Positions 1 to 64,000 of a stretch of DNA of 64,000 nucleotides are shown piece after piece; position 1 is the stretch's first letter, and each line of letters starts with the position of its first letter. Both the position numbers and the translations under genes were made by a program. The stretch comes from Sulfuricella denitrificans skB26 (lineage in GTDB: Bacteria > Pseudomonadota > Gammaproteobacteria > Burkholderiales > Sulfuricellaceae). Below the pieces are notes generated by a model. The model saw nothing but the letters and a program-made list of their open reading frames with translations, ran no database searches and was not told the origin of the DNA. Location of the stretch: assembly GCF_000297055.2 (NCBI RefSeq), contig NC_022357.1, forward strand, positions 372,001 to 436,000, written 5' to 3'.

Positions 1-22
1 ACCCAATATAAAAGTTGAGCTT

Positions 23-1369
23 GTGACTAACGGTCTGCGAATAGCCTGTGTAGGGATGTTGTTGGCGTCATTTGCGATCCCCGTTGGCGTTGCCGCTGAG
101 TTTGAAAGCAGCCCCGATCTGAGTGCTACTCCTCGCGTGGATGTGGATAAACCGGTGGAACTGGTTCCGCTCTCCGAGCGCGATCCCCGTATCCATCATT
201 TGATCCCTTTCCAAAAACTGGTGGATGCCACTCCCGCAGGCGGGACTCTCAAGCCCAAGCCCGGCACCTATGCCGGTCCGGTTCTGGTGGACAAGCCGAT
301 TGTGATCGATGGCGCCGGAAAGGTGACCATAGATGGCGGTGACAAGGGGACGGTGTTCGTGCTCAAAGCCAACAGCTCCACGATACGCGGCCTGCATCTT
401 ACGGGATCGGGCTCGCATCACGATACCGACGATGCCTGCATCAATGTGCGTGGCAACAACAACTATATCGAATCCTTGGTGATAGACAACTGCCTGTTTG
501 GTATCGACCTCAAGCAGTCCAGCAACAATGTCATCCGCAATAACCAGATACGTTCCAAGCCTCTGGAATTAGGTGTCAGGGGTGACGGCATCCGGCTCTG
601 GTACAGCATGAATAACCGGATTGAAGGGAACCGGGTGGTGGATTCACGCGACAACGTGGCCTGGTATTCGAATGGCAATGTTTTTTATCGGAACTATGGT
701 ACCCGCAGCCGCTATTCCATCCATTTCATGTTTGCCAACAACAATGTCGTGGACAGCAATAATTTTTACGATAACGCAGTGGGCGTGTACCTGATGTACA
801 ATGAAAATACCGTGGTACGGAACAACATCTTCTCCCACTCCAACGGCGCGACCGGCATGGCGATAGGCTTCAAGGAAGCCAGCGCGGTGCAGATCGAAAA
901 CAATGAAATTATCTACTGCGCGATTGGTATCGGCTCCGACCTGTCCCCTTTCCAGCCCGGCACCACCATCCAGGTCAAGGGCAACCGCTTCGCCTACAAC
1001 GGCATTGCAATCGCATTCAACAGTGACCGGGACGGGCATTATTTTCTTAAGAACATCTTCGAAGGTAATTTGACCGACGTTTCCGTTGGCGGTGCAGGAT
1101 CCGCAAAACGTAACGTGTGGCGCGGAAATTACTGGGATGATTATCAAGGGTTCGACCGCAACAATGACGGAGTCGGCGATACTCCCTACAAGCTTCATGC
1201 CTATGCAGACCGGATCTGGATGGAAGTGCCGCACGCGCGCTTTTTCAAGAATGCACCCCTGATGGAGGCGATCGATTTCCTTGAAAGGCTGGCACCTTTT
1301 TCTGATCCAGAACTAATTCTGCATGATGATGCTCCAATGTTTCACCTACCGAGGAAGGCACGAAAGTGA
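23..1369 (+). CDS. nosD: NosD, periplasmic copper-maturation protein for N2O reductase
   Basis: NosD is a periplasmic protein that works with the NosFY ABC transporter and NosL to assemble the copper/sulfide CuZ centre of nitrous oxide reductase. The 448-residue product begins with an export signal (hydrophobic stretch near residues 7-25, ending in VAA). It then has the repeated N-N-x-I/V pattern of a right-handed parallel beta-helix (CASH/PbH1 repeats, about residues 90-350). The start is a GTG; the frame stays open to the left edge, so a start further upstream cannot be excluded, and an internal ATG at 56 is an alternative. The stop overlaps the nosG start by four bases, and nosG, nosH, nosF, nosL and nosY follow, which makes the assignment firm. 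Confidence 0.93.
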   Translation: MTNGLRIACVGMLLASFAIPVGVAAEFESSPDLSATPRVDVDKPVELVPLSERDPRIHHLIPFQKLVDATPAGGTLKPKPGTYAGPVLVDKPIVIDGAGKVTIDGGDKGTVFVLKANSSTIRGLHLTGSGSHHDTDDACINVRGNNNYIESLVIDNCLFGIDLKQSSNNVIRNNQIRSKPLELGVRGDGIRLWYSMNNRIEGNRVVDSRDNVAWYSNGNVFYRNYGTRSRYSIHFMFANNNVVDSNNFYDNAVGVYLMYNENTVVRNNIFSHSNGATGMAIGFKEASAVQIENNEIIYCAIGIGSDLSPFQPGTTIQVKGNRFAYNGIAIAFNSDRDGHYFLKNIFEGNLTDVSVGGAGSAKRNVWRGNYWDDYQGFDRNNDGVGDTPYKLHAYADRIWMEVPHARFFKNAPLMEAIDFLERLAPFSDPELILHDDAPMFHLPRKARK

Positions 1370-2214
1370 CGACTGATAAGAAACCGGCAGTCCCTGGCAA
1401 CAGGGTGGTCAACAAGCGCAAGCTTGAGGAACGCCGTCGATTTCTGCGCTCTATCATTCTGGGCGCGGCGGTGTTGGGTATTTCCACACTGGGATACATC
1501 CCTGTGGCCAGTGCATGGCGCGTGCGCATGAGACCGCCAGGCGCACTGGAAGAGTCGGATTTCCTTTCCTCCTGCATCAAGTGTGGGCAGTGTGTTCAGG
1601 TTTGTCCGGTCCAGGCGATCAAACTCGATGACATCGACCATGGCTTTGGTGTCGGCTTACCCTATATTGACTCACGCAGCCAGGCCTGTGACTTTTCCTG
1701 CGATGCCGTGCAGTGCATTCTGGCTTGCCCTACCGGTTCGCTGGTTTACAAGAAACCCGTCTTCATGCCGACGCGCAATGGGATGAGGGTGGCAAATCCG
1801 CCCATCCTGCTCGCCAAGGAAAAAGATCCGGAGCCGACTCTGAACATCAGGGAGCGTACCGGATTGGCGCGCCTGGCGCGCCCGGATGCCTGTCTCGCCG
1901 TTCAGGGCAAGGGATTCAAGGGTCAGGCGCGCGGTGCCGATTTCAAAGGTCGCATGCGTTTTATCGAAGTGGACCGCTGGAAGCCGATCCCTCTTCGGGA
2001 TCATCCCTTTGACTTGCAGTTGTGCGATTTGTGCGTACGCACCTGCCCGATCAAGGGGGCGATTTCGCTGCAGCCGGTGGTGGACAAGGATGGCAACACG
2101 CGCATGACGCCGACGGTGCATGAGCCGTGCCTGGGTTGCGGCGTGTGTGAAATGATTTGTCCGGTGGAATCTGCGGCAATCGTGGTGGATGCGCGCAAAG
2201 GATGGGGTGCGTGA
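1366..2214 (+). CDS. nosG: NosG, periplasmic iron-sulfur protein (NapG-like)
   Basis: This 282-residue ferredoxin-type protein is thought to act with membrane NosH as a quinol dehydrogenase feeding N2O reductase. A twin-arginine motif (RRRFLR, about residues 23-28) precedes a hydrophobic segment, so it is probably exported folded by Tat. Four cysteine clusters follow: CIKCGQCVQVCP, the C-x3-C-x4-C-x3-CP group near residue 110, CDLCVRTCP, and CLGCGVCEMICP, enough for about four [4Fe-4S] clusters as in NapG. The GTG start overlaps the nosD stop. NosG/NosH in place of NosR is characteristic of clade II nos clusters; NapG itself is encoded separately at 11453-12319, so this copy belongs to nos. 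Confidence 0.9.
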   Translation: MTTDKKPAVPGNRVVNKRKLEERRRFLRSIILGAAVLGISTLGYIPVASAWRVRMRPPGALEESDFLSSCIKCGQCVQVCPVQAIKLDDIDHGFGVGLPYIDSRSQACDFSCDAVQCILACPTGSLVYKKPVFMPTRNGMRVANPPILLAKEKDPEPTLNIRERTGLARLARPDACLAVQGKGFKGQARGADFKGRMRFIEVDRWKPIPLRDHPFDLQLCDLCVRTCPIKGAISLQPVVDKDGNTRMTPTVHEPCLGCGVCEMICPVESAAIVVDARKGWGA

Positions 2215-3185
2215 TGGCGAATAAATATTGGGAATCGGTGCGGGTGATGCTGGGAGGGGCTCCAAGGAAGAGTCAACCTGGCGAATATACCGAAGAAGCG
2301 AAGACCATCCATTTCTACAAGAAAAGCGAGAAACTGGATTTTGATGCGCTCAGGATCGAAGCCCACGAGCATCAGAAGAAAGGCGTCTGGCTCAGGCGGC
2401 GCTGGATCACGTTGCTGGTGATCAACTTGCTGTTCACTGTGTCATTCTGGTTGGATATTCAGATCCTGGAAGGCGCACTCACCGCCTCGCGCTTTCTGGG
2501 CTTCCACCTGATCGATCTGAACTCCGCGCTGCAGGTGATGCTGGCGCACAAGCACATCATTGTTAACCTGTTCATCGGTACCGGTACAGTTTTCGTTCTG
2601 TGGTTGCTGGTGGGCGGGCGTACTTTCTGCTCCTGGGCCTGCCCCTACCATTTCCTGGCGGAAAATGCCGAGCGGCTGCACGTGTACCTGGTGCAAAAAA
2701 AGAAAATTTCCGACCATACCTTTCACCGCGGTGTGCGCACGGTGTTCTGGGTGTTGTTTGCCCTGATGGCGATTATTACCGGTTATACCGTGTTCGAAAC
2801 CATTTCACCCGTCGGCATCCTCAGCCGCGCGCTGATCTATGGTCCCGGATTAGCGCTGGGATGGGTGGTGCTGTTGCTGCTGTTTGAGGTATTCTACTCG
2901 CGCCGTGCCTGGTGCCGATATGTCTGCCCGATCGGACTGACTTACGGCATGGTCGGCGTGTTTTCGCCCTTGCACGTGACCTACAAGCTGGCCAACTGCC
3001 ATCATGAAGGCGAATGCAAAAAAGTTTGCGAGGTGCCTCATGTGCTGGACTGCGTCATCAAGGGTCGTGCGCCGACTGCCCAGTTGGATATCGGTGCGGA
3101 CTGCACCCGTTGCGGCATGTGTATCGATGTCTGCCCAAGCGGTGCCTTAACATTCGAGATCAAGGGCCTGAGAAGGATAATGTAG
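2214..3185 (+). CDS. nosH: NosH, membrane polyferredoxin (NapH-like quinol dehydrogenase)
   Basis: This 323-residue inner-membrane protein probably oxidises quinol and passes electrons to NosG. After a hydrophilic N-terminus of about 60 residues come several transmembrane segments, with two C-x3-CP motifs (CSWACP and CRYVCP) near membrane boundaries. A C-terminal ferredoxin domain contains CTRCGMCIDVCP; the preceding group with CHHEGECKKVC departs from the usual ferredoxin spacing. The frame is open from 2157, but ATG 2214 overlaps the nosG stop (TGATG) and is the best start. No nosC cytochrome gene lies between nosG and nosH, unlike the epsilonproteobacterial arrangement. Confidence 0.88.
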   Translation: MANKYWESVRVMLGGAPRKSQPGEYTEEAKTIHFYKKSEKLDFDALRIEAHEHQKKGVWLRRRWITLLVINLLFTVSFWLDIQILEGALTASRFLGFHLIDLNSALQVMLAHKHIIVNLFIGTGTVFVLWLLVGGRTFCSWACPYHFLAENAERLHVYLVQKKKISDHTFHRGVRTVFWVLFALMAIITGYTVFETISPVGILSRALIYGPGLALGWVVLLLLFEVFYSRRAWCRYVCPIGLTYGMVGVFSPLHVTYKLANCHHEGECKKVCEVPHVLDCVIKGRAPTAQLDIGADCTRCGMCIDVCPSGALTFEIKGLRRIM

Positions 3186-3218
3186 GAACCTGGTAACGAA
3201 AAACCGATAATATTAAAA

Positions 3219-4088
3219 ATGATCAATTTCAATCACGTTTCAAAAACATTCAAGCGCAATCAGGTTCTCGATAATATCGATCTGAAAATCGAGCTCGGTG
3301 AGCGGATTGCGCTGGTTGGCTCCAACGGCGCCGGGAAAACCACCCTTATTCGCTGTCTGCTTGGTGAGTACGTCTACGATGGCGAGGTCACGGTGAATGG
3401 GCTGGTGCCACGACGCGAGCGCACCAAGGTGCTGCAAAAGATCGGCTTCGTGCCGCAGTTGCCACCCCCGCTGAAAATGCCCGTCGGCCAGCTGGTCGGT
3501 TTTGCCGCTTCACTGTGCAACAGTGAACGGCAGCGTATGGAAGCTGTTGCCCAACGTCTCGGCCTTGATCTCGGCAAGATAGCCCACTTGCCCTTCGTCA
3601 AGCTGTCCGGCGGTATGAAGCAGAAACTTCTGATCGCCATCGCCATGGGTCGCGACACCAATATCCTGGTGATGGATGAACCGGCTGCCAACCTCGATCC
3701 CGATGCGCGGCATATTTTTTTCGAATTGCTGGCGGAGCGGCTGAAAAACACGACCATGCTGATTTCGAGCCATCGCCTCGACGAAGTTGCCCCCTTGGTC
3801 AACCGCGTACTGGAAATGGACCGCGGCAAGGTGGTGCTGGACGACCGCGTGGCGGACGATGCCTCGCTTTCCGGCAAACTGGCCTGCCGTCTGACGTTGC
3901 GCCGTCCCGAGGAAGCCATTGCCAAGGCGTTGATGGGTTGGGGTTTTCGCGATACCGGCAACGGCACAGAGTGGGAAGGCATGATTGCCGGTCCGGATCG
4001 GTTGCGCTTCCTCGGCGTGCTGTCGCGCTATGTCGGGCTGCTGACCAAGATTTCCCTGGATGAAATCGAGCGGGGCGCAGGACAATGA
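3219..4088 (+). CDS. nosF: NosF, ABC transporter ATPase for NosZ maturation
   Basis: Cytoplasmic ATPase partner of the NosY permease; together with NosD it moves a sulfur species or energises CuZ assembly. The 289-residue protein has a Walker A (GSNGAGKTT, about residue 35), an ABC signature (LSGGMKQK), a Walker B (ILVMDEPA) and an H-loop (SSHRLDE). The last 70 residues form the C-terminal extension seen in NosF. Its stop overlaps the nosL start by four bases, so the genes are translationally coupled. Confidence 0.93.
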   Translation: MINFNHVSKTFKRNQVLDNIDLKIELGERIALVGSNGAGKTTLIRCLLGEYVYDGEVTVNGLVPRRERTKVLQKIGFVPQLPPPLKMPVGQLVGFAASLCNSERQRMEAVAQRLGLDLGKIAHLPFVKLSGGMKQKLLIAIAMGRDTNILVMDEPAANLDPDARHIFFELLAERLKNTTMLISSHRLDEVAPLVNRVLEMDRGKVVLDDRVADDASLSGKLACRLTLRRPEEAIAKALMGWGFRDTGNGTEWEGMIAGPDRLRFLGVLSRYVGLLTKISLDEIERGAGQ

Positions 4089-4519
4089 TGCGCTTGTTGG
4101 CAAAAATAATCCTGCTGGGCGCGATAGCCCTGTTTCTGGCTGCCTGCTCGCGAGAGCCAGAAACCGGCCCGGTCGAGATCAAGTGGGACCGCGATACCTG
4201 CAAACGCTGCAGCATGGCGGTCAGCGATCGCAATTACGCCGTTCAGGTGCGTGGTGGGCCAAAACACCAGGCGTTCAAGTTCGACGACATCGGCTGTGCT
4301 GTCTACTGGCTCAAGGATCAGCCCTGGGTCAACGACCCGGCTATGGAAATCTGGGTTACCGATTACCGCAGCGGCAAGTGGCTGGATGCCCGCACCGCCC
4401 ATTATGTTACCGGCAAAACCACGCCGATGGCTTATGGTTTCGGCGCCTCCGGTGAGGCATTGCCGGGTAGTATCGGTTTTGAGGAGGTCAGGAAACAGTT
4501 GCTGGCCAAAGACAAATAA
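4085..4519 (+). CDS. nosL: NosL, outer-membrane copper chaperone lipoprotein
   Basis: NosL binds Cu(I) and delivers it to apo-NosZ. The 144-residue precursor has a lipoprotein signal with lipobox LAAC at about residues 18-21. The mature part contains the conserved C-x2-C-x-M segment (CKRCSMAV) expected to take part in Cu(I) binding. There are two adjacent ATG codons at 4085 and 4088. It lies between nosF and nosY, an order seen in several betaproteobacterial nos clusters. Confidence 0.92.
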   Translation: MMRLLAKIILLGAIALFLAACSREPETGPVEIKWDRDTCKRCSMAVSDRNYAVQVRGGPKHQAFKFDDIGCAVYWLKDQPWVNDPAMEIWVTDYRSGKWLDARTAHYVTGKTTPMAYGFGASGEALPGSIGFEEVRKQLLAKDK

Positions 4520-4544
4520 ATAACGACAAATTCAAAGACCGAAT

Positions 4545-5372
4545 ATGAAGCATCTCTGGCTTACCGCTAAACTTGATATCGTGGAATCTCTGCGCGCGCG
4601 CTGGTTCATGATTTACTCCCTGGTATTCGGCGGCATCGTCGCGTTGCTGTTCGCCTTCGGCCTGACCGAGTCGCGCGTGCTCGGTTTTATCGGGCTGTCC
4701 CGGTTGCTGGTCACCTATATCCAGCTGTCCATGGCGATCCTGCCGATTTTTGTGCTGATCACTACCGTGCGTTCGGTGGCCGGTGACCGCGAAGCGGGCG
4801 TGTTCGAATACCTGCTGTCCCTGCCGGTTTCGCTTTCTGCCTGGTTCTGGGGCAAGATAATCGGCCGTTATCTGGTGGTGTTTCTGCCAGTATTCGCGGC
4901 AATGGCGGCGGCTGCCGGCTGGGCCATGATCAAGGAAGTCGAGGTGCCGTGGGAGATGTTCCTGTACTACACCGGTTTGCTGGCCTCCATATCCTGGTGT
5001 TTTCTCGGCATTGGCATGCTGATCTCCACGCTGGCGCGCTCGATCGACGTCGCCCAGGGTGCGGCTTTCCTGGTTTGGCTGACCATGCTGCTGTTCCTGG
5101 ATTTGATCCTCCTCGGCATCATGATCCAGGGTCATGTCTCGGCCGAAGTGGTCGTCGCCGCAGCTTTGGCCAACCCGCTACAGGTGTTCCGGACTGCCGC
5201 GCTGATGCTGTTCGATCCGCAACTGGTGGTGATCGGTCCGGCGGCCTATGTCATTTTCGATTACTTTGGTGGTCCGCTGTTCAAGATTTATGCCCTGATC
5301 TACCCGGTGGTGCTGGGCACGCTGGCGGCTACCGGTGGTTTCCTTCTGTTCCGCCGCGGCGATTTGCCCTGA
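4545..5372 (+). CDS. nosY: NosY, ABC-2 type permease for NosZ maturation
   Basis: Integral membrane partner of NosF. The 275-residue sequence shows about six hydrophobic segments and a conserved cytoplasmic loop (RSVAGDREAGVFEYLLSLPVS) typical of NosY and other ABC-2 permeases that contact the ATPase. The product ends with a membrane segment and a short RRGDLP tail. It is the last gene of the nos operon; a repeat-like element (5381-5486) follows before the menaquinone genes. Confidence 0.92.
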   Translation: MKHLWLTAKLDIVESLRARWFMIYSLVFGGIVALLFAFGLTESRVLGFIGLSRLLVTYIQLSMAILPIFVLITTVRSVAGDREAGVFEYLLSLPVSLSAWFWGKIIGRYLVVFLPVFAAMAAAAGWAMIKEVEVPWEMFLYYTGLLASISWCFLGIGMLISTLARSIDVAQGAAFLVWLTMLLFLDLILLGIMIQGHVSAEVVVAAALANPLQVFRTAALMLFDPQLVVIGPAAYVIFDYFGGPLFKIYALIYPVVLGTLAATGGFLLFRRGDLP

Positions 5373-5380
5373 TTGGCTTT

Positions 5381-5486
5381 ATTAATCACAGAGGTGCAGA
5401 AAAACAGAGGATAGACAGAGATTATTCCGGTTTTCTCCATGCCTCTGTGTCGCTTGGAGGCGCCCACTTTTAGCTCTGTGGTGAAT
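5381..5486. repeat. Imperfect inverted-repeat element, copy 1
   Basis: The nosY-menG gap is filled by an element bounded by attaatcacagag (5381-5393) and ctctgtggtgaat (5474-5486), which pair at 11 of 13 positions. Inside are more cagagg/cctctg words and a 21-base module (5451-5472, read on the minus strand) that matches 62380-62400 at 19 of 21 positions. The right arm reaches the menG start codon, and no obvious Shine-Dalgarno sequence remains there. It resembles dispersed palindromic repeats rather than an insertion sequence with a transposase. Confidence 0.55.
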
Positions 5487-6210
5487 GATGCCTGACCTTT
5501 CCCATACTTTCGGTTACCAGGACGTAGACCAGGACGAGCGGCGGCGGCGCATCCGCAGAGTGTTCGCCAGCGTCGCACGCCGCTACGACCTGATGAACGA
5601 TGCCATGAGTTTCGGCATCCATCGCCTGTGGAAGCGTTCCCTGGCACGTGCCGCCCATCCTTTGTCGGGGCAGGTTATCGTCGACCTCGCAGGCGGCACC
5701 GGGGATGTGGCCAGACTGATGGCCAATGGCAACCGCCAGGTGATGGTATGCGATCCGAGTCTGGCGATGATGGGCGTGGGGCGCGAGCGTGGCATCCCCC
5801 ATGTTACCTGGCTCGCCGGCAGCGGTGAGGGCATTCCACTCGCCTCCTCTTCGGTGGACACCATCACCATCGCTTTCGGTATTCGTAACGTTACCAGTCT
5901 GACACATGCGTTAAAAGAAGCGTTGCGCGTCCTCAAGCCGGGTGGCCGTTTCCTCTGCCTGGAGTTTTCCCGTCCCTGGGCACCGATCAGACCCTTCTAC
6001 GATCTATTTTCGTTTGCCGTGATCCCGCGCCTTGGCGCCTGGATCGCGCGCGAACCTGAAGCCTATACCTATCTGGTTGAGTCCATCCGCCGTTTCCCTG
6101 ATCAGAATGAATTTAAGCGCACCATGGAGCTGGCTGGATTTGCTGACGTGAGCTATCGCAACCTGAGCTTCGGCATTGCCTGTTTGCATAGCGCGACGAA
6201 AGAAGAATAA
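5485..6210 (+). CDS. UbiE/MenG-family quinone C-methyltransferase
   Basis: SAM-dependent methyltransferase of 241 residues. The family C-methylates demethylmenaquinone to menaquinone (MenG) and, in many proteobacteria, the ubiquinone intermediate (UbiE). Visible features are the N-terminal RVFASVARRYDLMNDAMSFG block, the SAM-binding loop VDLAGGTGDVA (about residue 68), and the GIRNVTS and LKPGGRFLCLEFS blocks of the UbiE/COQ5 family. Start is ATG 5485 or 5488. Because menE, menF and menD follow directly, a menaquinone-specific role is likely and a separate ubiE may exist elsewhere. The sequence alone does not settle menG versus a bifunctional ubiE. Confidence 0.85.
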   Translation: MMPDLSHTFGYQDVDQDERRRRIRRVFASVARRYDLMNDAMSFGIHRLWKRSLARAAHPLSGQVIVDLAGGTGDVARLMANGNRQVMVCDPSLAMMGVGRERGIPHVTWLAGSGEGIPLASSSVDTITIAFGIRNVTSLTHALKEALRVLKPGGRFLCLEFSRPWAPIRPFYDLFSFAVIPRLGAWIAREPEAYTYLVESIRRFPDQNEFKRTMELAGFADVSYRNLSFGIACLHSATKEE

Positions 6211-6216
6211 ACCGCC

Positions 6217-7542
6217 TTGAATCTGCTTGCTTCCTGGGTCAATCGAGTGGCAGCCACCCGCACTGATACGGCAGCGCTGATCCTGCCCAATGAAACTCTG
6301 AGCTACAGCCAATTGCTCGATCGTGCACATGCTCTGGCACAACAGCTTGAGTGCACGCGAAAAACTGTGCTGGCATTTCAAACTGCATCAATGACCGAGG
6401 TGGCACTGTCCGCTCATGCCGCATCCCAGCTTGGACGAGCCATTTTCCCGCTTAACCCTGCATTTTCTCCACAGCGGCGCGATGCGTTGCTGCAAGTGGC
6501 TAGCGGGCCGGTGGCGGATGGGGTCGAATTGTTTATCGCGACCAGCGGGACCCAGGGCGAGCCGAAAGCTGTGATGCTGGGCGGTGCGAATTTGCAGGCC
6601 GGGGTGGTGGCCTCGCGCATCCGCCTGCCGCTGCAAGCGGGAGATGTCTGGCTGGCCTGTCTGCCGCTCTACCACATCGGCGGCATGGCGATCCTCTACC
6701 GTTGCGCCGAGGCAGGCGCGGCGGTGATGGTACATGAGGGCTTCGACCCGCAGCGGGTCTGGGATGACCTCGAAAAATACTGTGTCACCCATATTTCGCT
6801 GGTGCCGGCGATGCTTGCCCGCCTGCTGGATGAAGGCCGAGATTCGCCGCCGCCTGCGCTCAAGGTTGCGCTGATCGGCGGCGGCCCGCTGTCCGCAGCG
6901 CTGGCGCTACGTGCTCGTGATGCTGGCTGGCCGGTATGCGCCAGCTACGGCATGTCCGAGACTGGTTCCCAGGTGGCGACCCTCTGCGACATGCTGCAAG
7001 GCTGGGTACCCGGTCAGGTTGGATCCCCTTTGCCGGGGTTCGAAGTGGATGTGGTGGGTGAGGATGGGCAGCCCACTTCCGGCATCGGCCGCATCCGTAT
7101 CCGTGGAGCTGCGGTCATGGTGGGGTATGCAAATCCGCAGAGAAAAATGGGGTTGGGGCTCGATCAGGGCTGGTTCACCAGCGGTGATCTGGGTAGCCTC
7201 GACGCGCAGGGCAATCTGACCGTGCTGGGCCGTCATGACGATATGCTGGTGAGCGGTGGAACCAACATTCATCCGCAGCAAGTGGAGGAGGTGCTGAAGC
7301 GCTGCCAAGGTGTCGCGGATGCCGCGTTGACCTCGGTGGTGGATGAGGTCTGGGGTGACCTTCTGGTGGCGGTTGTGGTCGCCGAAGTGGACAACGAAGC
7401 ACTGGGAAGATGGTGCCGCGATGAGTTGACCGGGGCAATGCGTCCGCGATGTTTCATTCGCCTCTCTGCGCTGCCCCGCAATGCGCTTGGCAAGCTGGAC
7501 CGGCAGGCGCTGCGCGATTTGGCCAGACGAAAGTTGGAGTAG
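6217..7542 (+). CDS. menE: MenE, o-succinylbenzoate-CoA ligase
   Basis: Adenylate-forming enzyme that activates o-succinylbenzoate to its CoA thioester in menaquinone synthesis. The 441-residue protein has the P-loop-like ATSGTQGEPKAV (about residue 110), the A5-type block YGMSETG, the GDLG motif (TSGDLGSL), the hinge GRHDDMLVSGG and a C-terminal catalytic lysine region (PRNALGKLDR). The start is a TTG six bases after the menG stop; this start keeps the conserved N-terminal block, whereas the first ATG would remove nearly 60 residues. The next gene, menF, is 12 bases away. Confidence 0.88.
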   Translation: MNLLASWVNRVAATRTDTAALILPNETLSYSQLLDRAHALAQQLECTRKTVLAFQTASMTEVALSAHAASQLGRAIFPLNPAFSPQRRDALLQVASGPVADGVELFIATSGTQGEPKAVMLGGANLQAGVVASRIRLPLQAGDVWLACLPLYHIGGMAILYRCAEAGAAVMVHEGFDPQRVWDDLEKYCVTHISLVPAMLARLLDEGRDSPPPALKVALIGGGPLSAALALRARDAGWPVCASYGMSETGSQVATLCDMLQGWVPGQVGSPLPGFEVDVVGEDGQPTSGIGRIRIRGAAVMVGYANPQRKMGLGLDQGWFTSGDLGSLDAQGNLTVLGRHDDMLVSGGTNIHPQQVEEVLKRCQGVADAALTSVVDEVWGDLLVAVVVAEVDNEALGRWCRDELTGAMRPRCFIRLSALPRNALGKLDRQALRDLARRKLE

Positions 7543-7554
7543 AATTAAAATACC

Positions 7555-8907
7555 ATGACACAACCGGCACACCGCACTCCTTCCTTGCTGCAAGCCCTGG
7601 AAATGCGCCTCGGCAACTTGCTGCGCCAGCATGGCGGGGGCAGCGGACTGCTGAGTCTGACACTGGGTATGCCGGAGCTGGACTTCGACCGATTGCCCGA
7701 AGGCTTGCGCGATTGCAGTTACTGGGCACGGCCTGCGGCTGGTCGTTTCCTGCTCGGACTGGGTGTGGCGGCTAGCGTCGAGGCACAAGGCGAGGGCCGC
7801 TTTCGCGCCCTGGATGCGGCCTTTGCCGAATACCGCCGCCTGTGGCTGGCAGTGGATGAGGATGGGCTTGGATTCCAGCCTGTCGCTCTCGCCGGCTTTG
7901 CATTTGGCCAGGAAGGTGCAGGAGATATACCCAATTCACGGCTGACGATCCCGACTCTGCTGGTGCAGCGGCGGGAAGAAATCTGCGCCATGACTTTCAC
8001 CTGCGACCGAGGTAGTTCGCTGGACACGGTACTGGCTGGCTGGATGGGGCTGGCTGGCGAGGTGGTGGCGGCTCTGCATCGAGAGACTTCACCCCCAGCT
8101 AACGTTTTGCTGCAGCGGATTTCCAGCCAGCCCGACGACGATATCTGGCTGGAACAGGTGGTACGCGCAGTGAAGGATATCTGTGCCGGCGAACTCGACA
8201 AGGTGGTGCTGGCGCGCAGCATTCGCGTCCGTTCAACTCAGCCGTTTGTTCCCGCCGCGCTGATGGCAACGCTGGCGATGCGCTATCCCGGCTGCGTTCA
8301 TTTCACGCATTTTTTCCCAAGCGGCGGCGTGTTGCTCGGAGCCACGCCGGAGTCGCTGGTGTCGCTGGCTAATGGGCAAGTGGTGAGCGATGCCTTGGCG
8401 GGAACCGACTGGCAGTCCGGGCGGCTGGACGATGAAAAGAGCCTGCACGAGCACCGACTGGTGGTGAACGCAATTGTCCGCGCCCTTGAGCCGGTATGCG
8501 GATTCCTGCAAATCCCTGCCCGCCCGAAAGTATTTGAGCTGCAGGAATTGCGTCATTTGCGTAGCGTGATCAAGGGCACGGTCGACCCGGGCGTGAGCTT
8601 GTTGAATCTGGTCGAGCGGCTGCATCCGACCCCTGCGATAGGCGGCGCTCCCGTCCGGCGCGCGTTGGACTGGCTAGCGCGCCATGGCGAAATGCGGAGC
8701 GGCTGGTACAGCGGCGCTACCGGCTGGATAGGATACGATGGTGACGGCGAGTTCGCAGTGGCGCTACGCTGTGCCTGGCTGGATGGCAACGAGGCCGAAC
8801 TGTATGCCGGCGCGGGTATCGTCGCCGGTTCTGATCCCCGTAATGAACTGGAAGAGACCGAGGCCAAGCTCAATGCCATGCTGCGTGTGCTGGGAGGGCA
8901 GGCGTGA
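7555..8907 (+). CDS. menF: MenF, isochorismate synthase
   Basis: Chorismate-binding enzyme that converts chorismate to isochorismate, the first committed step of the classical menaquinone pathway. The 450-residue protein carries the conserved core: ELDKVVLARS, the ATPESLVSL block, GTDWQSGRLDDEKSLHEHRLVV, the HPTPAIGG motif and the C-terminal GWYSGATGWIGYDGDGEFAVALR. The menE neighbour upstream and a four-base overlap with menD downstream argue for MenF rather than a siderophore or salicylate enzyme. Confidence 0.88.
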   Translation: MTQPAHRTPSLLQALEMRLGNLLRQHGGGSGLLSLTLGMPELDFDRLPEGLRDCSYWARPAAGRFLLGLGVAASVEAQGEGRFRALDAAFAEYRRLWLAVDEDGLGFQPVALAGFAFGQEGAGDIPNSRLTIPTLLVQRREEICAMTFTCDRGSSLDTVLAGWMGLAGEVVAALHRETSPPANVLLQRISSQPDDDIWLEQVVRAVKDICAGELDKVVLARSIRVRSTQPFVPAALMATLAMRYPGCVHFTHFFPSGGVLLGATPESLVSLANGQVVSDALAGTDWQSGRLDDEKSLHEHRLVVNAIVRALEPVCGFLQIPARPKVFELQELRHLRSVIKGTVDPGVSLLNLVERLHPTPAIGGAPVRRALDWLARHGEMRSGWYSGATGWIGYDGDGEFAVALRCAWLDGNEAELYAGAGIVAGSDPRNELEETEAKLNAMLRVLGGQA

Positions 8908-10601
8908 GCGATATTGCCGCTGCCAACCTGCGCTGGGCGATGGCGCTGGTGGATCGTCTGGTTGCGTCAGGAGTGCAGCATGCCGTGATTTCTCCCGGTT
9001 CGCGCTCGACGCCACTGACGCTGGCTTGCCTGCGTCATCCACACCTGCGCACCTGGATCCAGGTGGATGAGCGTAGCGCGGGTTTTTTTGCGCTTGGCCT
9101 GTCCAAAGCTGACCGTCGCCCGGTCGTACTCATTTGCACTTCCGGCTCGGCGCCGGCCAACTGGTTTCCCGCCGTGATCGAGGCCAATCACGGCTTGACC
9201 CCCCTGATTTTGCTGACTGCAGACCGTCCGCCGGAACTGCGTGACTGCGGTGCCAATCAGACCATCGATCAAGTCAAGCTGTTCGGCGGCCAAGTGCGCG
9301 CCAGCCACGAGTTGCCGCTGGCGGAAACGACGGTGGCAGCGCTGCAAAATCTGGGCTGGCTGGCCGCACGCGCGGTGGATCAAAGCTGTTGGCCACTGCC
9401 TGGCCCAGTGCACATCAACGTGCCGCTACGCGAGCCGCTGGTGCCTTCGGGTGCTTTGCCGGAATATGAGGTTGCAGCGAAGCCGAAGACGGTAAGTTAC
9501 CCGGCCATGCTGCCGCCAGCAGACGAAATATCCCGTTGGGCAACAGAGCTGTCCGGCAGACCTGGACTGATCGTGTGCGGGGAGAGCGAGTATAGTGACG
9601 GCTTCCCCGCAGCGCTGGCGCAACTCGCCCTGCAACTGGCCTGCCCGGTGCTGGCTGATCCGCTGTCCAATCTGCGCTTTGGTGTGCACGATCGCTCCCA
9701 TATTTTCAGTCGTTACGACGCCTTCCTGCGATGCACCGGTTTTGCCGGAACTCATAGTCCGGAATGGGTGCTGCGCTTCGGCACCATGCCTGTGTCCAGA
9801 CAGTTGCAGAACACTCTGGCCGCCTGCACCGGGGCAACGCATTTCCTGGTGGAAGCTTACGGGCGCTGGCCCGATCCGCTGCATTTAACTACCCGCCTGC
9901 TGCGTGCTGACGCTGATGCGGTATGTGCAGCCCTGGTCGCGGCGCAGCCGTTTCCAGCACCAGTTGCCTGGCTAGAGGATTTTGCCGCGGAGGAGCAACG
10001 TGCAGCCGGGTTGGCGCAAACCTCAGTGAAACCGATCGAGGCCAAGGTGGTTGAATCTCTTATACATCAGCTCGCGGGGGGCTGTCTGTTCAGCGGTAAT
10101 TCCATGGCGATCCGCGACCTCGACAACTTTGCCTCGGGTGGCGAGGCATCGCTGCGCATCATCGGCAACCGTGGTGCCAGCGGTATCGATGGCAATGTGT
10201 CCACCGCGCTGGGCTTGTGCGCTGCGCTAGGCAAGCCGGTGGTGGCGCTGCTGGGGGATCTGGCTTTCTATCACGACATGAACGGCCTGCTGGCTGCGCG
10301 TGGGTTGAACATCACCTTTGTCGTTCTGAATAACGGTGGCGGCGGAATTTTCAGTTACCTGCCACAGGCCGGGCTGGAGGAATTCGAGCGTGGCTGGCTG
10401 ACGCCGACCGACCTGGATTTTTCCCATGCCGCCCGGATGTACGGCCTTGACTATCAGAAGGTGAAATGCAGCGACGATTTTGACGCCGCGCTCGCGGCAG
10501 CACTGGAGCACGCCGGGCCTGACCTGATCGAGGTGACGGTTGACCGAGAGGTCAGCGTCGCTGGCCACATGACTTATTGGGCGGCAGTGTCCGGCGACTG
10601 A
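8904..10601 (+). CDS. menD: MenD, SEPHCHC synthase (ThDP-dependent)
   Basis: Thiamine-diphosphate enzyme joining isochorismate and 2-oxoglutarate. The 565-residue length is normal for MenD. Visible are the N-terminal SPGSRSTPL block, the DERSAGFFALGLSKA region with the catalytic glutamate, TADRPPELRDCGANQTIDQ, and a C-terminal ThDP/Mg motif (GDLAFYHDMNGLL ... NNGGGGIFSYLP). The GTG start overlaps menF by four bases. The stop codon abuts the napH stop on the other strand with no intervening base. MenH, menC, menB and menA are not in the window, so the pathway must be completed elsewhere. Confidence 0.92.
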   Translation: MSDIAAANLRWAMALVDRLVASGVQHAVISPGSRSTPLTLACLRHPHLRTWIQVDERSAGFFALGLSKADRRPVVLICTSGSAPANWFPAVIEANHGLTPLILLTADRPPELRDCGANQTIDQVKLFGGQVRASHELPLAETTVAALQNLGWLAARAVDQSCWPLPGPVHINVPLREPLVPSGALPEYEVAAKPKTVSYPAMLPPADEISRWATELSGRPGLIVCGESEYSDGFPAALAQLALQLACPVLADPLSNLRFGVHDRSHIFSRYDAFLRCTGFAGTHSPEWVLRFGTMPVSRQLQNTLAACTGATHFLVEAYGRWPDPLHLTTRLLRADADAVCAALVAAQPFPAPVAWLEDFAAEEQRAAGLAQTSVKPIEAKVVESLIHQLAGGCLFSGNSMAIRDLDNFASGGEASLRIIGNRGASGIDGNVSTALGLCAALGKPVVALLGDLAFYHDMNGLLAARGLNITFVVLNNGGGGIFSYLPQAGLEEFERGWLTPTDLDFSHAARMYGLDYQKVKCSDDFDAALAAALEHAGPDLIEVTVDREVSVAGHMTYWAAVSGD

Positions 10602-11456
10602 TTATTTGGCTGAACGCAGTCCGAAGTGAAACACGTCTTTCGAGCACACGTCGATGCAGCGCCCGCAGTTGGTGCAGTTGGGCGAGAGGATGACCGGGCC
10701 GATACCCTGTTTCGCCCCCTTCAGCGCTGGCTTGATCACCTGCGGCTCGGGGCAGACTGCGTAGCAGTCCATGCAGTCGTTGCATGCTTCGCGTTGGGCA
10801 GCGCTGACCCGCAGCGGGCTCCATTTGCCGAGCAGGCTGTAGAATGCGCCGACCGGGCAGACGTGGCCGCACCAGGCGTTGGCGCTGACGAACAGATCGA
10901 GCAGGAACACTGCCAGCACGATCGTCCAGGTCATGCCGATGCCGAAAATCAAGCCGCGGTGGAGCATCGATACCGGGTTGATCAACTCCCAGGCGATGGT
11001 GCCGGTGCCGGCCGCCAGAACCAGCGTCATCGCCAGCACCCAGTAGCGCAGCTTGCGCGAGATATGCGCGCCGCCCTTGATGCCGAGGCGGCTACGCAGC
11101 CAGGCTGCCGCATCGGTGACAGGATTGACCGGGCAGACCCAGGAACAATAGACGCGCCCCCCGACCAGGAAGTAGAACGCCAGCATGATAGCGACGCCGA
11201 TCAGCGCCATTTTTTCCGGTATGTGGCCAGCCAGCAGCGATTGAAGCAGCACGTAAGGATCGGATAGCGGCAGGGTGTTGAGCGTCAGGCTGTAGGCGAG
11301 GTTGCCCTTGACGATCCACAGGCCGGCGAGCGGCCCGGCCAGGAACAAGGCGAGAATGATGATCTGCGAGATGCGCCGCAGGATTAGCCATTTGTGACTG
11401 GCAAGCCAGCCCTTTTCGGCGAGGGTGTCGCCACCAGCCCCGCTGGCGGCGCTCAT
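10602..11456 (-). CDS. napH: NapH, membrane quinol dehydrogenase subunit
   Basis: With NapG it forms a quinol-oxidising module delivering electrons to periplasmic nitrate reductase; in characterised systems it favours menaquinol. The 284-residue protein has about four transmembrane segments, two C-x3-CP motifs (CSWVCP, CGHVCP), and two C-terminal ferredoxin clusters ([12 protein letters not shown] and [11 protein letters not shown]). The start overlaps the napG stop. It is the last gene of napDGH and ends immediately against menD. Confidence 0.92.
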
Positions 11457-12319
11457 AGTTTATCCCCCTGTAGTGCCTTGGGGAATCCGGGTTGCGTCCC
11501 CGGCGCTACAGATTCACCGCTACTGCCCGGGATCAGGCCACGTCCCTGCTCATACTTGTAGCCTTCCGGCAGGGTGTACTCGTGCTCGATTTCCGGCGCC
11601 ACCAGACTCTTGCCGGCCTTGGTTTTTTCATCCCAACCCAGACGGTAATGCTCGCCGAGTTTGCCCTTGGCGAGTTTGGCCGGGAGGATCTTGATCGCGG
11701 CTTCTTCCAGCACGCAGGATTTTTCACATTTGCCACAGCCTGTGCAGTGGTCGGAATGAACCGTCGGCAGGAACATGGTGTGCTTGCCGGTGCGCACGTT
11801 ATGTATCGTTTCCAGAGTGATCGCTTTATCGATCACCGGGCAGACCCGGTAGCAGACGTCGCAGCGCAGGCCAAGGAAGTTGAGGCAGGTTTCGTGGTCG
11901 ATCAGCACTGCCAGGCCCATTTTCGACTTGTTTATGTCGGTAAGGCCGTGGTCTAGCGCGCCAGTGGGGCAAGCCTTGATGCAGGGGATGTCTTCGCACA
12001 TTTCGCAGGGCAGGTTGCGCGCCACGAAGTAGGGCGTGCCGGTAGCGACGTTGTGCTCGGGCTTGGCTAGTTCGAGGATATTGTAGGGACAATCACGCAC
12101 GCACAGGCCGCAACGGATGCAGGCACCTTGGAAGTCGGCTTCGGGCAAAGCGCCGGGCGGACGAATGGCGAGCGGCGGCAGAGCTTTTGCCTGCTTGGCA
12201 TAGAGCCCCAAGCCCGTGCCCATCAGGCCGACGGTGCAGACAGTTTTCGCCATGTCGATCAGAAATTGGCGCCGTGCAGGCTGCCGGGCGCCAGGAGTTT
12301 TGCTGTTGGTGTCGTTCAT
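11453..12319 (-). CDS. napG: NapG, Tat-exported iron-sulfur protein
   Basis: Periplasmic electron-transfer partner of NapH. The 288-residue precursor has a twin-arginine motif (RRQFLIDM, about residue 16) and a hydrophobic stretch. Four cysteine clusters follow: [35 protein letters not shown] and [11 protein letters not shown]. It sits between napD and napH. The catalytic napAB genes are about 13 kb away, on the far side of the nir cluster. Confidence 0.92.
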
Positions 12320-12331
12320 TTGCTTGAAACG

Positions 12332-12604
12332 CTATGAAGTTGCTTCGGTGTCCGGCTCGAAATGATGGTAGACCATCGCTGTCGAGAGTATTCCGGGGAT
12401 CCGTCCGATTTCTTCGAACATATCTGCGGTTTCCCGGTCACTGGGTTTTTCTATGGTGACGACCATCTTGCCCTCGGGGCTGGCCGCATGGACTTCCACG
12501 CCTGAGATTTTTTCCAGCTGGGAACGAACTATATCGATATTGTCCGGACTGGCATGAACCACGATGCCTGAAATATTCATTGTTGGCCTTTGCGATAATG
12601 ACAA
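12332..12604 (-). CDS. napD: NapD, chaperone for the NapA Tat signal
   Basis: Small cytoplasmic protein (90 residues) that binds the NapA twin-arginine signal peptide and proofreads its export. The sequence has the compact ferredoxin-like fold pattern of NapD: an N-terminal strand (MNISGIVVHASPDN; the track also allows a short upstream extension beginning MSLSQRPT), a central GKMVVTIEKP strand and a C-terminal GILSTAMVYHHFE strand. It heads the napDGH operon, with a CRP/FNR-type box at 12657-12670. The start could be the first or the second methionine; the second (near 12580) carries the canonical N-terminus. Confidence 0.85.
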   Translation of the reverse strand: MSLSQRPTMNISGIVVHASPDNIDIVRSQLEKISGVEVHAASPEGKMVVTIEKPSDRETADMFEEIGRIPGILSTAMVYHHFEPDTEATS

Positions 12605-12656
12605 ATATTAATTCAAGATTTTGTGGCTAGCTTGCACCCAAGGTTTCTTTATCGCC

Positions 12657-12670
12657 TTGACGCAAATCAA
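12657..12670 (-). promoter_or_regulatory. DNR/FNR box upstream of napDGH
   Basis: On the minus strand this reads TTGAT-TTGC-GTCAA, one base from the FNR/DNR consensus TTGAT-N4-ATCAA and identical in both half-sites to the boxes before nirS and napF. It lies about 53 bases upstream of the longest napD start. No good -10 hexamer was recognised at the matching spacing. Confidence 0.65.
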
Positions 12671-13054
12671 AAATAGATTAAATCCTTGGTGCGTCTTAAT
12701 GCCCTGTTCGGTCTCTAGCGTATACAATTCTGCCATTGGATTTTTCTAGGTTTAGCGTGACTGGAATGGTTGTATCCTCAGGCGAAATGATGGCGGCGGA
12801 TCATCCTTGCCTGAGATTGATCCTGTGCGGCGTGATGAGGATGAGATAGACCCTTCAGTATTAATAGCGTGGATGGGGGTGCAGTTCATTTCTTATGTCC
12901 AGTTGCTGGAATTCTCAAGGCGCATGAATGATGTTGCTGACTTTTGCCAGAGCGATACTGCCGCAATACGTTGAAATCCGAAGATGTTGAATGATGATTT
13001 ATTTACGCTTGTTCTAATTCAGAAATTGGGGATTTCCTTAATAATCTAAAAGTC
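12671..13054. other. Intergenic region between napD and nirS without a recognisable gene
   Basis: This AT-richer divergent region holds only very short reading frames (the longest noticed is about 30 codons) and no RNA gene I could recognise. The two flanking CRP/FNR-type boxes suggest it serves as the upstream control region for both napDGH and nirS. Confidence 0.5.
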
Positions 13055-14818
<1,764 letters not shown>

Positions 14819-14829
14819 TCGTCTGATTG

Positions 14830-14858
14830 AACCCGGGAACTTGTTCCCGGGTTTTTTT
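14830..14858 (+). terminator. Rho-independent terminator after nirS
   Basis: An 11-base perfect stem (aacccgggaac / gttcccgggtt) is followed by a run of T, 11 bases after the nirS stop. It should end most nirS transcripts before the next cytochrome gene. Confidence 0.85.
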
Positions 14859-14902
14859 ACCGCACTCAAAGAGTATTATTATTTAATAATATTGGGATGA
14901 TC

Positions 14903-15526
14903 ATGATGAAACACTATTCTAGATACACGTTTTTGGCGGTTAGTGCCCTGTTCGGCCTTTCTGTTGCAACAGGTGCCGGCGCAGATGCAGGCAAGCTGAC
15001 CGAGAGCTGCGTCGGCTGCCATGGCAAGGGCGGCGCCAATACCGAGGCGGCTATCCCGAATATCGGTGGCTATTCCACAGCATATATGACCGATGCCTTG
15101 AAGCTTTACAAGACCAAGGCACGTCCTTGCCCTGAGACCAAGATTCCTGGCGGCGCCAAGAAAGGCACGAAGTCCGATATGTGTCAGGCGGTCAAGGATC
15201 TGAGTGATGCCGATATCAAAGAAATCGCCGAATCTTTTGCCGAGCAGAAATTTGTGCGCACTCCGCAGAAATTTGATGCGGCCTTGGCCAAGAAAGGCAA
15301 GGAACTCCATGACAGGCTTTGCGAAAAATGCCACTCTGAAGGCGGTAGTGTTGCCAGTGACGACCAAGGTATCCTTGCGGGCCAGAAGACGGCTTACCTT
15401 GAGGAGCAATTCAAATTCTTCAATGAGGGTAAGCGGCCCATCTCCAAAAAGATGAAGCCGAAGATGGAAGAGCTGGATAAGGCTGGAATCCAGGCAGTCC
15501 TCAACTACTACGCCAGTTTCAAGTGA
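14903..15526 (+). CDS. Diheme cytochrome c (c4/FccA-like) in the nir cluster
   Basis: Exported 207-residue protein with a signal peptide (ending GAGA) and two heme motifs, CVGCH and CEKCH, in the two-domain arrangement of cytochrome c4. It is clearly a paralogue of the cytochrome at 29168-29743; both share the block QKFVR-x-PQK and the segments AKGKELH and NYYAS. Unlike that paralogue it carries an insertion with two extra cysteines (around PCPETK and DMCQ, near residues 70-95). Position suggests an electron carrier to NirS, in the place of nirM. ATG codons occur at 14897, 14903 and 14906; a GGGA sequence favours the later ones. Confidence 0.82.
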   Translation: MMKHYSRYTFLAVSALFGLSVATGAGADAGKLTESCVGCHGKGGANTEAAIPNIGGYSTAYMTDALKLYKTKARPCPETKIPGGAKKGTKSDMCQAVKDLSDADIKEIAESFAEQKFVRTPQKFDAALAKKGKELHDRLCEKCHSEGGSVASDDQGILAGQKTAYLEEQFKFFNEGKRPISKKMKPKMEELDKAGIQAVLNYYASFK

Positions 15527-15555
15527 TATGCATGACGTTGGTTTGATCGATGACG

Positions 15556-15583
15556 CTTGGGAGGCGCAAGCTTCCCAAGTTTT
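15556..15583 (+). terminator. Likely terminator after the nir diheme cytochrome
   Basis: cttggga (15556-15562) pairs with tcccaag (15573-15579) across a ten-base loop and is followed by TTTT. The stem is short, so termination may be partial. Confidence 0.55.
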
Positions 15584-15697
15584 ATCCGAGAAAAATTGAG
15601 CTGTTGATAATTTGAGAATGGTGCCTTAGGGCGTGTTCAGGAATGCAGCATTTCAGCTGGTTAAATGCGGCTGTGGCACTAAATTAAAGGGTTTGGT

Positions 15698-16285
15698 ATG
15701 TCGGCACAAAATTCTGGTAAAGGCTGGTGGGCGGCGCTGCGTAGCCCTAGCGCCCGTTATTCGTTGTTGACGCTGCTAGGCGGAGGGTTCGTCGCGGGTA
15801 TCATTTTCTGGGGTGGTTTCAACACCGCCATGGAGGCGACCAACACGCTCGAGTTTTGTCTTTCCTGCCACGAGATGAAGAATACCGTTTATCAGGAATA
15901 CAAAACAACCATCCATGCCTCGAATCGCACCGGCGTGCGCGCAGTCTGTTCCGATTGCCACGTGCCCAGGGACTGGATTCACAAGATGCAGCGCAAGATT
16001 CAGGCGAGCGGGGAAGTGTGGGGTAAGCTGACGGGCAGTATTGATACCAAGGAAAAATTCGAGGCCAAGCGGCTGGAATTAGCGAAGCACGAATGGGCGC
16101 GTATGAAGAATTCGGATTCGCGTGAATGCCGTAACTGTCACAGCTATGCAGCGATGAATATGGAAGTGCAAGACAAGACCGCCAAGAAGAGGCATGCTCA
16201 GGCCGCAGAACCCGGCTCTGGCAAGACTTGTATAGACTGCCATAAGGGTATTGCCCATCACTTGCCCAAAGGTGCGGAGGAATAA
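15698..16285 (+). CDS. nirT: NapC/NirT-family tetraheme cytochrome c
   Basis: Membrane-anchored quinol dehydrogenase that passes electrons from quinol to periplasmic cytochromes. The 195-residue protein has one N-terminal transmembrane anchor (about residues 20-42) and four heme motifs: CLSCH, CSDCH, CRNCH and CIDCH. Its position after nirS matches nirT of Pseudomonas stutzeri. There is no separate napC in the window, so it might also serve the nitrate reductase. Confidence 0.9.
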   Translation: MSAQNSGKGWWAALRSPSARYSLLTLLGGGFVAGIIFWGGFNTAMEATNTLEFCLSCHEMKNTVYQEYKTTIHASNRTGVRAVCSDCHVPRDWIHKMQRKIQASGEVWGKLTGSIDTKEKFEAKRLELAKHEWARMKNSDSRECRNCHSYAAMNMEVQDKTAKKRHAQAAEPGSGKTCIDCHKGIAHHLPKGAEE

Positions 16286-16371
16286 GTATTGCATCGGGTC
16301 TGATTCAAATGCGCCAACGGTAGAAATGTTTGAAGGGGATATGCCCGGACGACGTCTCATGATTGATGATA

Positions 16372-16400
16372 CTCGGGGAGCTCGTGCTCCCCGAGGTTTT
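16372..16400 (+). terminator. Rho-independent terminator after nirT
   Basis: A ten-base perfect stem (ctcggggagc / gctccccgag) with a TCGT loop is followed by GTTTT. It separates nirT from the NirB-like gene. Confidence 0.8.
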
Positions 16401-16476
16401 CTGTAGGGCAAAATTTAGCGTTTTTGTTTGTTTCTCATTCGATGGTTATTAAATCATCCCTTAAAAAGGAAAAGCG

Positions 16477-17385
16477 ATGAAAAGATCTCTGATTGCTGTG
16501 TCTGCATTAGGCTTGGTTATGGTGGGTGCCGCTGGAAATGTATTCGCTGCCGATGCGAGCCAAGCCCCTGGCAAGAAAATCATGGTGTTCTACCCGGGCA
16601 GTTCGGGCATGGAATGGATTTTGACGGGTACCGAGCACGGTGGTGCTAAGGCTGTCAAAAAGGGTGAGCCGTGCACTGGCTGTCATGTAGACGAGAAAAC
16701 CGGGATGAACGAGTCGGCTGAGATCGGCACGAAAATCCTTTCTGGGGAAAAATCCAAAAATACGGCGCTCGAACCGAATCCCATCAAAGGGAAACCGGGA
16801 AGCATTCCCGTGAATGTTCAAGCCTCCCACGACACCAACAATCTGTATCTGCGTTTTACCTGGAAGAATACCGGATTCGATAGCGGTAACAAGATGGATG
16901 CCGACAATCCTGTCAAGCTGGCAGTGATGCTGGAAGAAATTGGCAAGGTTGACTACGATTCAACCGGCGGCTGCTGGGCGACCTGCCATACCGATGCGCG
17001 AACCATGCCAGGTGTTAAGGACGACAAGAAAACGAAATACGTCACTGGCGGCGATGTGGCTGCTGGCAAGTTCTTCGATATTTTTCAGTTCAGAAGTGGC
17101 AAGGGCGAAATGGCTGACGGCTACATCGCAGATAAGCGCGTGATGGAAGGTGGTAAGGCCCTGCAAGAAGCCAAAGGTGAACTGAAGGGTGATACTTGGA
17201 CGGTAAGTTTCACTCGCAAGCTTAGCGGTGGTGCGGGAGATGTGGCGCTGCAACCCGGCAAAGAATACAATTTTGGTTTCGCTATTCATGACGACCATAC
17301 TGCTGGCCGGTACCATTATGTATCCTTCGGTTACACGCTGGCGCTGGACAACCCGAAAGCCGGGATTAATGTGGTAAAACAATAA
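16477..17385 (+). CDS. nirB: NirB-like cytochrome c-552 (ethylbenzene-dehydrogenase-type heme-binding domain)
   Basis: Secreted 302-residue protein with a signal peptide (ending VFA). One ordinary heme motif, CTGCH, lies near residue 66. A second, unusual CWATCH (C-x3-CH) lies near residue 168. The C-terminal half (NFGFAIHDDHTAGRYHYVSFGYTLAL) resembles the cytochrome c-552/DMSO-reductase-like heme-binding fold. P. stutzeri has a cytochrome c-552 gene, nirB, at the same place after nirS-nirT, and I assign it by that synteny. A good ribosome site (AAGGA) precedes the start. Its role in denitrification is not established. Confidence 0.65.
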   Translation: MKRSLIAVSALGLVMVGAAGNVFAADASQAPGKKIMVFYPGSSGMEWILTGTEHGGAKAVKKGEPCTGCHVDEKTGMNESAEIGTKILSGEKSKNTALEPNPIKGKPGSIPVNVQASHDTNNLYLRFTWKNTGFDSGNKMDADNPVKLAVMLEEIGKVDYDSTGGCWATCHTDARTMPGVKDDKKTKYVTGGDVAAGKFFDIFQFRSGKGEMADGYIADKRVMEGGKALQEAKGELKGDTWTVSFTRKLSGGAGDVALQPGKEYNFGFAIHDDHTAGRYHYVSFGYTLALDNPKAGINVVKQ

Positions 17386-17496
17386 GTTATTATGACCTTG
17401 GGGCGGAGGTTCCCGCTTTCATTCACCTTCTGGCTAAGTTAAGGTGGAACTCCGCTAGCTTTGCGCGGTCATCCCTGTTTAAAGATGAGGTAGTGA

Positions 17497-17838
17497 ATGA
17501 TGACGATGAAGAGCATAGCGTTCACCATATCAAAATCTCTTGCTGTTGCTTTGGTATCGGTCTCTCTGGCCAATGCCGGGGAAGTGGTAGAGATCAGCAT
17601 CGAGAAAATGAAGTTCGAGCCACAGCAAGTCAAAATCAAGCCCGGCACCACGGTCAAGTGGGTCAACAATGAAAGACGCAACAACCATTCCGTCTTTTTC
17701 GAGAAGGAGGGTTATCCTGAGTCCGAGCGCTTTTTCCCCGGAGAGTCCTGGCAGCGCACATTCGACAATCCGGGCACTTACCCTTACCGGTGCGGCCCAC
17801 ATCCGGAAATGACCGGGGTGGTGGAAGTTGGGGAATGA
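17497..17838 (+). CDS. Type 1 copper protein (plastocyanin/pseudoazurin-like cupredoxin)
   Basis: Small periplasmic electron carrier of 113 residues with a signal peptide (ending ANA). The four type 1 copper ligands are visible: His in NNHSV, then Cys, His and Met in YRCGPHPEM. Cupredoxins donate electrons to nitrite reductases, so a role as alternative donor to NirS is plausible. It overlaps nirC by eleven bases, tying it to the nirCF transcript. Confidence 0.85.
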   Translation: MMTMKSIAFTISKSLAVALVSVSLANAGEVVEISIEKMKFEPQQVKIKPGTTVKWVNNERRNNHSVFFEKEGYPESERFFPGESWQRTFDNPGTYPYRCGPHPEMTGVVEVGE

Positions 17839-18196
17839 ATTTAGAGCCAGGCGAGCTTGCTGGATCGGGCTGCTGACGCTTCTTCTCTTTATTTACCCAG
17901 AGTCAACTTGGGCCGATCCGGCAAGTAGTGGTAGCGTTAACGTGCCTGCACCCGCACGTCGCGCGGAATTGCTCAATCTGATCCGCCAGGACTGCGGTTC
18001 CTGCCATGGCATGAAGCTGACTGGCGGACTGGGTCTGCCGCTCACGCCCGACGCGCTTAGCGGTAAATCATCCGAGGCGTTGCAGCAAACCATTCTATAT
18101 GGGCGCGGCGGCACACCAATGCCGCCGTGGGCACCCTTCATGACCGAAGACGAAGCCAGTTGGATAGTAGACACCCTGTTGAAAGGACTGCCCTGA
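17828..18196 (+). CDS. nirC: NirC-like monoheme cytochrome c
   Basis: Exported cytochrome of about 122 residues with a hydrophobic leader (GLLTLLLFI) and one heme motif, CGSCH; the distal methionine is probably in GGTPMPPW. NirC-type cytochromes lie in nir clusters and act in electron transfer or heme d1 maturation. No in-frame ATG precedes the signal; TTG 17828, inside the end of the cupredoxin gene, is the best start. NirF begins one base after its stop. Confidence 0.78.
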   Translation: MGNEFRARRACWIGLLTLLLFIYPESTWADPASSGSVNVPAPARRAELLNLIRQDCGSCHGMKLTGGLGLPLTPDALSGKSSEALQQTILYGRGGTPMPPWAPFMTEDEASWIVDTLLKGLP

Positions 18197-18197
18197 A

Positions 18198-19373
18198 ATG
18201 AGCAAGCTGACTGTGATGCCTTTTTTTCTCCTGCTGATGTTTTTGCAAGGCTGTGCTTCCATACCACTGCGCGGAACCGGCGACCTTGGTGTGGTGATCG
18301 AGCGTGCCGTGGGCAGTATACAGGTGGTGGAAACCACTGGCCGTACTCGGCTGGGGAAAATTGACGGCCTGGGCGACCTGTCCCACGCCTCGGTCAATTA
18401 TTCACGCGACGAGCGCTATGCTTATATTTTTGGCCGCGATGGCGGCCTGACCAAGGTTGATTTGCTCGAAATGCGCATCGTCAAGCGTGTGATGCAGTCA
18501 GGCAACAGCATCGGCGGTGCTATTTCTCAGGACGGCAAGCTGGTTGCGGTGGCCAACTACACCCCCGGTGGCGTGAAGGTGTTCGATGCAGTTACACTCG
18601 AACTGGTGGCCAATATCCCAGCGCTGGATGATAACGGCAAGTCGTCCAAGGTGATTGGGCTGGTGGATGCGCCAGGCAACCGTTTTGTGTTCAGCCTGTT
18701 CGAAGCCGGTGAAATCTGGCTGGCCGACCTGCGTGTGCCGACCAAACCCGCGTTGACCAAATTCAAAAATGTCGGCAAGGAACCTTATGACGCGATGATT
18801 ACCGCCGATGGTCGCTATTATCTGGCCGGGCTGTTTGGCGAGGATGGGTTGGCGCTGCTGGATTTATGGGATCTGAAGGCAGGTGTGAAGCGGGTGCTGG
18901 ACGGCTACGGCAAGGGTGAGCAGAAGCTGCCGGTGTACAAGATGCCGCATTTGGAGGGCTGGGCGGCGACCGGGAACGAATTGTTGGTGCCGGCAGTGGG
19001 GCGGCACGAGGTGCTGGTCATCGATCAGGGTAGCTGGAAAGAAGTGGGCCGTATTTCTGTTCATGGACAGCCAGTGTTCGTGGTGGCTCGGCCTGACAAT
19101 CGACAGGTATGGGTAAATTATGCATTTCCTCACAATGAGGTGGTCCAGGTGATTGACGTGCCAAGCCGCACTATAGTGAAAACGTTGCAGCCCGGGAAAG
19201 GGGTGCTGCACATGGAGTTCACGCCCAGAGGAGAACAGATATGGATTTCGGTGCGCGACGAAGACCGGGTGGAAATTTACGACACTGAAACGTTCGAAAA
19301 GGTGAGCGAATTGCCTGTGGATAAGCCTAGCGGCATTTTCTTTACGCCACGAGCTCACCGGACAGGATTGTGA
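18198..19373 (+). CDS. nirF: NirF, heme d1 biosynthesis lipoprotein
   Basis: NirF is a beta-propeller protein related to the d1 domain of NirS and needed for heme d1 synthesis. The 391-residue precursor has a lipoprotein signal with lipobox LQGC near residue 19, so it is probably anchored to a membrane facing the periplasm. Propeller blocks similar to NirS and NirN are visible (YAYIFGRDGGLTKVDLL, HMEFTPRGEQIWISVRDED, KPSGIFFTPR). Confidence 0.92.
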   Translation: MSKLTVMPFFLLLMFLQGCASIPLRGTGDLGVVIERAVGSIQVVETTGRTRLGKIDGLGDLSHASVNYSRDERYAYIFGRDGGLTKVDLLEMRIVKRVMQSGNSIGGAISQDGKLVAVANYTPGGVKVFDAVTLELVANIPALDDNGKSSKVIGLVDAPGNRFVFSLFEAGEIWLADLRVPTKPALTKFKNVGKEPYDAMITADGRYYLAGLFGEDGLALLDLWDLKAGVKRVLDGYGKGEQKLPVYKMPHLEGWAATGNELLVPAVGRHEVLVIDQGSWKEVGRISVHGQPVFVVARPDNRQVWVNYAFPHNEVVQVIDVPSRTIVKTLQPGKGVLHMEFTPRGEQIWISVRDEDRVEIYDTETFEKVSELPVDKPSGIFFTPRAHRTGL

Positions 19374-19394
19374 TAGCAGAAAATGATCGGTAAC

Positions 19395-19408
19395 TTGACT
19401 TAGAGCAA
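19395..19408. promoter_or_regulatory. Weak CRP/FNR-type site before nirDL
   Basis: TTGAC-TTAG-AGCAA matches the symmetric FNR/DNR consensus at 8 of 10 half-site positions. It lies 20 bases before the nirDL start, too close for a standard class II promoter of this gene, so it may be fortuitous or repressive. Confidence 0.25.
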
Positions 19409-19427
19409 GGTTCGCACCGAACGCCTG

Positions 19428-20513
19428 ATGCAAACTACGTCTACCAATGTGGACTGTAAAACCCAAATGACTGATCTCGAGCTCCATCTTCTCAATGATT
19501 ACCAGCGCGATTTTCCGCTGGTGCCGGCGCCTTTTGGCGTGATTGCTGGACGTCTGGGTGTGAGCGAAGCCCTGGTGCTGGAAACGCTTGCACAGCTTCA
19601 GGAGCGCGGCGCGGTAAGCCGGGTCGGGGCGGTATTCCGGCCGCACAGCATAGGCGCCAGCTCCCTTGCCGCAATCGCGGTTCCCGCTGGCGAACTCGAA
19701 GAAGCGGCGCGGTTGATCAGCAGCTACGCCGAGGTAAATCATAATTACGAACGCGAGCATCATTACAATCTGTGGTTTGTTGTTGCCGCCACCGATGAGA
19801 CGCGGGTGCGCGAGGTATTGGCCGAGATCGAACATCGTACCGGCTGCCCGGTGCTGCATTTGCCGATGATTGAGGACTACCATATCGACCTGGGTTTTGA
19901 TCTGGTGCAACCTCATGAGGGGCGCCGCACAGGAAATCGTCGCGCGCCGAGCAGGGATATGCTGCGGCATACAGTTGCTACAGCGGTACCACAGCCGTCT
20001 GAAACCGCTCTGATTGGGGCGGTTCAGCAGGGACTGCTGCTGGTGTCGCGCCCCTTTGCCAAGATAGGCGAGAGTATCGGCCTTTCTGAAAGCGAAGTGA
20101 TCGCCGGCTTGGCACAGCTTCAGGATCAGGGCGTAATCAAGCGCATAGGGGTGGTAGTGCGTCACCACGAACTCGGCTATCGTGCCAATGCAATGGTGGT
20201 ATGGGACATCACGGATGATCTGGTTAGCGCGTTGGGACATTGCATCGGCAAATTCGATTTCGTCACCCTGTGCTACCAACGGCCACGGCGCCTGCCTGCC
20301 TGGCGCTATAACCTGTTCTGCATGATTCATGGCCGGGACCGTGACGAAGTGTTGAGTCTGGTCGCGCAACTGGAGGAACAATGCGGCCTCCATGATGTTC
20401 CCCACGAAGTGCTGTTCAGCCAGCGTCGTTTTAAGCAGTGCGGTGCCCGCTATGTGGTCAACGGACAAGAAACTGCCTACCCTGCCCAGCTCAGTGCGGT
20501 CAGCGGGGGTTGA
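19428..20513 (+). CDS. nirDL: NirDL fusion, siroheme decarboxylase subunits
   Basis: Siroheme decarboxylase converts siroheme to 12,18-didecarboxysiroheme in heme d1 synthesis. The 361-residue product is a natural fusion. Residues about 15-165 are NirD-like (LNDYQRDFPLVPAPFGVIA ... HNYEREHHYNLWFV). Residues about 195-345 are NirL-like (AVQQGLLLVSRPFAKIGE ... LCYQRPRRLPAWRYNLF). Each half has an Lrp/AsnC-like winged helix. The linker is basic and arginine-rich. nirG and nirH follow as separate paralogues. ATG 19428 is used; ATG 19467 is an alternative. Confidence 0.92.
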   Translation: MQTTSTNVDCKTQMTDLELHLLNDYQRDFPLVPAPFGVIAGRLGVSEALVLETLAQLQERGAVSRVGAVFRPHSIGASSLAAIAVPAGELEEAARLISSYAEVNHNYEREHHYNLWFVVAATDETRVREVLAEIEHRTGCPVLHLPMIEDYHIDLGFDLVQPHEGRRTGNRRAPSRDMLRHTVATAVPQPSETALIGAVQQGLLLVSRPFAKIGESIGLSESEVIAGLAQLQDQGVIKRIGVVVRHHELGYRANAMVVWDITDDLVSALGHCIGKFDFVTLCYQRPRRLPAWRYNLFCMIHGRDRDEVLSLVAQLEEQCGLHDVPHEVLFSQRRFKQCGARYVVNGQETAYPAQLSAVSGG

Positions 20514-20521
20514 GTTTGTCG

Positions 20522-20965
20522 ATGGATGAGCTGGATCGGGCGATTATCAATGACTTGCAGGGCGGATTCCCGATCAGCGAACACCCCTTTGCCGAGGTCG
20601 CGGCGAGGTTCAATATTGCCGAGCAGGAACTAATTGCACGCATAGCCAGTCTTCTGGAAAATAAAGTTTTATCCCGCTTTGGCCCGATGTACCACGCCGA
20701 GCGCATGGGCGGAAGCCTGAGCTTGGCGGCGATGAAAATCCCTGCTGAAGACTTTGAACGAGTAGTGGGAATCGTCAACGCGATGCCGGAGGTTGCGCAC
20801 AATTACGCACGTGACCACATTCTCAGCATGTGGTTCGTGCTTGCTACCGAGACACCGCAGGCCCATGCGGAGGCATTGAAAAGGATTGAACGAGAAACCG
20901 GGTATGCGGTCTACGATATGCCGAAGATCAAGGAATATTTTGTTGGATTGCAGCTTAAGGCATGA
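20522..20965 (+). CDS. nirG: NirG, siroheme decarboxylase subunit
   Basis: Lrp/AsnC-like 147-residue paralogue of the NirD half, with the conserved LDRAIINDLQGGFPISEHPF start and the HNYARDHILSMWFV block. The open frame extends upstream into nirDL, but ATG 20522 gives the canonical N-terminus. The stop overlaps the nirH start by four bases. Confidence 0.88.
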   Translation: MDELDRAIINDLQGGFPISEHPFAEVAARFNIAEQELIARIASLLENKVLSRFGPMYHAERMGGSLSLAAMKIPAEDFERVVGIVNAMPEVAHNYARDHILSMWFVLATETPQAHAEALKRIERETGYAVYDMPKIKEYFVGLQLKA

Positions 20966-21453
20966 ACTTGGAATCCCCGATCGACGAGATTGACCGGCAG
21001 ATCATTCTTGCCACTCAGTCCGGCCTGCTTCTCGAACCGCAGCCCTATCTTGCGGTTGCCCGGCTGGTGAGCGTTTCCCCTGAAGAGGTGATGGCTCGCA
21101 TGCGCCGCATGCTCGAAACTGGCATGATCCGCCGCATCGGGGCTGTGCCTAATCATTACGCATTGGGCTACAAGGCGAACGGAATGACGGTGTGGGATGT
21201 GCCGGATGAGAAGGTTGATGAACTCGGTGTACGGGTCGGGGCGCTGGATTTCGTCAGCCATTGTTACCAGAGGCCACGCCATCTGCCGGAGTGGCCCTAC
21301 AATTTTTTTGCCATGGTACATGGCCACGACAAGCCCGAAGTGGAGGCGCAAGTACATCAAATCGCCGAACTGCTGGGTGAGGCCGATCGCGGCCATGAGA
21401 TTCTTTACAGTACGCGCATCCTGAAAAAAACCGGGTTGCGCATCGGGGGTTGA
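20962..21453 (+). CDS. nirH: NirH, siroheme decarboxylase subunit
   Basis: 163-residue paralogue of the NirL half, with IDRQIILATQSGLLLEPQPY at the N-terminus and the CYQRPRHLPEWPYNFF block containing the conserved histidine and tryptophan region. It is coupled to nirG upstream and nirJ downstream and completes the D/L/G/H set needed for siroheme decarboxylation. Confidence 0.9.
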   Translation: MNLESPIDEIDRQIILATQSGLLLEPQPYLAVARLVSVSPEEVMARMRRMLETGMIRRIGAVPNHYALGYKANGMTVWDVPDEKVDELGVRVGALDFVSHCYQRPRHLPEWPYNFFAMVHGHDKPEVEAQVHQIAELLGEADRGHEILYSTRILKKTGLRIGG

Positions 21454-21455
21454 CC

Positions 21456-22619
21456 ATGTTTCGTATTTCCCAATTCATGCAGGAAATCGCTCATCCCACC
21501 TCGCTCGGGCCCAAGCGCAACCCGCCCGGACCGGTGGTGATCTGGAATTTGATTCGGCGCTGCAACCTCACCTGCAAGCACTGCTACTCCATTTCGGCGG
21601 ACAAGGACTTCCCCGGCGAGTTGTCTACCGACGCTGTTTACACCGTGATGGATGATCTCAAGCGCTTTCGCGTTCCGGTTCTGATCCTGTCCGGCGGAGA
21701 GCCTCTGCTGCGACCAGATATCTTCGAAATCGCCCACCGTGCCAAGGCGATGGGTTTTTATGTCGGCCTGTCGAGTAATGGAACCCTGATTGACGAAAGC
21801 AATATCGACCGCATTGCCGCTGTTGGATTCGATTACGTCGGTGTCAGCCTGGACGGCATTCAGGAAACTCACGACAAGTTCCGCCGCATGGAAGGGGCCT
21901 ACGATGCGTCCATGCATGGCATTCGTCTGTGCAAGACGCGTGGCATCAAGGTGGGCATCCGTTTTACCCTGACCCAGGATAATGCACACGATTTGCCGGG
22001 CCTGCTGCGATTGATGGAAGAAGAAGATCTGGACAAGTTTTACCTGTCGCACCTCAATTATGCTGGGCGGGGCAACACGAACCGCAAGCATGACGTATTC
22101 CACCAGGCTACCCGATCGGCGATGGATCTGCTGTTCGATACCTGCTGGCGTTATCAGCAGGAAGGCCAACACAAGGAATTCGTCACCGGCAATAACGACG
22201 CCGACGGGGCTTATCTGCTGTTCTGGGTGCGGCAGAATTTTCCTCATCTCGAAGATCATATTCGAGCCAAACTGGTGCAGTGGGGGGGGAATTCGTCCGG
22301 GGTGAATGTCGCCAATATCGACAATCTCGGTAATGTCCACCCCGACACCATGTGGTGGAACTACAATCTCGGCAATGTGCTCGAAAGGCCGTTCTCGGAA
22401 ATCTGGATGGATACTTCCGATCCGATCATGGCTGGCTTAAAGGCTCGCCCGCGCAAGGTTGGCGGACGCTGTGGCGAGTGTAAGCACTTCGACATTTGCG
22501 GCGGCAATACCCGGGTGCGCGCCTGGCAGGTGAGTGGTGACCCGTGGGCAGAAGATCCGGCCTGCTATCTTGATGATGAGGAAATCGGCCTCAGTGAAGG
22601 ATGTCTAGTAAATGAATAA
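21456..22619 (+). CDS. nirJ: NirJ, radical SAM enzyme of heme d1 synthesis
   Basis: Radical SAM protein that introduces the d1 oxo groups or removes propionate side chains. The 387-residue protein has the radical SAM motif CNLTCKHC (about residues 33-40), the SGGEPLLR motif, and a C-terminal cysteine cluster (CGECKHFDICGGNTR plus a later Cys) for an auxiliary Fe-S cluster. ATG 21456 is preferred; a TTG at 21450 overlapping the nirH stop would add two residues. Confidence 0.93.
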   Translation: MFRISQFMQEIAHPTSLGPKRNPPGPVVIWNLIRRCNLTCKHCYSISADKDFPGELSTDAVYTVMDDLKRFRVPVLILSGGEPLLRPDIFEIAHRAKAMGFYVGLSSNGTLIDESNIDRIAAVGFDYVGVSLDGIQETHDKFRRMEGAYDASMHGIRLCKTRGIKVGIRFTLTQDNAHDLPGLLRLMEEEDLDKFYLSHLNYAGRGNTNRKHDVFHQATRSAMDLLFDTCWRYQQEGQHKEFVTGNNDADGAYLLFWVRQNFPHLEDHIRAKLVQWGGNSSGVNVANIDNLGNVHPDTMWWNYNLGNVLERPFSEIWMDTSDPIMAGLKARPRKVGGRCGECKHFDICGGNTRVRAWQVSGDPWAEDPACYLDDEEIGLSEGCLVNE

Positions 22620-24123
22620 GGCCCCGATTTACCGCTTCGCGGTTAAATGTTTTGTTTTCTTATCGATATTGATGCCGTTGGCAGCCCATGCTGCGCCCGA
22701 CGTGCAGAAAATTTATGGTGAGCATTGTGTTTCCTGTCACGGCAGTGATCGGTTGGGGGGAATCGGACCGGCATTGCTGCCGGAAAACCTGGCGCGACTG
22801 CGCCGCCCGGAGGCTTTTAAAACCATCGCTGAGGGACGCAATGCTTCGCAGATGCTGGGTTTTTCCGACAAACTTTCCAAGGACGAAATTCAGGTGTTGG
22901 TGGATTTTATCTACCAGCCGTTAGCCAAGGCGCCGGTGTGGGGTGCAGACGAGATCATCACCTCGCACCTCCAGCATGTACCCTCTGGGAGTCTGCCGGG
23001 AAAGCCAGTGTTTGAGGCAGACCCGTTAAATTTGTTCGTTGTGGTGGAAGTGGGCGACCACCATGCAACCATCCTGGATGGGGATAAATTTGAGCCGATC
23101 TATCGTTTTCAGACCCGCTTTGCCTTACATGGCGGTCCGAAGTTCAGCCCGGATGGGCGCTTCGTCTACTTTGCCTCGCGTGATGGCTGGATCAGCAAGT
23201 TCGACATCTACAATCTGAAAATGGTGGCGGAAGTGCGCGCTGGTATCAACACCCGCAACCTCGCCGTATCCGGCGACGGCAAGACGGTACTGGTGGGTAA
23301 CTACCTGCCGCATTCCCTGGTGTTGCTGGATGCGGAGGATTTGACGCTGATCAAGGTGATTCCCGCCCAGGATAAAAATGGCATAAGTTCGCGCATTTCC
23401 GCGGTGTACCAGGCCGAGCCGCGAGGCAGCTTTGTTGCCGCACTCAAGGATGTCAAAGAAGTATGGGAAATCTCCTATACGTCCAAAGATTTTCCGATAC
23501 GCCGCATTCAGGTGGAAGATTATCTTGATGATTTCTTTTTCGACCAGTCCTATCGACACTTGATTGGCGCGACGCGTGGTGGGCAGAAAGGACAAGTGAT
23601 CGATCTTGACTCTGGCCGGAAGGTAGCGGAGATTGATCTGCCTGGCATGCCGCACCTTGGATCAGGCATCACCTGGGAATATCAGGGCAGGCCTGTGATG
23701 GCCACGCCCAACCTGAAAGAGCCAGTGGTAAGTGTGATCGACATGAATACCTGGCAGACCGTGAAGCAGATCAAGACGCTGGGGCCGGGCTTCTTCATGC
23801 GTAGCCACGAAAATACACCCTACGCTTGGACCGACGGTTTTAACAGTAGCAATCCTGCGAGCCGAGATGCCATGCACATCATCGATAAGAACACTCTGGA
23901 AGTGGTTCGGATTCTTCGCCCGGCACCCGGCAAAACTGCAGCACACGTCGAGTTCACGCGGGATGGCAAATATGCATTAGTGAGCATATGGGAAAACGAT
24001 GGGGCACTGGTGATCTACGATGCAGCCACCCTCAAGGAGATCAAGCGGTTGCCGATGAACAAGCCTTCCGGCAAATATAACGTCTACAACAAGATCACCC
24101 GCTCGGAGGGGACCAGTCATTAG
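22612..24123 (+). CDS. nirN: NirN, dihydro-heme d1 dehydrogenase
   Basis: NirN is a periplasmic NirS paralogue that carries out the last step of heme d1 synthesis and hands the cofactor to NirS. The 503-residue precursor has a signal peptide (ending AHA), a heme c motif CVSCH near residue 39 and a d1-type propeller (RFVYFASRDGWISKFDIYNL, AHVEFTRDGKYALVSIWENDG). It overlaps nirJ by eight bases. Its stop codon directly abuts the stop of the regulator gene on the other strand. nirE is absent here; uroporphyrinogen methylation must be encoded elsewhere. Confidence 0.93.
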   Translation: MNKAPIYRFAVKCFVFLSILMPLAAHAAPDVQKIYGEHCVSCHGSDRLGGIGPALLPENLARLRRPEAFKTIAEGRNASQMLGFSDKLSKDEIQVLVDFIYQPLAKAPVWGADEIITSHLQHVPSGSLPGKPVFEADPLNLFVVVEVGDHHATILDGDKFEPIYRFQTRFALHGGPKFSPDGRFVYFASRDGWISKFDIYNLKMVAEVRAGINTRNLAVSGDGKTVLVGNYLPHSLVLLDAEDLTLIKVIPAQDKNGISSRISAVYQAEPRGSFVAALKDVKEVWEISYTSKDFPIRRIQVEDYLDDFFFDQSYRHLIGATRGGQKGQVIDLDSGRKVAEIDLPGMPHLGSGITWEYQGRPVMATPNLKEPVVSVIDMNTWQTVKQIKTLGPGFFMRSHENTPYAWTDGFNSSNPASRDAMHIIDKNTLEVVRILRPAPGKTAAHVEFTRDGKYALVSIWENDGALVIYDAATLKEIKRLPMNKPSGKYNVYNKITRSEGTSH

Positions 24124-24822
24124 CTACTGCTGCTGGCCGTAATCACCATAATCGCGTAGTTTTTTCAAATCGAGGATGGCGACATCCTTGCCTTTGACGC
24201 TGATCAATCCAGCGTTGGAAAGTTCGTGCAGGACGCGGGAAAAGGTTTCCGGCGAAATGTTGAGGCGTGATGCGATCACGGTTTTGCTGGCGGTCAGGTT
24301 GATGTGAAGATCATTGCAGCTATCGGCATTGTCACAGTCATGTTGCAACAGGTAGCCGATTATCCGCTGGGTGCAGGAGCGTAAGCTGTAACCTTCAACG
24401 TCGCCGATCAGACTGTGCAGTCTGCTGCTAAGCCCGGCCAGCATCTTGCGGCAGAAGATCGGGTCGCGTTCAATTCCATCGAATACAGCTGTTCTGGAAA
24501 TATGCAGCAGAAGTGAGTCGGCGAGCGCCTGAGCATAGACTGGATAGGGCATACCCATGAACATCACCGCTTCCCCGAAGGTTTTGCCGGGACCAACCAG
24601 GTGCACCACCTTTTCCACGCCCTGCGGCGATGAGAACGCTAGTTTCAACTGGCCGTGAACCACGACGTAAAAGCCGTGTGACGGATCGCCTCGCTGAAAT
24701 ACTATTTCCCCGCGCGTAGCGTGCAATTCCCTGGTGTTTTTCGCGATCCGGTCGATTTCTTCCGGTTCCATTTGCTTGAACAGGGGGAGATTGGCCAGGA
24801 TTGCATGAACCTTGGTGCTCAA
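24124..24822 (-). CDS. dnr: Crp/Fnr-family regulator, DNR type
   Basis: Cytoplasmic activator of 232 residues: cyclic-nucleotide-like sensor domain (about 20-130), dimer helix and a C-terminal winged helix (about 165-225). The recognition helix contains SPETFSRVL, whose E-x2-SR pattern is the one FNR uses to read TTGAT half-sites. No N-terminal cysteine cluster for an oxygen-labile Fe-S cluster is present, so it fits the NO-sensing DNR class rather than FNR. It lies between nir and nap genes whose promoters carry matching boxes. Confidence 0.82.
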   Translation of the reverse strand: MSTKVHAILANLPLFKQMEPEEIDRIAKNTRELHATRGEIVFQRGDPSHGFYVVVHGQLKLAFSSPQGVEKVVHLVGPGKTFGEAVMFMGMPYPVYAQALADSLLLHISRTAVFDGIERDPIFCRKMLAGLSSRLHSLIGDVEGYSLRSCTQRIIGYLLQHDCDNADSCNDLHINLTASKTVIASRLNISPETFSRVLHELSNAGLISVKGKDVAILDLKKLRDYGDYGQQQ

Positions 24823-24956
24823 ATCATTTCCTCTCGGGAGTTGGTCGGTTTTGTTATAGGTTAAGCAACAGAAAATACTACCTATTTACATAGAGGAATG
24901 CAATTTTATGCTGTTTGCGCGCCCATAAAATTTAATTTGAAAACGTCTCGATATAT

Positions 24957-24970
24957 TTGATCTATGTCAA
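24957..24970 (+). promoter_or_regulatory. DNR/FNR box upstream of napFAB
   Basis: TTGAT-CTAT-GTCAA has half-sites identical to those before nirS and napDGH. It is 61 bases upstream of the napF start and about 135 bases upstream of the divergent dnr gene, so it could serve either. Confidence 0.62.
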
Positions 24971-25031
24971 GGCTGGGTATGTCGTTTCCGCGCAATCTTA
25001 TTTCCACGATATTGAAGTGGGAATTCGCTCT

Positions 25032-25538
25032 GTGACAAACGGCATTAGCCGCGCTCAATTTATCCGCGGAAATTTCAGAGGGTCTAAGCAAATAATTCGT
25101 CCACCCTGGGCGATGGCCGAACTGGATTTTGTGGAGGCATGCACCCGGTGTGGTGACTGCGTCGGGGCTTGCCCCGAGAAAATCCTGGAAACGGGCCGGG
25201 GCGGTTTCCCACAAGTGAATTTTTCCAAAGGCGAGTGCACGTTTTGCGGTGATTGCGCAGGGAAATGCAAAAGCGGGGCCTTGAACAAGCGGGCTGATGA
25301 TGCACCCTGGTTATTGAAAGCTATTATCGCTCCATCCTGTTTGGCCCTGAAGCAGGTGGTGTGCCGTACCTGCGGCGAGGTCTGCCCGATTGGCGCCATT
25401 CGCTTCAGAATTTCTGTTGGGGTTGTTGCCCGGCCCGAAGTTGATTCCGTAGCCTGCACCGGTTGTGGGGCGTGTTATGGGCCATGCCCGGTTTCCGTCA
25501 TAACGATTGGTGAGATTCTTGTGGAAGCAGCTGCTTGA
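25032..25538 (+). CDS. napF: NapF, ferredoxin-type maturation protein of nitrate reductase
   Basis: Cytoplasmic iron-sulfur protein thought to help load the Fe-S cluster of NapA. The 168-residue protein has the typical N-terminus (SRAQFIRGNFRG ... IRPPWAM) and three cysteine clusters: CTRCGDCVGACP, CTFCGDCAGKC and CTGCGACYGPCP, plus a CRTCGEVCP segment. The frame opens at 24957 within the regulatory box, so GTG 25032 is the sensible start. napA follows 42 bases later. Confidence 0.88.
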   Translation: MTNGISRAQFIRGNFRGSKQIIRPPWAMAELDFVEACTRCGDCVGACPEKILETGRGGFPQVNFSKGECTFCGDCAGKCKSGALNKRADDAPWLLKAIIAPSCLALKQVVCRTCGEVCPIGAIRFRISVGVVARPEVDSVACTGCGACYGPCPVSVITIGEILVEAAA

Positions 25539-25580
25539 TCGATTTTTAGAGAATTATGTTTTTTTGCGAGGAGGCCTGAA

Positions 25581-28106
25581 ATGAAGTTGACGCGACGGGA
25601 GTTTATCAAGACCAGTGCAGTGGCCGCGACGGCTGTTGCGGCCGGTGTGACGGTGCCGGGAGTGAAAGAGGCGCTGGCGGCCGCCGGTGGCGATGCCGGG
25701 GTTAAATGGGACAAGGGTGTATGCCGCTTCTGCGGTACTGGTTGTGGCGTGCTGGTGGGCACCAAAGACGGCCGTGTGGTGGCGACCCAGGGTGACCCGG
25801 ATGCGCCGGTGAACCGGGGCCTCAACTGCATCAAGGGCTATTTCCTGTCCAAGATCATGTACGGCAAGGATCGTCTGACTTCGCCGATGTTGCGCATGAA
25901 AGATGGAAAATTCGACAAGAATGGCGAGTTCTCACCAATTTCCTGGGATCAGGCATTCGATGTCATGGCCGAGAAATGTAAAGCCACGCTCAAGGCCAAG
26001 GGCCCGACTGCGGTGGGAATGTTCGGTTCCGGTCAATGGACTGTTTGGGAAGGTTATGCTGCCTCCAAGTTGTACAAGGCCGGTTTCCGCTCTAACAATA
26101 TCGACCCTAATGCCCGCCACTGCATGGCGTCCGCCGTGACCGGCTTCATGCGCACCTTCGGTATCGACGAGCCGATGGGCTGCTATGATGACCTGGAACA
26201 CGCCGATGCCTTCGTATTGTGGGGCTCCAACATGGCCGAGATGCACCCGATCCTGTGGTCGCGTCTGACCGACCGGCGCTTGACTGGTAAGGATGTCAAG
26301 GTTGCGGTGCTTTCTACTTTTACCCACCGCAGTTGCGAGCTGGCGGATATAGAGTTGATTTTCAATCCCCAGAGCGATCTGGCCATCCTCAATTACATCG
26401 CCAATTACATCATTCTGAACGGTGCGGTGAACGAGGAGTTCGTCAAGAACCATGTCAATTTCGCCAAGGGCGCAACCAATATTGGTTATGGTCTGCGCCC
26501 CAACCACCCGCTCGAACAGGCTGCAACCAACAACGGTTACCCGGGAGCCGATGGCAAGCCCAAGGGCGACCCTAATGCTGCGTCGCCAATTACCTTCGAC
26601 GAGTTCAAGAAGTTCGTTTCCGAGTATACCCTGGATAAAGCTCATGAGATCTCGGGCGTGCCCAAGGACAAGCTTGAGGTGCTGGCCAAGCTGTATGCTG
26701 ATCCCAAGCGCAAGGTGGTGTCCTACTGGACCATGGGTTTCAATCAGCACACCCGCGGCACCTGGGTCAACAACATGATCTATAACGTGCACCTGCTGGT
26801 CGGCAAGATTTCAGAACCGGGCAACGGTCCGTTCTCCCTGACCGGCCAGCCTTCCGCTTGCGGTACCGCTCGCGAGGTGGGCACTTTCTCCCACCGCCTG
26901 CCCGCTGATTTGGTGGTGATGGATCCCAAGCACCGCGAGATCGCCGAGAAGATATGGAAACTGCCAGCTGGCACCATTCCGGAAAAGCCCGGTTTCCACG
27001 CCGTGTTGCAGAACCGCATGCTCAAGGATGGCAAGCTCAACTTCTACTGGGTGCAGTGCAACAACAACATGCAGGCCGCGGCCAACATGAACGAGGAAAC
27101 CTATCCCGGCTACCGCAACCCGGCCAACTTCATTGTTGTTTCCGATCCGTATCCGACACTGACGGCTATGGCGGGCGACCTGATTCTGCCTACAGCCATG
27201 TGGATGGAGAAGGAAGGCGCTTATGGCAATGCCGAACGGCGCACACAGTTTTGGCGCCAGCAGGTGAAGGCGCAAGGCGATGCTAAGTCCGATCTGTGGC
27301 AAGTAATGGAGTTCTCTAAACGCTTCAAGGTAGAAGATGTGTGGCCAGCCGATCTTATTGCCAAAATGCCGGAATACAAAGGTAAGACCCTGTTCGACGT
27401 GCTATATGCTAATGGCCAGGTGAACAAGTTCCCATTATCGGAACTGCAGAAAGGTCATCCCAACTCTGAATCCGAACATTTCGGTTTCTATGCGCAGAAA
27501 GGGCTGTTCGAGGAATATGCCTCGTTCGGCCGTGGGCATGGCCACGATCTGGCTGATTTCGAGCAATACCACAAATCTCGTGGCATGCGCTGGCCGGTGG
27601 TGGACAACAAGGAAACGCTGTGGCGGTTCCGCGAAGGCTATGACCCCTATGTGAAGAAAGGGGAGGGAATCCGGTTCTACGGCAAGCCGGATGGTAAGGC
27701 GGTGATTTTCGCGCTGCCCTACGAGCCGCCGGCTGAATCTCCGGACAAAGAATACGATATGTGGTTGTCTACCGGTCGCGTGCTGGAGCACTGGCACTCC
27801 GGTTCCATGACCCAGCGCGTGCCGGAGCTGCACAAGGCATTCCCGGACGCGTGGGTGTTCATGCATCCGGATGATGCCAAGAAACGCGGTTTGAAGCGCG
27901 GCGACGTGGTGAAAGTGGTCAGCCGTCGCGGGGATGTGGTGACGCGCGTGGAAACTCGCGGACGCAACAAACCCCCGGTCGGTTTGGTGTTTATCCCATG
28001 GTTTGACGAAAGCCGTTTGGTGAACAAGCTGACCCTGGATGCAACCTGCCCAATTTCTAAGGAAACAGACTACAAGAAATGCGCGATCAAGGTCGTCAAG
28101 GTTTGA
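25581..28106 (+). CDS. napA: NapA, periplasmic nitrate reductase catalytic subunit
   Basis: Molybdenum bis-MGD enzyme reducing nitrate to nitrite in the periplasm. The 841-residue length is standard. A Tat signal ([12 protein letters not shown]) is followed by the [4Fe-4S] motif [13 protein letters not shown] with the last Cys in GLNCIKGYF, and the molybdenum-ligand cysteine in ARHCMASAV. The C-terminal MGD-binding region ([21 protein letters not shown]) is intact. A strong Shine-Dalgarno (GAGGAGG) lies seven bases upstream. Confidence 0.96.
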
Positions 28107-28200
28107 TCCTTGGCAGGGGGAGTGGCAGGCAACTTGAGTCCCTCCTTCGTCAGACATGATGATGCACTCAATAGAGGCAGACTTTGAAAGTTAAACTCCA

Positions 28201-28683
28201 AAGGAGGAATTTAATATGGCAACGCGCTATAAGCTGATCATGACACTTGCCGCCGTGGCATTGTCGACAATATTTTTCGCGTCATGCGCGACTACACCCG
28301 TGGAAAAACCGCAAGCCCTGCGGCACAACCAGATCACTATGGAGGACCCAGCCCCGGCTTTGCTGGCATATCAGGGCAAAACACCGGGTGAGCAGGAAAA
28401 GATCGCTCGCAGCTACGAGCAGCAGCCGCCGCTGATCCCGCATAAGATCGATGGCTACCGTATCGACTTCAAGGTGAACCGCTGCCTGGAGTGCCATGAC
28501 CGTCCGTTCTATAAGGAGGAGCAGGCACCCAAGATCGGCGACAGCCACTACCGCGACCGCGAAGGCAAGGAACTGACGCAAATCTGGATGGGGCGTTACA
28601 ACTGCAACCAGTGCCATGTTCCGCAGACTGATGCACCACCTCTGGTGAGCAACACTTTCCAGTCAATAAAAACCGGGAATTGA
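28201..28683 (+). CDS. napB: NapB, diheme cytochrome subunit of nitrate reductase
   Basis: Small electron-transfer subunit of NapAB; coding runs from ATG 28216, preceded by a near-perfect AAGGAGG ribosome site at 28201-28207, which is included in the span. The 155-residue precursor has two heme motifs, CLECH and CNQCH, with the usual HDRPFY-type surroundings. The leader ends FFASC, which resembles a lipobox, so the protein could be a lipoprotein instead of the usual soluble form. No napC follows. Confidence 0.92.
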   Translation, partial: KEEFNMATRYKLIMTLAAVALSTIFFASCATTPVEKPQALRHNQITMEDPAPALLAYQGKTPGEQEKIARSYEQQPPLIPHKIDGYRIDFKVNRCLECHDRPFYKEEQAPKIGDSHYRDREGKELTQIWMGRYNCNQCHVPQTDAPPLVSNTFQSIKTGN

Positions 28684-28735
28684 TGAGAAATCTAGTGTGG
28701 TGCTTTACTTTTGCATGCTATAAATAAACAGCACT

Positions 28736-28765
28736 CCTCCCCTTCATGGGGAGGTTCCTTCTCTT
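28736..28765 (+). terminator. Probable terminator after napB
   Basis: cctcccc and ggggagg form a seven-base stem around TTCAT, followed by the pyrimidine-rich ttccttctctt, 53 bases after the napB stop. Confidence 0.6.
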
Positions 28766-28893
28766 AATCCAATTACTGACTGAAGCGCTACATCTAGAGT
28801 ACCCGATTTGATAAATTCATTTTTCCGGAGGGGGTTGAAAATTGATACTGGGTTAGGTGGGTATGCTTGTGATATTAATGGCGCCACGAGTGG

Positions 28894-28946
28894 CCCTGAC
28901 ACACTGACATGTCATTATGTCATCACGACATGTCAGTGTGTCAGGG
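28894..28946. repeat. Perfect 20-base inverted repeat
   Basis: The arms 28894-28913 and 28927-28946 are exact reverse complements around a 13-base spacer. Each arm includes the self-complementary core gacatgtc, and the spacer holds another atgtca word. No T-run follows, so a simple Rho-independent terminator is unlikely. It sits in the 480-base gap between napB and the sulfide dehydrogenase genes, which otherwise shows no gene. Confidence 0.75.
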
Positions 28947-29167
28947 CGGTTGGGTGAATTCCGTTAAATTCTTATTCAAATCATGGTTATGGGTGTTGGC
29001 ACATTAATTGCTAAAACCCTTTGGTTAGGTAAGCTTGTTTAGGCACGTAATTTACGTAGCAAGATGTTGTAAACCAGGAGTGGCAGGGAAGTTTTGAAAT
29101 TCTGAGTAAGGCACCGCAGGTGCGGTTAGTGACGATGGAAATAAATAACCTAATAAATGGAGGAGCA

Positions 29168-29743
29168 ATGGAACGCAAACTGATCAAATTTGTTTTGCTT
29201 GCGGGAGGGCTTGCTGTTAGCTCGTCGCTATGGGCGGCCCCGTCCACCCCCGCAATGCTGTCTAACACCTGTTCCGCTTGTCATGGGCAATTCGGCCAGG
29301 CTGTTGGCCCCAGCATTCCCACGCTGGCGGGACAACCTGCGTCATATATTGCGGATGCTATGAAGCAGTTCAAGTCCGGTGAACGCACGGGTTCCGTCAT
29401 GGGACGCGTGGCCAAGGCCTACACTGACGATGATTTCAACGCCATGGGTGAGTTCTTCAGCCAGAAGAAGTTCGTGCGCTATCCGCAGAAAGTGGATGCC
29501 GCCAAAGTGGCCAAGGGCAAGGAACTGCACGAGCAGAATTGCAAGAAATGCCACACGGAGGGTGGGCGTGAGTCCGAGGATGGAGGCGTGATTGCTGGTC
29601 AATGGAGCGAGTATCTGCACATTACCATGGATGATTTTGCTTCGAAGAAGCGTGCGATGCCGAAGAAGATGGCGGAAAAATTCGAGGGTCTGAGCAAGGA
29701 TGATCGCGACGCCTTAGTAAACTTCTACGCTAGCCAGCAATAA
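29168..29743 (+). CDS. fccA: FccA-like diheme cytochrome c4 of sulfide dehydrogenase
   Basis: Exported 191-residue cytochrome with a signal peptide (ending LWAA) and two heme motifs, CSACH and CKKCH. Directly upstream of the flavoprotein fccB, it is the expected cytochrome subunit that takes electrons from sulfide oxidation. ATG 29168 follows GGAGG by about four bases; the frame is open from 29120 but lacks another good start. It is a paralogue of the nir-cluster cytochrome at 14903-15526. It could also function as a free cytochrome c4. Confidence 0.78.
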   Translation: MERKLIKFVLLAGGLAVSSSLWAAPSTPAMLSNTCSACHGQFGQAVGPSIPTLAGQPASYIADAMKQFKSGERTGSVMGRVAKAYTDDDFNAMGEFFSQKKFVRYPQKVDAAKVAKGKELHEQNCKKCHTEGGRESEDGGVIAGQWSEYLHITMDDFASKKRAMPKKMAEKFEGLSKDDRDALVNFYASQQ

Positions 29744-29761
29744 CTCAGGAGGAAAGAGAAT

Positions 29762-31039
29762 ATGTCGAATATGGACCGCAGGAGTTTTATCAAGTTGCTG
29801 GGCGCAGCGACTGGCGTGGGCTTGGCGGGTGCCCCCTTTATTACTTCGGCCGCTGAAATGCTGCCGAAAAAAGGGCGCCGCGTGGTGGTGATTGGCGGCG
29901 GCTATGGCGGCTCGATTGTCGCCAAATATATCCGCATCAATGATCCCTCCATCGAGGTGGTGATGATCGAGCGCGACAAGAAGTTTGTGTCCTGCCCGTT
30001 CAGCAACACCGTCATCGGGGGTTTCCGCGATATCAAGGACAATACCATCACCTACGAAAATCTGGCTGCCAACAATGGCATCAAGGTGGTTTACGACGAA
30101 GTCACCGCTGTCGACACTTCCGCCAAGAAAGTCGTAGTGTCCGGCGGTACAATCAGTTATGACCGTCTGGTTCTCTCTCCCGGTATCGATTTCCGCTTCG
30201 AGGAAATCGAGGGTTACGATCCGGTGGCTACCCCCAAAGTAATCCCCCATGCCTGGAAAGCTGGTGAGCAGACCCTGCTGTTGCGCAAGCAGCTGGTAGA
30301 CCTGCCCAAAGGCGGTACGGTGGTGATGTCGATCCCGGTGACCCCGTTCCGCTGTCCGCCCGGACCATACGAGCGGATCAGCATGATGGCCTGGCACCTG
30401 AAAAACCACAATCCGACCGCCAAAATCATCGTGCTCGATGCCAATCCGGATATCGTGTCCAAGGGCCCGCTGTTCAAGAAAGCCTGGGCCAAGCACTATG
30501 AGGGTATGATCGACTACCGGCCAGGTAACAAGGTTACCAAGGTTGATAACAAGAAGCGTAGCGTCGACACTGGGGTGGAAGAAATCAAGGGTGACCTGGT
30601 CAATCTGGTGCCGCCTCAGAAGGCCGGTATGATCGCTCACAAGGCCGGTGTGGTGGGCGAGGACAAAAAATGGTGCCCGGTCAACCAGCTAAGCTTCGAA
30701 TCGACCCTTGCCAAGGATGTGCACATTATCGGCGACTCCTGCATGGCAGGTGCCATGCCGAAGTCTGGCTACTCGGCCAACTCCCAGGCCAAGGTGTGTG
30801 CGACCAATATCGTGCAACTGATGAACGGCCAGGATTTGATCGATCCATCCCATACCAACGTATGCTACAGCTACGTTACCGAGAATGAGGCAATTTCGGT
30901 TGCGGCTGTGTACAAGGTGGCGGAAGGCAAGACCATTGCCGTGGCGAATTCCGGCGGTGTTTCGCCGGACTTGTCGGAGCTCGAGGCGATTTACGCTCGA
31001 AGCTGGATCAAGAACATCTTGCATGAGATGTCTTCCTGA
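29762..31039 (+). CDS. fccB: Flavocytochrome c sulfide dehydrogenase, flavin subunit
   Basis: Periplasmic FAD protein oxidising sulfide to sulfur or polysulfide and passing electrons to the cytochrome subunit. The 425-residue precursor begins with a Tat motif (RRSFIKLLGAA), then a dinucleotide-binding loop (VVVIGGGYGGS). Cysteines suited to the redox disulfide appear in FVSCPFS and further along in PFRCPPG or KKWCPVN. The C-terminal FAD region (HIIGDSCMAGAMPKSGYSAN) is intact. An AGGAGG site precedes the ATG. The related SoxF has the same architecture. Confidence 0.9.
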   Translation: MSNMDRRSFIKLLGAATGVGLAGAPFITSAAEMLPKKGRRVVVIGGGYGGSIVAKYIRINDPSIEVVMIERDKKFVSCPFSNTVIGGFRDIKDNTITYENLAANNGIKVVYDEVTAVDTSAKKVVVSGGTISYDRLVLSPGIDFRFEEIEGYDPVATPKVIPHAWKAGEQTLLLRKQLVDLPKGGTVVMSIPVTPFRCPPGPYERISMMAWHLKNHNPTAKIIVLDANPDIVSKGPLFKKAWAKHYEGMIDYRPGNKVTKVDNKKRSVDTGVEEIKGDLVNLVPPQKAGMIAHKAGVVGEDKKWCPVNQLSFESTLAKDVHIIGDSCMAGAMPKSGYSANSQAKVCATNIVQLMNGQDLIDPSHTNVCYSYVTENEAISVAAVYKVAEGKTIAVANSGGVSPDLSELEAIYARSWIKNILHEMSS

Positions 31040-31057
31040 TCTGCACTGCAGCAAAAT

Positions 31058-31087
31058 GCAAAAAGCCCCGCTTGCGGGGCTTTTTGC
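31058..31087. terminator. Bidirectional terminator between fccB and nrdG
   Basis: A 14-base perfect stem (gcaaaaagccccgc / gcggggctttttgc) with a two-base central gap and T-runs on both strands lies between convergent fccB and nrdG. Confidence 0.88.
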
Positions 31088-31105
31088 TTATATGAGCACC
31101 GTGTT

Positions 31106-31804
31106 TCAGGCGTGTCGAACGGCGAAGGTCTCGAACATCGCGCCGATGCGGCTGCATAACGCAGCGTCCAGTAGTTCCTGGGCTGGATAAGCGCTGACTG
31201 CTTCGTCGGCGCAACCTTGGGGACGGAACTCTTGTAGCACATAGTGCCTCGCTCCCAGTTCGCTCAATTCCTCTGCCAGTCTTAGCAGCGAATCAGTCGT
31301 GTGATATAGAGGGTGCACGGTGGTACGGAATTCATGCGAAACGCCGCTTTCCAGCAGCAGCTCAGCGCTCTTCCATGCTTTCACGCCGCTACCCGGTGTG
31401 GCAGTGACCCTGGCGTAATCATCGGTGGTGGCCTTGATATCCATTCCGACCCAATCCAGCACAGGAAGAAGTTCCTTCAGACGGGATGGATATGTGCCGC
31501 CGGTATGCAGCCCGATTTTGAAGCCGAGGTCGCGGACTTCGCTGATGGCGGACTGGAGGTCATCCTGCAGAGTGGGTTCGCCGCCGCTGAAAACCACCGC
31601 GTCCAGCAGGCCTTGGCGGCGGCGAAGAAAAGCCATGACTGCCGACCAATCGAGTTGTGCGTCACCGCGGGGGATTAGATGGGGATTGTGGCAATAGCCG
31701 CAGCGCCAGGGGCAGCCCTGGCAAAATACCACCGCCGCCAAGCAGCCGGGATAATCAGTGCTGGTCAGTGGGGTCAGGCCGCCAATTTGCATACGATCAT
31801 TCAT
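31106..31804 (-). CDS. nrdG: NrdG, activase of class III ribonucleotide reductase
   Basis: Radical SAM protein that generates the glycyl radical on anaerobic ribonucleotide reductase. The 232-residue protein has the motif CPWRCGYC (about residues 31-38), an FSGGEPTLQ motif and GMDIKAT. It lies downstream of nrdD and of the separate glycyl-radical protein. A 16-base hairpin stands between that small gene and nrdG. Start is ATG 31804, with ATG 31792 as alternative. Confidence 0.92.
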   Translation of the reverse strand: MNDRMQIGGLTPLTSTDYPGCLAAVVFCQGCPWRCGYCHNPHLIPRGDAQLDWSAVMAFLRRRQGLLDAVVFSGGEPTLQDDLQSAISEVRDLGFKIGLHTGGTYPSRLKELLPVLDWVGMDIKATTDDYARVTATPGSGVKAWKSAELLLESGVSHEFRTTVHPLYHTTDSLLRLAEELSELGARHYVLQEFRPQGCADEAVSAYPAQELLDAALCSRIGAMFETFAVRHA

Positions 31805-31841
31805 TCACTGGGTGAGGATAGACACGATGAGCTATGAGCAG

Positions 31842-31881
31842 CGAAAAATGCAAGAGCGGTTGAATGCTCTTGCATTTTTCG
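31842..31881 (-). terminator. Strong hairpin between the glycyl-radical gene and nrdG
   Basis: A 16-base perfect stem with an eight-base loop; on the minus strand the descending arm ends in a run of five T. It lies 12 bases after the stop of the small gene and 37 bases before the nrdG start, so it could end or attenuate the nrdD transcript. Confidence 0.7.
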
Positions 31882-31893
31882 GGCATGCCGAAA

Positions 31894-32088
31894 CTAAGCT
31901 GCTAGCTTGGCTCGGCATTCCTGGAAGAACTTGCGCTCATAATGCTCGCCTTTTTTCCCAACGTTGAACGAAGTCACTGGTCGATGGTAGCCCATCACGC
32001 GGGTCCACACTTCGCAGGGCTGGCGCTCATCATCGGTCAAAATAATTTCATCGCAATTAAGGTTGGTCTGGTTGGACAGGTCGGTCAT
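31894..32088 (-). CDS. Separate glycyl-radical domain of class III ribonucleotide reductase
   Basis: This 64-residue protein contains CEVWTRVMGYHRPV and FNVGKKGEHYERKFF, the signature that normally ends NrdD; the glycine of RVMGY is the expected radical site. The adjacent NrdD polypeptide stops just after its zinc-type cysteines and lacks this segment. The small gene has its own ATG with an AAAGGAGAT ribosome site seven bases upstream, 34 bases after the nrdD stop, so it is a genuine separate reading unit and not just a frameshift tail. NrdG would be expected to install the radical on this protein, which would then dock onto NrdD as GrcA (YfiD) does with pyruvate formate-lyase. Confidence 0.82.
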   Translation of the reverse strand: MTDLSNQTNLNCDEIILTDDERQPCEVWTRVMGYHRPVTSFNVGKKGEHYERKFFQECRAKLAA

Positions 32089-32122
32089 GGTGATCTCCTT
32101 TAATTATGTTATAGGTGGTTGG

Positions 32123-34171
32123 TCAGGCTGCAGCCAATTTTTTGTTGCGTTTCTCAGCCAGTAATTCCTGGTCGCACTTCGGGCAGAACTTGTGCTCGCC
32201 GTCGATATAGCCGTGCGTCGGGCAGATAGAAAACGTCGGCGTAATCGTGATATACGGCTGACCAAATTTCTCCAGGGCGCGGCGCACCAGGGTCTTGCAA
32301 GCTTCCGCACTAGTGATGCGCTCGGTCATGTACAGATGCAGCACGGTGCCGCCGGTGTATTTTTTCTGCAGCACCTCCTGCCGTTCCAGTGCCTCGAACG
32401 GATCGTCGGTGAAGCCCACCGGCAGTTGCGAGGAGTTGGTGTAGTAGGGGGTTTCCTTGGCGCCGGCCTGGATGATGTCGGCGAAGCGCTTGCGGTCTTC
32501 CCTGGCGAAACGGTAAGTGGTGCCCTCTGCCGGCGTAGCTTCGAGGTTGTACATGTGGCCGGTTTCTTCCTGGAAGGCGAGCATTTTGGCGCGTACGTGA
32601 TCAAGCAGTCGCACCGCAAAAGCATGACCCCAGTTGGTCGTGATGTCGTGCTCGTCGTGGCTGAAGTTGCGGATCATCTCGTTGATGCCGTTGACGCCCA
32701 AGGTGGAGAAGTGATTGCGCAGCGTCCCCAGGTAGCGTTTGGTATACGGGAACAATCCCGCATCCATGTGGCGCTGGATCACCTTGCGCTTGATTTCCAG
32801 ACTGTTCTTGCCGATTTCCATCAGTTCGTCGAGGCGGCTTAACAATGCCTCCTCGTTGTTCTGGTAGAGATAGCCGAGGCGGGCGCAGTTGATGGTGACC
32901 ACGCCTATCGAACCGGTCTGCTCGGCGCTGCCGAAAAGGCCGTTACCGCGCTTCAGGAGCTCGCGCAGGTCGAGCTGGAGGCGGCAGCACATCGAGCGCA
33001 CCATGTTGGGCTTGAGCTCAGAATTGATGAAATTCTGGAAGTAGGGCAGGCCGTACTTGGCGGTCATCTCGAACAGCAGGGTGGCGTTTTCGCTTTCCCA
33101 TGGGAAGTCCGGCGTCATGTTGTAAGTCGGGATGGGGAAGGTGAACACTCGCCCTTTGGCGTCGCCAGTCGTCATTACCTCGATGTAGGCACGGTTGATC
33201 ATGTCCATCTCTACCTGAAGATCGCCATAACTGAACGGCATTTCCTTGCCGCCGACGATGGGGATCTGCTCGCGCAGGTCTTCTGGGCATACCCAGTCGA
33301 AGGTCAGGTTGGTGAACGGCGTCTGGGTGCCCCAGCGCGACGGCACGTTGAGGTTGTAGATCAGCTCCTGGATGTACTGCTTGACGCAGGAGTAGGGCAA
33401 ATTGTCATTGCGGATAAACGGCGCCATGTAGGTGTCGAAGGAGGAGAACGCCTGCGCGCCGGCCCACTCGTTCTGCAGGGTGCCGAGGAAGTTGACGATC
33501 TGGCCGACTGCGGAAGACATGTGCTTGGGCGGTCCGGCCTCGACCTTGCCGGGAACGCCGTTGAGGCCTTCGTGCAGCAGGGTACGCAACGACCAACCGG
33601 CGCAGTAGCCCGCCAGCATGTCGAGATCGTGCACGTGGATGTCGCCCTCGCGGTGCGCCACGCCGACTTCCGGCGGGTAGACATGGTTGAGCCAGTAATT
33701 CGCCACCACCTTGCCGGACACATTGAGGATCAGTCCGCCCAGGCTGTAACCCTGGTTGGCGTTGGCATTGACGCGCCAGTCCATCTGGTCGAGGTATTCG
33801 TTGATCGAGCTTTCCACGTCCACTACTGTTTTACGGTCCAGGCGCAGCTTGGTGTGCTGTTCGCGGTAGACGATGTAGGCGCGGGCGGTCTTGAGGTGGT
33901 TGGCGGTGATCAGCACCTGCTCGACGGCATCCTGGACTTTCTCGATGTGGGGTGGTTCGGCACGGAATTTGTGAATCAGAACCTTGACCACCTGGGCGGT
34001 AAGCAGGAATGCTTCGTTGGCGTCGAAATCACCGGTAGCGGCGCCGGCCCGCTGGATAGCGGAACGAATTTTTTCAGAGTCGAACGGGGCTAATGTTCCG
34101 TCGCGCTTGAGGACACCCTTGGGAAGTGAAACCAGATTGATACTGCCACTTTCTAGTTGATTGTCTGCCAT
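32123..34171 (-). CDS. nrdD: NrdD, class III ribonucleotide reductase catalytic chain lacking its glycyl-radical domain
   Basis: Anaerobic ribonucleoside-triphosphate reductase of 682 residues from ATG 34171, which has a GGGGG ribosome site; the frame extends to 34246 without a better start. Residues about 20-110 form an ATP-cone (VLKRDGTLAPFDSEKI). The barrel includes RSMCCRLQLD and VVTINCARLGYL. The C-terminus has CPTHGYIDGEHKFCPKC, matching the zinc region of the family, but then ends within 16 residues without an RVxGY motif. That motif is supplied by the next gene (31894-32088). A CRP/FNR-type box lies upstream. Confidence 0.92.
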   Translation of the reverse strand: MADNQLESGSINLVSLPKGVLKRDGTLAPFDSEKIRSAIQRAGAATGDFDANEAFLLTAQVVKVLIHKFRAEPPHIEKVQDAVEQVLITANHLKTARAYIVYREQHTKLRLDRKTVVDVESSINEYLDQMDWRVNANANQGYSLGGLILNVSGKVVANYWLNHVYPPEVGVAHREGDIHVHDLDMLAGYCAGWSLRTLLHEGLNGVPGKVEAGPPKHMSSAVGQIVNFLGTLQNEWAGAQAFSSFDTYMAPFIRNDNLPYSCVKQYIQELIYNLNVPSRWGTQTPFTNLTFDWVCPEDLREQIPIVGGKEMPFSYGDLQVEMDMINRAYIEVMTTGDAKGRVFTFPIPTYNMTPDFPWESENATLLFEMTAKYGLPYFQNFINSELKPNMVRSMCCRLQLDLRELLKRGNGLFGSAEQTGSIGVVTINCARLGYLYQNNEEALLSRLDELMEIGKNSLEIKRKVIQRHMDAGLFPYTKRYLGTLRNHFSTLGVNGINEMIRNFSHDEHDITTNWGHAFAVRLLDHVRAKMLAFQEETGHMYNLEATPAEGTTYRFAREDRKRFADIIQAGAKETPYYTNSSQLPVGFTDDPFEALERQEVLQKKYTGGTVLHLYMTERITSAEACKTLVRRALEKFGQPYITITPTFSICPTHGYIDGEHKFCPKCDQELLAEKRNKKLAAA

Positions 34172-34239
34172 TGTTGCCCCCTGACTTGTTATGGTGAATT
34201 TGGCCTTTGCTCTACGCGCCGGAAAGCGTAAAGGTTTGG

Positions 34240-34253
34240 TTGACAAATATCAT
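34240..34253 (-). promoter_or_regulatory. CRP/FNR-type box upstream of nrdD
   Basis: On the minus strand: ATGAT-ATTT-GTCAA, one mismatch from the TTGAT-N4-GTCAA form seen before the nir and nap genes. It lies 69 bases before the nrdD start, fitting anaerobic activation. Confidence 0.5.
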
Positions 34254-34353
34254 AAACCACAAGATGTTGTGAGTTTTGCTAAAATTTACGCACTATCTAG
34301 TGGTGTGTCAAGGGGAGATGCAGAGTTTGTTATCCCAAATAGATGACAAAAAA

Positions 34354-34833
34354 TTAACGCCCAGTAGCCAGCAGGCGAGACGCGGTTCTTTCCAGTACCG
34401 GGCCCGGCATGAGTTGGGAAAGTTCCAGTTTTGGCAGCTCTACCGCGTCGAGCGTGTTCTTGGCGATCAGTCCAAGCTCGGTATCTCCTTCCACCACCAG
34501 ACGGCGGCTAAAAAACAGGGTGTCCGGATCTTCCTTGCGTGTGCCGAGCATGATGAAATCGTAAGCGCTTGCGCTGATGGTCAGATCCGGTGTTTTACCC
34601 GCCTTGCAGGCGACAAAGCCGGTAGAGTTGATGGAGAAGAAAAATCTGATGCCGACATCGATCACGCAGATGCTGATCAGCTTGCCATGCAGCGGTTCGA
34701 GCAGATCGGGCTGGATGATGCGGCCTAGTGCCAGGTTCAGCGCATGGCTGAAGAGCAGCGAATGCGGGTAGGCTGGCAGCAAAGAGAGTGCTGCACCCAG
34801 TGGCTTGGGGAATTTGAAAGCGGGCAGGTTCAT
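34354..34833 (-). CDS. ubiT: UbiT-like SCP2-domain protein (anaerobic ubiquinone synthesis)
   Basis: 159-residue protein with an SCP2 lipid-binding fold (about residues 40-145: HGKLISICVIDVGIRFFFSI ... LFFSRRLVVEGDTELGL). The SRRL-x-V-x-GDTELGL block is typical of UbiT, which with UbiU and UbiV allows oxygen-independent ubiquinone synthesis. UbiU and UbiV are not in the window. It has an AAAGGA ribosome site. Proximity to anaerobic nrdD and the respiratory island supports the assignment, but a generic SCP2 protein cannot be excluded. Confidence 0.75.
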   Translation of the reverse strand: MNLPAFKFPKPLGAALSLLPAYPHSLLFSHALNLALGRIIQPDLLEPLHGKLISICVIDVGIRFFFSINSTGFVACKAGKTPDLTISASAYDFIMLGTRKEDPDTLFFSRRLVVEGDTELGLIAKNTLDAVELPKLELSQLMPGPVLERTASRLLATGR

Positions 34834-35047
34834 GAATTTGTTCCTTTAGTAAGCTAGTTCAGGATCATTTTATCCGGTTTATGGATTCAGGCCAACGTCC
34901 TTCCTGATTTTCGCGGATAGCTCTATCTGAGCTTGCCGCGGATGAAAATAAAGAGTTTAATCCACCGCTTAGTAGAAATTAGCCAATAAATCAGTCCAGA
35001 CATTATCTGGTTGGCGGCGTTTTGGATGAATAGAATCGGAGTGAACA

Positions 35048-35511
35048 GTGATCAATAATGATGTCTTACGCAGCATTCGATATGCGTTGGATCTTGGCGA
35101 CGCAAAGGTCGTGGAGATCATTAAACTGGCCGGGCGTGACGTAGCGCAATCCGACCTCGCAAGCTTTCTGAAGAAAGAGGATGAAGAAGGTTTTGTCGAG
35201 TGTGACGACGAGGTCATGGTGTCGTTCCTGGACGGGTTGATCATTCATAAAAGAGGCAAGATGGAGGCCAGGCCGGAGCAGGATAAAAACCGGAACGCCT
35301 GACTAACAACACCATCCTGAAAAAACTGCGGGTTGCCTTCGAGTTGAAGGAAGAGGACATGCATCAGGTTCTGGAACTGGCGGGGTTCAATGTGTCCAAG
35401 CCAGAACTGAGCGCGCTGTTTCGGATGAAAGGGCATAAAAATTACCGGGCTTGTGGCGATCAGCTCCTCCGGAACTTTTTAAAGGGCCTGACTATTCGTC
35501 ACAGAGGCTGA
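35048..35511 (+). pseudogene. yehS: YehS-family (DUF1456) protein, frameshifted
   Basis: The family has two tandem repeats in about 155 residues. The first repeat is read from ATG 35048 (NNDVLRSIRYALDLGDAKVVEI) and stops at 35302. The second repeat (NNTILKKLRVAFELKEED ... GLTIRHRG) continues in the -1 frame to the TGA at 35509-35511. Adding one A to the five-A run at 35285-35289 would restore a continuous product (DKKPERLTNNTIL). This is either a single-base deletion or a homopolymer sequencing error. No canonical slippery heptamer is present at this site. The function of YehS is unknown. The RIO kinase follows nine bases later. Confidence 0.8.
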
Positions 35512-35519
35512 TAGCAAAG

Positions 35520-36365
35520 ATGAAAATTCCAAAAAGATTGGCGCCGCTGGTCGAAGATGGCCTGGTCGATGAGGTTATCCGTCAGCTTATGAGCGGCAAG
35601 GAGGCCATGGTCTTCGTGGTCCGTTGCGGGGAAGAGGTGCGTTGCGCGAAGGTGTACAAAGAGGCCAACAAACGCAGTTTTCGCCAGAGCGTGGATTATA
35701 CCGAAGGCCGCAAGGTGAAAAACAGCCGTCAGGCCCGTGCAATGGAGAAGGGTTCCAAGTATGGGCGCAAAGCGCAGGAAGAGGCATGGCAGAGCGCCGA
35801 GGTGGATGCCTTGTACCGCCTCGCCGCCGCCGGCGTGCGCGTGCCGAGGCCGTATAATTTCCACGAGGGCGTGCTGCTCATGGAACTGGTGACCGACGAC
35901 AGCGGCAATGCAGCCCCCAGGCTCAACGATCTGGTCCTGACGGAAGAGCGCGCCCGAGAATACCACCACGCACTGATTCAGCAGGTGGTGCGCATGCTTT
36001 GCGCCGGCGTCGTTCACGGCGACCTGTCTGAGTACAACATCCTTGTCGGAAGCGAGGGGCCGGTCATCATCGACCTGCCGCAAGCGGTAGACGCTGCGGG
36101 CAACAACCACGCCAGCAGTATGCTGGATCGGGATGTGACCAATCTGGCGAACTACTTTGGCCAGTTCGCCGCCGATCTTCGGGCTACCGACTATGGCAAG
36201 GAGATCTGGTCGCTCTACGAGAGCGGCGAGCTGCATGCAGAGGTCAAACTGACCGGTCGCTTTGAGCGCAGCGTAAAGCCGGCTGATCTGGTTGGGGTGA
36301 TGCGGGAAATTGATGATGCCCGGGCCGCAGAGGAGGCTCGCCTGGCGCGGATTAACGGTATGTAG
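35520..36365 (+). CDS. RIO-family serine/threonine kinase (bacterial)
   Basis: 281-residue atypical protein kinase. Visible are a nucleotide-binding loop region (MSGKEAMVFVV), the ATP-positioning lysine (CAKVYK), the catalytic loop HGDLSEYNIL and the metal-binding IIDLPQAVD with the RIO-type IDxxQ pattern. The RIO1-like helix segment around RSFRQSVDYTEGRKVKNSRQARAM is present. The frame opens earlier at 35451 but overlaps the second yehS repeat, so ATG 35520 is chosen. The bacterial substrate is unknown; close linkage to yehS suggests a shared transcript. Confidence 0.85.
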   Translation: MKIPKRLAPLVEDGLVDEVIRQLMSGKEAMVFVVRCGEEVRCAKVYKEANKRSFRQSVDYTEGRKVKNSRQARAMEKGSKYGRKAQEEAWQSAEVDALYRLAAAGVRVPRPYNFHEGVLLMELVTDDSGNAAPRLNDLVLTEERAREYHHALIQQVVRMLCAGVVHGDLSEYNILVGSEGPVIIDLPQAVDAAGNNHASSMLDRDVTNLANYFGQFAADLRATDYGKEIWSLYESGELHAEVKLTGRFERSVKPADLVGVMREIDDARAAEEARLARINGM

Positions 36366-36405
36366 TTTGCCGAATAAACCGTACTCGGCTGATGAGAAGT
36401 TACAG

Positions 36406-37896
36406 TTAGGGCAGCGTGCTTGATATTCCCAGTTTCACCCCGACATTTTTCCATTCCCGGGCTTCGTTTTCCAGTGCGGCTTCGGTCAGAGGGTTCCGGG
36501 TGAGCCAGTCCTTGCTCATGGTAAGTTCGAAGCTGGAGCCATTCCACTCCAGCCGGATTTCCGGCAGCTCGAAATCCATGCGGCTGCGGTAGAACAGCAC
36601 CGCGAGGCGCAGGGCCAGAATCTGTGCCCAGGTTTCGTTGTCGGGCAAAAGCTGCGCCGCCTTGTTCAGGGAGCCGCGTTGGGCGAGGGCCAGGCGCGAG
36701 AGCTGTGCCTGCTCTTTCTTGGAAAATCCAGGCATGTCCGCGTGTTCGATAATGTAGGCGGAATGCTTGTGGAAGCCGCTATGCGCGATGGAAAGCCCGA
36801 TCTCGTGCAGGCGCGCGGCCCAGGACAGACGCTTCAGGGCGGCTTCCAGATCAAGCGGCAGCGTTGTTGTCAACTGGCGCAACAGGTCGATGCCGAGCTG
36901 GTCGACGTGTCCGGCCTGCTCTGGGTCAACGTGATAGCGGCGCATGAATTGCCGCACCGTGGTTTCGCGCATGTCGTGGCGGTGGAAGCGGCCCAGCAGG
37001 TCGTACAGCACGCCTTCCCGCAATGCAGTTTCAGCTACGCTCATGCTGGCGATATCCAGTTCGGCAAAAATCGCTGCCATGATCGCGAAGCCGCCACCCA
37101 GAACGGGCACCCTGTCCGGGCGCAGGCCCGCCAGCTGCAGTTTGTTGCAATCACCTGCCTTGAGCATGGCGTCACGCAATCTGGCCAACCCTTCCGGAGT
37201 GATGCCGTTGTCGCTGTAGCCGTTCATCTGCAAAATCTCGGTCAGCGCCTTGGCGGTGCCGGAGGAGCCGATGGCCTGCTGCCAGTGGTTGGCGGAAAAT
37301 TCGCCAGAGATCGCTTGTACTTCGGCGCGGGCGGCAAGGTCGGCCTGGCGTAGCGCACTCTTGCTGATCCTGCCGTCGGGAAAATAGCGCTGGCTGTAGC
37401 TGACGCAGCCCATGTACAGGCTTTCCATTTGCTGCGGTTTCAGGCCTGTTCCGATGATGAACTCGGTCGAGCCGCCGCCGATGTCCACCACCAGACGCTT
37501 ATCGCTCGAGGCCGGAAGGCCATGGGAAACGCCGAGGTAGATCAGGCGGGCTTCCTCGCGGCCAGCGATGATCTCTATCGGGAAGCCGAGTGCGGCCTCG
37601 GCCTGCCGCAGGAATTCCTCGGCATTTTTTGCAACACGGAAGGTGTTGGTGCCGACAGCACGTACCGCGTCGCTCGGCAGGCCTCGCAGGCGCTCGCCGA
37701 AGCGGCCAAGACTGGCCAGTGCACGGTTGCAGGTTTCTTGATCTAGGATTTTGTCCACACCCAGGCCGGCGCCAAGGCGGACGGTGTCTTTCAGAGAATC
37801 CAGCGGGTAGATCTGGTCGTCCACCACCCGTGCGACCTGCAGCCTGAAGCTGTTGGAGCCGAGATCGACTGCTGCGACGGTGGAGTACTTGCGCAC
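36406..37896 (-). CDS. ppx: Exopolyphosphatase / pppGpp phosphohydrolase (Ppx/GppA)
   Basis: Hydrolyses polyphosphate (Ppx) or pppGpp (GppA). The 496-residue protein has the ASKHA ATPase motifs DLGSNSFRLQVARV near the N-terminus and VDIGGGSTEF around residue 145, followed by a C-terminal HD-like helical domain (LSWAARLHEIGLSIAHSGFHKHS). The start is GTG 37896. It is downstream of phoU on the same strand, separated by an inverted-repeat element, which makes a phosphate-storage role (Ppx) more likely than GppA. Confidence 0.88.
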   Translation of the reverse strand: MRKYSTVAAVDLGSNSFRLQVARVVDDQIYPLDSLKDTVRLGAGLGVDKILDQETCNRALASLGRFGERLRGLPSDAVRAVGTNTFRVAKNAEEFLRQAEAALGFPIEIIAGREEARLIYLGVSHGLPASSDKRLVVDIGGGSTEFIIGTGLKPQQMESLYMGCVSYSQRYFPDGRISKSALRQADLAARAEVQAISGEFSANHWQQAIGSSGTAKALTEILQMNGYSDNGITPEGLARLRDAMLKAGDCNKLQLAGLRPDRVPVLGGGFAIMAAIFAELDIASMSVAETALREGVLYDLLGRFHRHDMRETTVRQFMRRYHVDPEQAGHVDQLGIDLLRQLTTTLPLDLEAALKRLSWAARLHEIGLSIAHSGFHKHSAYIIEHADMPGFSKKEQAQLSRLALAQRGSLNKAAQLLPDNETWAQILALRLAVLFYRSRMDFELPEIRLEWNGSSFELTMSKDWLTRNPLTEAALENEAREWKNVGVKLGISSTLP

Positions 37897-37901
37897 AGCT
37901 A

Positions 37902-38064
37902 GGAGCCTGTCTGACTTATGGGGATCGAAGCGAAAATTCGGCTGGGCACGGACAGATTTTGCCGGTTTTGCAGGTCAATAGTTATTCTATTGACCAAAAA
38001 AACGGTGAAATATGGACCGCCCAGGCGGATTTGCAGCCGATTCATCATGAGTCAGACAAGCTCC
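37902..38064. mobile_element. Candidate 163-base miniature inverted-repeat element
   Basis: An 18-base left end (37902-37919) and right end (38047-38064) are reverse complements at 16 of 18 positions. Between them is a perfect nine-base hairpin, ggtcaatag/ctattgacc (37973-37995). It fills the phoU-ppx gap and has no coding capacity. No target-site duplication was seen, so the mobile-element interpretation is tentative. Confidence 0.4.
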
Positions 38065-38074
38065 CAAGCGACCC

Positions 38075-38776
38075 TTATTCCAGTTCGCGCTCGATTTCCT
38101 CAAGGGAGGTATGGCGTACGTCCTTGCCCTTGACCATGTAGACCACGTACTCTGACATGTTCTTGGCGTGGTCGCCGATGCGTTCGATCGCCTTGGCGGC
38201 AAACAGCACGTCGAGCGAGGTGGAGATGGTGCGCGGGTCTTCCATCATGAAGGTAATCAGGTGGCGCATGCAGGCGCTGAAGGCGTCGTCAACCAGCACA
38301 TCCTGGCGTGGAACCTGAACCGCAGTGCCGATGTCGAGCCGGGCGAAAGCATCGAGCGACTTGCGCAGCATTTCCAACACGATACCGCTCATCAGGGTGA
38401 TCTCGGTGAAGCGCGGTGTGGATAGTCGGCCGGTCTGGTAGATCAGCTTGCTCATACGTGCGATTTTTTCGGCCTCGTCGCCGATGCGCTCCAGGTCTGT
38501 GATGGTCTTGATCACTGTCATCACCATGCGCAAATCGCCAGCGGTGGGCTGACGGCGCGCGATGATGTGGGCGCAGGCTTCGTCTATCTCCACTTCCATG
38601 GAGTTGACCTGAAGATCCTTGGCGATGACTGCGTCGGCGAGATCAAGCTTGCTGTTGATCAGCGCTTCGATGGCATTGACGATCTGTTCCTCCACCAAGC
38701 CACCCATCTGCAGCACTCGAGAGCGCACGGTTTCCAGCTCGGCATCGAATTGCTTGGAAATGTGTTCATGCTGCAT
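38075..38776 (-). CDS. phoU: PhoU, phosphate uptake regulator
   Basis: Cytoplasmic negative regulator linking the Pst transporter to PhoR. The 233-residue all-helical protein has the two PhoU repeats: an N-terminal one with the E-x6-D-like metal site (about residues 15-105) and a second with ISTSLDVLFAAKAIERIGDHAKNMSEYVVYMVKG. A good ribosome site (AGGGAGAA) precedes the ATG. It is not accompanied by pst genes here; ppx follows. Confidence 0.93.
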   Translation of the reverse strand: MQHEHISKQFDAELETVRSRVLQMGGLVEEQIVNAIEALINSKLDLADAVIAKDLQVNSMEVEIDEACAHIIARRQPTAGDLRMVMTVIKTITDLERIGDEAEKIARMSKLIYQTGRLSTPRFTEITLMSGIVLEMLRKSLDAFARLDIGTAVQVPRQDVLVDDAFSACMRHLITFMMEDPRTISTSLDVLFAAKAIERIGDHAKNMSEYVVYMVKGKDVRHTSLEEIERELE

Positions 38777-38846
38777 GGTGTTTCTCCCTCTTGTTCATCT
38801 TCTCAAGTATGTGCGCCGATTATGACAATTTTGTTGCCGCTGGCAA

Positions 38847-39503
38847 TTACGCCTGCAGGGTTCTTACCCCTTCGCTGGTGCCTAGCAGTAGCACGTCAGC
38901 CGGCCTCCGGGCGAACAGGCCATTGGTTACCACCCCGGTGATCTGGTTGATCTGGGTTTCCAACTCCACCGGGTTCATGATTTTCAGGCCATGTACGTCG
39001 AGGATGATATTGCCGTTGTCAGTGGTGAAGCCCTGGCGCAACATGGGCTGGCCACCGAGCTTGACCAGTTCGCGCGCGACGTAGCTTTGCGCCATCGGGA
39101 CCACTTCCACTGGTAGAGGGAAGTTGCCGAGCATGCCGACCAGCTTGGAGCCGTCGGCGATGCAGACAAACTTCTTGCTACAGGCAGCGACAATCTTTTC
39201 CCGTGTCAAGGCTCCGCCACCACCTTTGATCATGTGCATGTGCTTGGTGATTTCGTCGGCGCCGTCGACATAAACCGCCAGCTCACCGGCGCTGTTCAGG
39301 TCCAGAACCGGGATGCCATGGCTTTTCAGGCGCTGTGCGGTGGCTTCGGAGCTCGCTACCGCACCGTCGATGCGGCCCTTGATTTTGGCCAGTTCGTCAA
39401 TGAAATAGTTGGCGGTGGAACCGGTGCCCACGCCGATGATGCCTGCGGGTACGTGCTCGATGGCAGCGCGGGCCACAGCCTGTTTCAGTTCGTCTTGCGT
39501 CAT
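38847..39503 (-). CDS. rpiA: Ribose-5-phosphate isomerase A
   Basis: Interconverts ribose 5-phosphate and ribulose 5-phosphate. The 218-residue length is typical. Family motifs are [45 protein letters not shown] and [14 protein letters not shown]. An AGGA ribosome site precedes ATG 39503. Confidence 0.95.
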
Positions 39504-39618
39504 GTTTCCTGATCCCCGTGAAAGATGAGTTTTATTCGGACAATTAAATGATTATTATCTCAGGGTTTGTCGGTTTTAGAAACTTTCTGGGTTCTTTCGG
39601 CGGTCAATTTTATGTTGG

Positions 39619-40028
39619 TTACGATTTGGCCGGCCGACCGGTTTTGAGTTTTTCCACTTGCTCCACGGCCTTGATCAAAGCGGCGTTTGGCAACCTGGAC
39701 AAACTTAGCAAGCCGGCACGCAGCAGTTCGCTTTTCTTGATGTGAACGCCAGCCTGAAGGCATTTCTTCTTGAGTTCAGCAAGTTGTGCGTAATCATTTT
39801 CCGGCATGGTAAAGCTGTCGCGCACCATTTTAATTTTTTTGGTTTGCCTGCCTTGGGTGGCTTTTCCACTCTTGCGGCTTTCGGCTTTGTTGCCAAAGGC
39901 GCTGCAGCAGACTTTTTGGCGGGCGATTTGGCGGCCTGTTTTGCGGGCGGCGGCATCTTGATCGCGGTGGCTGGCTTTGCCGCTGTCGTTGGCGCTGGTT
40001 TGGTATTGGGTTTGGCTTCCTCGGGCAT
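39619..40028 (-). CDS. Ala/Lys/Pro-rich protein with conserved RDSFTMP tail, split by a -1 frameshift
   Basis: From ATG 40028 (with a GGAG site) the product is a basic Ala/Lys/Pro-rich tail resembling histone H1 (KPAPTTAAKPATAIK ... AGKPKK). The adjacent frame encodes a well-formed C-terminal domain (MVRDSFTMPENDYAQL ... KTGRPAKS) that ends at 39619. The two parts meet at seven A residues (39834-39840 on the minus strand), which in the upstream frame read A AAA AAA, a canonical -1 slippery heptamer. A -1 slip joins them exactly as KKIKMVRDSF. Without the slip the product would end at 39705. Either programmed frameshifting, transcript slippage or a missing A explains this. I recall similar RDSFTMP tails in other proteobacteria; function is unknown. 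Confidence 0.7.
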
Positions 40029-40269
40029 GGTGCGCTCCAAATTTAAGTGACACTCGCATGAATCGTTCAGACTTTAATTAATTTATACTATATATACAAT
40101 TTATACCATTTAATGGTTTGTGCAACAAGTATCTTCACCAGCCTTAATTTAGTGGTAAAGGTATAACAGATTATTATTTCTGTTCTATGACATTCGATGG
40201 CAGTTCATGTCCCGGCTTCTGGTTTGGCCTGAATCCTGATAACCTTTCATAAAAACCGGATTGAACCCT

Positions 40270-41781
40270 ATGCGCACCGACTACCTGGAAAAAATACTCA
40301 CTGCCCGCGTTTATGACGTGGCTATCGAAAGTCCGCTGGAGCACGCGCCGAATCTGTCCCGCCGCATCCAGAATAGGGTCTTGCTCAAGCGCGAGGACTT
40401 GCAGCCGGTGTTCTCGTTCAAGCTGCGCGGCGCCTACAACAAGATGGTGCAGCTGCCTGCCGCAACGCTCAAGCGCGGGGTGATTGCCGCTTCCGCCGGC
40501 AATCATGCCCAGGGCGTGGCGCTTTCTGCTCAGCGCCTGAAGTGCGACGCCACCATCGTGATGCCCGCCACCACCCCGCAGATCAAGGTTGAAGCGGTGC
40601 GGAGTCGCGGTGCCCAGGTAGTGCTGCACGGCGACTCCTACAGCGACGCCTATGTCTATGCCATGGCCCTGGCGAAGGAACGCAAGTTGGCTTTCGTTCA
40701 TCCCTACGATGATCCAGAGGTGATCGCCGGGCAGGGCACCATCGGAATGGAAATTCTGCGCCAGCATTCGGACCCGATTCACGCCATCTTCGTGCCGGTG
40801 GGCGGGGGTGGCCTGATCGCCGGCATTGCCGCTTACGTGAAGCGCCTCAAGCCGGAAATCAAAATCATCGGCGTCGAGCCAGTGGACGCCGACGCCATGT
40901 ACCGTTCGCTGAAAAAGAAAGAGCGGGTGACGCTGGCGCAGGTCGGCATTTTTGCCGACGGCGTGGCGGTCAAGCAGGTGGGGGAAGAAACCTTCCGCCT
41001 CTGCCGGGAGTTAGTGGACGAAGTCATCCTGGTGGATACCGATGCTATCTGCGCCGCGATCAAGGACGTGTTCGAGGATACACGCTCCATCCTCGAACCT
41101 GCTGGGGCGCTTTCCATCGCCGGCGCCAAGCTGTACGCCACGCGCGAAAAACTGAAGAACGAGACGCTGGTGGCGATTGCCTCCGGTGCCAACATGAACT
41201 TCGATCGCTTGCGGCATGTTGCCGAGCGCGCCGAACTGGGCGAGCAGCGCGAAGCCATACTGTCCGTCACCATTCCGGAAAAACCGGGCAGCTTCAAGGC
41301 ATTCTGCGCACTGCTGGGGACGCGCAACATCACCGAATTCAATTACCGCTATTCCGATTCCAGCGCGGCTCATGTGTTCGTCGGGGTGCAGGCGCAAAAT
41401 CGCGGCGAAACCGAGAAGCTGCTGACGCTGCTGGAACGCAAGGGGCTCCAGCCGGTGGACATGAGCGACAACGAGATGGCCAAGCTGCATGTCCGGCACA
41501 TGGTGGGCGGCCATGCGCCCCAGGCGAAAAACGAGATTCTCTATCGCTTCGAGTTTCCCGAGCGGCCCGGCGCGCTGATGAAATTCCTCGACAGCGTTGG
41601 CCAGAGCTGGAACATCAGCCTGTTCCACTATCGCAACCACGGCGCAGACTACGGGCGAGTGCTGGTGGGGGTGCAGGTGCCGCCGCAGGAAAAGCCCGCC
41701 TTCAAGGCCTTTCTGAAGCGTCTGGGCTATCCCTATGTGGACGAGAGCAAGAACCCGGCCTACAAATTATTTCTCGGCTGA
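40270..41781 (+). CDS. ilvA: Threonine ammonia-lyase (biosynthetic)
   Basis: PLP enzyme deaminating threonine to 2-oxobutyrate, the first step to isoleucine. The 503-residue size and two C-terminal ACT-like regulatory repeats (about 325-400 and 420-500: VTIPEKPGSFKAFCALLG, FEFPERPGALMKFLDSVG) mark the allosteric biosynthetic form. The PLP lysine is in FSFKLRGAYNK, the phosphate loop is VGGGGLIAG. ATG 40270 is preferred over the TTG at 40261. The 210 bases upstream are AT-rich and hold no gene. Confidence 0.95.
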   Translation: MRTDYLEKILTARVYDVAIESPLEHAPNLSRRIQNRVLLKREDLQPVFSFKLRGAYNKMVQLPAATLKRGVIAASAGNHAQGVALSAQRLKCDATIVMPATTPQIKVEAVRSRGAQVVLHGDSYSDAYVYAMALAKERKLAFVHPYDDPEVIAGQGTIGMEILRQHSDPIHAIFVPVGGGGLIAGIAAYVKRLKPEIKIIGVEPVDADAMYRSLKKKERVTLAQVGIFADGVAVKQVGEETFRLCRELVDEVILVDTDAICAAIKDVFEDTRSILEPAGALSIAGAKLYATREKLKNETLVAIASGANMNFDRLRHVAERAELGEQREAILSVTIPEKPGSFKAFCALLGTRNITEFNYRYSDSSAAHVFVGVQAQNRGETEKLLTLLERKGLQPVDMSDNEMAKLHVRHMVGGHAPQAKNEILYRFEFPERPGALMKFLDSVGQSWNISLFHYRNHGADYGRVLVGVQVPPQEKPAFKAFLKRLGYPYVDESKNPAYKLFLG

Positions 41782-41782
41782 T

Positions 41783-41831
41783 TTGATTTAAATCATGGAA
41801 GGGCCGCGGCGCCATCGTTATGATGCCGGAT
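41783..41831 (+). promoter_or_regulatory. FNR/DNR-type class II promoter for the secreted protein gene
   Basis: TTGAT-TTAA-ATCAT (41783-41796) matches the FNR/DNR consensus at 9 of 10 half-site positions. A TATGAT hexamer (41819-41824, 5 of 6 to TATAAT) lies exactly where a box centred at -41.5 would put the -10. The predicted start is near 41831, 16 bases before the ATG. Confidence 0.65.
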
Positions 41832-41846
41832 TTTTGAGGCGGTAAT

Positions 41847-42611
41847 ATGCAACGAGTACAGAGTTTGATTCTGGCGGCGCTGTTTGCGTGCCTGTCCGGC
41901 CATGCCGCCGCTTCTTTTGATAGCGCGGCCCTGACTCTTCCTGCCGGCTATGTCGGGGATGACATCAAAAAGTGGTATGGAGAAATTTCCGCCTCCGCAC
42001 CCGTCACCGCGAACATCAAGGATGAAGTGTTCGCCTTTGCAGTCGATCTCGATGCCGGTCCGAATTTTTCCCAGAAATACAATGCCGCCAGCGGCAAACT
42101 GGAACTGCACTACAACATGGTGTTCAACCAGATCGCCGAAGGCTGGAGCTGGGATGAACTGACCAACCCGGATCAGCACGATTATTACCACTTCAAATTC
42201 CTGCCCCTCGGTTTTGAAACCGCATCCAAACGCGCGCCCAAGGTGGTCGAGCTCTACCCCGGCAAAACGCTGGAGGTGAAGAACCTGTGGCGCTACGAAT
42301 ATTTCTTCGCCTTCGAGAATCTCTACGATTTTTACGAGCGCAAGGTGGACGATGATGCCGGTTTCGATGCGGCAGTTGTGATAAAAGCCGAGGAAGCCGG
42401 GTTGCTGCTGGAAGGCAAGCGCATACGCATGCTGGCGTTGTGTCGGCTCAAACCGCCTTACCATACTGAAAGCAACACCTTCTGGAAGGCTACCTTCGCA
42501 GAGCCGGTGGATTACACTTTGAGAAAGCGCTATCTGGTGGGGGAACTGCTCGAAGTGTGGTTTTACGATAGTGCCAGCGGCAAGGTGCTGACCAAGGTTC
42601 GGCAGCGCTGA
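41847..42611 (+). CDS. Secreted protein of unknown function under an FNR-type promoter
   Basis: 254 residues with a Sec signal (LILAALFACLSGHAAA, cleavage near residue 23). The mature part is rich in aromatic and acidic residues (YHFKFLPLGFE, NLWRYEYFFAFENLYDFYERKVDDD) and contains only one cysteine, so neither heme c motifs nor disulfides are expected. I do not recognise the family. It lies after ilvA and ends one base from the convergent aldehyde dehydrogenase. The promoter architecture suggests it is made without oxygen. Confidence 0.8.
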   Translation: MQRVQSLILAALFACLSGHAAASFDSAALTLPAGYVGDDIKKWYGEISASAPVTANIKDEVFAFAVDLDAGPNFSQKYNAASGKLELHYNMVFNQIAEGWSWDELTNPDQHDYYHFKFLPLGFETASKRAPKVVELYPGKTLEVKNLWRYEYFFAFENLYDFYERKVDDDAGFDAAVVIKAEEAGLLLEGKRIRMLALCRLKPPYHTESNTFWKATFAEPVDYTLRKRYLVGELLEVWFYDSASGKVLTKVRQR

Positions 42612-42612
42612 A

Positions 42613-43977
42613 TTATTTCACCCACACCGTCTTGATGTTTACGAATTCGCGGATGCCGTGGCAGGATAACTCGCGGCCGTAGCCTGATGCCTTGATGCCG
42701 CCGAACGGCAGGCGTGGATCGGATTTGACTATGCTGTTGATGAAGCAGCAGCCCGCTTCGATCTCGCGCGAAAGCCTTTCCGCACGCGCAACATCCCGAC
42801 TCCACAGGCTGGCCCCCAGACCGAATCGGGTATCGTTGGCGATTCTGAGGGCGTCCGGTTCGTCGTGTGCGCGGATGAAGGCGGCCACAGGGCCGAACAG
42901 CTCCTCGTGATAGGCGCGCACTTTCGGTGTGACATGGTCGAGAATGGACGGCAGGTAATAGGCGCCTTCCCCGGCGACCGGTTCGCAGCCCAGTAAAGCG
43001 TGTGCTCCCTGGGCGATGGAATCCGTCACCTGGCGGTGTAGTTCGTCGCGCAGGTCGAGCCTGGCCATCGGCCCTATTTGAGTGTCTTCTTTCATGGGAT
43101 CCCCGACTCGAAGGGCGGCAACTTTCTGCATCATCAGGAGCGCGAACTCGTCAGCGATTTCCGGCACGACAATGAAACGCTTGGCTGCGATGCAGGATTG
43201 GCCGTTGTTGAGAAAACGTGAATTGACGGCCTGGGTGCTGGTGTAATCCAGATCAGCATCGCGTAGCACGATGAAAGGGTCCGATCCGCCCAGTTCCAGC
43301 ACACATTTTTTCAGACTTCGCCCGGCCTCTGCGGCAACCTGGCGTCCGACCGGCTCCGATCCGGTAAAAGTGATGGCATGTATGCGTGAATCAGCGATGA
43401 TGCCTGCAACCTGGTTCGCTTCGATCATCAGTGTGGCGAACAGTCCTTTTGGCAAGCCCGCAGTACGAAAAATATCCTCTACAGCCAGCGCACATTGCGG
43501 CACGCTGGATGAGTGCTTGAGCATGATGGCGTTGCCAGCCATCAGCGCTGGTGCGGCAGCGCGGAATACTTGCCAGAAGGGAAAATTCCACGGCATGATT
43601 GCGAGCACGGTGCCGAGCGGAGGGTAGCTGACATAGCTCCGGGTGGCATCGGTTTCGATCGGCTCGTCCGTAAGAAATTCAGCCGCGTGGTGGGCGTAGT
43701 AGTCGCACGCCAGGGCGCTTTTTTCTACTTCGGAACGGGCTTCCCGCAACGGTTTTCCCATTTCCCTGGTAATCAGTGCGGCGTAGTCGTCGTGGTTTTT
43801 CCGCAGGATTTCTGACACGCGGCGTAGCGCTTTGGCGCGCTGAACCAAGTCGGTTTTGTGCCAAATTTTTTGGGCTTCCATACCCTCTTCCAGCGCGTTA
43901 TCTAGTTGTTGATCGTTGCATCTCTGGAAAATTCCCTCAACCTTGCCAGTAGCGGGATTCAGGCTAATGTGGGGCAT
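42613..43977 (-). CDS. NAD(P)-dependent aldehyde dehydrogenase, succinate-semialdehyde type
   Basis: 454-residue aldehyde dehydrogenase. The catalytic cysteine is in NNGQSCIAAKRF and the general-base glutamate in LELGGSDPF; the cofactor region MPWNFPFWQVFRAAAPALMAGN is intact. The short length and the NGQSCIAAKRF block match YneI/Sad-type succinate-semialdehyde dehydrogenases, but the substrate cannot be fixed from sequence. Confidence 0.85.
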   Translation of the reverse strand: MPHISLNPATGKVEGIFQRCNDQQLDNALEEGMEAQKIWHKTDLVQRAKALRRVSEILRKNHDDYAALITREMGKPLREARSEVEKSALACDYYAHHAAEFLTDEPIETDATRSYVSYPPLGTVLAIMPWNFPFWQVFRAAAPALMAGNAIMLKHSSSVPQCALAVEDIFRTAGLPKGLFATLMIEANQVAGIIADSRIHAITFTGSEPVGRQVAAEAGRSLKKCVLELGGSDPFIVLRDADLDYTSTQAVNSRFLNNGQSCIAAKRFIVVPEIADEFALLMMQKVAALRVGDPMKEDTQIGPMARLDLRDELHRQVTDSIAQGAHALLGCEPVAGEGAYYLPSILDHVTPKVRAYHEELFGPVAAFIRAHDEPDALRIANDTRFGLGASLWSRDVARAERLSREIEAGCCFINSIVKSDPRLPFGGIKASGYGRELSCHGIREFVNIKTVWVK

Positions 43978-44020
43978 CGTGTGCTATCTTTTAAGGGCGT
44001 AAAAACTTACTATAGCACTT

Positions 44021-45982
44021 ATGAGATTTATCTTAATTGCGGTTGTTTTTTCCGCGGGAGCCGCTCTTTCCGCATTCAGTAATGTGGCCTCGGCAAACTA
44101 CGAGGCTGACTTCTCTGCAGCGCGCGAGGCTTTCAAGTCTGGCAATATTTCCCGTTTCGATACCATGGCCGCGCGCTTGCATGGGCATGTGCTGGAGCCT
44201 TTCGTCGCTTATATGCAACTCATGTTGCACCTCAAGGAAGCGCGCCCGGAAGAGATCAAAGCCTACATCCAGCGTAACGGGGACAGTTTCCTGGCTGACC
44301 GGCTGCTCGCTGAATGGCTGCGGATGCTGGCAAAAAGCCAGCGCTGGGAGCTGTATATGAGCGAATACCCTGCGCTGATTACCAGGGACTCGGATCTGGT
44401 CTGCTATGCCCTGCAGGCGCGGCTTGCATTGGGTGATAGCACCGCACTGGCGGAGGCCAAGCCCTACTGGTTCAGCGCGGAAGAGCAGCCGTCGAGCTGC
44501 CTGCCTCTGTCTGATGCTTTGGCGATCAACGGCCTGCTCACCGTGGAAGATGTATGGGCGCGTTTGAGGTTGACCCTGGAGGCGGGTAACGTCAGCGTGG
44601 CAAAGCATGTTGCGCTTTACTTCCCTGGCCAGCAGGAGATTCCCCTGCGCGAATTGGATCGCGCGGCGGAAAATCCGCTCGCCTTTCTCGATAAGCTACC
44701 GGTGAGCCTTTCGACCCGTGCTGGCCGGGAGCTGACCCTGTTCGCCCTGTCACGCGTGGCCCGCAGCCAGCCGCAGCAGGCATTGCCTTACTGGAATGCT
44801 TTGCAGTCTCAGTTTGGTGCGGAAGAACAGGCTTATGGCTGGGGTCAGCTGGCTTTGCATGCGGCACGCAAGCACGACCCGGCTGCACTAGCCTGGTTTG
44901 GCAAGGCGGTCGGAACTCGCCTTTCCGACTTGCAGCTCGCTTGGAAGGTGCGCGCGGCGCTGCGCGAGCAAAACTGGCAGGAAGTGCAGGCTGCTATTGC
45001 TGCGATGTCGGAGGCGGAGCAGAACCAGGGCTCCTGGCGCTACTGGAAGGCGCGTGCCCTCAAGTCGCAGGGCAAGGCGGTGCAGGGCAATGCAATCCTG
45101 GCACCGCTATCGAAGGAATTTAATTATTATGGTCAACTTGCAGCCGGGGAACTGGGCGTGGTGGCGGGTTCCCCTGTTGAAAGCTTTAAGGCGGGTAGTG
45201 ACGAGATCAAGGCGATGGAGAAACTGCCTGCAATCCAGCGTGCGCTAGCGCTGTACGAGATGAATCTGCGCTACGAGGCCAACCGTGAGTGGATGTGGGC
45301 GGTGCGCGGGCTCGACGACCGGCACTTGCTGGCAGCGGCAGAGGTGGCGCAGCGCCATGGCTGGTATGACCGTGCCATCAGTACGGCAGATAGGACCCAG
45401 CAGCTGCACGATTTTAGCCTGCGTTTTCCTGCTCCGCATCGTGACGTGATGCAGGAGCAAGCGCGTCAGGTGGGCCTGGACGAGGCCTGGGTATATGGCT
45501 TGATCCGCCAGGAAAGCCGCTTTGTCCAGCAGGCGCGTTCCGGCGTCGGCGCGTCGGGGTTGATGCAGCTGATGCCGGGTACGGCGCGGTGGGTGGCGAA
45601 ACGCATGGGAATGAAGAACTTTCGTCAGTCGTTGGTCAATCAGCTGGATACCAACGTGATGCTCGGCACTTATTATCTCAAGTATGTGCTCGATAAACTC
45701 GAAGGCCAGCCGGTTCTGGCGACCGCCGCCTACAACGCCGGCCCTAGCCGTGCCATTCGGTGGCGCAGCGAGGCGCCGATGGAAGGCGCGATCTATGCTG
45801 AAACTATCCCGTTTACGGAAACCCGTGGCTATGTGCAGAAGGTCATGAGCAACGCCGTCTACTATGGCAACCAATTCGGCCAGCAGTTGCAGTCATTGAA
45901 GCAGCGTCTGGGCACGATAACGAGAGGCAGTGGAAAAACAGACTGCGGCACCGATGACGAGCGCGCACCGGCGTGCGATTAA
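44021..45982 (+). CDS. slt: Soluble lytic murein transglycosylase (Slt70-like)
   Basis: Periplasmic enzyme cleaving peptidoglycan with 1,6-anhydromuramyl products. The 653-residue precursor has a signal peptide (ending ASA), a long alpha-helical U/L superhelix, and a C-terminal lysozyme-like domain (about residues 475-620). That domain contains the catalytic glutamate in RQESRF and the motifs GLMQLMPGTARWVA and AAYNAGPSRAIRW. Confidence 0.92.
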   Translation: MRFILIAVVFSAGAALSAFSNVASANYEADFSAAREAFKSGNISRFDTMAARLHGHVLEPFVAYMQLMLHLKEARPEEIKAYIQRNGDSFLADRLLAEWLRMLAKSQRWELYMSEYPALITRDSDLVCYALQARLALGDSTALAEAKPYWFSAEEQPSSCLPLSDALAINGLLTVEDVWARLRLTLEAGNVSVAKHVALYFPGQQEIPLRELDRAAENPLAFLDKLPVSLSTRAGRELTLFALSRVARSQPQQALPYWNALQSQFGAEEQAYGWGQLALHAARKHDPAALAWFGKAVGTRLSDLQLAWKVRAALREQNWQEVQAAIAAMSEAEQNQGSWRYWKARALKSQGKAVQGNAILAPLSKEFNYYGQLAAGELGVVAGSPVESFKAGSDEIKAMEKLPAIQRALALYEMNLRYEANREWMWAVRGLDDRHLLAAAEVAQRHGWYDRAISTADRTQQLHDFSLRFPAPHRDVMQEQARQVGLDEAWVYGLIRQESRFVQQARSGVGASGLMQLMPGTARWVAKRMGMKNFRQSLVNQLDTNVMLGTYYLKYVLDKLEGQPVLATAAYNAGPSRAIRWRSEAPMEGAIYAETIPFTETRGYVQKVMSNAVYYGNQFGQQLQSLKQRLGTITRGSGKTDCGTDDERAPACD

Positions 45983-45993
45983 GGAGAATAATA

Positions 45994-46938
45994 ATGGAAA
46001 TCAAGAAAGTGTGTGTGCTGGGCGGAGGCGGTTTTGTGGGTCAGCATGTGGTAAGCCGGTTGTGCGAGCAGGGGTATGAAGTGCGTGTTCCCTACCGCAA
46101 TATCAACCGGGCCAAGCATCTTACGGTACTGCCGACAGTGTCGCTGGTGGAAGCGGACATCCATGACCCGGTCGAATTAAAAAAAATGTTGCAGGGCATG
46201 GATGCCGTGGTCAATCTGGTCGGCATCCTCCACGAAAGAAAGCGCGGCGCTTTCCAGCGTGCGCACGTGGATCTGCCGCGCAAGGTGGTGGAAGCCTGTC
46301 GGGCGACGGGAGTGAAAAGGTTGCTGCACATGAGCGCTATCGGCGCTAGTGTGGATGGCTTGAGTCGCTACCAGCGCAGCAAGGGCGAGGGTGAAGCGCT
46401 GGTGCGTGAGGCTCACGGCGAGCCTCTGGCGGTGACGGTATTCCGCCCATCGGTGATTTTTGGCCCCGGGGATAGTTTTCTTAATCTGTTTGCCGGGTTG
46501 CTTAACTGGACGCCTGTTTTTCCGCTCGGTAGCTCGAGTGCCAAAATGCAGCCCATCTATGTCGGCGATGTGGCCCAGGCCATCGTGGCCAGCGTGAATA
46601 ATCCGGCCACTTTTGGACAGAGTTACGATCTGTGCGGCCCGACAGTTTATACTTTGCAGGAACTGGTCGAATACGTCGCCGAGGTCAAAGGCCTTAAGCG
46701 GACGGTCATTCCGCTGTCAGCGGGAATGTCTTCATTACAGTCGATTATTCTGGGTTTGATGCCGATAAAGTTGCTGACCCACGATAACTATTTGACGCTA
46801 AAAACCGACGCAGTGTGCGCCTGCCCATTCCCTGAGGTATTCGGCATCCAGCCTGCCGCTGTGGAGGCTGAAGCGCCATTATATCTGGCCCCCATCGCAG
46901 CACCACTATTCAAACGGTTTATCGACGAGAAACGTTAA
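45994..46938 (+). CDS. NDUFA9-like NAD(P)-binding epimerase-family protein
   Basis: 314-residue extended short-chain dehydrogenase with an N-terminal Rossmann motif (CVLGGGGFVGQHVV). It resembles the bacterial relatives of mitochondrial complex I subunit NDUFA9 (FRPSVIFGPGDSFLNLFAGLL, PIYVGDVAQAIVASV). A classical Y-x3-K is present as YQRSK. ATG 45994 follows an AAGGAG site 11 bases after slt. The true substrate is unknown. Confidence 0.82.
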   Translation: MEIKKVCVLGGGGFVGQHVVSRLCEQGYEVRVPYRNINRAKHLTVLPTVSLVEADIHDPVELKKMLQGMDAVVNLVGILHERKRGAFQRAHVDLPRKVVEACRATGVKRLLHMSAIGASVDGLSRYQRSKGEGEALVREAHGEPLAVTVFRPSVIFGPGDSFLNLFAGLLNWTPVFPLGSSSAKMQPIYVGDVAQAIVASVNNPATFGQSYDLCGPTVYTLQELVEYVAEVKGLKRTVIPLSAGMSSLQSIILGLMPIKLLTHDNYLTLKTDAVCACPFPEVFGIQPAAVEAEAPLYLAPIAAPLFKRFIDEKR

Positions 46939-46943
46939 TTTTC

Positions 46944-48164
46944 ATGAAAATCTTCGCCGTCGGCGGTGCGGTGCGCGACGAATTGCTTGGCTTGCCGGTC
47001 GTCGACCGCGACTATGTGGTCGTCGGCGCGACGCCGGAAGAAATGGTGGCCCAGGGATTCAAGCCGGTGGGCAAGGATTTTCCAGTATTTCTTCATCCCA
47101 GGACTCACGAGGAATATGCCCTGGCCCGCACCGAGCGAAAAACCGCGCGTGGCTACAAAGGTTTCCAGGTGTCTGCCGCGCCCGAGGTGACGCTGGAGGA
47201 AGACCTGGCGCGACGCGACCTGACCATCAACGCCATCGCCAAGGACGAAGACGGTCTGTTCATCGACCCCTACGGCGGCATGGCCGATCTCAAAGCCGGG
47301 GTGTTGCGCCACGTTAGCCCGGCCTTCGTCGAAGATCCGGTGCGGGTGTTGCGGGTGGCGCGTTTCGCCGCGCGTTTCGGTTTTGCCATCGCGCCGGAAA
47401 CACTCGTTCTGATGCGAGAAATGGCCGCCAACGGCGAAGTCGATGCGCTGGTGCCGGAGCGGGTTTGGCAGGAACTGTCGCGCGGACTGATGGAAAACGT
47501 TCCTTCGCGCATGTTTCTGGCCCTGCGCGAGTGCGGGGCGCTGGTTCGTATCCTGCCTGAGCTGGACGCCCTGTTCGGCGTACCGCAGACCGAAAAATAT
47601 CATCCCGAGATTGATACTGGCGTCCATGTGATGATGGTGGTGGATTATGCTGCCGCCAAGAACTACGAACTGCCGGTTCGCTTCGCGGCCCTCACTCATG
47701 ACCTCGGCAAGGGTACTACGCCGCACGCGGAATGGCCGCGCCACATTGGCCATGAAGCGCGCAGCTTCGAGCTGGCGAAGCCACTGTGCCAGCGCCTGCG
47801 TGTGCCCAACGACTGCCGCGAACTGGCGCTGGTGGTGGCGCGCTTTCACGGCGTGCCGCTGCGTGCTTTCGAGTTGCGGCCGGAAACCCTGCTCAAGCTG
47901 CTGCAGGAAACCGATGCTCTGCGTCAGCCATGGCGCTTCGAATCCTTTCTTCTGGCCTGCACTGCTGATTGTTGCGGCCGGCTGGGTTACCAGGATGCCG
48001 TGTTCGAACCGGCCGACTTTCTGCGCGAAGCGCTCAAGGTCGCTCAGTCAGTAGATGCCGGTGCAGTAGCCCGGCAATGCGACGACCCGGCGAAGATTCG
48101 TGACCGGGTTTACGAGGCACGGTTTGAAGCGATCAAAACCTGGCGTGAAAACTGGGCAAGGTGA
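46944..48164 (+). CDS. cca: Multifunctional CCA-adding tRNA nucleotidyltransferase
   Basis: Adds or repairs the 3' CCA of tRNA. The 406-residue form has the nucleotidyltransferase head (GGAVRDELLGLPVVDRDYVVVG), RRDLTINAIA, and a C-terminal HD domain (LTHDLGKG ... RFHGVPLRA), matching the long bacterial class with phosphohydrolase activity. It starts six bases after the NDUFA9-like gene. Confidence 0.95.
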   Translation: MKIFAVGGAVRDELLGLPVVDRDYVVVGATPEEMVAQGFKPVGKDFPVFLHPRTHEEYALARTERKTARGYKGFQVSAAPEVTLEEDLARRDLTINAIAKDEDGLFIDPYGGMADLKAGVLRHVSPAFVEDPVRVLRVARFAARFGFAIAPETLVLMREMAANGEVDALVPERVWQELSRGLMENVPSRMFLALRECGALVRILPELDALFGVPQTEKYHPEIDTGVHVMMVVDYAAAKNYELPVRFAALTHDLGKGTTPHAEWPRHIGHEARSFELAKPLCQRLRVPNDCRELALVVARFHGVPLRAFELRPETLLKLLQETDALRQPWRFESFLLACTADCCGRLGYQDAVFEPADFLREALKVAQSVDAGAVARQCDDPAKIRDRVYEARFEAIKTWRENWAR

Positions 48165-48192
48165 ACCGGTGGGGAAAGGGCAACGATTATGG

Positions 48193-48230
48193 AATGCAGA
48201 GGGGGCCAATCCAGGCCCCCTCTGCATTTT
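48193..48230. terminator. Bidirectional terminator between cca and trpB2
   Basis: A 15-base perfect stem (arms 48193-48207 and 48214-48228) with a six-base loop, followed by T on the plus strand and preceded by A, separates two convergent genes. Confidence 0.85.
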
Positions 48231-48241
48231 TGTGGCACTGT

Positions 48242-49594
48242 TCAGCCGACCTTGGGTAGCCGTTCCAGCGCGGCCTTGATCGCTTCCTCGGGATAGGCGA
48301 AATCCTCCAGCTTGCCGCTGAAGTAGCTGTCGTAGGCGCCCATGTCGAAGTGGCCGTGGCCGGAGAGGTTGAAGAACAGCGTCTTCGCTTCGCCACTTTC
48401 CTTGCAGCGCAATGCCTCGTCGATGCAGGCCGCGATGGCATGGTTGGATTCCGGCGCAGGGATGATGCCCTCGGCGCGGGCGAAGGTGACGCCGGCCTGG
48501 AAGGTGGCTAGTTGCGGCACGGCTACCGCCTCGATCAGCTTCTCGTGGTAAAGCTGTGACACCAGGGCTGAGTCGCCGTGGTAGCGCAGGCCGCCAGCGT
48601 GGATGCCGGGGGGCATGAAGTCGTGGCCGAGGGTGTACATCAGCATCATCGGCGTGAGCTTGGCGGTGTCGCCGAAGTCGTAGGCATAATGGCCGCGGGT
48701 CAGCGTCGGGCAGGAGGTGGGTTCCACCGCAACCAGGCGCACGTTTTTGCCGGCAGCCTTGTCGGCAAAGAAGGGGAAAGCTGCGCCGCCGAAGTTGGAG
48801 CCGCCGCCGCAGGGGGCGAAGATCATGTCCGGGTAATCACCCACCTTCTCGAATTGTTTTTTGGCTTCCAGGCCGATCACGGTCTGGTGCAACAGCACAT
48901 GGTTGAGCACCGAACCCAGCGCATAGTTGGTGTCAGCGCGGTTGGCGGCGTCTTCCACCGCTTCTGAGATCGCCAGACCGAGCGAGCCCTGGTTGTCAGG
49001 GTCGGCAGCCAAGGCGGCACGTCCGGTATGGGTTTCCATGCTCGGGCTGGCGAACACTTCTGCGCCCCAGGCTTGCATCATCGAACGGCGGTAGGGTTTC
49101 TGACCGTAACTCACCTTGACCATGTAGACCCGCACATCCAGCCCGAACATCTGTCCCGCCAGGGCCATCGAGCAGCCCCATTGTCCGGCGCCGGTTTCGG
49201 TGGCGATGCGCTTGATGCCGGCTTCTGCGTTGTAATAGGCCTGCGCCACGGCGGTGTTGGGTTTGTGCGATCCGGCCGGAGACACGCCTTCGTACTTGTA
49301 ATAAATCTTCGCCGGTGTGCCGAGCGCCGCTTCAAGCCGGTGAGCGCGGAACATCGGCGAGGGCCGCCATAACTGATAAATTTCGCGCACTTTTTCGGGG
49401 ATTTCGATCCAGCGCTGGGCGGACATTTCCTGTTCGATCAGACTCATTGGAAAGATGGCGGTGAGCGCTTCCGGGCCAATCGGTTTGCCGTCTGGCCCTA
49501 GTGGCGGAGCGGGCGGGTTGGGCATGTCGGCGACGACGTTGTACCAGTGGGTTGGGATTTCGGCTTCGTCCAGCAGAATTTTAGTTTGCGACAT
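48242..49594 (-). CDS. TrpB2-type tryptophan synthase beta chain
   Basis: PLP enzyme of 450 residues. The PLP lysine lies in [10 protein letters not shown] and the phosphate loop in CGGGSNFGG. The long N-terminus and sequences such as [12 protein letters not shown] are typical of the TrpB2 subfamily (COG1350) rather than the operon-encoded TrpB1 partner of TrpA. No trpA is nearby. It probably condenses serine with indole independently, though its role in vivo is unclear. It is 11 bases downstream of the GGDEF/EAL gene. Confidence 0.9.
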
Positions 49595-49605
49595 GGTGAC
49601 CTCAC

Positions 49606-51879
49606 TTAAGTTTTGTTGAAGATTGAGAATTTGGTTGCGTCCCGGCAGATATTTTCCGGGCGCCCGAACAGATAGCCTTGGCCGCGCGAAAAGCCGATCC
49701 CCACGATATTTTGCAAGGTTTTTTCGGTTTCGATGCCCTCGGCGACCATCTGATAGCCTGCCTTGATAATCATGGTAGCCAGATTTTCGACGATGAGGCC
49801 TTGCCTGCCGCCGGCGTCGAGATGGCGAACCATGGAGATGTCGAACTTGATAATGTCGACCGGCATGTTGGCCAGATAGCCAAGTGAAGAATAGCCGCTG
49901 CCGAAATCGTCGAGCGCAATCTTGAAACCGTCTTGTCGCAGTTTGTTGAGGTTGGCGGAGGCTTGATGGAACTGGGTAATCAGGGCTGTTTCGGTGATTT
50001 CTATGATCAGCCGGTAGCGATTCAAGAAGCGGCCCAGTTCCAGGAGCTTGCCGACGATTTTTGGGTCGATTACGCCGGGGCCGGATACGTTGAGGGAGAT
50101 GCCGGTTAGGGCCGGAATGGCACCCTGTTCGAGGTCTTTTTCGATGCGTCCGATGACGGCGAAGTCGAATTCCGCTTCAAGCCGGCGCGCCTCGATGATG
50201 GGGAAGATCGAGGAAGGCATGATCAGTTCATGGCCAGCGCGGATGCGCACCAGTGCCTCGTAGTAATCCACCTCGCCGTTGGCCAGATTGACTACCGGCT
50301 GGTAGTGCATTTCGATTGACTCACCCGTCGTGATGGCTTCAAAAACCGCGTTTGTCACGCTGGTCGAGAAAAGGACGCCAGCGTCGTTGGTCATGCTGTC
50401 ATCGTAAACGGCAACCTTTTTCTTGCCGGGCCGCTTGGCATGGTACATCGCGATATCGGCCTGTTTCGGCAGGGTGGCCAGGGTTTCGGCGTCAGAGGCT
50501 GAAGCGTAGGCCAGCCCAGCGCTGATGCGCACCGGTTCCCTGATGCCCAGGCTGGAAAAGTCGTATTGGCTGACGGCTTCAAGGCACCGCTCCGCAGTCT
50601 GCATGGCGAGATCGGGGTCGATGTCCAGAAACAGGGTCGCGAATTCGTCGCCGCCCAGTCGATAGAGTCGGTCGCCGCGGCGCAGCGTGCTTTGCAGCGA
50701 GTGGGTGATGGCCTGGATAACCTGGTCGCCAGCTTGATGGCCGTAGGTGTCATTGATGGCCTTGAAATGATCGCAATCGAACAGGAGCAAGGAGACTTCG
50801 AGGCGATGGCCGGACGATACCGATCGCACATGCTTCCAATCCTCCTCGAAGCCGCGCCGGTTATAGACGCCGGTGAGCGGGTCGCGGTGAGCCAGCGTCC
50901 AAAGTTCGTCGTTTTTTTCGTTCAGACTGTGGTGCATTTGCTCCAGCTGGTTCTGGTAATCGTTCAGAGAATGGCGCACTTTCTCCAGTTCGGCCACCGG
51001 CAGGCTGCGGGTGAAGCTCTCGGCCAGCAATCCGCCCTGGCCTTCGCGCAGGGCGTCGATATGCGATGACAGGCGACGTAGCGGGGCCGCCAGGAGAGAG
51101 GTCAGCATCAGGTAAAAGAGCAGGGACAATCCGATCAGCACCAGCAGGGCTTGCTGTTGGAACTGTTCGATCGTACTTGCGAGCGCCGTGCTTTCCTTGT
51201 TGGGCAGAAGCTTGAATTCAAGGCGTGAAGTGAGTTGCGAGAGTGGAAGGTGTTCCTGTTCTTCGATTTTGATGTGGATGCTGCCTGGGTCGATGTAGCT
51301 GAACCGCTGTTCTTCGTTAACCGCTTGCGCGAAATCGAGTTTGAAGCCCAGGTAACCTAGAAGGGGCGAGTCTGGATGTTTATCAATGGAGGGAATCGGG
51401 TGAAAAACGTAGAGATAATAGTGGTTCCCCTGGCGGGTGAGAAAGCTGTCGCTATTCAGCCGGTTGATGTTGGTCGGCATGTCGTGGGTCGGATGTGCGG
51501 CCAGGGACTTGCCTTGTGCTGTGTATATTTCGATTGCTTGCGTATAAGCAGGCAGAACGCCCGCACCACGAACCCGGTTATCGCGCCAATAGCCATAATA
51601 AGCGGGGTTGGCGAGTTGCTGATGGGTTTCGTCCTGAAGAGCGAGGTTATCCGCTCTTTGATTTATTTCATCGATGATGTGGGATAGGGCATAAGCCAGT
51701 TCTTCTTTCGCGGACTTCGTATTGTGAATTTTTGCTGCGGTGCTGATCGTGGCCAGTTTGTATTGGACGGCCCATCCCAGAATGCCAAACACCAGCGACA
51801 TCAAGATGATGAAGCCAATCGCATAAGCCTTGATCGTTAATGGCCACAAGCGCTTCCGTTCTGGCACCAGCGGTATCAT
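49606..51879 (-). CDS. Membrane GGDEF-EAL protein (cyclic-di-GMP turnover)
   Basis: 757-residue signalling protein. One transmembrane helix near residues 16-36 and another near 245-267 bracket a periplasmic sensor domain of about 200 residues. A HAMP-like segment follows, then GGDEF (about 345-500, motif [11 protein letters not shown] intact) and EAL (about 520-750, with [18 protein letters not shown] and AEGIET intact). Both cyclase and phosphodiesterase motifs look functional. The start overlaps the stop of the upstream hydrolase gene, so sensing may be linked to that secreted enzyme. Confidence 0.92.
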
Positions 51880-52745
51880 TGATTCCCCGCGGGCAAATTT
51901 TGCAAGATAGCCTCGACTTTGTCTGCAAGGTCAAATTCCTGCGCGCCGTCGAAGAAATGACTTGCCTTATCAATGATGGTAACTGGAGTGCCCCGGCTCT
52001 GGATTTTCTGGGGCCAGTCCGTGGTAATCGTTTTATCGGCAGTGCCTAAAATAACCTCAGCAGGCACCTTGGTTTTTCCGAGCAGGTCCAGAGTCTGCTT
52101 GGTGTCGTTGGACACGTAGGACAGGTAGGCGGCAGGGGGGGCGACGTAATTGTTATTGCAATAGGTCAATGTAAATCGCCCCAGGTTTCGCTCACCGGCA
52201 GGGCGCTTTGCCAAGGCTAAAGCATTCTGTACCTCCTGCGGTTTGCCGTGAAATGGAACCAGGCTGGTCAGAACAACTTTCTTTACCGCCTGGTTGGGAT
52301 CCTTGGCAGCATAGCGAAGGATTTGAGTGCTGCCGACACTGTGGCCGATCAGCGCGATGCTGCTGTAGCCTTTGTTGGCCAGCCAGTTTGCCCAAAAGCC
52401 GATTTCTGCGACATCCCCTTCCATGGTGTGTGTATGCACCGCCTCGCAGGCCAGACTTTTGGCGCGTCGGTTGATGTCGAGCGTAAGGGTGGGGGTCAGT
52501 ACAGTGTAACCCCGGTCGGCGAGGGTGTTCGCCAGGGAACTCATCGGTGGCGCGTAGCGAGTCTGGAGAAATCCATGCAGCAACAGGATGGCAGGGCGTG
52601 ATGGCTGGCCGGCGCGGAAGTCGGCGGTAGCGATGATGCCGGTGGAGAGCTTTGCCTCGACGGTTTCAGCCGTAGCGTGCTGAACGGGAAAGAGCAGAGC
52701 GAACAGCGCAAAAACCCCTCGTGCGTAATACCGCTGACCGCTCAT
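51876..52745 (-). CDS. Secreted alpha/beta hydrolase
   Basis: 289-residue precursor with a signal peptide (ALFALLFPVQHATA). Oxyanion loop HGF, nucleophile elbow GHSVG, an aspartate in GTADKT and a catalytic histidine in ASHFF define a complete hydrolase triad. The substrate is unknown. The frame is open to 53171, but ATG 52745 provides the signal peptide. It overlaps the GGDEF/EAL gene by four bases. Confidence 0.82.
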   Translation of the reverse strand: MSGQRYYARGVFALFALLFPVQHATAETVEAKLSTGIIATADFRAGQPSRPAILLLHGFLQTRYAPPMSSLANTLADRGYTVLTPTLTLDINRRAKSLACEAVHTHTMEGDVAEIGFWANWLANKGYSSIALIGHSVGSTQILRYAAKDPNQAVKKVVLTSLVPFHGKPQEVQNALALAKRPAGERNLGRFTLTYCNNNYVAPPAAYLSYVSNDTKQTLDLLGKTKVPAEVILGTADKTITTDWPQKIQSRGTPVTIIDKASHFFDGAQEFDLADKVEAILQNLPAGNQ

Positions 52746-52837
52746 CTTTGGGCTTCTCCGTGGATGTGAATGAGAGGCCCACTTTAATGTAATTACGCAG
52801 CAACTTGCAAGAGAGGATGTCGCGATTGTGCCGGGCG

Positions 52838-52863
52838 AAAAAAAGCTCGGCGCGAGGCCGAGC
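52838..52863 (-). terminator. Terminator after the small glycine-rich gene
   Basis: A seven-base stem gctcggc/gccgagc with a five-base loop is followed on the minus strand by seven T. Confidence 0.82.
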
Positions 52864-52882
52864 AAAGGGGAGGAAAGATGAT

Positions 52883-52913
52883 CCAGTCCTGCTCGCACCG
52901 CGAGCGGGACTGG
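52883..52913 (-). repeat. Second hairpin in tandem with the terminator
   Basis: A 14-base stem with one mismatch and a three-base loop lies ten bases beyond the stop of the glycine-rich gene, ahead of the T-run terminator. It may protect the transcript end. Confidence 0.6.
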
Positions 52914-52923
52914 TTTAAGTCTG

Positions 52924-53241
52924 TTACTGGGGTGCCACGGTTGTGCCGGTTTGCGGCTGGTGTTCGCGGGTGCGTGTCCTGGTCTGTTCCTGGTTCTGGT
53001 TCTGGGCGCGTTCTTCCTGTTGCTGTTGCATGCGCTCCTGCTTGCGCTGGGTGTTCTCGGCGCTGCCAGAGTTGCCGGAATTCTGGCTGCCCATCTGACC
53101 TGTTCCGCCGCCCATCCCACCACCCGACCCGCCAGCCATTCCACCGCCTCCTCCTCCGCCACCACCACCACGGGCGAAGGTGACGGTGGACATGCCCAGG
53201 GCCATGGTAGTCAGTACGACAATTAATGTGGATTTACGCAT
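52924..53241 (-). CDS. Small secreted glycine- and glutamine-rich protein
   Basis: 105 residues. A Sec signal (about 1-23, ending TFA) is followed by ten consecutive glycines, more Gly/Met/Ser repeats, and a Gln/Glu/Arg-rich C-terminal half that may form a coiled coil (RKQERMQQQQEERAQ). ATG 53241 has an AGGAGAA site. I do not recognise a function. It is the last of three minus-strand genes for small exported proteins. Confidence 0.75.
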   Translation of the reverse strand: MRKSTLIVVLTTMALGMSTVTFARGGGGGGGGGGMAGGSGGGMGGGTGQMGSQNSGNSGSAENTQRKQERMQQQQEERAQNQNQEQTRTRTREHQPQTGTTVAPQ

Positions 53242-53278
53242 TTGTTTCTCCTTGTACAGTGACGGTTGATAAAAAAGT

Positions 53279-53779
53279 TTAGCTGCCGGCGCCGAGTACG
53301 TTGACGCCGAGACGAACATGGCTGCCCGGGTCGTAGGGCAGGGTAGTGGTGATGTCTCTGCCGTGGAAGCGGTACACCACGTTGTAGCCGGAGAGTTCCT
53401 GGCGAGAAGTTTCTATCTCGCGGCAGCGTTGAACCTGTCTGGGCACATCTGCCTGTGCCGGGTTTCCCATTCGGTCGCCGACCAGCGCTCCGGTGGCTGC
53501 GCCTACTGCGGCGGCGGCCGTGCGTCCGTTACCCTGCCCGACCTGGCTGCCCAGCAGTGCGCCCGCCAAGCCGCCGATGACGGCGCCGCCATAGGATTTT
53601 TCCTGGCTCACAGGGGCGGAACTCACCGTTTCCGTCCAGCAATCCTGGCGCGGCTCGGAGATCTGGCGGTAAATCGGGGTGCTGGAAATCACCGGTGCGG
53701 TGTCGGTGAAATCCGCTGCTGTGGCAAGGCCGGTCAGTCCGGTTGTTGCCGCAATAGCAAAAGTGAATAATTTGTGCAT
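53279..53779 (-). CDS. Glycine-zipper 2TM-domain envelope protein
   Basis: 166 residues with a signal peptide (ending TAA). The central glycine-zipper segment (GGAVIGGLAGALLGSQVGQGNGR ... ATGALVGDRMG, about residues 65-110) resembles the rickettsial 17 kDa antigen and related outer-membrane proteins. The C-terminus (YNVVYRFHGRDITTTLPYDPG) matches the conserved tail of that group. No lipobox is seen. ATG 53779 follows AAGGAG; the frame is open to 53821. Confidence 0.85.
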   Translation of the reverse strand: MHKLFTFAIAATTGLTGLATAADFTDTAPVISSTPIYRQISEPRQDCWTETVSSAPVSQEKSYGGAVIGGLAGALLGSQVGQGNGRTAAAAVGAATGALVGDRMGNPAQADVPRQVQRCREIETSRQELSGYNVVYRFHGRDITTTLPYDPGSHVRLGVNVLGAGS

Positions 53780-53846
53780 TTTTGATACTCCTTGTTTGAC
53801 GTTGCAGCTCTCTTGGTTCAAGTCATTACGCCGGATGATTTAGTGG

Positions 53847-54302
53847 CTAACGCCCTCGTCCACCACCCGTGCCTCTGCCTCCTCCACCACCCATGCCACC
53901 GCCACCCTGGCGAGATTCGAGGCCGCGACCGTAGCCGCCTTCATTTCGGCCGCCGCGCTGCTCCGTTCTGGCCTCTTCGCCATTTTCAATGCGTTTCCTG
54001 CCGTCATAGGCGGAGTCGCGCATCAACGATTGCTCTGCCGGGCTGATTTCACGCATCCGGTTGCCCAACTGTTCGCGCAGGGCGGCACGCTCTTCAGCGC
54101 TCTGGTTTTGTGCCAGCTGTAGCGGGAGATCATGGGGCGGATACTCGTTCGCTTCTGCGCCGGCACTTGCCAGTAGTGATAGAGCGAGCAAGGGTGCGGC
54201 GACGAAGCCTGGGTGTTTCATGGCGGCATTTTTCGCCGTGTCCGTTGGGTTGTCTGTCGTATCCATGGAGTGCATCATCCCCCTTGGACGTTGCAGAAGC
54301 AT
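53847..54302 (-). CDS. Small secreted glycine/arginine-rich protein
   Basis: The signal peptide begins at Met 28 of the open frame (position 54221: KHPGFVAAPLLALSLLASAGAEA), giving a 124-residue precursor; upstream ATGs at 54278 and 54266 lie close to an AGGGGG sequence and could extend it. The mature protein is first charged (AEERAALREQLGNRMREISPAEQ) and then ends in about 45 Gly/Arg-rich residues. Function unknown. Confidence 0.65.
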   Translation of the reverse strand: MLLQRPRGMMHSMDTTDNPTDTAKNAAMKHPGFVAAPLLALSLLASAGAEANEYPPHDLPLQLAQNQSAEERAALREQLGNRMREISPAEQSLMRDSAYDGRKRIENGEEARTEQRGGRNEGGYGRGLESRQGGGGMGGGGGRGTGGGRGR

Positions 54303-54628
54303 TTCCGGACACTGTCAAAATGTAACAATGTGTTACGAATAGTGACTAAGCATGGCGGCAGGGCAGGTTGTTTTGTATATTGGTGCCATGATCCTGGAAA
54401 CCTCAGTTGACCGCTCGATTGGACATTTAATACTGTGCTTCTAATAAACTTTTTCATGATTTACCGTTTTATCCGGTTGGTGAGACCGCTACGGGGCGGA
54501 TTGCACGGTTTTTACGGCACATGGCGGCGTTACAATTCCTTGGAATGGAACGGCCATTCCGCGTCGTTGTGCCTTGCCCTACACCCTAAAAGCCGCACAC
54601 TCTACCCCGTCCAACTGAGGTTTCTAGG
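54303..54628. promoter_or_regulatory. Divergent control region before the OmpR-like gene
   Basis: A 326-base gap between the glycine-rich genes and the two-component genes. It holds the inverted repeat tgtaaca-atg-tgttacg (54321-54337), similar in style to OmpR-family operators (10 of 12 specified positions of the RstA box as I recall it). No gene is seen. Confidence 0.4.
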
Positions 54629-55339
54629 ATGAACGAACACAAAGTGCATATTCTGGTGGTGGACGACGATGCCGGGTTGCGGGAGCTGCTTGCCGACTAC
54701 CTGGCCGGGCAGGGCTACGCGGTCGGCGCGGTGGCGGACGGGGTGGAGATGGAAGCTTATCTGGCAAGGCAGTCTGCAGATCTGGTGATTCTCGATCTGA
54801 TGCTGCCCGGCGAGGACGGCTTGAGTCTGGCGCGCCGACTGCGGGTGCGCGGCAATTTGCCGATTATCATGTTGTCGGCGCGTGGCGAGGAGATCGATCG
54901 GATCATCGGGCTGGAGGTGGGTGCCGATGATTACCTGGCCAAGCCGTTCAATCCCCGTGAATTGCTGGCTCGTATCCGGGCGGTGCTGCGCCGGCGCGGG
55001 GAGGCGAAGGAATCGGTGGTGCCGGCGAACTATTGTTTCGGGCCTTTTCAGCTTGACCCTGATCGCCGCCGGTTGCTCAGAGACGGTGAGGAGGTCGCGT
55101 TGACCAGCGGCGAATTCGCGCTGCTGCATATCTTCGTTGAACATGCCAACCGTGTGCTGTCGCGCGACTATCTGATGGACTTGCTCAAGGGCTTTGAGCG
55201 TGACCCATTTGACCGCAGCATCGACGTGCGGGTGACGCGGTTGCGCCGCAAGATCGAGTTCGACCCGGCAGAGCCGCGCTATATCCGCACCGTGTGGGGG
55301 CAGGGCTATCTGTTTTCACCGGATGAGGGTGCTGCATGA
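54629..55339 (+). CDS. OmpR-like response regulator
   Basis: 236 residues: receiver domain (1-120) with acidic pair DDD near residue 12, phospho-acceptor in VILDLMLPG and lysine in YLAKPFNP. A winged-helix DNA-binding domain (140-230) follows, with FERDPFDRSIDVRVTRLRRKIE and RYIRTVWGQGYLF, close to OmpR. The stop overlaps the sensor kinase start. Targets may include the divergent small secreted proteins or the downstream exporter. Confidence 0.92.
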   Translation: MNEHKVHILVVDDDAGLRELLADYLAGQGYAVGAVADGVEMEAYLARQSADLVILDLMLPGEDGLSLARRLRVRGNLPIIMLSARGEEIDRIIGLEVGADDYLAKPFNPRELLARIRAVLRRRGEAKESVVPANYCFGPFQLDPDRRRLLRDGEEVALTSGEFALLHIFVEHANRVLSRDYLMDLLKGFERDPFDRSIDVRVTRLRRKIEFDPAEPRYIRTVWGQGYLFSPDEGAA

Positions 55340-56633
55340 AACTCTGGCCGGGTCGGCCGACAACCCTGTTCGGCCGGACCGCGGCCACTCTGACTGCAAT
55401 CCTGCTGACGTTCCAGCTGGTCGTGCTGGTGGTGGCGGTGGCGACCGTGTTTCTGCCGATGGCCAGGCGTTCCGCCGATGATCTGGCGGCGCTGATGGTG
55501 CTGTCCGCCCAGACTTGGGTCGAGTTGCCCCCAGAGACACGCAGGGATTTTGAGGACGAGTTGGCCAAGAGTCACAACCTGTGGCTATTCAAGGCCTATT
55601 CCCCGTTGCCGGATGAGGGTCAGTTCCTGCCCTATCTGCATTTGCTGGAGAGTGCTTTGACAGAGCGTGTTGGCACGCCGATACACGTCAAGGTCACCCA
55701 TTGGGAAAAGCAGTGGATGTGGGCGGAAATTCCAATTGGCGGACAGATGATCCGGATCGGCTTTACCCTCGACCGACTTGGCGTGCGTCCCATGCTGGCG
55801 CTGGTGCTGATGATCGTGGCGGGGGTAATTCTGGTCCCGTTGACCTCTCTGGTGCTGGCGCGGCGCATTTCGCGCCCGTTGGCGCGGCTGGCCGATGCGG
55901 CGGCAAGGGTCGGGAAGGCCTTACCCCGGAACTGCTGCCGGAGTCCGGACCGACCGAGCTTGCTGCCCTGGCAGAGACCTTTAACCGCATGGCCTGTCAG
56001 GTAAAGGAGCTGATGGACAACCGCACCACTCTGCTGGCGGGGATTTCCCATGATTTGCGCACCCCCCTGGCCCGTCTCCGTATTGCTCTTGAGATGATGC
56101 CGGAAAATGCCAAACCCACACTGATCGCCCGCATGGAACGCGACATGGAAGAAATGAATCAGCTGATCGGCGGGTTTCTGGAACTGGCCCAGGGGTTGGG
56201 ACAAGAAGAAAAACGGCCAGTGGATCTGGCGGTGCTACTCGGTGAATTGGCGCAAGACACGGGGCTTGAGTGGCGGGCGTTACCACCCTGCATCCGGGAG
56301 GTGGCATCGGTGGCGTTGCGCCGTATTCTCTCCAATCTGGTCGAAAATGCACTGCGTTATGGCGGCGGAAAACCGGTCAGCATGGTCTGTGATTGTGCGG
56401 ATGGTGGGGCCAGAATAAGCATATTAGACCGCGGGCCAGGGATTCCTCCCGATCAGGCGGAAGAAGTGTTTCGGCCATTTTATCGGCTGGAGTCGTCGCG
56501 CAGTAGTGCAACCGGAGGCAGCGGGCTGGGTCTTGCCATCGCACGCCAGTTGGCGGAAGCCAATGGCTGGAAAATCGAGTTGCTGGCACGGGAAGGCGGC
56601 GGCACTGAGGCGCGGCTGACGATTCCGGGTTAA
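55336..56633 (+). pseudogene. EnvZ-like sensor histidine kinase, frameshifted
   Basis: The N-terminal part (two membrane helices, periplasmic loop, start of HAMP: RISRPLARLADAAARVGK) is read from ATG 55336 and stops at 56004. The continuation (LTPELLPESGPTELAALAETFNRM, H-box GISHDLRTPLARL, N-box LSNLVENALRYGG, G-boxes DRGPGIPPDQAEE and GGSGLGLAIA) is in the -1 frame to 56633. One extra G at 55917-55918 would join them as GKGLTPE. All catalytic motifs are otherwise intact, so a base-calling error is as likely as a recent mutation. Confidence 0.85.
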
Positions 56634-56703
56634 GTTCCAGTTTCAAAGGCAAGCTTGCAGCCGAAAAGGATTCGTCGGATCATGATATTTCCAAACTCAA
56701 CGA

Positions 56704-57894
56704 ATGTCGCCCGTAACCATGAAACTTCCTGATCATTCGCTGGTTCGCCGTCTGGCGCTGGGGCTTGCCATTCTCGCCATCCTGGCCACCGCTCTGTGGT
56801 GGTTCGGCCGGCCGAAGCCGATTCCGGTCGTGTTCGCAGAAGTGGGCCGGGGCAAGGTCGAATCCACCATCGCCAATACCCGCGCCGGGACGGTCGAAGC
56901 CTGCCAGCGTACTAAGCTGTCGACAATACTCGGCGGCCGCATCGAGATGTTGGCGGTGAAGGAAGGCGACCGGGTGAAAAAAGGCCAGCTTCTGATGAAG
57001 CTGTGGAATGACGATCAGCAGGCGCAGGGCAAGCTGGCGCAGGCGCAAGCGGAGGTGGCGAGAAGGCGTGTCGGCGAGGCTTGCACCCTGGCCGCCAACG
57101 CCGAGCGCGAGGCCGGGCGCCAAACTGCCCTGCGCGTCAGGGGTTTCGTCTCCATTTCCAAGGAGGAAGCCGCCCGCGCCGACGCCCAGTCCCGACGGGC
57201 CGGCTGCGATACGGCCAAAGCCGATGTGGTCCAGGCTGAGGCGCATGTTCGGGTGACTCGCGTCGAGCAGGGTCGCACCGTGCTGTATGCGCCTTTCGCC
57301 GGTACGGTAGCCAAGATTGTCGGCGAGGTGGGCGAATATTCGACGCCCTCGCCCCCCGGCGTGCCGACCCCGCCGGCCATCGACCTGATCGACGATTCCT
57401 GCCTCTACGTCAAGGCGCCGATGGACGAGGTGGATGCGCCCAAAATTCAGGCCGGCCAGCCGGTGCGCATCAGCCTCGATGCGCTGCCGAAGCAATCCTT
57501 CCCGGGCCGCGTCAAGCGCGTTGCGCCCTATGTTTCTGCTGTCGAGAAGCAGTCGCGGACGGTGGATATCGAAGCGGTTTTCGACCGGCCGGAGGAGGCA
57601 GGCAAGCTGTTGGTCGGCTATAGCGCCGATGTCGAGGTAATCCTGGTCGTGCGCGACAACGTGGTGCGCGTGCCCACCCCAGCCTTGTTCGAAGGTGGCA
57701 AGGTGCTGGTGGCTCGCGCCGATGGCACGCTGGAGGAACGCAAGATCAAGACCGGGCTGGCCAACTGGGAATACACCGAAGTGCTCGAAGGTCTCGCCCC
57801 CGGCGAGCGGGTCGTCACCTCGCTCGAACGCGAGGGGGTCAAGGCCGGCGTCCACGTCGTCGCGGACGGAAAAATACCGCCGGCAGGCAAGTGA
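56704..57894 (+). CDS. MacA-like periplasmic adaptor of an ABC exporter
   Basis: 396-residue membrane-fusion protein with one N-terminal transmembrane helix (about 17-35), a biotinyl-lipoyl-like hybrid (GGRIEMLAVKEGDRVKKGQLL), an alpha-helical hairpin (about 95-190) and a beta-barrel domain. Cysteines in VEACQRTK, GEACTLA, RAGCDTA and DDSCLYV are unusual for this family. ATG 56719 is an alternative start. The ATPase gene overlaps its end. Confidence 0.86.
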   Translation: MSPVTMKLPDHSLVRRLALGLAILAILATALWWFGRPKPIPVVFAEVGRGKVESTIANTRAGTVEACQRTKLSTILGGRIEMLAVKEGDRVKKGQLLMKLWNDDQQAQGKLAQAQAEVARRRVGEACTLAANAEREAGRQTALRVRGFVSISKEEAARADAQSRRAGCDTAKADVVQAEAHVRVTRVEQGRTVLYAPFAGTVAKIVGEVGEYSTPSPPGVPTPPAIDLIDDSCLYVKAPMDEVDAPKIQAGQPVRISLDALPKQSFPGRVKRVAPYVSAVEKQSRTVDIEAVFDRPEEAGKLLVGYSADVEVILVVRDNVVRVPTPALFEGGKVLVARADGTLEERKIKTGLANWEYTEVLEGLAPGERVVTSLEREGVKAGVHVVADGKIPPAGK

Positions 57895-58592
57895 TGAGCG
57901 CCGCCCAGATCGAACTGAGCGGCATCGAGCGCGTGTTCCGGCTCGGCGACAGCGAAGTGCATGCTTTGCGCCACCTCGATGTGGCCATTGCGCCCGGCGA
58001 ATACGTCGCGGTAATGGGTCCGTCCGGCTCGGGCAAGTCGACGCTGCTCAACCTGCTCGGCCTGCTCGACCGGCCCGATGCCGGCGTCTACCGTCTTGAA
58101 GGGAGAGACGTGACCACCCTCTCACCGGAAGAGCAGGCGCGGGTGCGCAGCGAACGAATCGGTTTCGTGTTCCAGAGCTTTCACCTGGTGCCGCGGCTGA
58201 CGGCAGCCGAGAATATCGCGCTGCCGATGATGCTGGCCGGCATTCCGCCCAGGGAGCGCGCCGACCGGGTGGCTTGCGCACTCAAGGACTATGGCCTGGA
58301 GAACCGCGCCGGCCACCGTCCGGATCAGCTGTCGGGTGGTCAACGCCAGCGCGTCGCCATCGCCCGCGCCACCATCATGCGGCCGACCGTGATACTGGCT
58401 GACGAACCCACCGGCAACCTCGACCGCGCCACCGGCGAAGAAGTGATCCGCCTGCTCGAACAACTCAATGGCAGCGGAGTGACGGTTATCATCGTCACCC
58501 ACGATCCCGTCCTCGGCGGCCACGCCCGGCGTCAGTTGCTGATGGAGGATGGCGCGCTACGGCATGACAGCGCGCGGGAGGGCGCGGCGTAA
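57894..58592 (+). CDS. MacB/LolD-type ABC transporter ATPase
   Basis: 232 residues with Walker A GPSGSGKST, signature LSGGQRQRVAIARA, Walker B VILADEPTGNLD and H-loop VTHD. It is the nucleotide-binding subunit for the two downstream FtsX-type permeases. ATG 57894 overlaps the adaptor stop. Confidence 0.92.
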   Translation: MSAAQIELSGIERVFRLGDSEVHALRHLDVAIAPGEYVAVMGPSGSGKSTLLNLLGLLDRPDAGVYRLEGRDVTTLSPEEQARVRSERIGFVFQSFHLVPRLTAAENIALPMMLAGIPPRERADRVACALKDYGLENRAGHRPDQLSGGQRQRVAIARATIMRPTVILADEPTGNLDRATGEEVIRLLEQLNGSGVTVIIVTHDPVLGGHARRQLLMEDGALRHDSAREGAA

Positions 58593-58705
58593 TGATCCGG
58601 ACATTTTTTCCGGAAGCGGACATTTAATTACCCCCCGTTCCCCCAAAAAACAATCAAAGAAAACCGCTACCCTTAAACCATGTTCTCACTGTCCGAAACC
58701 GCCTG
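58593..58705. other. Intergenic insert with palindromic tccgga words
   Basis: The operon is interrupted by 113 non-coding bases beginning with tccgga-cattttt-tccgga and a nearby gcggacattt copy, reminiscent of an insertion-sequence end. No transposase or clear inverted-repeat pair is visible. Confidence 0.3.
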
Positions 58706-59914
58706 ATGCGCGCCCCCGACCTGATCCGCTTCGCCCGCGACGCGGCCACCGGTAGCCCGCTACGCACTTCGCTGCTGGTGCTGGCGGTGGCGATCGGCGT
58801 GGCGGCGGTGGTGGTGCTGACAGCGCTGGGCGACGGGGCGCGGCGCTACGTCGTCAACGAATTCTCGTCCATCGGCAGCAATCTGGTCATCGTCCTGCCC
58901 GGGCGCTCGGAAACCGGCGGTTTCAATCCGGCCAACGCCATCACCAGCACACCGCGCGACCTGACTGTCGAGGATGCGCGGGCGCTGTTGCGCGGCGCTG
59001 CTATCCGCCGCCTTGCGCCGCTGGTCATCGGAACTTCGGAAATCAGCGTCGGCGGAAAACTGCGCGAAGTCATCGTGGCTGGAACCACCTCCCAGTTCAT
59101 CGAGGTGCGCCGGCTTTCCCTCGCTCAGGGGCGTTTCCTGTCGGACGAGGACTGGGGGCGAGGTTCGGCGGAAGCGGTGATCGGCGCAAAAATCCGCGAC
59201 GAACTGTTCGGTTCTGAACCTGCTCTCGGCAAGCTGGTGCGCATCGGCGACCGGCGTTGCCGCATCATCGGCGTGCTCGCCGCCAGCGGCCAGGGGTTGG
59301 GCATGAACAACGACGAGCTGGTGATCGTCCCGGTGGCGCTGGCCCAGGCGATGTTCAACAGCAACACCTTGTTCCGCATCCTGATCGAAGCGCGTAACCG
59401 CGAGGCGATCCCGGCGGCAAAGGCGCAGGCGGAGGAAATCCTCAAGCTGCGCCACGACGGCGAACTGGATGTCACCGTAATCACCCAGGATGGGGTGCTC
59501 GCCACTTTCGATCGCCTGCTTGGTGTGCTGACCCTGGGCGTCGCCGGGATTGCTGCTATCAGCATGGCGGTGGCGGGCATCCTGGTGATGAACGTGATGC
59601 TGGTGTCGGTCGCCCAGCGCACAGCAGAAATCGGCCTGCTGAAGGCGTTGGGGGCGACCGGGCGCACCATCCGGATGGCCTTTCTGGCCGAGGCGACGAT
59701 GCTGTCGCTGGCCGGAGCCGTCGTCGGCTACGTGCTCGGCCAGGCGGGCGCGGCTCTGATCCGCCATCTCTACCCCACTTTCCCGGCCTATCCGCCAACT
59801 TGGGCGGTGCTCGCCGGCTTGGTTACCGCGCTGGCGAGCGGCATCCTGTTCGGCGTCGCCCCGGCGCGCCGGGCGGCAGCGCTCGATCCGGTGCAGGCGT
59901 TGTCGAAGCGATGA
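58706..59914 (+). CDS. MacB-type ABC permease, first copy
   Basis: 402 residues with the FtsX/MacB layout: one N-terminal transmembrane helix (about 20-45), a large periplasmic MacB-PCD domain, and three C-terminal helices (about 270-395). Works with the ATPase at 57894. The stop overlaps the next permease start. Confidence 0.9.
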   Translation: MRAPDLIRFARDAATGSPLRTSLLVLAVAIGVAAVVVLTALGDGARRYVVNEFSSIGSNLVIVLPGRSETGGFNPANAITSTPRDLTVEDARALLRGAAIRRLAPLVIGTSEISVGGKLREVIVAGTTSQFIEVRRLSLAQGRFLSDEDWGRGSAEAVIGAKIRDELFGSEPALGKLVRIGDRRCRIIGVLAASGQGLGMNNDELVIVPVALAQAMFNSNTLFRILIEARNREAIPAAKAQAEEILKLRHDGELDVTVITQDGVLATFDRLLGVLTLGVAGIAAISMAVAGILVMNVMLVSVAQRTAEIGLLKALGATGRTIRMAFLAEATMLSLAGAVVGYVLGQAGAALIRHLYPTFPAYPPTWAVLAGLVTALASGILFGVAPARRAAALDPVQALSKR

Positions 59915-61116
59915 TCCGTTCCGCCGACAGCATGATCCTCGCTCTGCGCGCCATCACCGCGCACCGATTGCGCAGCTTTCTGACGGTGCTTGGCATCGCT
60001 GTCGGGGTCGCGGCGGTGATCTTGCTGACCTCGATCGGCGAGGGCGTTCACCGCTTCGTGCTGGCCGAGTTCACTCAGTTCGGCACCAACGTTATCTCGA
60101 TCACCCCCGGCAAGGTCAAGACTGCGGGCGCACCGCCGACGGGCATTCCCACCTCGGTGCGCCCGCTGACGCTGGAGGATGCGCGCGCGGCTTCGCATCT
60201 GCCCAATGTCGCGGCAATGACGCCTATCGTGTGGGGCAATTCCGAAGTAGGCGGCAATGGACGCCTGCGCCGCACCACGGTGTACGGCGTCGGGCCAAAC
60301 ATGCTCAAGGCCTTCCGCATCAAGATCAGGAGCGGCCAGTTTCTGCCGCAGGAGGATACTGACAGCGCCCGCGCTTTTGTGGTGCTTGGCGCCAAACTCA
60401 AGAAGGAGCTTTTCGGCGACACCAATCCGCTCGGCGCGCGGGTGCGCGTCGGCGGCATGCAATTCCGCGTCATCGGCGTGCTGGAAGCCAAGGGGCAGAT
60501 ACTCGGCATCGACATGGACGACACCGCCTACATCCCGGCGGCGCGCGCGCTGGAGCTGTACAACCGCGACGGCTTGATGGAAATCAACGTGACCTACGCC
60601 GAAGGTGTGCCGGCAAGGGAGGTGACCGACGCGCTTAAAACGCTGCTCAAAGCGCGCCACGGACGCGAGGATTTCACCCTGACCACACAGGAAGACATGC
60701 TGCGCACTCTGTCGAATATCCTCGATATCCTGACTATGGCGGTCGGTGCCCTGGGGGGTATTTCGCTGCTGGTCGGCGGCGTCGGTATCGTCACTATCAT
60801 GACTATCGCCGTCACCGAGCGCACCGGCGAAATCGGCTTGCTGGTGGCTCTCGGCGCGCCGCGCCGCACCATTCTCGGCCTGTTTCTTGGCGAGGCGGTA
60901 GCCTTGTCCACTGTCGGCGGCGTGCTGGGACTGGCGCTCGGCATCGGCATCGCGCAACTGTTGCACCTCTTCGTCCCCGCCCTGCCGGTGCACACCCCCA
61001 TCACCTTCGTGCTGCTCGCCGAAGCCGTCGCCATCGTCATCGGTCTCGTCGCCGGCGTGCTCCCTGCCAGCCGCGCATCGCGGCTGAACCCGGTGGAAGC
61101 GCTGCGGGAGGAATAG
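59911..61116 (+). CDS. MacB-type ABC permease, second copy
   Basis: 401 residues with the same layout as the preceding permease (N-terminal LRSFLTVLGIAVGVAAVILL, periplasmic domain, C-terminal VTERTGEIGLLVALGAPRRTI). The pair probably forms a heterodimer with the single ATPase. The frame is open from 59800, but ATG 59911 is coupled to the previous stop and gives the correct N-terminus. Confidence 0.9.
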   Translation: MIRSADSMILALRAITAHRLRSFLTVLGIAVGVAAVILLTSIGEGVHRFVLAEFTQFGTNVISITPGKVKTAGAPPTGIPTSVRPLTLEDARAASHLPNVAAMTPIVWGNSEVGGNGRLRRTTVYGVGPNMLKAFRIKIRSGQFLPQEDTDSARAFVVLGAKLKKELFGDTNPLGARVRVGGMQFRVIGVLEAKGQILGIDMDDTAYIPAARALELYNRDGLMEINVTYAEGVPAREVTDALKTLLKARHGREDFTLTTQEDMLRTLSNILDILTMAVGALGGISLLVGGVGIVTIMTIAVTERTGEIGLLVALGAPRRTILGLFLGEAVALSTVGGVLGLALGIGIAQLLHLFVPALPVHTPITFVLLAEAVAIVIGLVAGVLPASRASRLNPVEALREE

Positions 61117-61122
61117 GCGCGC

Positions 61123-62265
61123 TCAAAGCATGCGACTTTTGTCGCCTTGGCTAAATCCGATCAGCGCTGTATTCAGCCCCTTGCCCAAGGCAATCGCCTT
61201 GAACAGTTCACCCATTTCCGCCGGGTTGAGCAGCTTCTGCACCTGGGAGGCGAGCGGCAGGTAAGCACTTGCTTTCTCGGGTGAGGCTCGTGCCAGCAAG
61301 CCGGTGATTCCGCTGTTGATCAAAAAATGGGCCTGGCTGGTATAGCCCAGCAGGTTCAGTCCGTGGGCGAGACCGGTCTCGGCGATGGCGCTGAAATCCA
61401 CGTGGGAGGTGATGTCCTGCAGGCCTGGCAGATAGAACGGGTCGTCGTGGGCGTAGTGCCGATAGTGGCACATCAGGGTGCCCGAGTCGCGTTGTGGATG
61501 GTAGTACTCACTCTGGCCAAAACCATAGTCCAGCATCAGAATTGCCCCCTTCTCCAGTGATCCGGCGAGACTGGCAATGAAGCCGCGTGCAGTGAGGCCG
61601 ATTTCGCTAACATAATTTTTACCCTCCTCCGCGATGCTGGCGGCGGTGTCGAATAGCTCCCCCGATGTCAGTGCACGCTCGCTCCAGCAGAACAGGTCAT
61701 CTTCCAGGATCACGCCGCGTTCAAGGAGCTTGCCTTGACCCCAAATTACGAGGTGTACCGGCATCGCATCGAGCACCTCGTTGCCGATGATCAGTCCGGA
61801 AAAAGAAGCGGGCAGAGCGTCCAGCCACTCGACACGTGGCGCGAACCGCGCCAGGAGGTGTTGCTGGCGCTGGCGCAGGTCAGCACTTACTTCAAGAAGG
61901 TAATATCGCTCCGGTAACTGCCCTAGTTGTTCCAGCTCCGAGAGCAGGTCGAAAGCCAGACGGCCGGAGCCGGGACCGATTTCCAGAATATTTCCAGCCG
62001 TGAGCCCGATTACCTGAGCGGCTTGCTGCGCCAGGGCTTGGCCAAACAGGGAGGAGATTTCCGGGGCAGTGACAAAATCGCCTGCTGCGCCGAATTTGTG
62101 CATGCCGGCGCTGTAGTAACCGAGGCCGGGCGCATACAGGGCGAGCTCCATGAATCGGCTGAACGGAATCCAGCCACCGGCGGATTCAATTTCACCCCTG
62201 ATCAGGGCGGCAGTTTTTTCGCTGTATTCCAGCGCAGCCGGGTCGGGTGCGGGTAGTGGGGACAT
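61123..62265 (-). CDS. MidA/NDUFAF7-family SAM-dependent methyltransferase
   Basis: 380 residues. The family (COG1565) includes mitochondrial NDUFAF7, which methylates an arginine in a complex I subunit. Features: FSRFMELALYAPGLGYYSAG near the N-terminus, the SAM motif EIGPGSGRLAFDLL, and LMLDYGFGQSEYYHPQRDSGTLMCH. ATG 62265 is chosen; the open frame continues to 62430 through the repeat element. The bacterial target is unknown. Confidence 0.88.
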   Translation of the reverse strand: MSPLPAPDPAALEYSEKTAALIRGEIESAGGWIPFSRFMELALYAPGLGYYSAGMHKFGAAGDFVTAPEISSLFGQALAQQAAQVIGLTAGNILEIGPGSGRLAFDLLSELEQLGQLPERYYLLEVSADLRQRQQHLLARFAPRVEWLDALPASFSGLIIGNEVLDAMPVHLVIWGQGKLLERGVILEDDLFCWSERALTSGELFDTAASIAEEGKNYVSEIGLTARGFIASLAGSLEKGAILMLDYGFGQSEYYHPQRDSGTLMCHYRHYAHDDPFYLPGLQDITSHVDFSAIAETGLAHGLNLLGYTSQAHFLINSGITGLLARASPEKASAYLPLASQVQKLLNPAEMGELFKAIALGKGLNTALIGFSQGDKSRML

Positions 62266-62302
62266 GGCAAGTGTGATAAATTCGGGGTAGAAATGGTAGT
62301 TT

Positions 62303-62486
62303 ACCGCAGAGGACGCGGAGGACGCAGAGGAAATGGGGCAAGCAGGGATGGGCAGCCTTATCGCCCAACTCGAAAAACCAAAAGTAGGCGCCTCCAGGCG
62401 CCAAGGCAATGCCAGGTTATGCTGAGCCATCCGTCAGGGGGGTGTTTTCATAATAAGCACTTGAATTCCTCCGCGTCCTCTGCGGT
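62303..62486. repeat. Inverted-repeat element, copy 2
   Basis: Perfect 20-base arms (62303-62322 and 62467-62486) enclose 144 bases. Inside is a hairpin ggcgcc-tcca-ggcgcc, part of a 21-base module (62380-62400) that matches 5451-5472 on the opposite strand at 19 of 21 positions. It occupies the divergent gap between the MidA-like and SDR genes. Confidence 0.65.
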
Positions 62487-62534
62487 TCAATAGTCTTTTC
62501 TGCATTCAGGTAATTCCAGGTTAATGGAGAAAGC

Positions 62535-63275
62535 ATGCAAGGCAAAGTCGTATTGATTACGGGTGGGGCGAAGCGGGTCGGCGCGGCGATCTGCCACCGG
62601 CTGCATGGAGAGGGGGCGAATCTGATGATTCACTACCGTTCCTCGGTGGTGGAAGCGGAGGAACTGCGCGATGAATTTAACCGCAGTCGTCCAGATTCCG
62701 CGGCACTGGCGCAGGCTGATCTGCATGACGTGGAACGGCTGCCGGGCCTGGTCGCTGCAACAGTAAAACACTATGGCCGACTCGACGTACTGATCAACAA
62801 CGCCTCCAGCTTTTATCCGACCGAAGTGGGCGATATCCGCGAAAATGACTGGCATGACCTGCTCGGGACCAACCTCAAGGCGCCGCTGTTCCTGTCGCAG
62901 GCTGCGGCCGAACAGCTGCGTCACAGCCATGGCTGTATCGTCAATATTACCGACATCCATGCCGAGCGGCCGATGAAAAGCTACGTCGTTTACAGCATCG
63001 CCAAGGCAGGTCTGGTGGCGCTGACCAAATCGCTCGCCCATGAGCTCGGCCCGCAGGTGCGGGTCAATGCGGTGGCGCCGGGTCCGATCATGTGGCCGGA
63101 GGCGGACCCCACCTTCGGCGACCTGGAGCGTCGCCGCATCGTCGCCCATACCCTGCTGAAGCGAGAAGGCTCGCCCGACGACATCGCGCGGGCAGTGCTG
63201 TTTCTGGTCAAGGATGCCCCTTACATTACCGGCACGATTTTGCCGGTGGATGGCGGACGGAGCGCTTCATTGTGA
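62535..63275 (+). CDS. Pteridine-reductase-like short-chain dehydrogenase
   Basis: 246-residue SDR with the cofactor motif TGGAKRVGAAI, whose basic residues favour NADPH as in pteridine reductases and FolM. NNASSFYPTEVGD and the catalytic Y-x3-K (YSIAKAG) are present. It probably reduces dihydromonapterin or dihydrofolate, but this is family inference. ttcA is coupled downstream by a four-base overlap. Confidence 0.85.
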   Translation: MQGKVVLITGGAKRVGAAICHRLHGEGANLMIHYRSSVVEAEELRDEFNRSRPDSAALAQADLHDVERLPGLVAATVKHYGRLDVLINNASSFYPTEVGDIRENDWHDLLGTNLKAPLFLSQAAAEQLRHSHGCIVNITDIHAERPMKSYVVYSIAKAGLVALTKSLAHELGPQVRVNAVAPGPIMWPEADPTFGDLERRRIVAHTLLKREGSPDDIARAVLFLVKDAPYITGTILPVDGGRSASL

Positions 63276-64000
63276 TCGAGCCGTCCAAACCTCCCAGATC
63301 CCTGCTTTCCGCCGCTGGCCGTGCAATCGGCGATTTCTCCATGATCCGCGAAGGCGACCGGGTGTTGCTCGGATTATCCGGCGGCAAGGACAGTCTTGCC
63401 CTGCTGCATGTGCTGATCGCCTTGCAGAAGAAGGCGCCGATTCATTTCGACCTTGGCGTCTGCACCGTCGATCCTCAATCGTCAGCCTTCGATCCGGCAC
63501 CGCTCAAACCCTACATGGCAGAGCTGGGGATGCGCTATTTCTTCGAGAGCCAGCCGATTTTGGAAGAAGCCAAAAAAACCCTGAAAGAGGGAGATTCTTA
63601 CTGCGCCTATTGCTCCAGGATGCGGCGCGGCATCCTCTACCGCGTGGCGCGAGAAAACGGCTATAACGTGCTGGCGCTGGCGCAGCATCTCGACGACCTC
63701 GCCGAAACTTTCATGATGAATGCCTTCTTCGGCGGCAAACTGCGAACCATGAAGCCGAGTTACCTCAACGATGCTGGCGATGTGCGTGTGATTCGCCCCT
63801 TCGCCTACGTGCGCGAGCGGCAAACCGCGGCTTACGTCCAGTCAGCAGCACTGCCGATTATCCCCGACAATTGCCCGGCCTGTTTCGGGGATGGGGCGGA
63901 ACGCTCGCATATGAAGCAGATACTTGCGCAGCTTGAAAAAGACAACACCAAGCTGTTTCCCAGTTTGCTGCGAGCGATGCGCCCGTTGATGGAGGATACT
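63272..64000 (+). CDS. ttcA: TtcA-family tRNA thiolation protein (partial, runs off the window)
   Basis: Reads from GTG 63272, overlapping the SDR stop, and remains open to the right edge (243 codons). The PP-loop LSGGKDSLALLH (about residue 37) adenylates the tRNA base, and CAYC and CPAC cysteine pairs match the Fe-S and sulfur-transfer cysteines of TtcA (2-thiocytidine at tRNA position 32). The motif CSRMRRGILYRVA supports the assignment. Confidence 0.88.
   Translation, partial: MIEPSKPPRSLLSAAGRAIGDFSMIREGDRVLLGLSGGKDSLALLHVLIALQKKAPIHFDLGVCTVDPQSSAFDPAPLKPYMAELGMRYFFESQPILEEAKKTLKEGDSYCAYCSRMRRGILYRVARENGYNVLALAQHLDDLAETFMMNAFFGGKLRTMKPSYLNDAGDVRVIRPFAYVRERQTAAYVQSAALPIIPDNCPACFGDGAERSHMKQILAQLEKDNTKLFPSLLRAMRPLMEDT

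Follow-up and report, generated by a model that had tools for sequence, protein, structure and literature searches.

The locus analyzed here raises the question of why a gene for an exported protein of no described family should lie behind what looks like a promoter of the FNR/DNR type, and of what such a protein may do. It is found in a window of 64,000 nucleotides (the whole stretch of DNA that was analyzed, C1:372001-436000) of the genome of Sulfuricella denitrificans skB26 (3.2 Mb in two contigs; hereafter the host, G000). A sequence-only reading of this window had claimed a 9-of-10 FNR-type box, a class II TATGAT −10 hexamer and a distance of 16 bases to the ATG, and we found all of these as placed. 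It had also called the product an unrecognised exported protein of 254 residues, and this too was borne out by an open reading frame at 41847-42611 whose N-terminus is signal-like by eye and whose translation belongs to no known family. From the comparisons described below, we think it probable, though well short of assured, that the gene encodes an FNR/DNR-activated, periplasmic (Sec-exported) accessory of denitrifying, low-oxygen respiration. The molecular function as a respiratory accessory is something that we infer only, and the same applies to activation by FNR/DNR and to the periplasmic location.

Table 1 Features of the window (positions are those of the window unless marked as genome).
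Feature	Position	Strand	Basis
FNR/DNR-type box TTGATTTAAATCAT	41783..41796	+	read directly; kept in Sulfuricella orthologues and G021
−10 hexamer TATGAT, class II position	41819..41824	+	read directly; peak of the TATAAT match over 20 promoters
Predicted +1	41831..41831	+	predicted from box and −10 geometry alone
GAGG, ribosome-binding-site-like	41836..41839	+	direct reading
Exported 254-residue protein, undescribed family	41847..42611	+	open reading frame and family searches
Signal-peptide-like N-terminus, residues 1-22	41847..41912	+	by eye: n-region, hydrophobic stretch, HAAA motif
Three cytochrome-d1 domains (NirS/NirF/NirN type)	13619-14800, 18273-19349, 23020-24093	+	genome C1:385619-396093
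HTH domain of a DNR-type regulator (ETFSR, without N-terminal Cys cluster)	24148..24369	−	genome C1:396148-396369

Gene and promoter at the locus

The target stands as a single gene, with a threonine-dehydratase-like gene, whose product has 506 residues, upstream and a convergent aldehyde-dehydrogenase-like gene downstream (both names were given by eye). The box TTGATTTAAATCAT starts only two bases past the place where the upstream gene ends (stop codon at 41779-41781), which the sequence-only reading did not remark on. The layout of the box is TTGAT-TTAA-ATCAT, agreeing with TTGATnnnnATCAA at 9 of 10 positions, with its centre at 41789.5 and with T as the outer base of the downstream half-site. 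If transcription starts at 41831, the box is centred at −41.5, positions −12 to −7 fall on 41819-41824, and the ATG at 41847 lies 16 bases past the predicted start. The spacer between the box and the −10 (window 41797-41818) contains a GGCCG element, which is kept in most Sulfuricella orthologues and in G021, a genome of a neighbouring genus.

Sites of this kind are enriched in the window and in the genome. The window contains 10 sites with at most one mismatch from TTGATnnnnATCAA, where 1.73 are expected, and 10 were reached in 0 of 100 shuffles; genome-wide, TTGATNNNNATCAW has 37 matches as against 4 for the reversed control. A perfect TTGATGGAAATCAA at window 60574-60587 falls within a reading frame, and it looks like a coincidental match. 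Elsewhere in the genome (C1:2602719-2602732, L090), a perfect TTGATCTGCATCAA box stands 140 bases before a gene for an exported protein, which by eye resembles the start of a TonB-dependent receptor.

A narrow protein family

Neither the protein nor 24 relatives gave a Pfam match over the curated cut-off (the best was bPH_7, 13.7 bits versus 25). There were no NCBIfam matches for the protein or the 24-member alignment and no matches among PDB sequences for the single protein or a 24-row profile, and no family match in Pfam or NCBIfam indicated homology to a known nir, nap or nos subunit or maturation factor. Pfam hits to bPH_7, DUF6746 and CooC_C were dismissed as lone matches with E of 0.05-0.2, PDB profile hits with E of ~0.5 were dismissed as they were gone with a larger alignment, and strand-rich AlphaFold models of six close sequences were distrusted at mean pLDDT values of 36.9 and 44.4. 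Literature searches, which covered titles and the beginnings of abstracts rather than supplements and locus tags, returned no paper naming the family.

The 24 aligned members share 32 invariant columns, in which aromatic, acidic and Gly/Pro residues predominate, and the motifs of the family include EGWSW, DYY..K.LPL and TFWKA. Across these members no Cys or His and a single Met are invariant, and the CXXCH heme site is absent from the protein and from the alignment. Most relatives keep an N-terminal hydrophobic stretch, although not its sequence. The protein belongs to a real, narrow family. The lack of a heme motif and of any conserved Cys, together with a conserved core of aromatic and acidic residues, makes a role as an electron carrier unlikely, and a support role is likelier.

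The gene was detected in 15 of 22 genomes of the Sulfuricellaceae (f1), one of them (G006) with a contig-end fragment, and in 32 of 249 genomes and 12 of 68 genera of a second family, f20, which is probably the Rhodocyclaceae. The order-wide survey gave 18 of 399 genomes, all within these two families. The class sample gave only the host itself (1/369), and the phylum sample (3/299) gave the host, G040 and G502, the last as a weak match over the C-terminal part; plasmid and viral collections gave no match. Orthologues on five contigs are 73-90% identical. The distant protein of G502 (L103 805-1731, 309 residues, exported, in a genome of another family) aligns over the C-terminal 75 columns (hhalign, E 5e-7, probability 92), and its N-terminal LTITPGFTGDDP resembles LTLPAGYVGDD by eye. 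It falls in no Pfam family, and its likeness to the new family is seen over the C-terminal part; it hints at a possible wider superfamily.

Promoter conservation among relatives

We looked for close relatives that had lost the box and saw none in Sulfuricella, in which the box and the −10 are kept in all six orthologues that have upstream sequence, the hexamer being TATGAT in four and TAGCAT or TAGGAT in two. In G021, where a different gene lies upstream, TTGATTTAGATCAT is found together with TATGAT. In a box-anchored comparison of the Sulfuricella promoters, from which G010 was left out as near-identical to the host, the half-sites have a mean majority of 5.8 of 6, whereas the 60 bases upstream of the box are unalignable (2.93 of 6 versus 2.83 for random columns). 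Since the box is conserved while the flanking sequence is random-like, its conservation is not explained by that of the sequence around it.

Homologues in both families also carry the box. It lies directly upstream in 27 of 44 members, no more than ~250 bases from the start, and heads a putative operon in a further 7, and in 34 of 34 box promoters a −10 hexamer matching at least 3 of 6 bases lies within one base of class II spacing. The count of 44 excludes the fragments in G006 and G1260, and G1264, scanned later, is outside the 44. No box of at least 8/10 was found in the other 10 of the 44 (G016, G018, G013, G568, G1105, G1227, G1141, G1043, G1235 and G1271), among which G016 has by eye a 7/10 site at the expected place and G1235 sits at a contig edge. 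Among the first ten f20 members, eight have direct boxes, and in G627 the box is upstream of a DUF2249 gene preceding the target. When 20 promoters are averaged, agreement with TATAAT is highest at the class II position (a mean of 3.15 of 6 at index 36), as against 2.35 at index 37 and mostly 1-2 at other offsets.

We then have a test set of 20 further f20 members that were unused in defining the pattern of box and −10. A direct box is present in 12 of them, and 10 have a box of at least 9/10 with a correctly placed −10 of at least 3/6; in two more members the box is upstream of a preceding DUF2249 gene. As a control we used 374 other, neighbouring genes on the loci of the first set, of which 7 pass the strong criterion (box at least 9/10, −10 at least 3/6, class II spacing) and 32 the loose one (box at least 8/10, −10 at least 3/6). 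The difference between 10/20 and 7/374 gives a Fisher p of 1e-10 with relatedness ignored, and the control is conservative because some of its hits are heads of the target's own operons. Operon-type arrangements include G1264, where a 9/10 site TTGATGGCGATTAA precedes an SCO1 gene overlapping the target, and g2, in which the target comes after a gene for a diheme cytochrome c; the promoter of that cytochrome gene has TTGTTCCAGATCAA or weaker versions paired with better −10s.

An extension of the motif by GG (ATCATGG) was rejected as not general, with G at position 15 in 23 and at position 16 in 21 of the 34 boxes, and so was a start codon within ATCATGG, which by eye is out of frame or soon followed by a stop in the relatives examined. 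As far as genome comparison can carry such a prediction, the regulatory half of our reading is well supported, close to the limit of what comparative genomics can support.

Box asymmetry and candidate regulators

None of the 34 boxes is a perfect palindrome, though the filter would have passed perfect sites. The outer bases (positions 1 and 14) are T,T in 25, which end in ATCAT, and C,A in 8, which end in TCAA; one box has T,A, beginning with TTGTT and ending with ATCAA, its left half being damaged. In 33 of the 34 promoters the box departs from the palindrome at exactly one of its outer bases. Across the host genome there are 10 perfect sites; ATCAT sites number 17, and many of these fall within reading frames. 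The asymmetry may point to a particular regulator or a heterodimer, or to a lowered affinity. The ATCAT half-site, which the sequence-only reading had called nearer to that of FNR than to the nir/nap GTCAA type, does not set the gene apart from the denitrification genes, since TTGATCTAGATCAT is found upstream of the host's own nosZ. This site lies at genome C1:366801-366814 (L070), 260 bases before the ATG of nosZ, and a second site, TTGATCTAGGTCAA, is found between it and the ATG.

The recognition helix of E. coli FNR is ETISR, and the usual consensus is ETxSR. The host FNR (L095, genome C1:2698230-2698451) has a Cys-rich N-terminus, CKDCGIYGLC, and the helix ETVCR, with C in place of the usual S, a change that may alter the preference for the outer base of the half-site. 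The host also has two DNR-like proteins with ETFSR (L096 and L098) and one more regulator with ETASR, so that cognate regulators for a class II FNR/DNR promoter are present in the FNR L095 and the DNR-type L096 and L098. The DNR-type regulator encoded in the window (24148-24369) is one of several candidate activators in the genome. The sequence of the box appears compatible with FNR or DNR as the activator and does not by itself decide between them. When oxygen is lacking (for FNR) and/or nitric oxide is present (for DNR), a dimer of the FNR/DNR family would bind the box at −41.5, where it would overlap the −35 region and recruit RNA polymerase to the TATGAT −10, as at a class II promoter.

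Co-occurrence with denitrification genes

The gene had been placed outside the nir, nap and nos sets, a claim now weakened, since among the genomes tested it was found only in those with cytochrome-d1 genes. Such genes, called at E below 1e-90, are present in 45 of 45 gene-bearing genomes but in 15 of 25 gene-less ones, two weak matches among the latter being counted as absent and the fragment-only genomes G006 and G1260 being excluded (70 genomes tested). The association has p = 8e-6 by genome and p = 0.01 by genus within f20 (12/12 versus 10/18), relatedness being modelled in neither. Because 15 of the 25 gene-less genomes have d1, the gene is not essential for denitrification. With nosZ the association is weak (34/45, one of them partial, versus 13/25, p = 0.06), and one with narG was rejected, narG being over the cut-off in 8 of 45 gene-bearing and 8 of 25 gene-less genomes.

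The location of the gene in several lineages weakens that claim further. In the window the nir region is ~18 kb from the target. On contigs carrying both genes, with the d1 places that were listed, the gene is 9-25 kb from a d1 gene in G000, G011, G012, G016, G019, G627, G1129, G1235 and G1264 and more than 100 kb away in G040, G532, G656, G1082, G1109, G598, G684 and G1246, a comparison that draft contigs bias towards nearness. The distance from nir in G040, G532, G1082 and G684, which have long contigs, speaks against the denitrification role. It is about 3-14 kb from nos in several lineages and 2.7 kb in G1264, and it sits between nir and nos in G012, G016 and G019.

Taken on these associations, the most economical role would be that of a periplasmic accessory of d1-type denitrification or of its low-oxygen setting. 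The exported protein would support the assembly, protection or partnering of periplasmic respiratory enzymes, with the d1-type nitrite reductase and NO or copper-enzyme surroundings as candidate partners. A bolder form, which we regard as rather unlikely, is a dedicated, hitherto undescribed periplasmic factor for cytochrome-cd1 denitrification, confined to the Sulfuricellaceae and f20. Its asymmetric box would then be recognised by two distinct subunits of the FNR family, or would respond only when the activator is abundant, so that its expression would be timed between the loss of oxygen and the production of NO.

Gene neighbourhoods and alternative explanations

Pfam confirmed NarI, DUF2249 and FeS_assembly_P as neighbours in g22 (G040), COX3 and COX4_pro in g389 (G627, with DUF2249 by eye), NnrS in G1141, and a multiheme cytochrome, cytochrome b561 and a redoxin in G021. 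A 381-residue neighbour in G040, guessed by eye to be NnrS, was unconfirmed by Pfam and was dropped.

In seven other genera of f20 (g343, g396, g561, g565, g572, g576 and g596), hydrogenase, ABC-efflux, uspA, MBL or phaC genes are found close to the gene, mostly as judged by eye, with representatives confirmed by Pfam (NiFeSe_Hases for the NiFe hydrogenase, Usp, Beta-Casp MBL, PhaC_N and ODP). These neighbourhoods form a counterweight to a denitrification role, as they suit a general low-oxygen role equally: the protein could be an envelope or storage-state factor that is not specific to denitrification and belongs to an FNR island together with a hydrogenase, a universal stress protein, an RNA-processing metallo-beta-lactamase and a PHA synthase. 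Upstream FNR sites predicted for phaC genes of Accumulibacter (PMC6446978) fit such a factor as well. However, the members in Sulfuricella, g2, g3, g22, g389 and g608 have neighbourhoods of other types, and a general factor leaves the restriction to d1 genomes unexplained; we give this explanation a modest chance.

A periplasmic helper working with SCO1 in the assembly of copper (CuA/CuZ) or cytochrome c enzymes is suggested by the gene order SCO1 - cytochrome c - target in g2, and by G1264 (L133 7232-10177), in which the gene overlaps one SCO1 gene by 4 bases and is followed by another, both Pfam-confirmed, with nos genes 2.7 kb off. Pfam also places cytochrome c and SCO1 next to the gene in G012, and by eye a CopZ/CopA-like pair is upstream in G568. 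Such a helper seems quite improbable to us: among the 24 aligned members no Cys or His is invariant and only a single Met is, so that the protein is unlikely to bind copper itself, and nosZ was not found in 11 of the 45 gene-bearing genomes. Finally, that the box matches by chance and the gene is expressed constitutively is very hard to credit: a consensus match by itself is weak evidence, with 32 of the 374 neighbouring genes passing the loose criterion, but this box is conserved at a fixed spacing across unrelated flanks and in two families.

Comparison with known systems

The FNR promoters of E. coli serve as examples of class II promoters for comparison, and unlike the class II FNR promoters compared, those studied here have a perfect palindrome in 0 of 34 boxes. 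The gene resembles the nir and nos genes of the host, the former 18 kb off, in having the same type of box, as seen with TTGATCTAGATCAT upstream of nosZ, but its product carries no d1, heme c or copper-site signature.

The preferred reading, an FNR/DNR-activated accessory of denitrifying respiration, can also be set beside the predicted FNR regulons of Accumulibacter (PMC6446978) and of two Rhodocyclaceae metagenome-assembled genomes (PMC8510549), in which sites lie upstream of nir, nos and cbb3 genes. A large share of the predicted targets in the latter study are hypothetical proteins, described as not analysable further, and the texts of the two papers, as far as available, leave the present family unnamed; it may be an unnamed row of their supplements. 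One such hypothetical FNR-type target has now become a defined family: its promoter is conserved, its phylogenetic range is mapped, its co-occurrence with d1 is nested and its neighbours recur. It makes a good candidate for a component of low-oxygen respiration that has so far been overlooked, and may bear on the question of whether a periplasmic helper of denitrification has been missed.

The closest parallel in promoter layout is the fnr1 promoter of Herbaspirillum seropedicae, where the FNR site is centred at −42 (PMC5934665): both have a single box near −41.5/−42 over the −35 region with a −10 at the matching place, and both belong to a betaproteobacterial host with several FNR-family regulators. 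In H. seropedicae the outer bases differ between the targets of Fnr1 and Fnr3, the 3′ A at position 14 mattering for Fnr1 while this position is poorly conserved for Fnr3 (PMC5934665). The conserved one-base asymmetry of the box described here is a natural test case for the division of targets among FNR paralogues.
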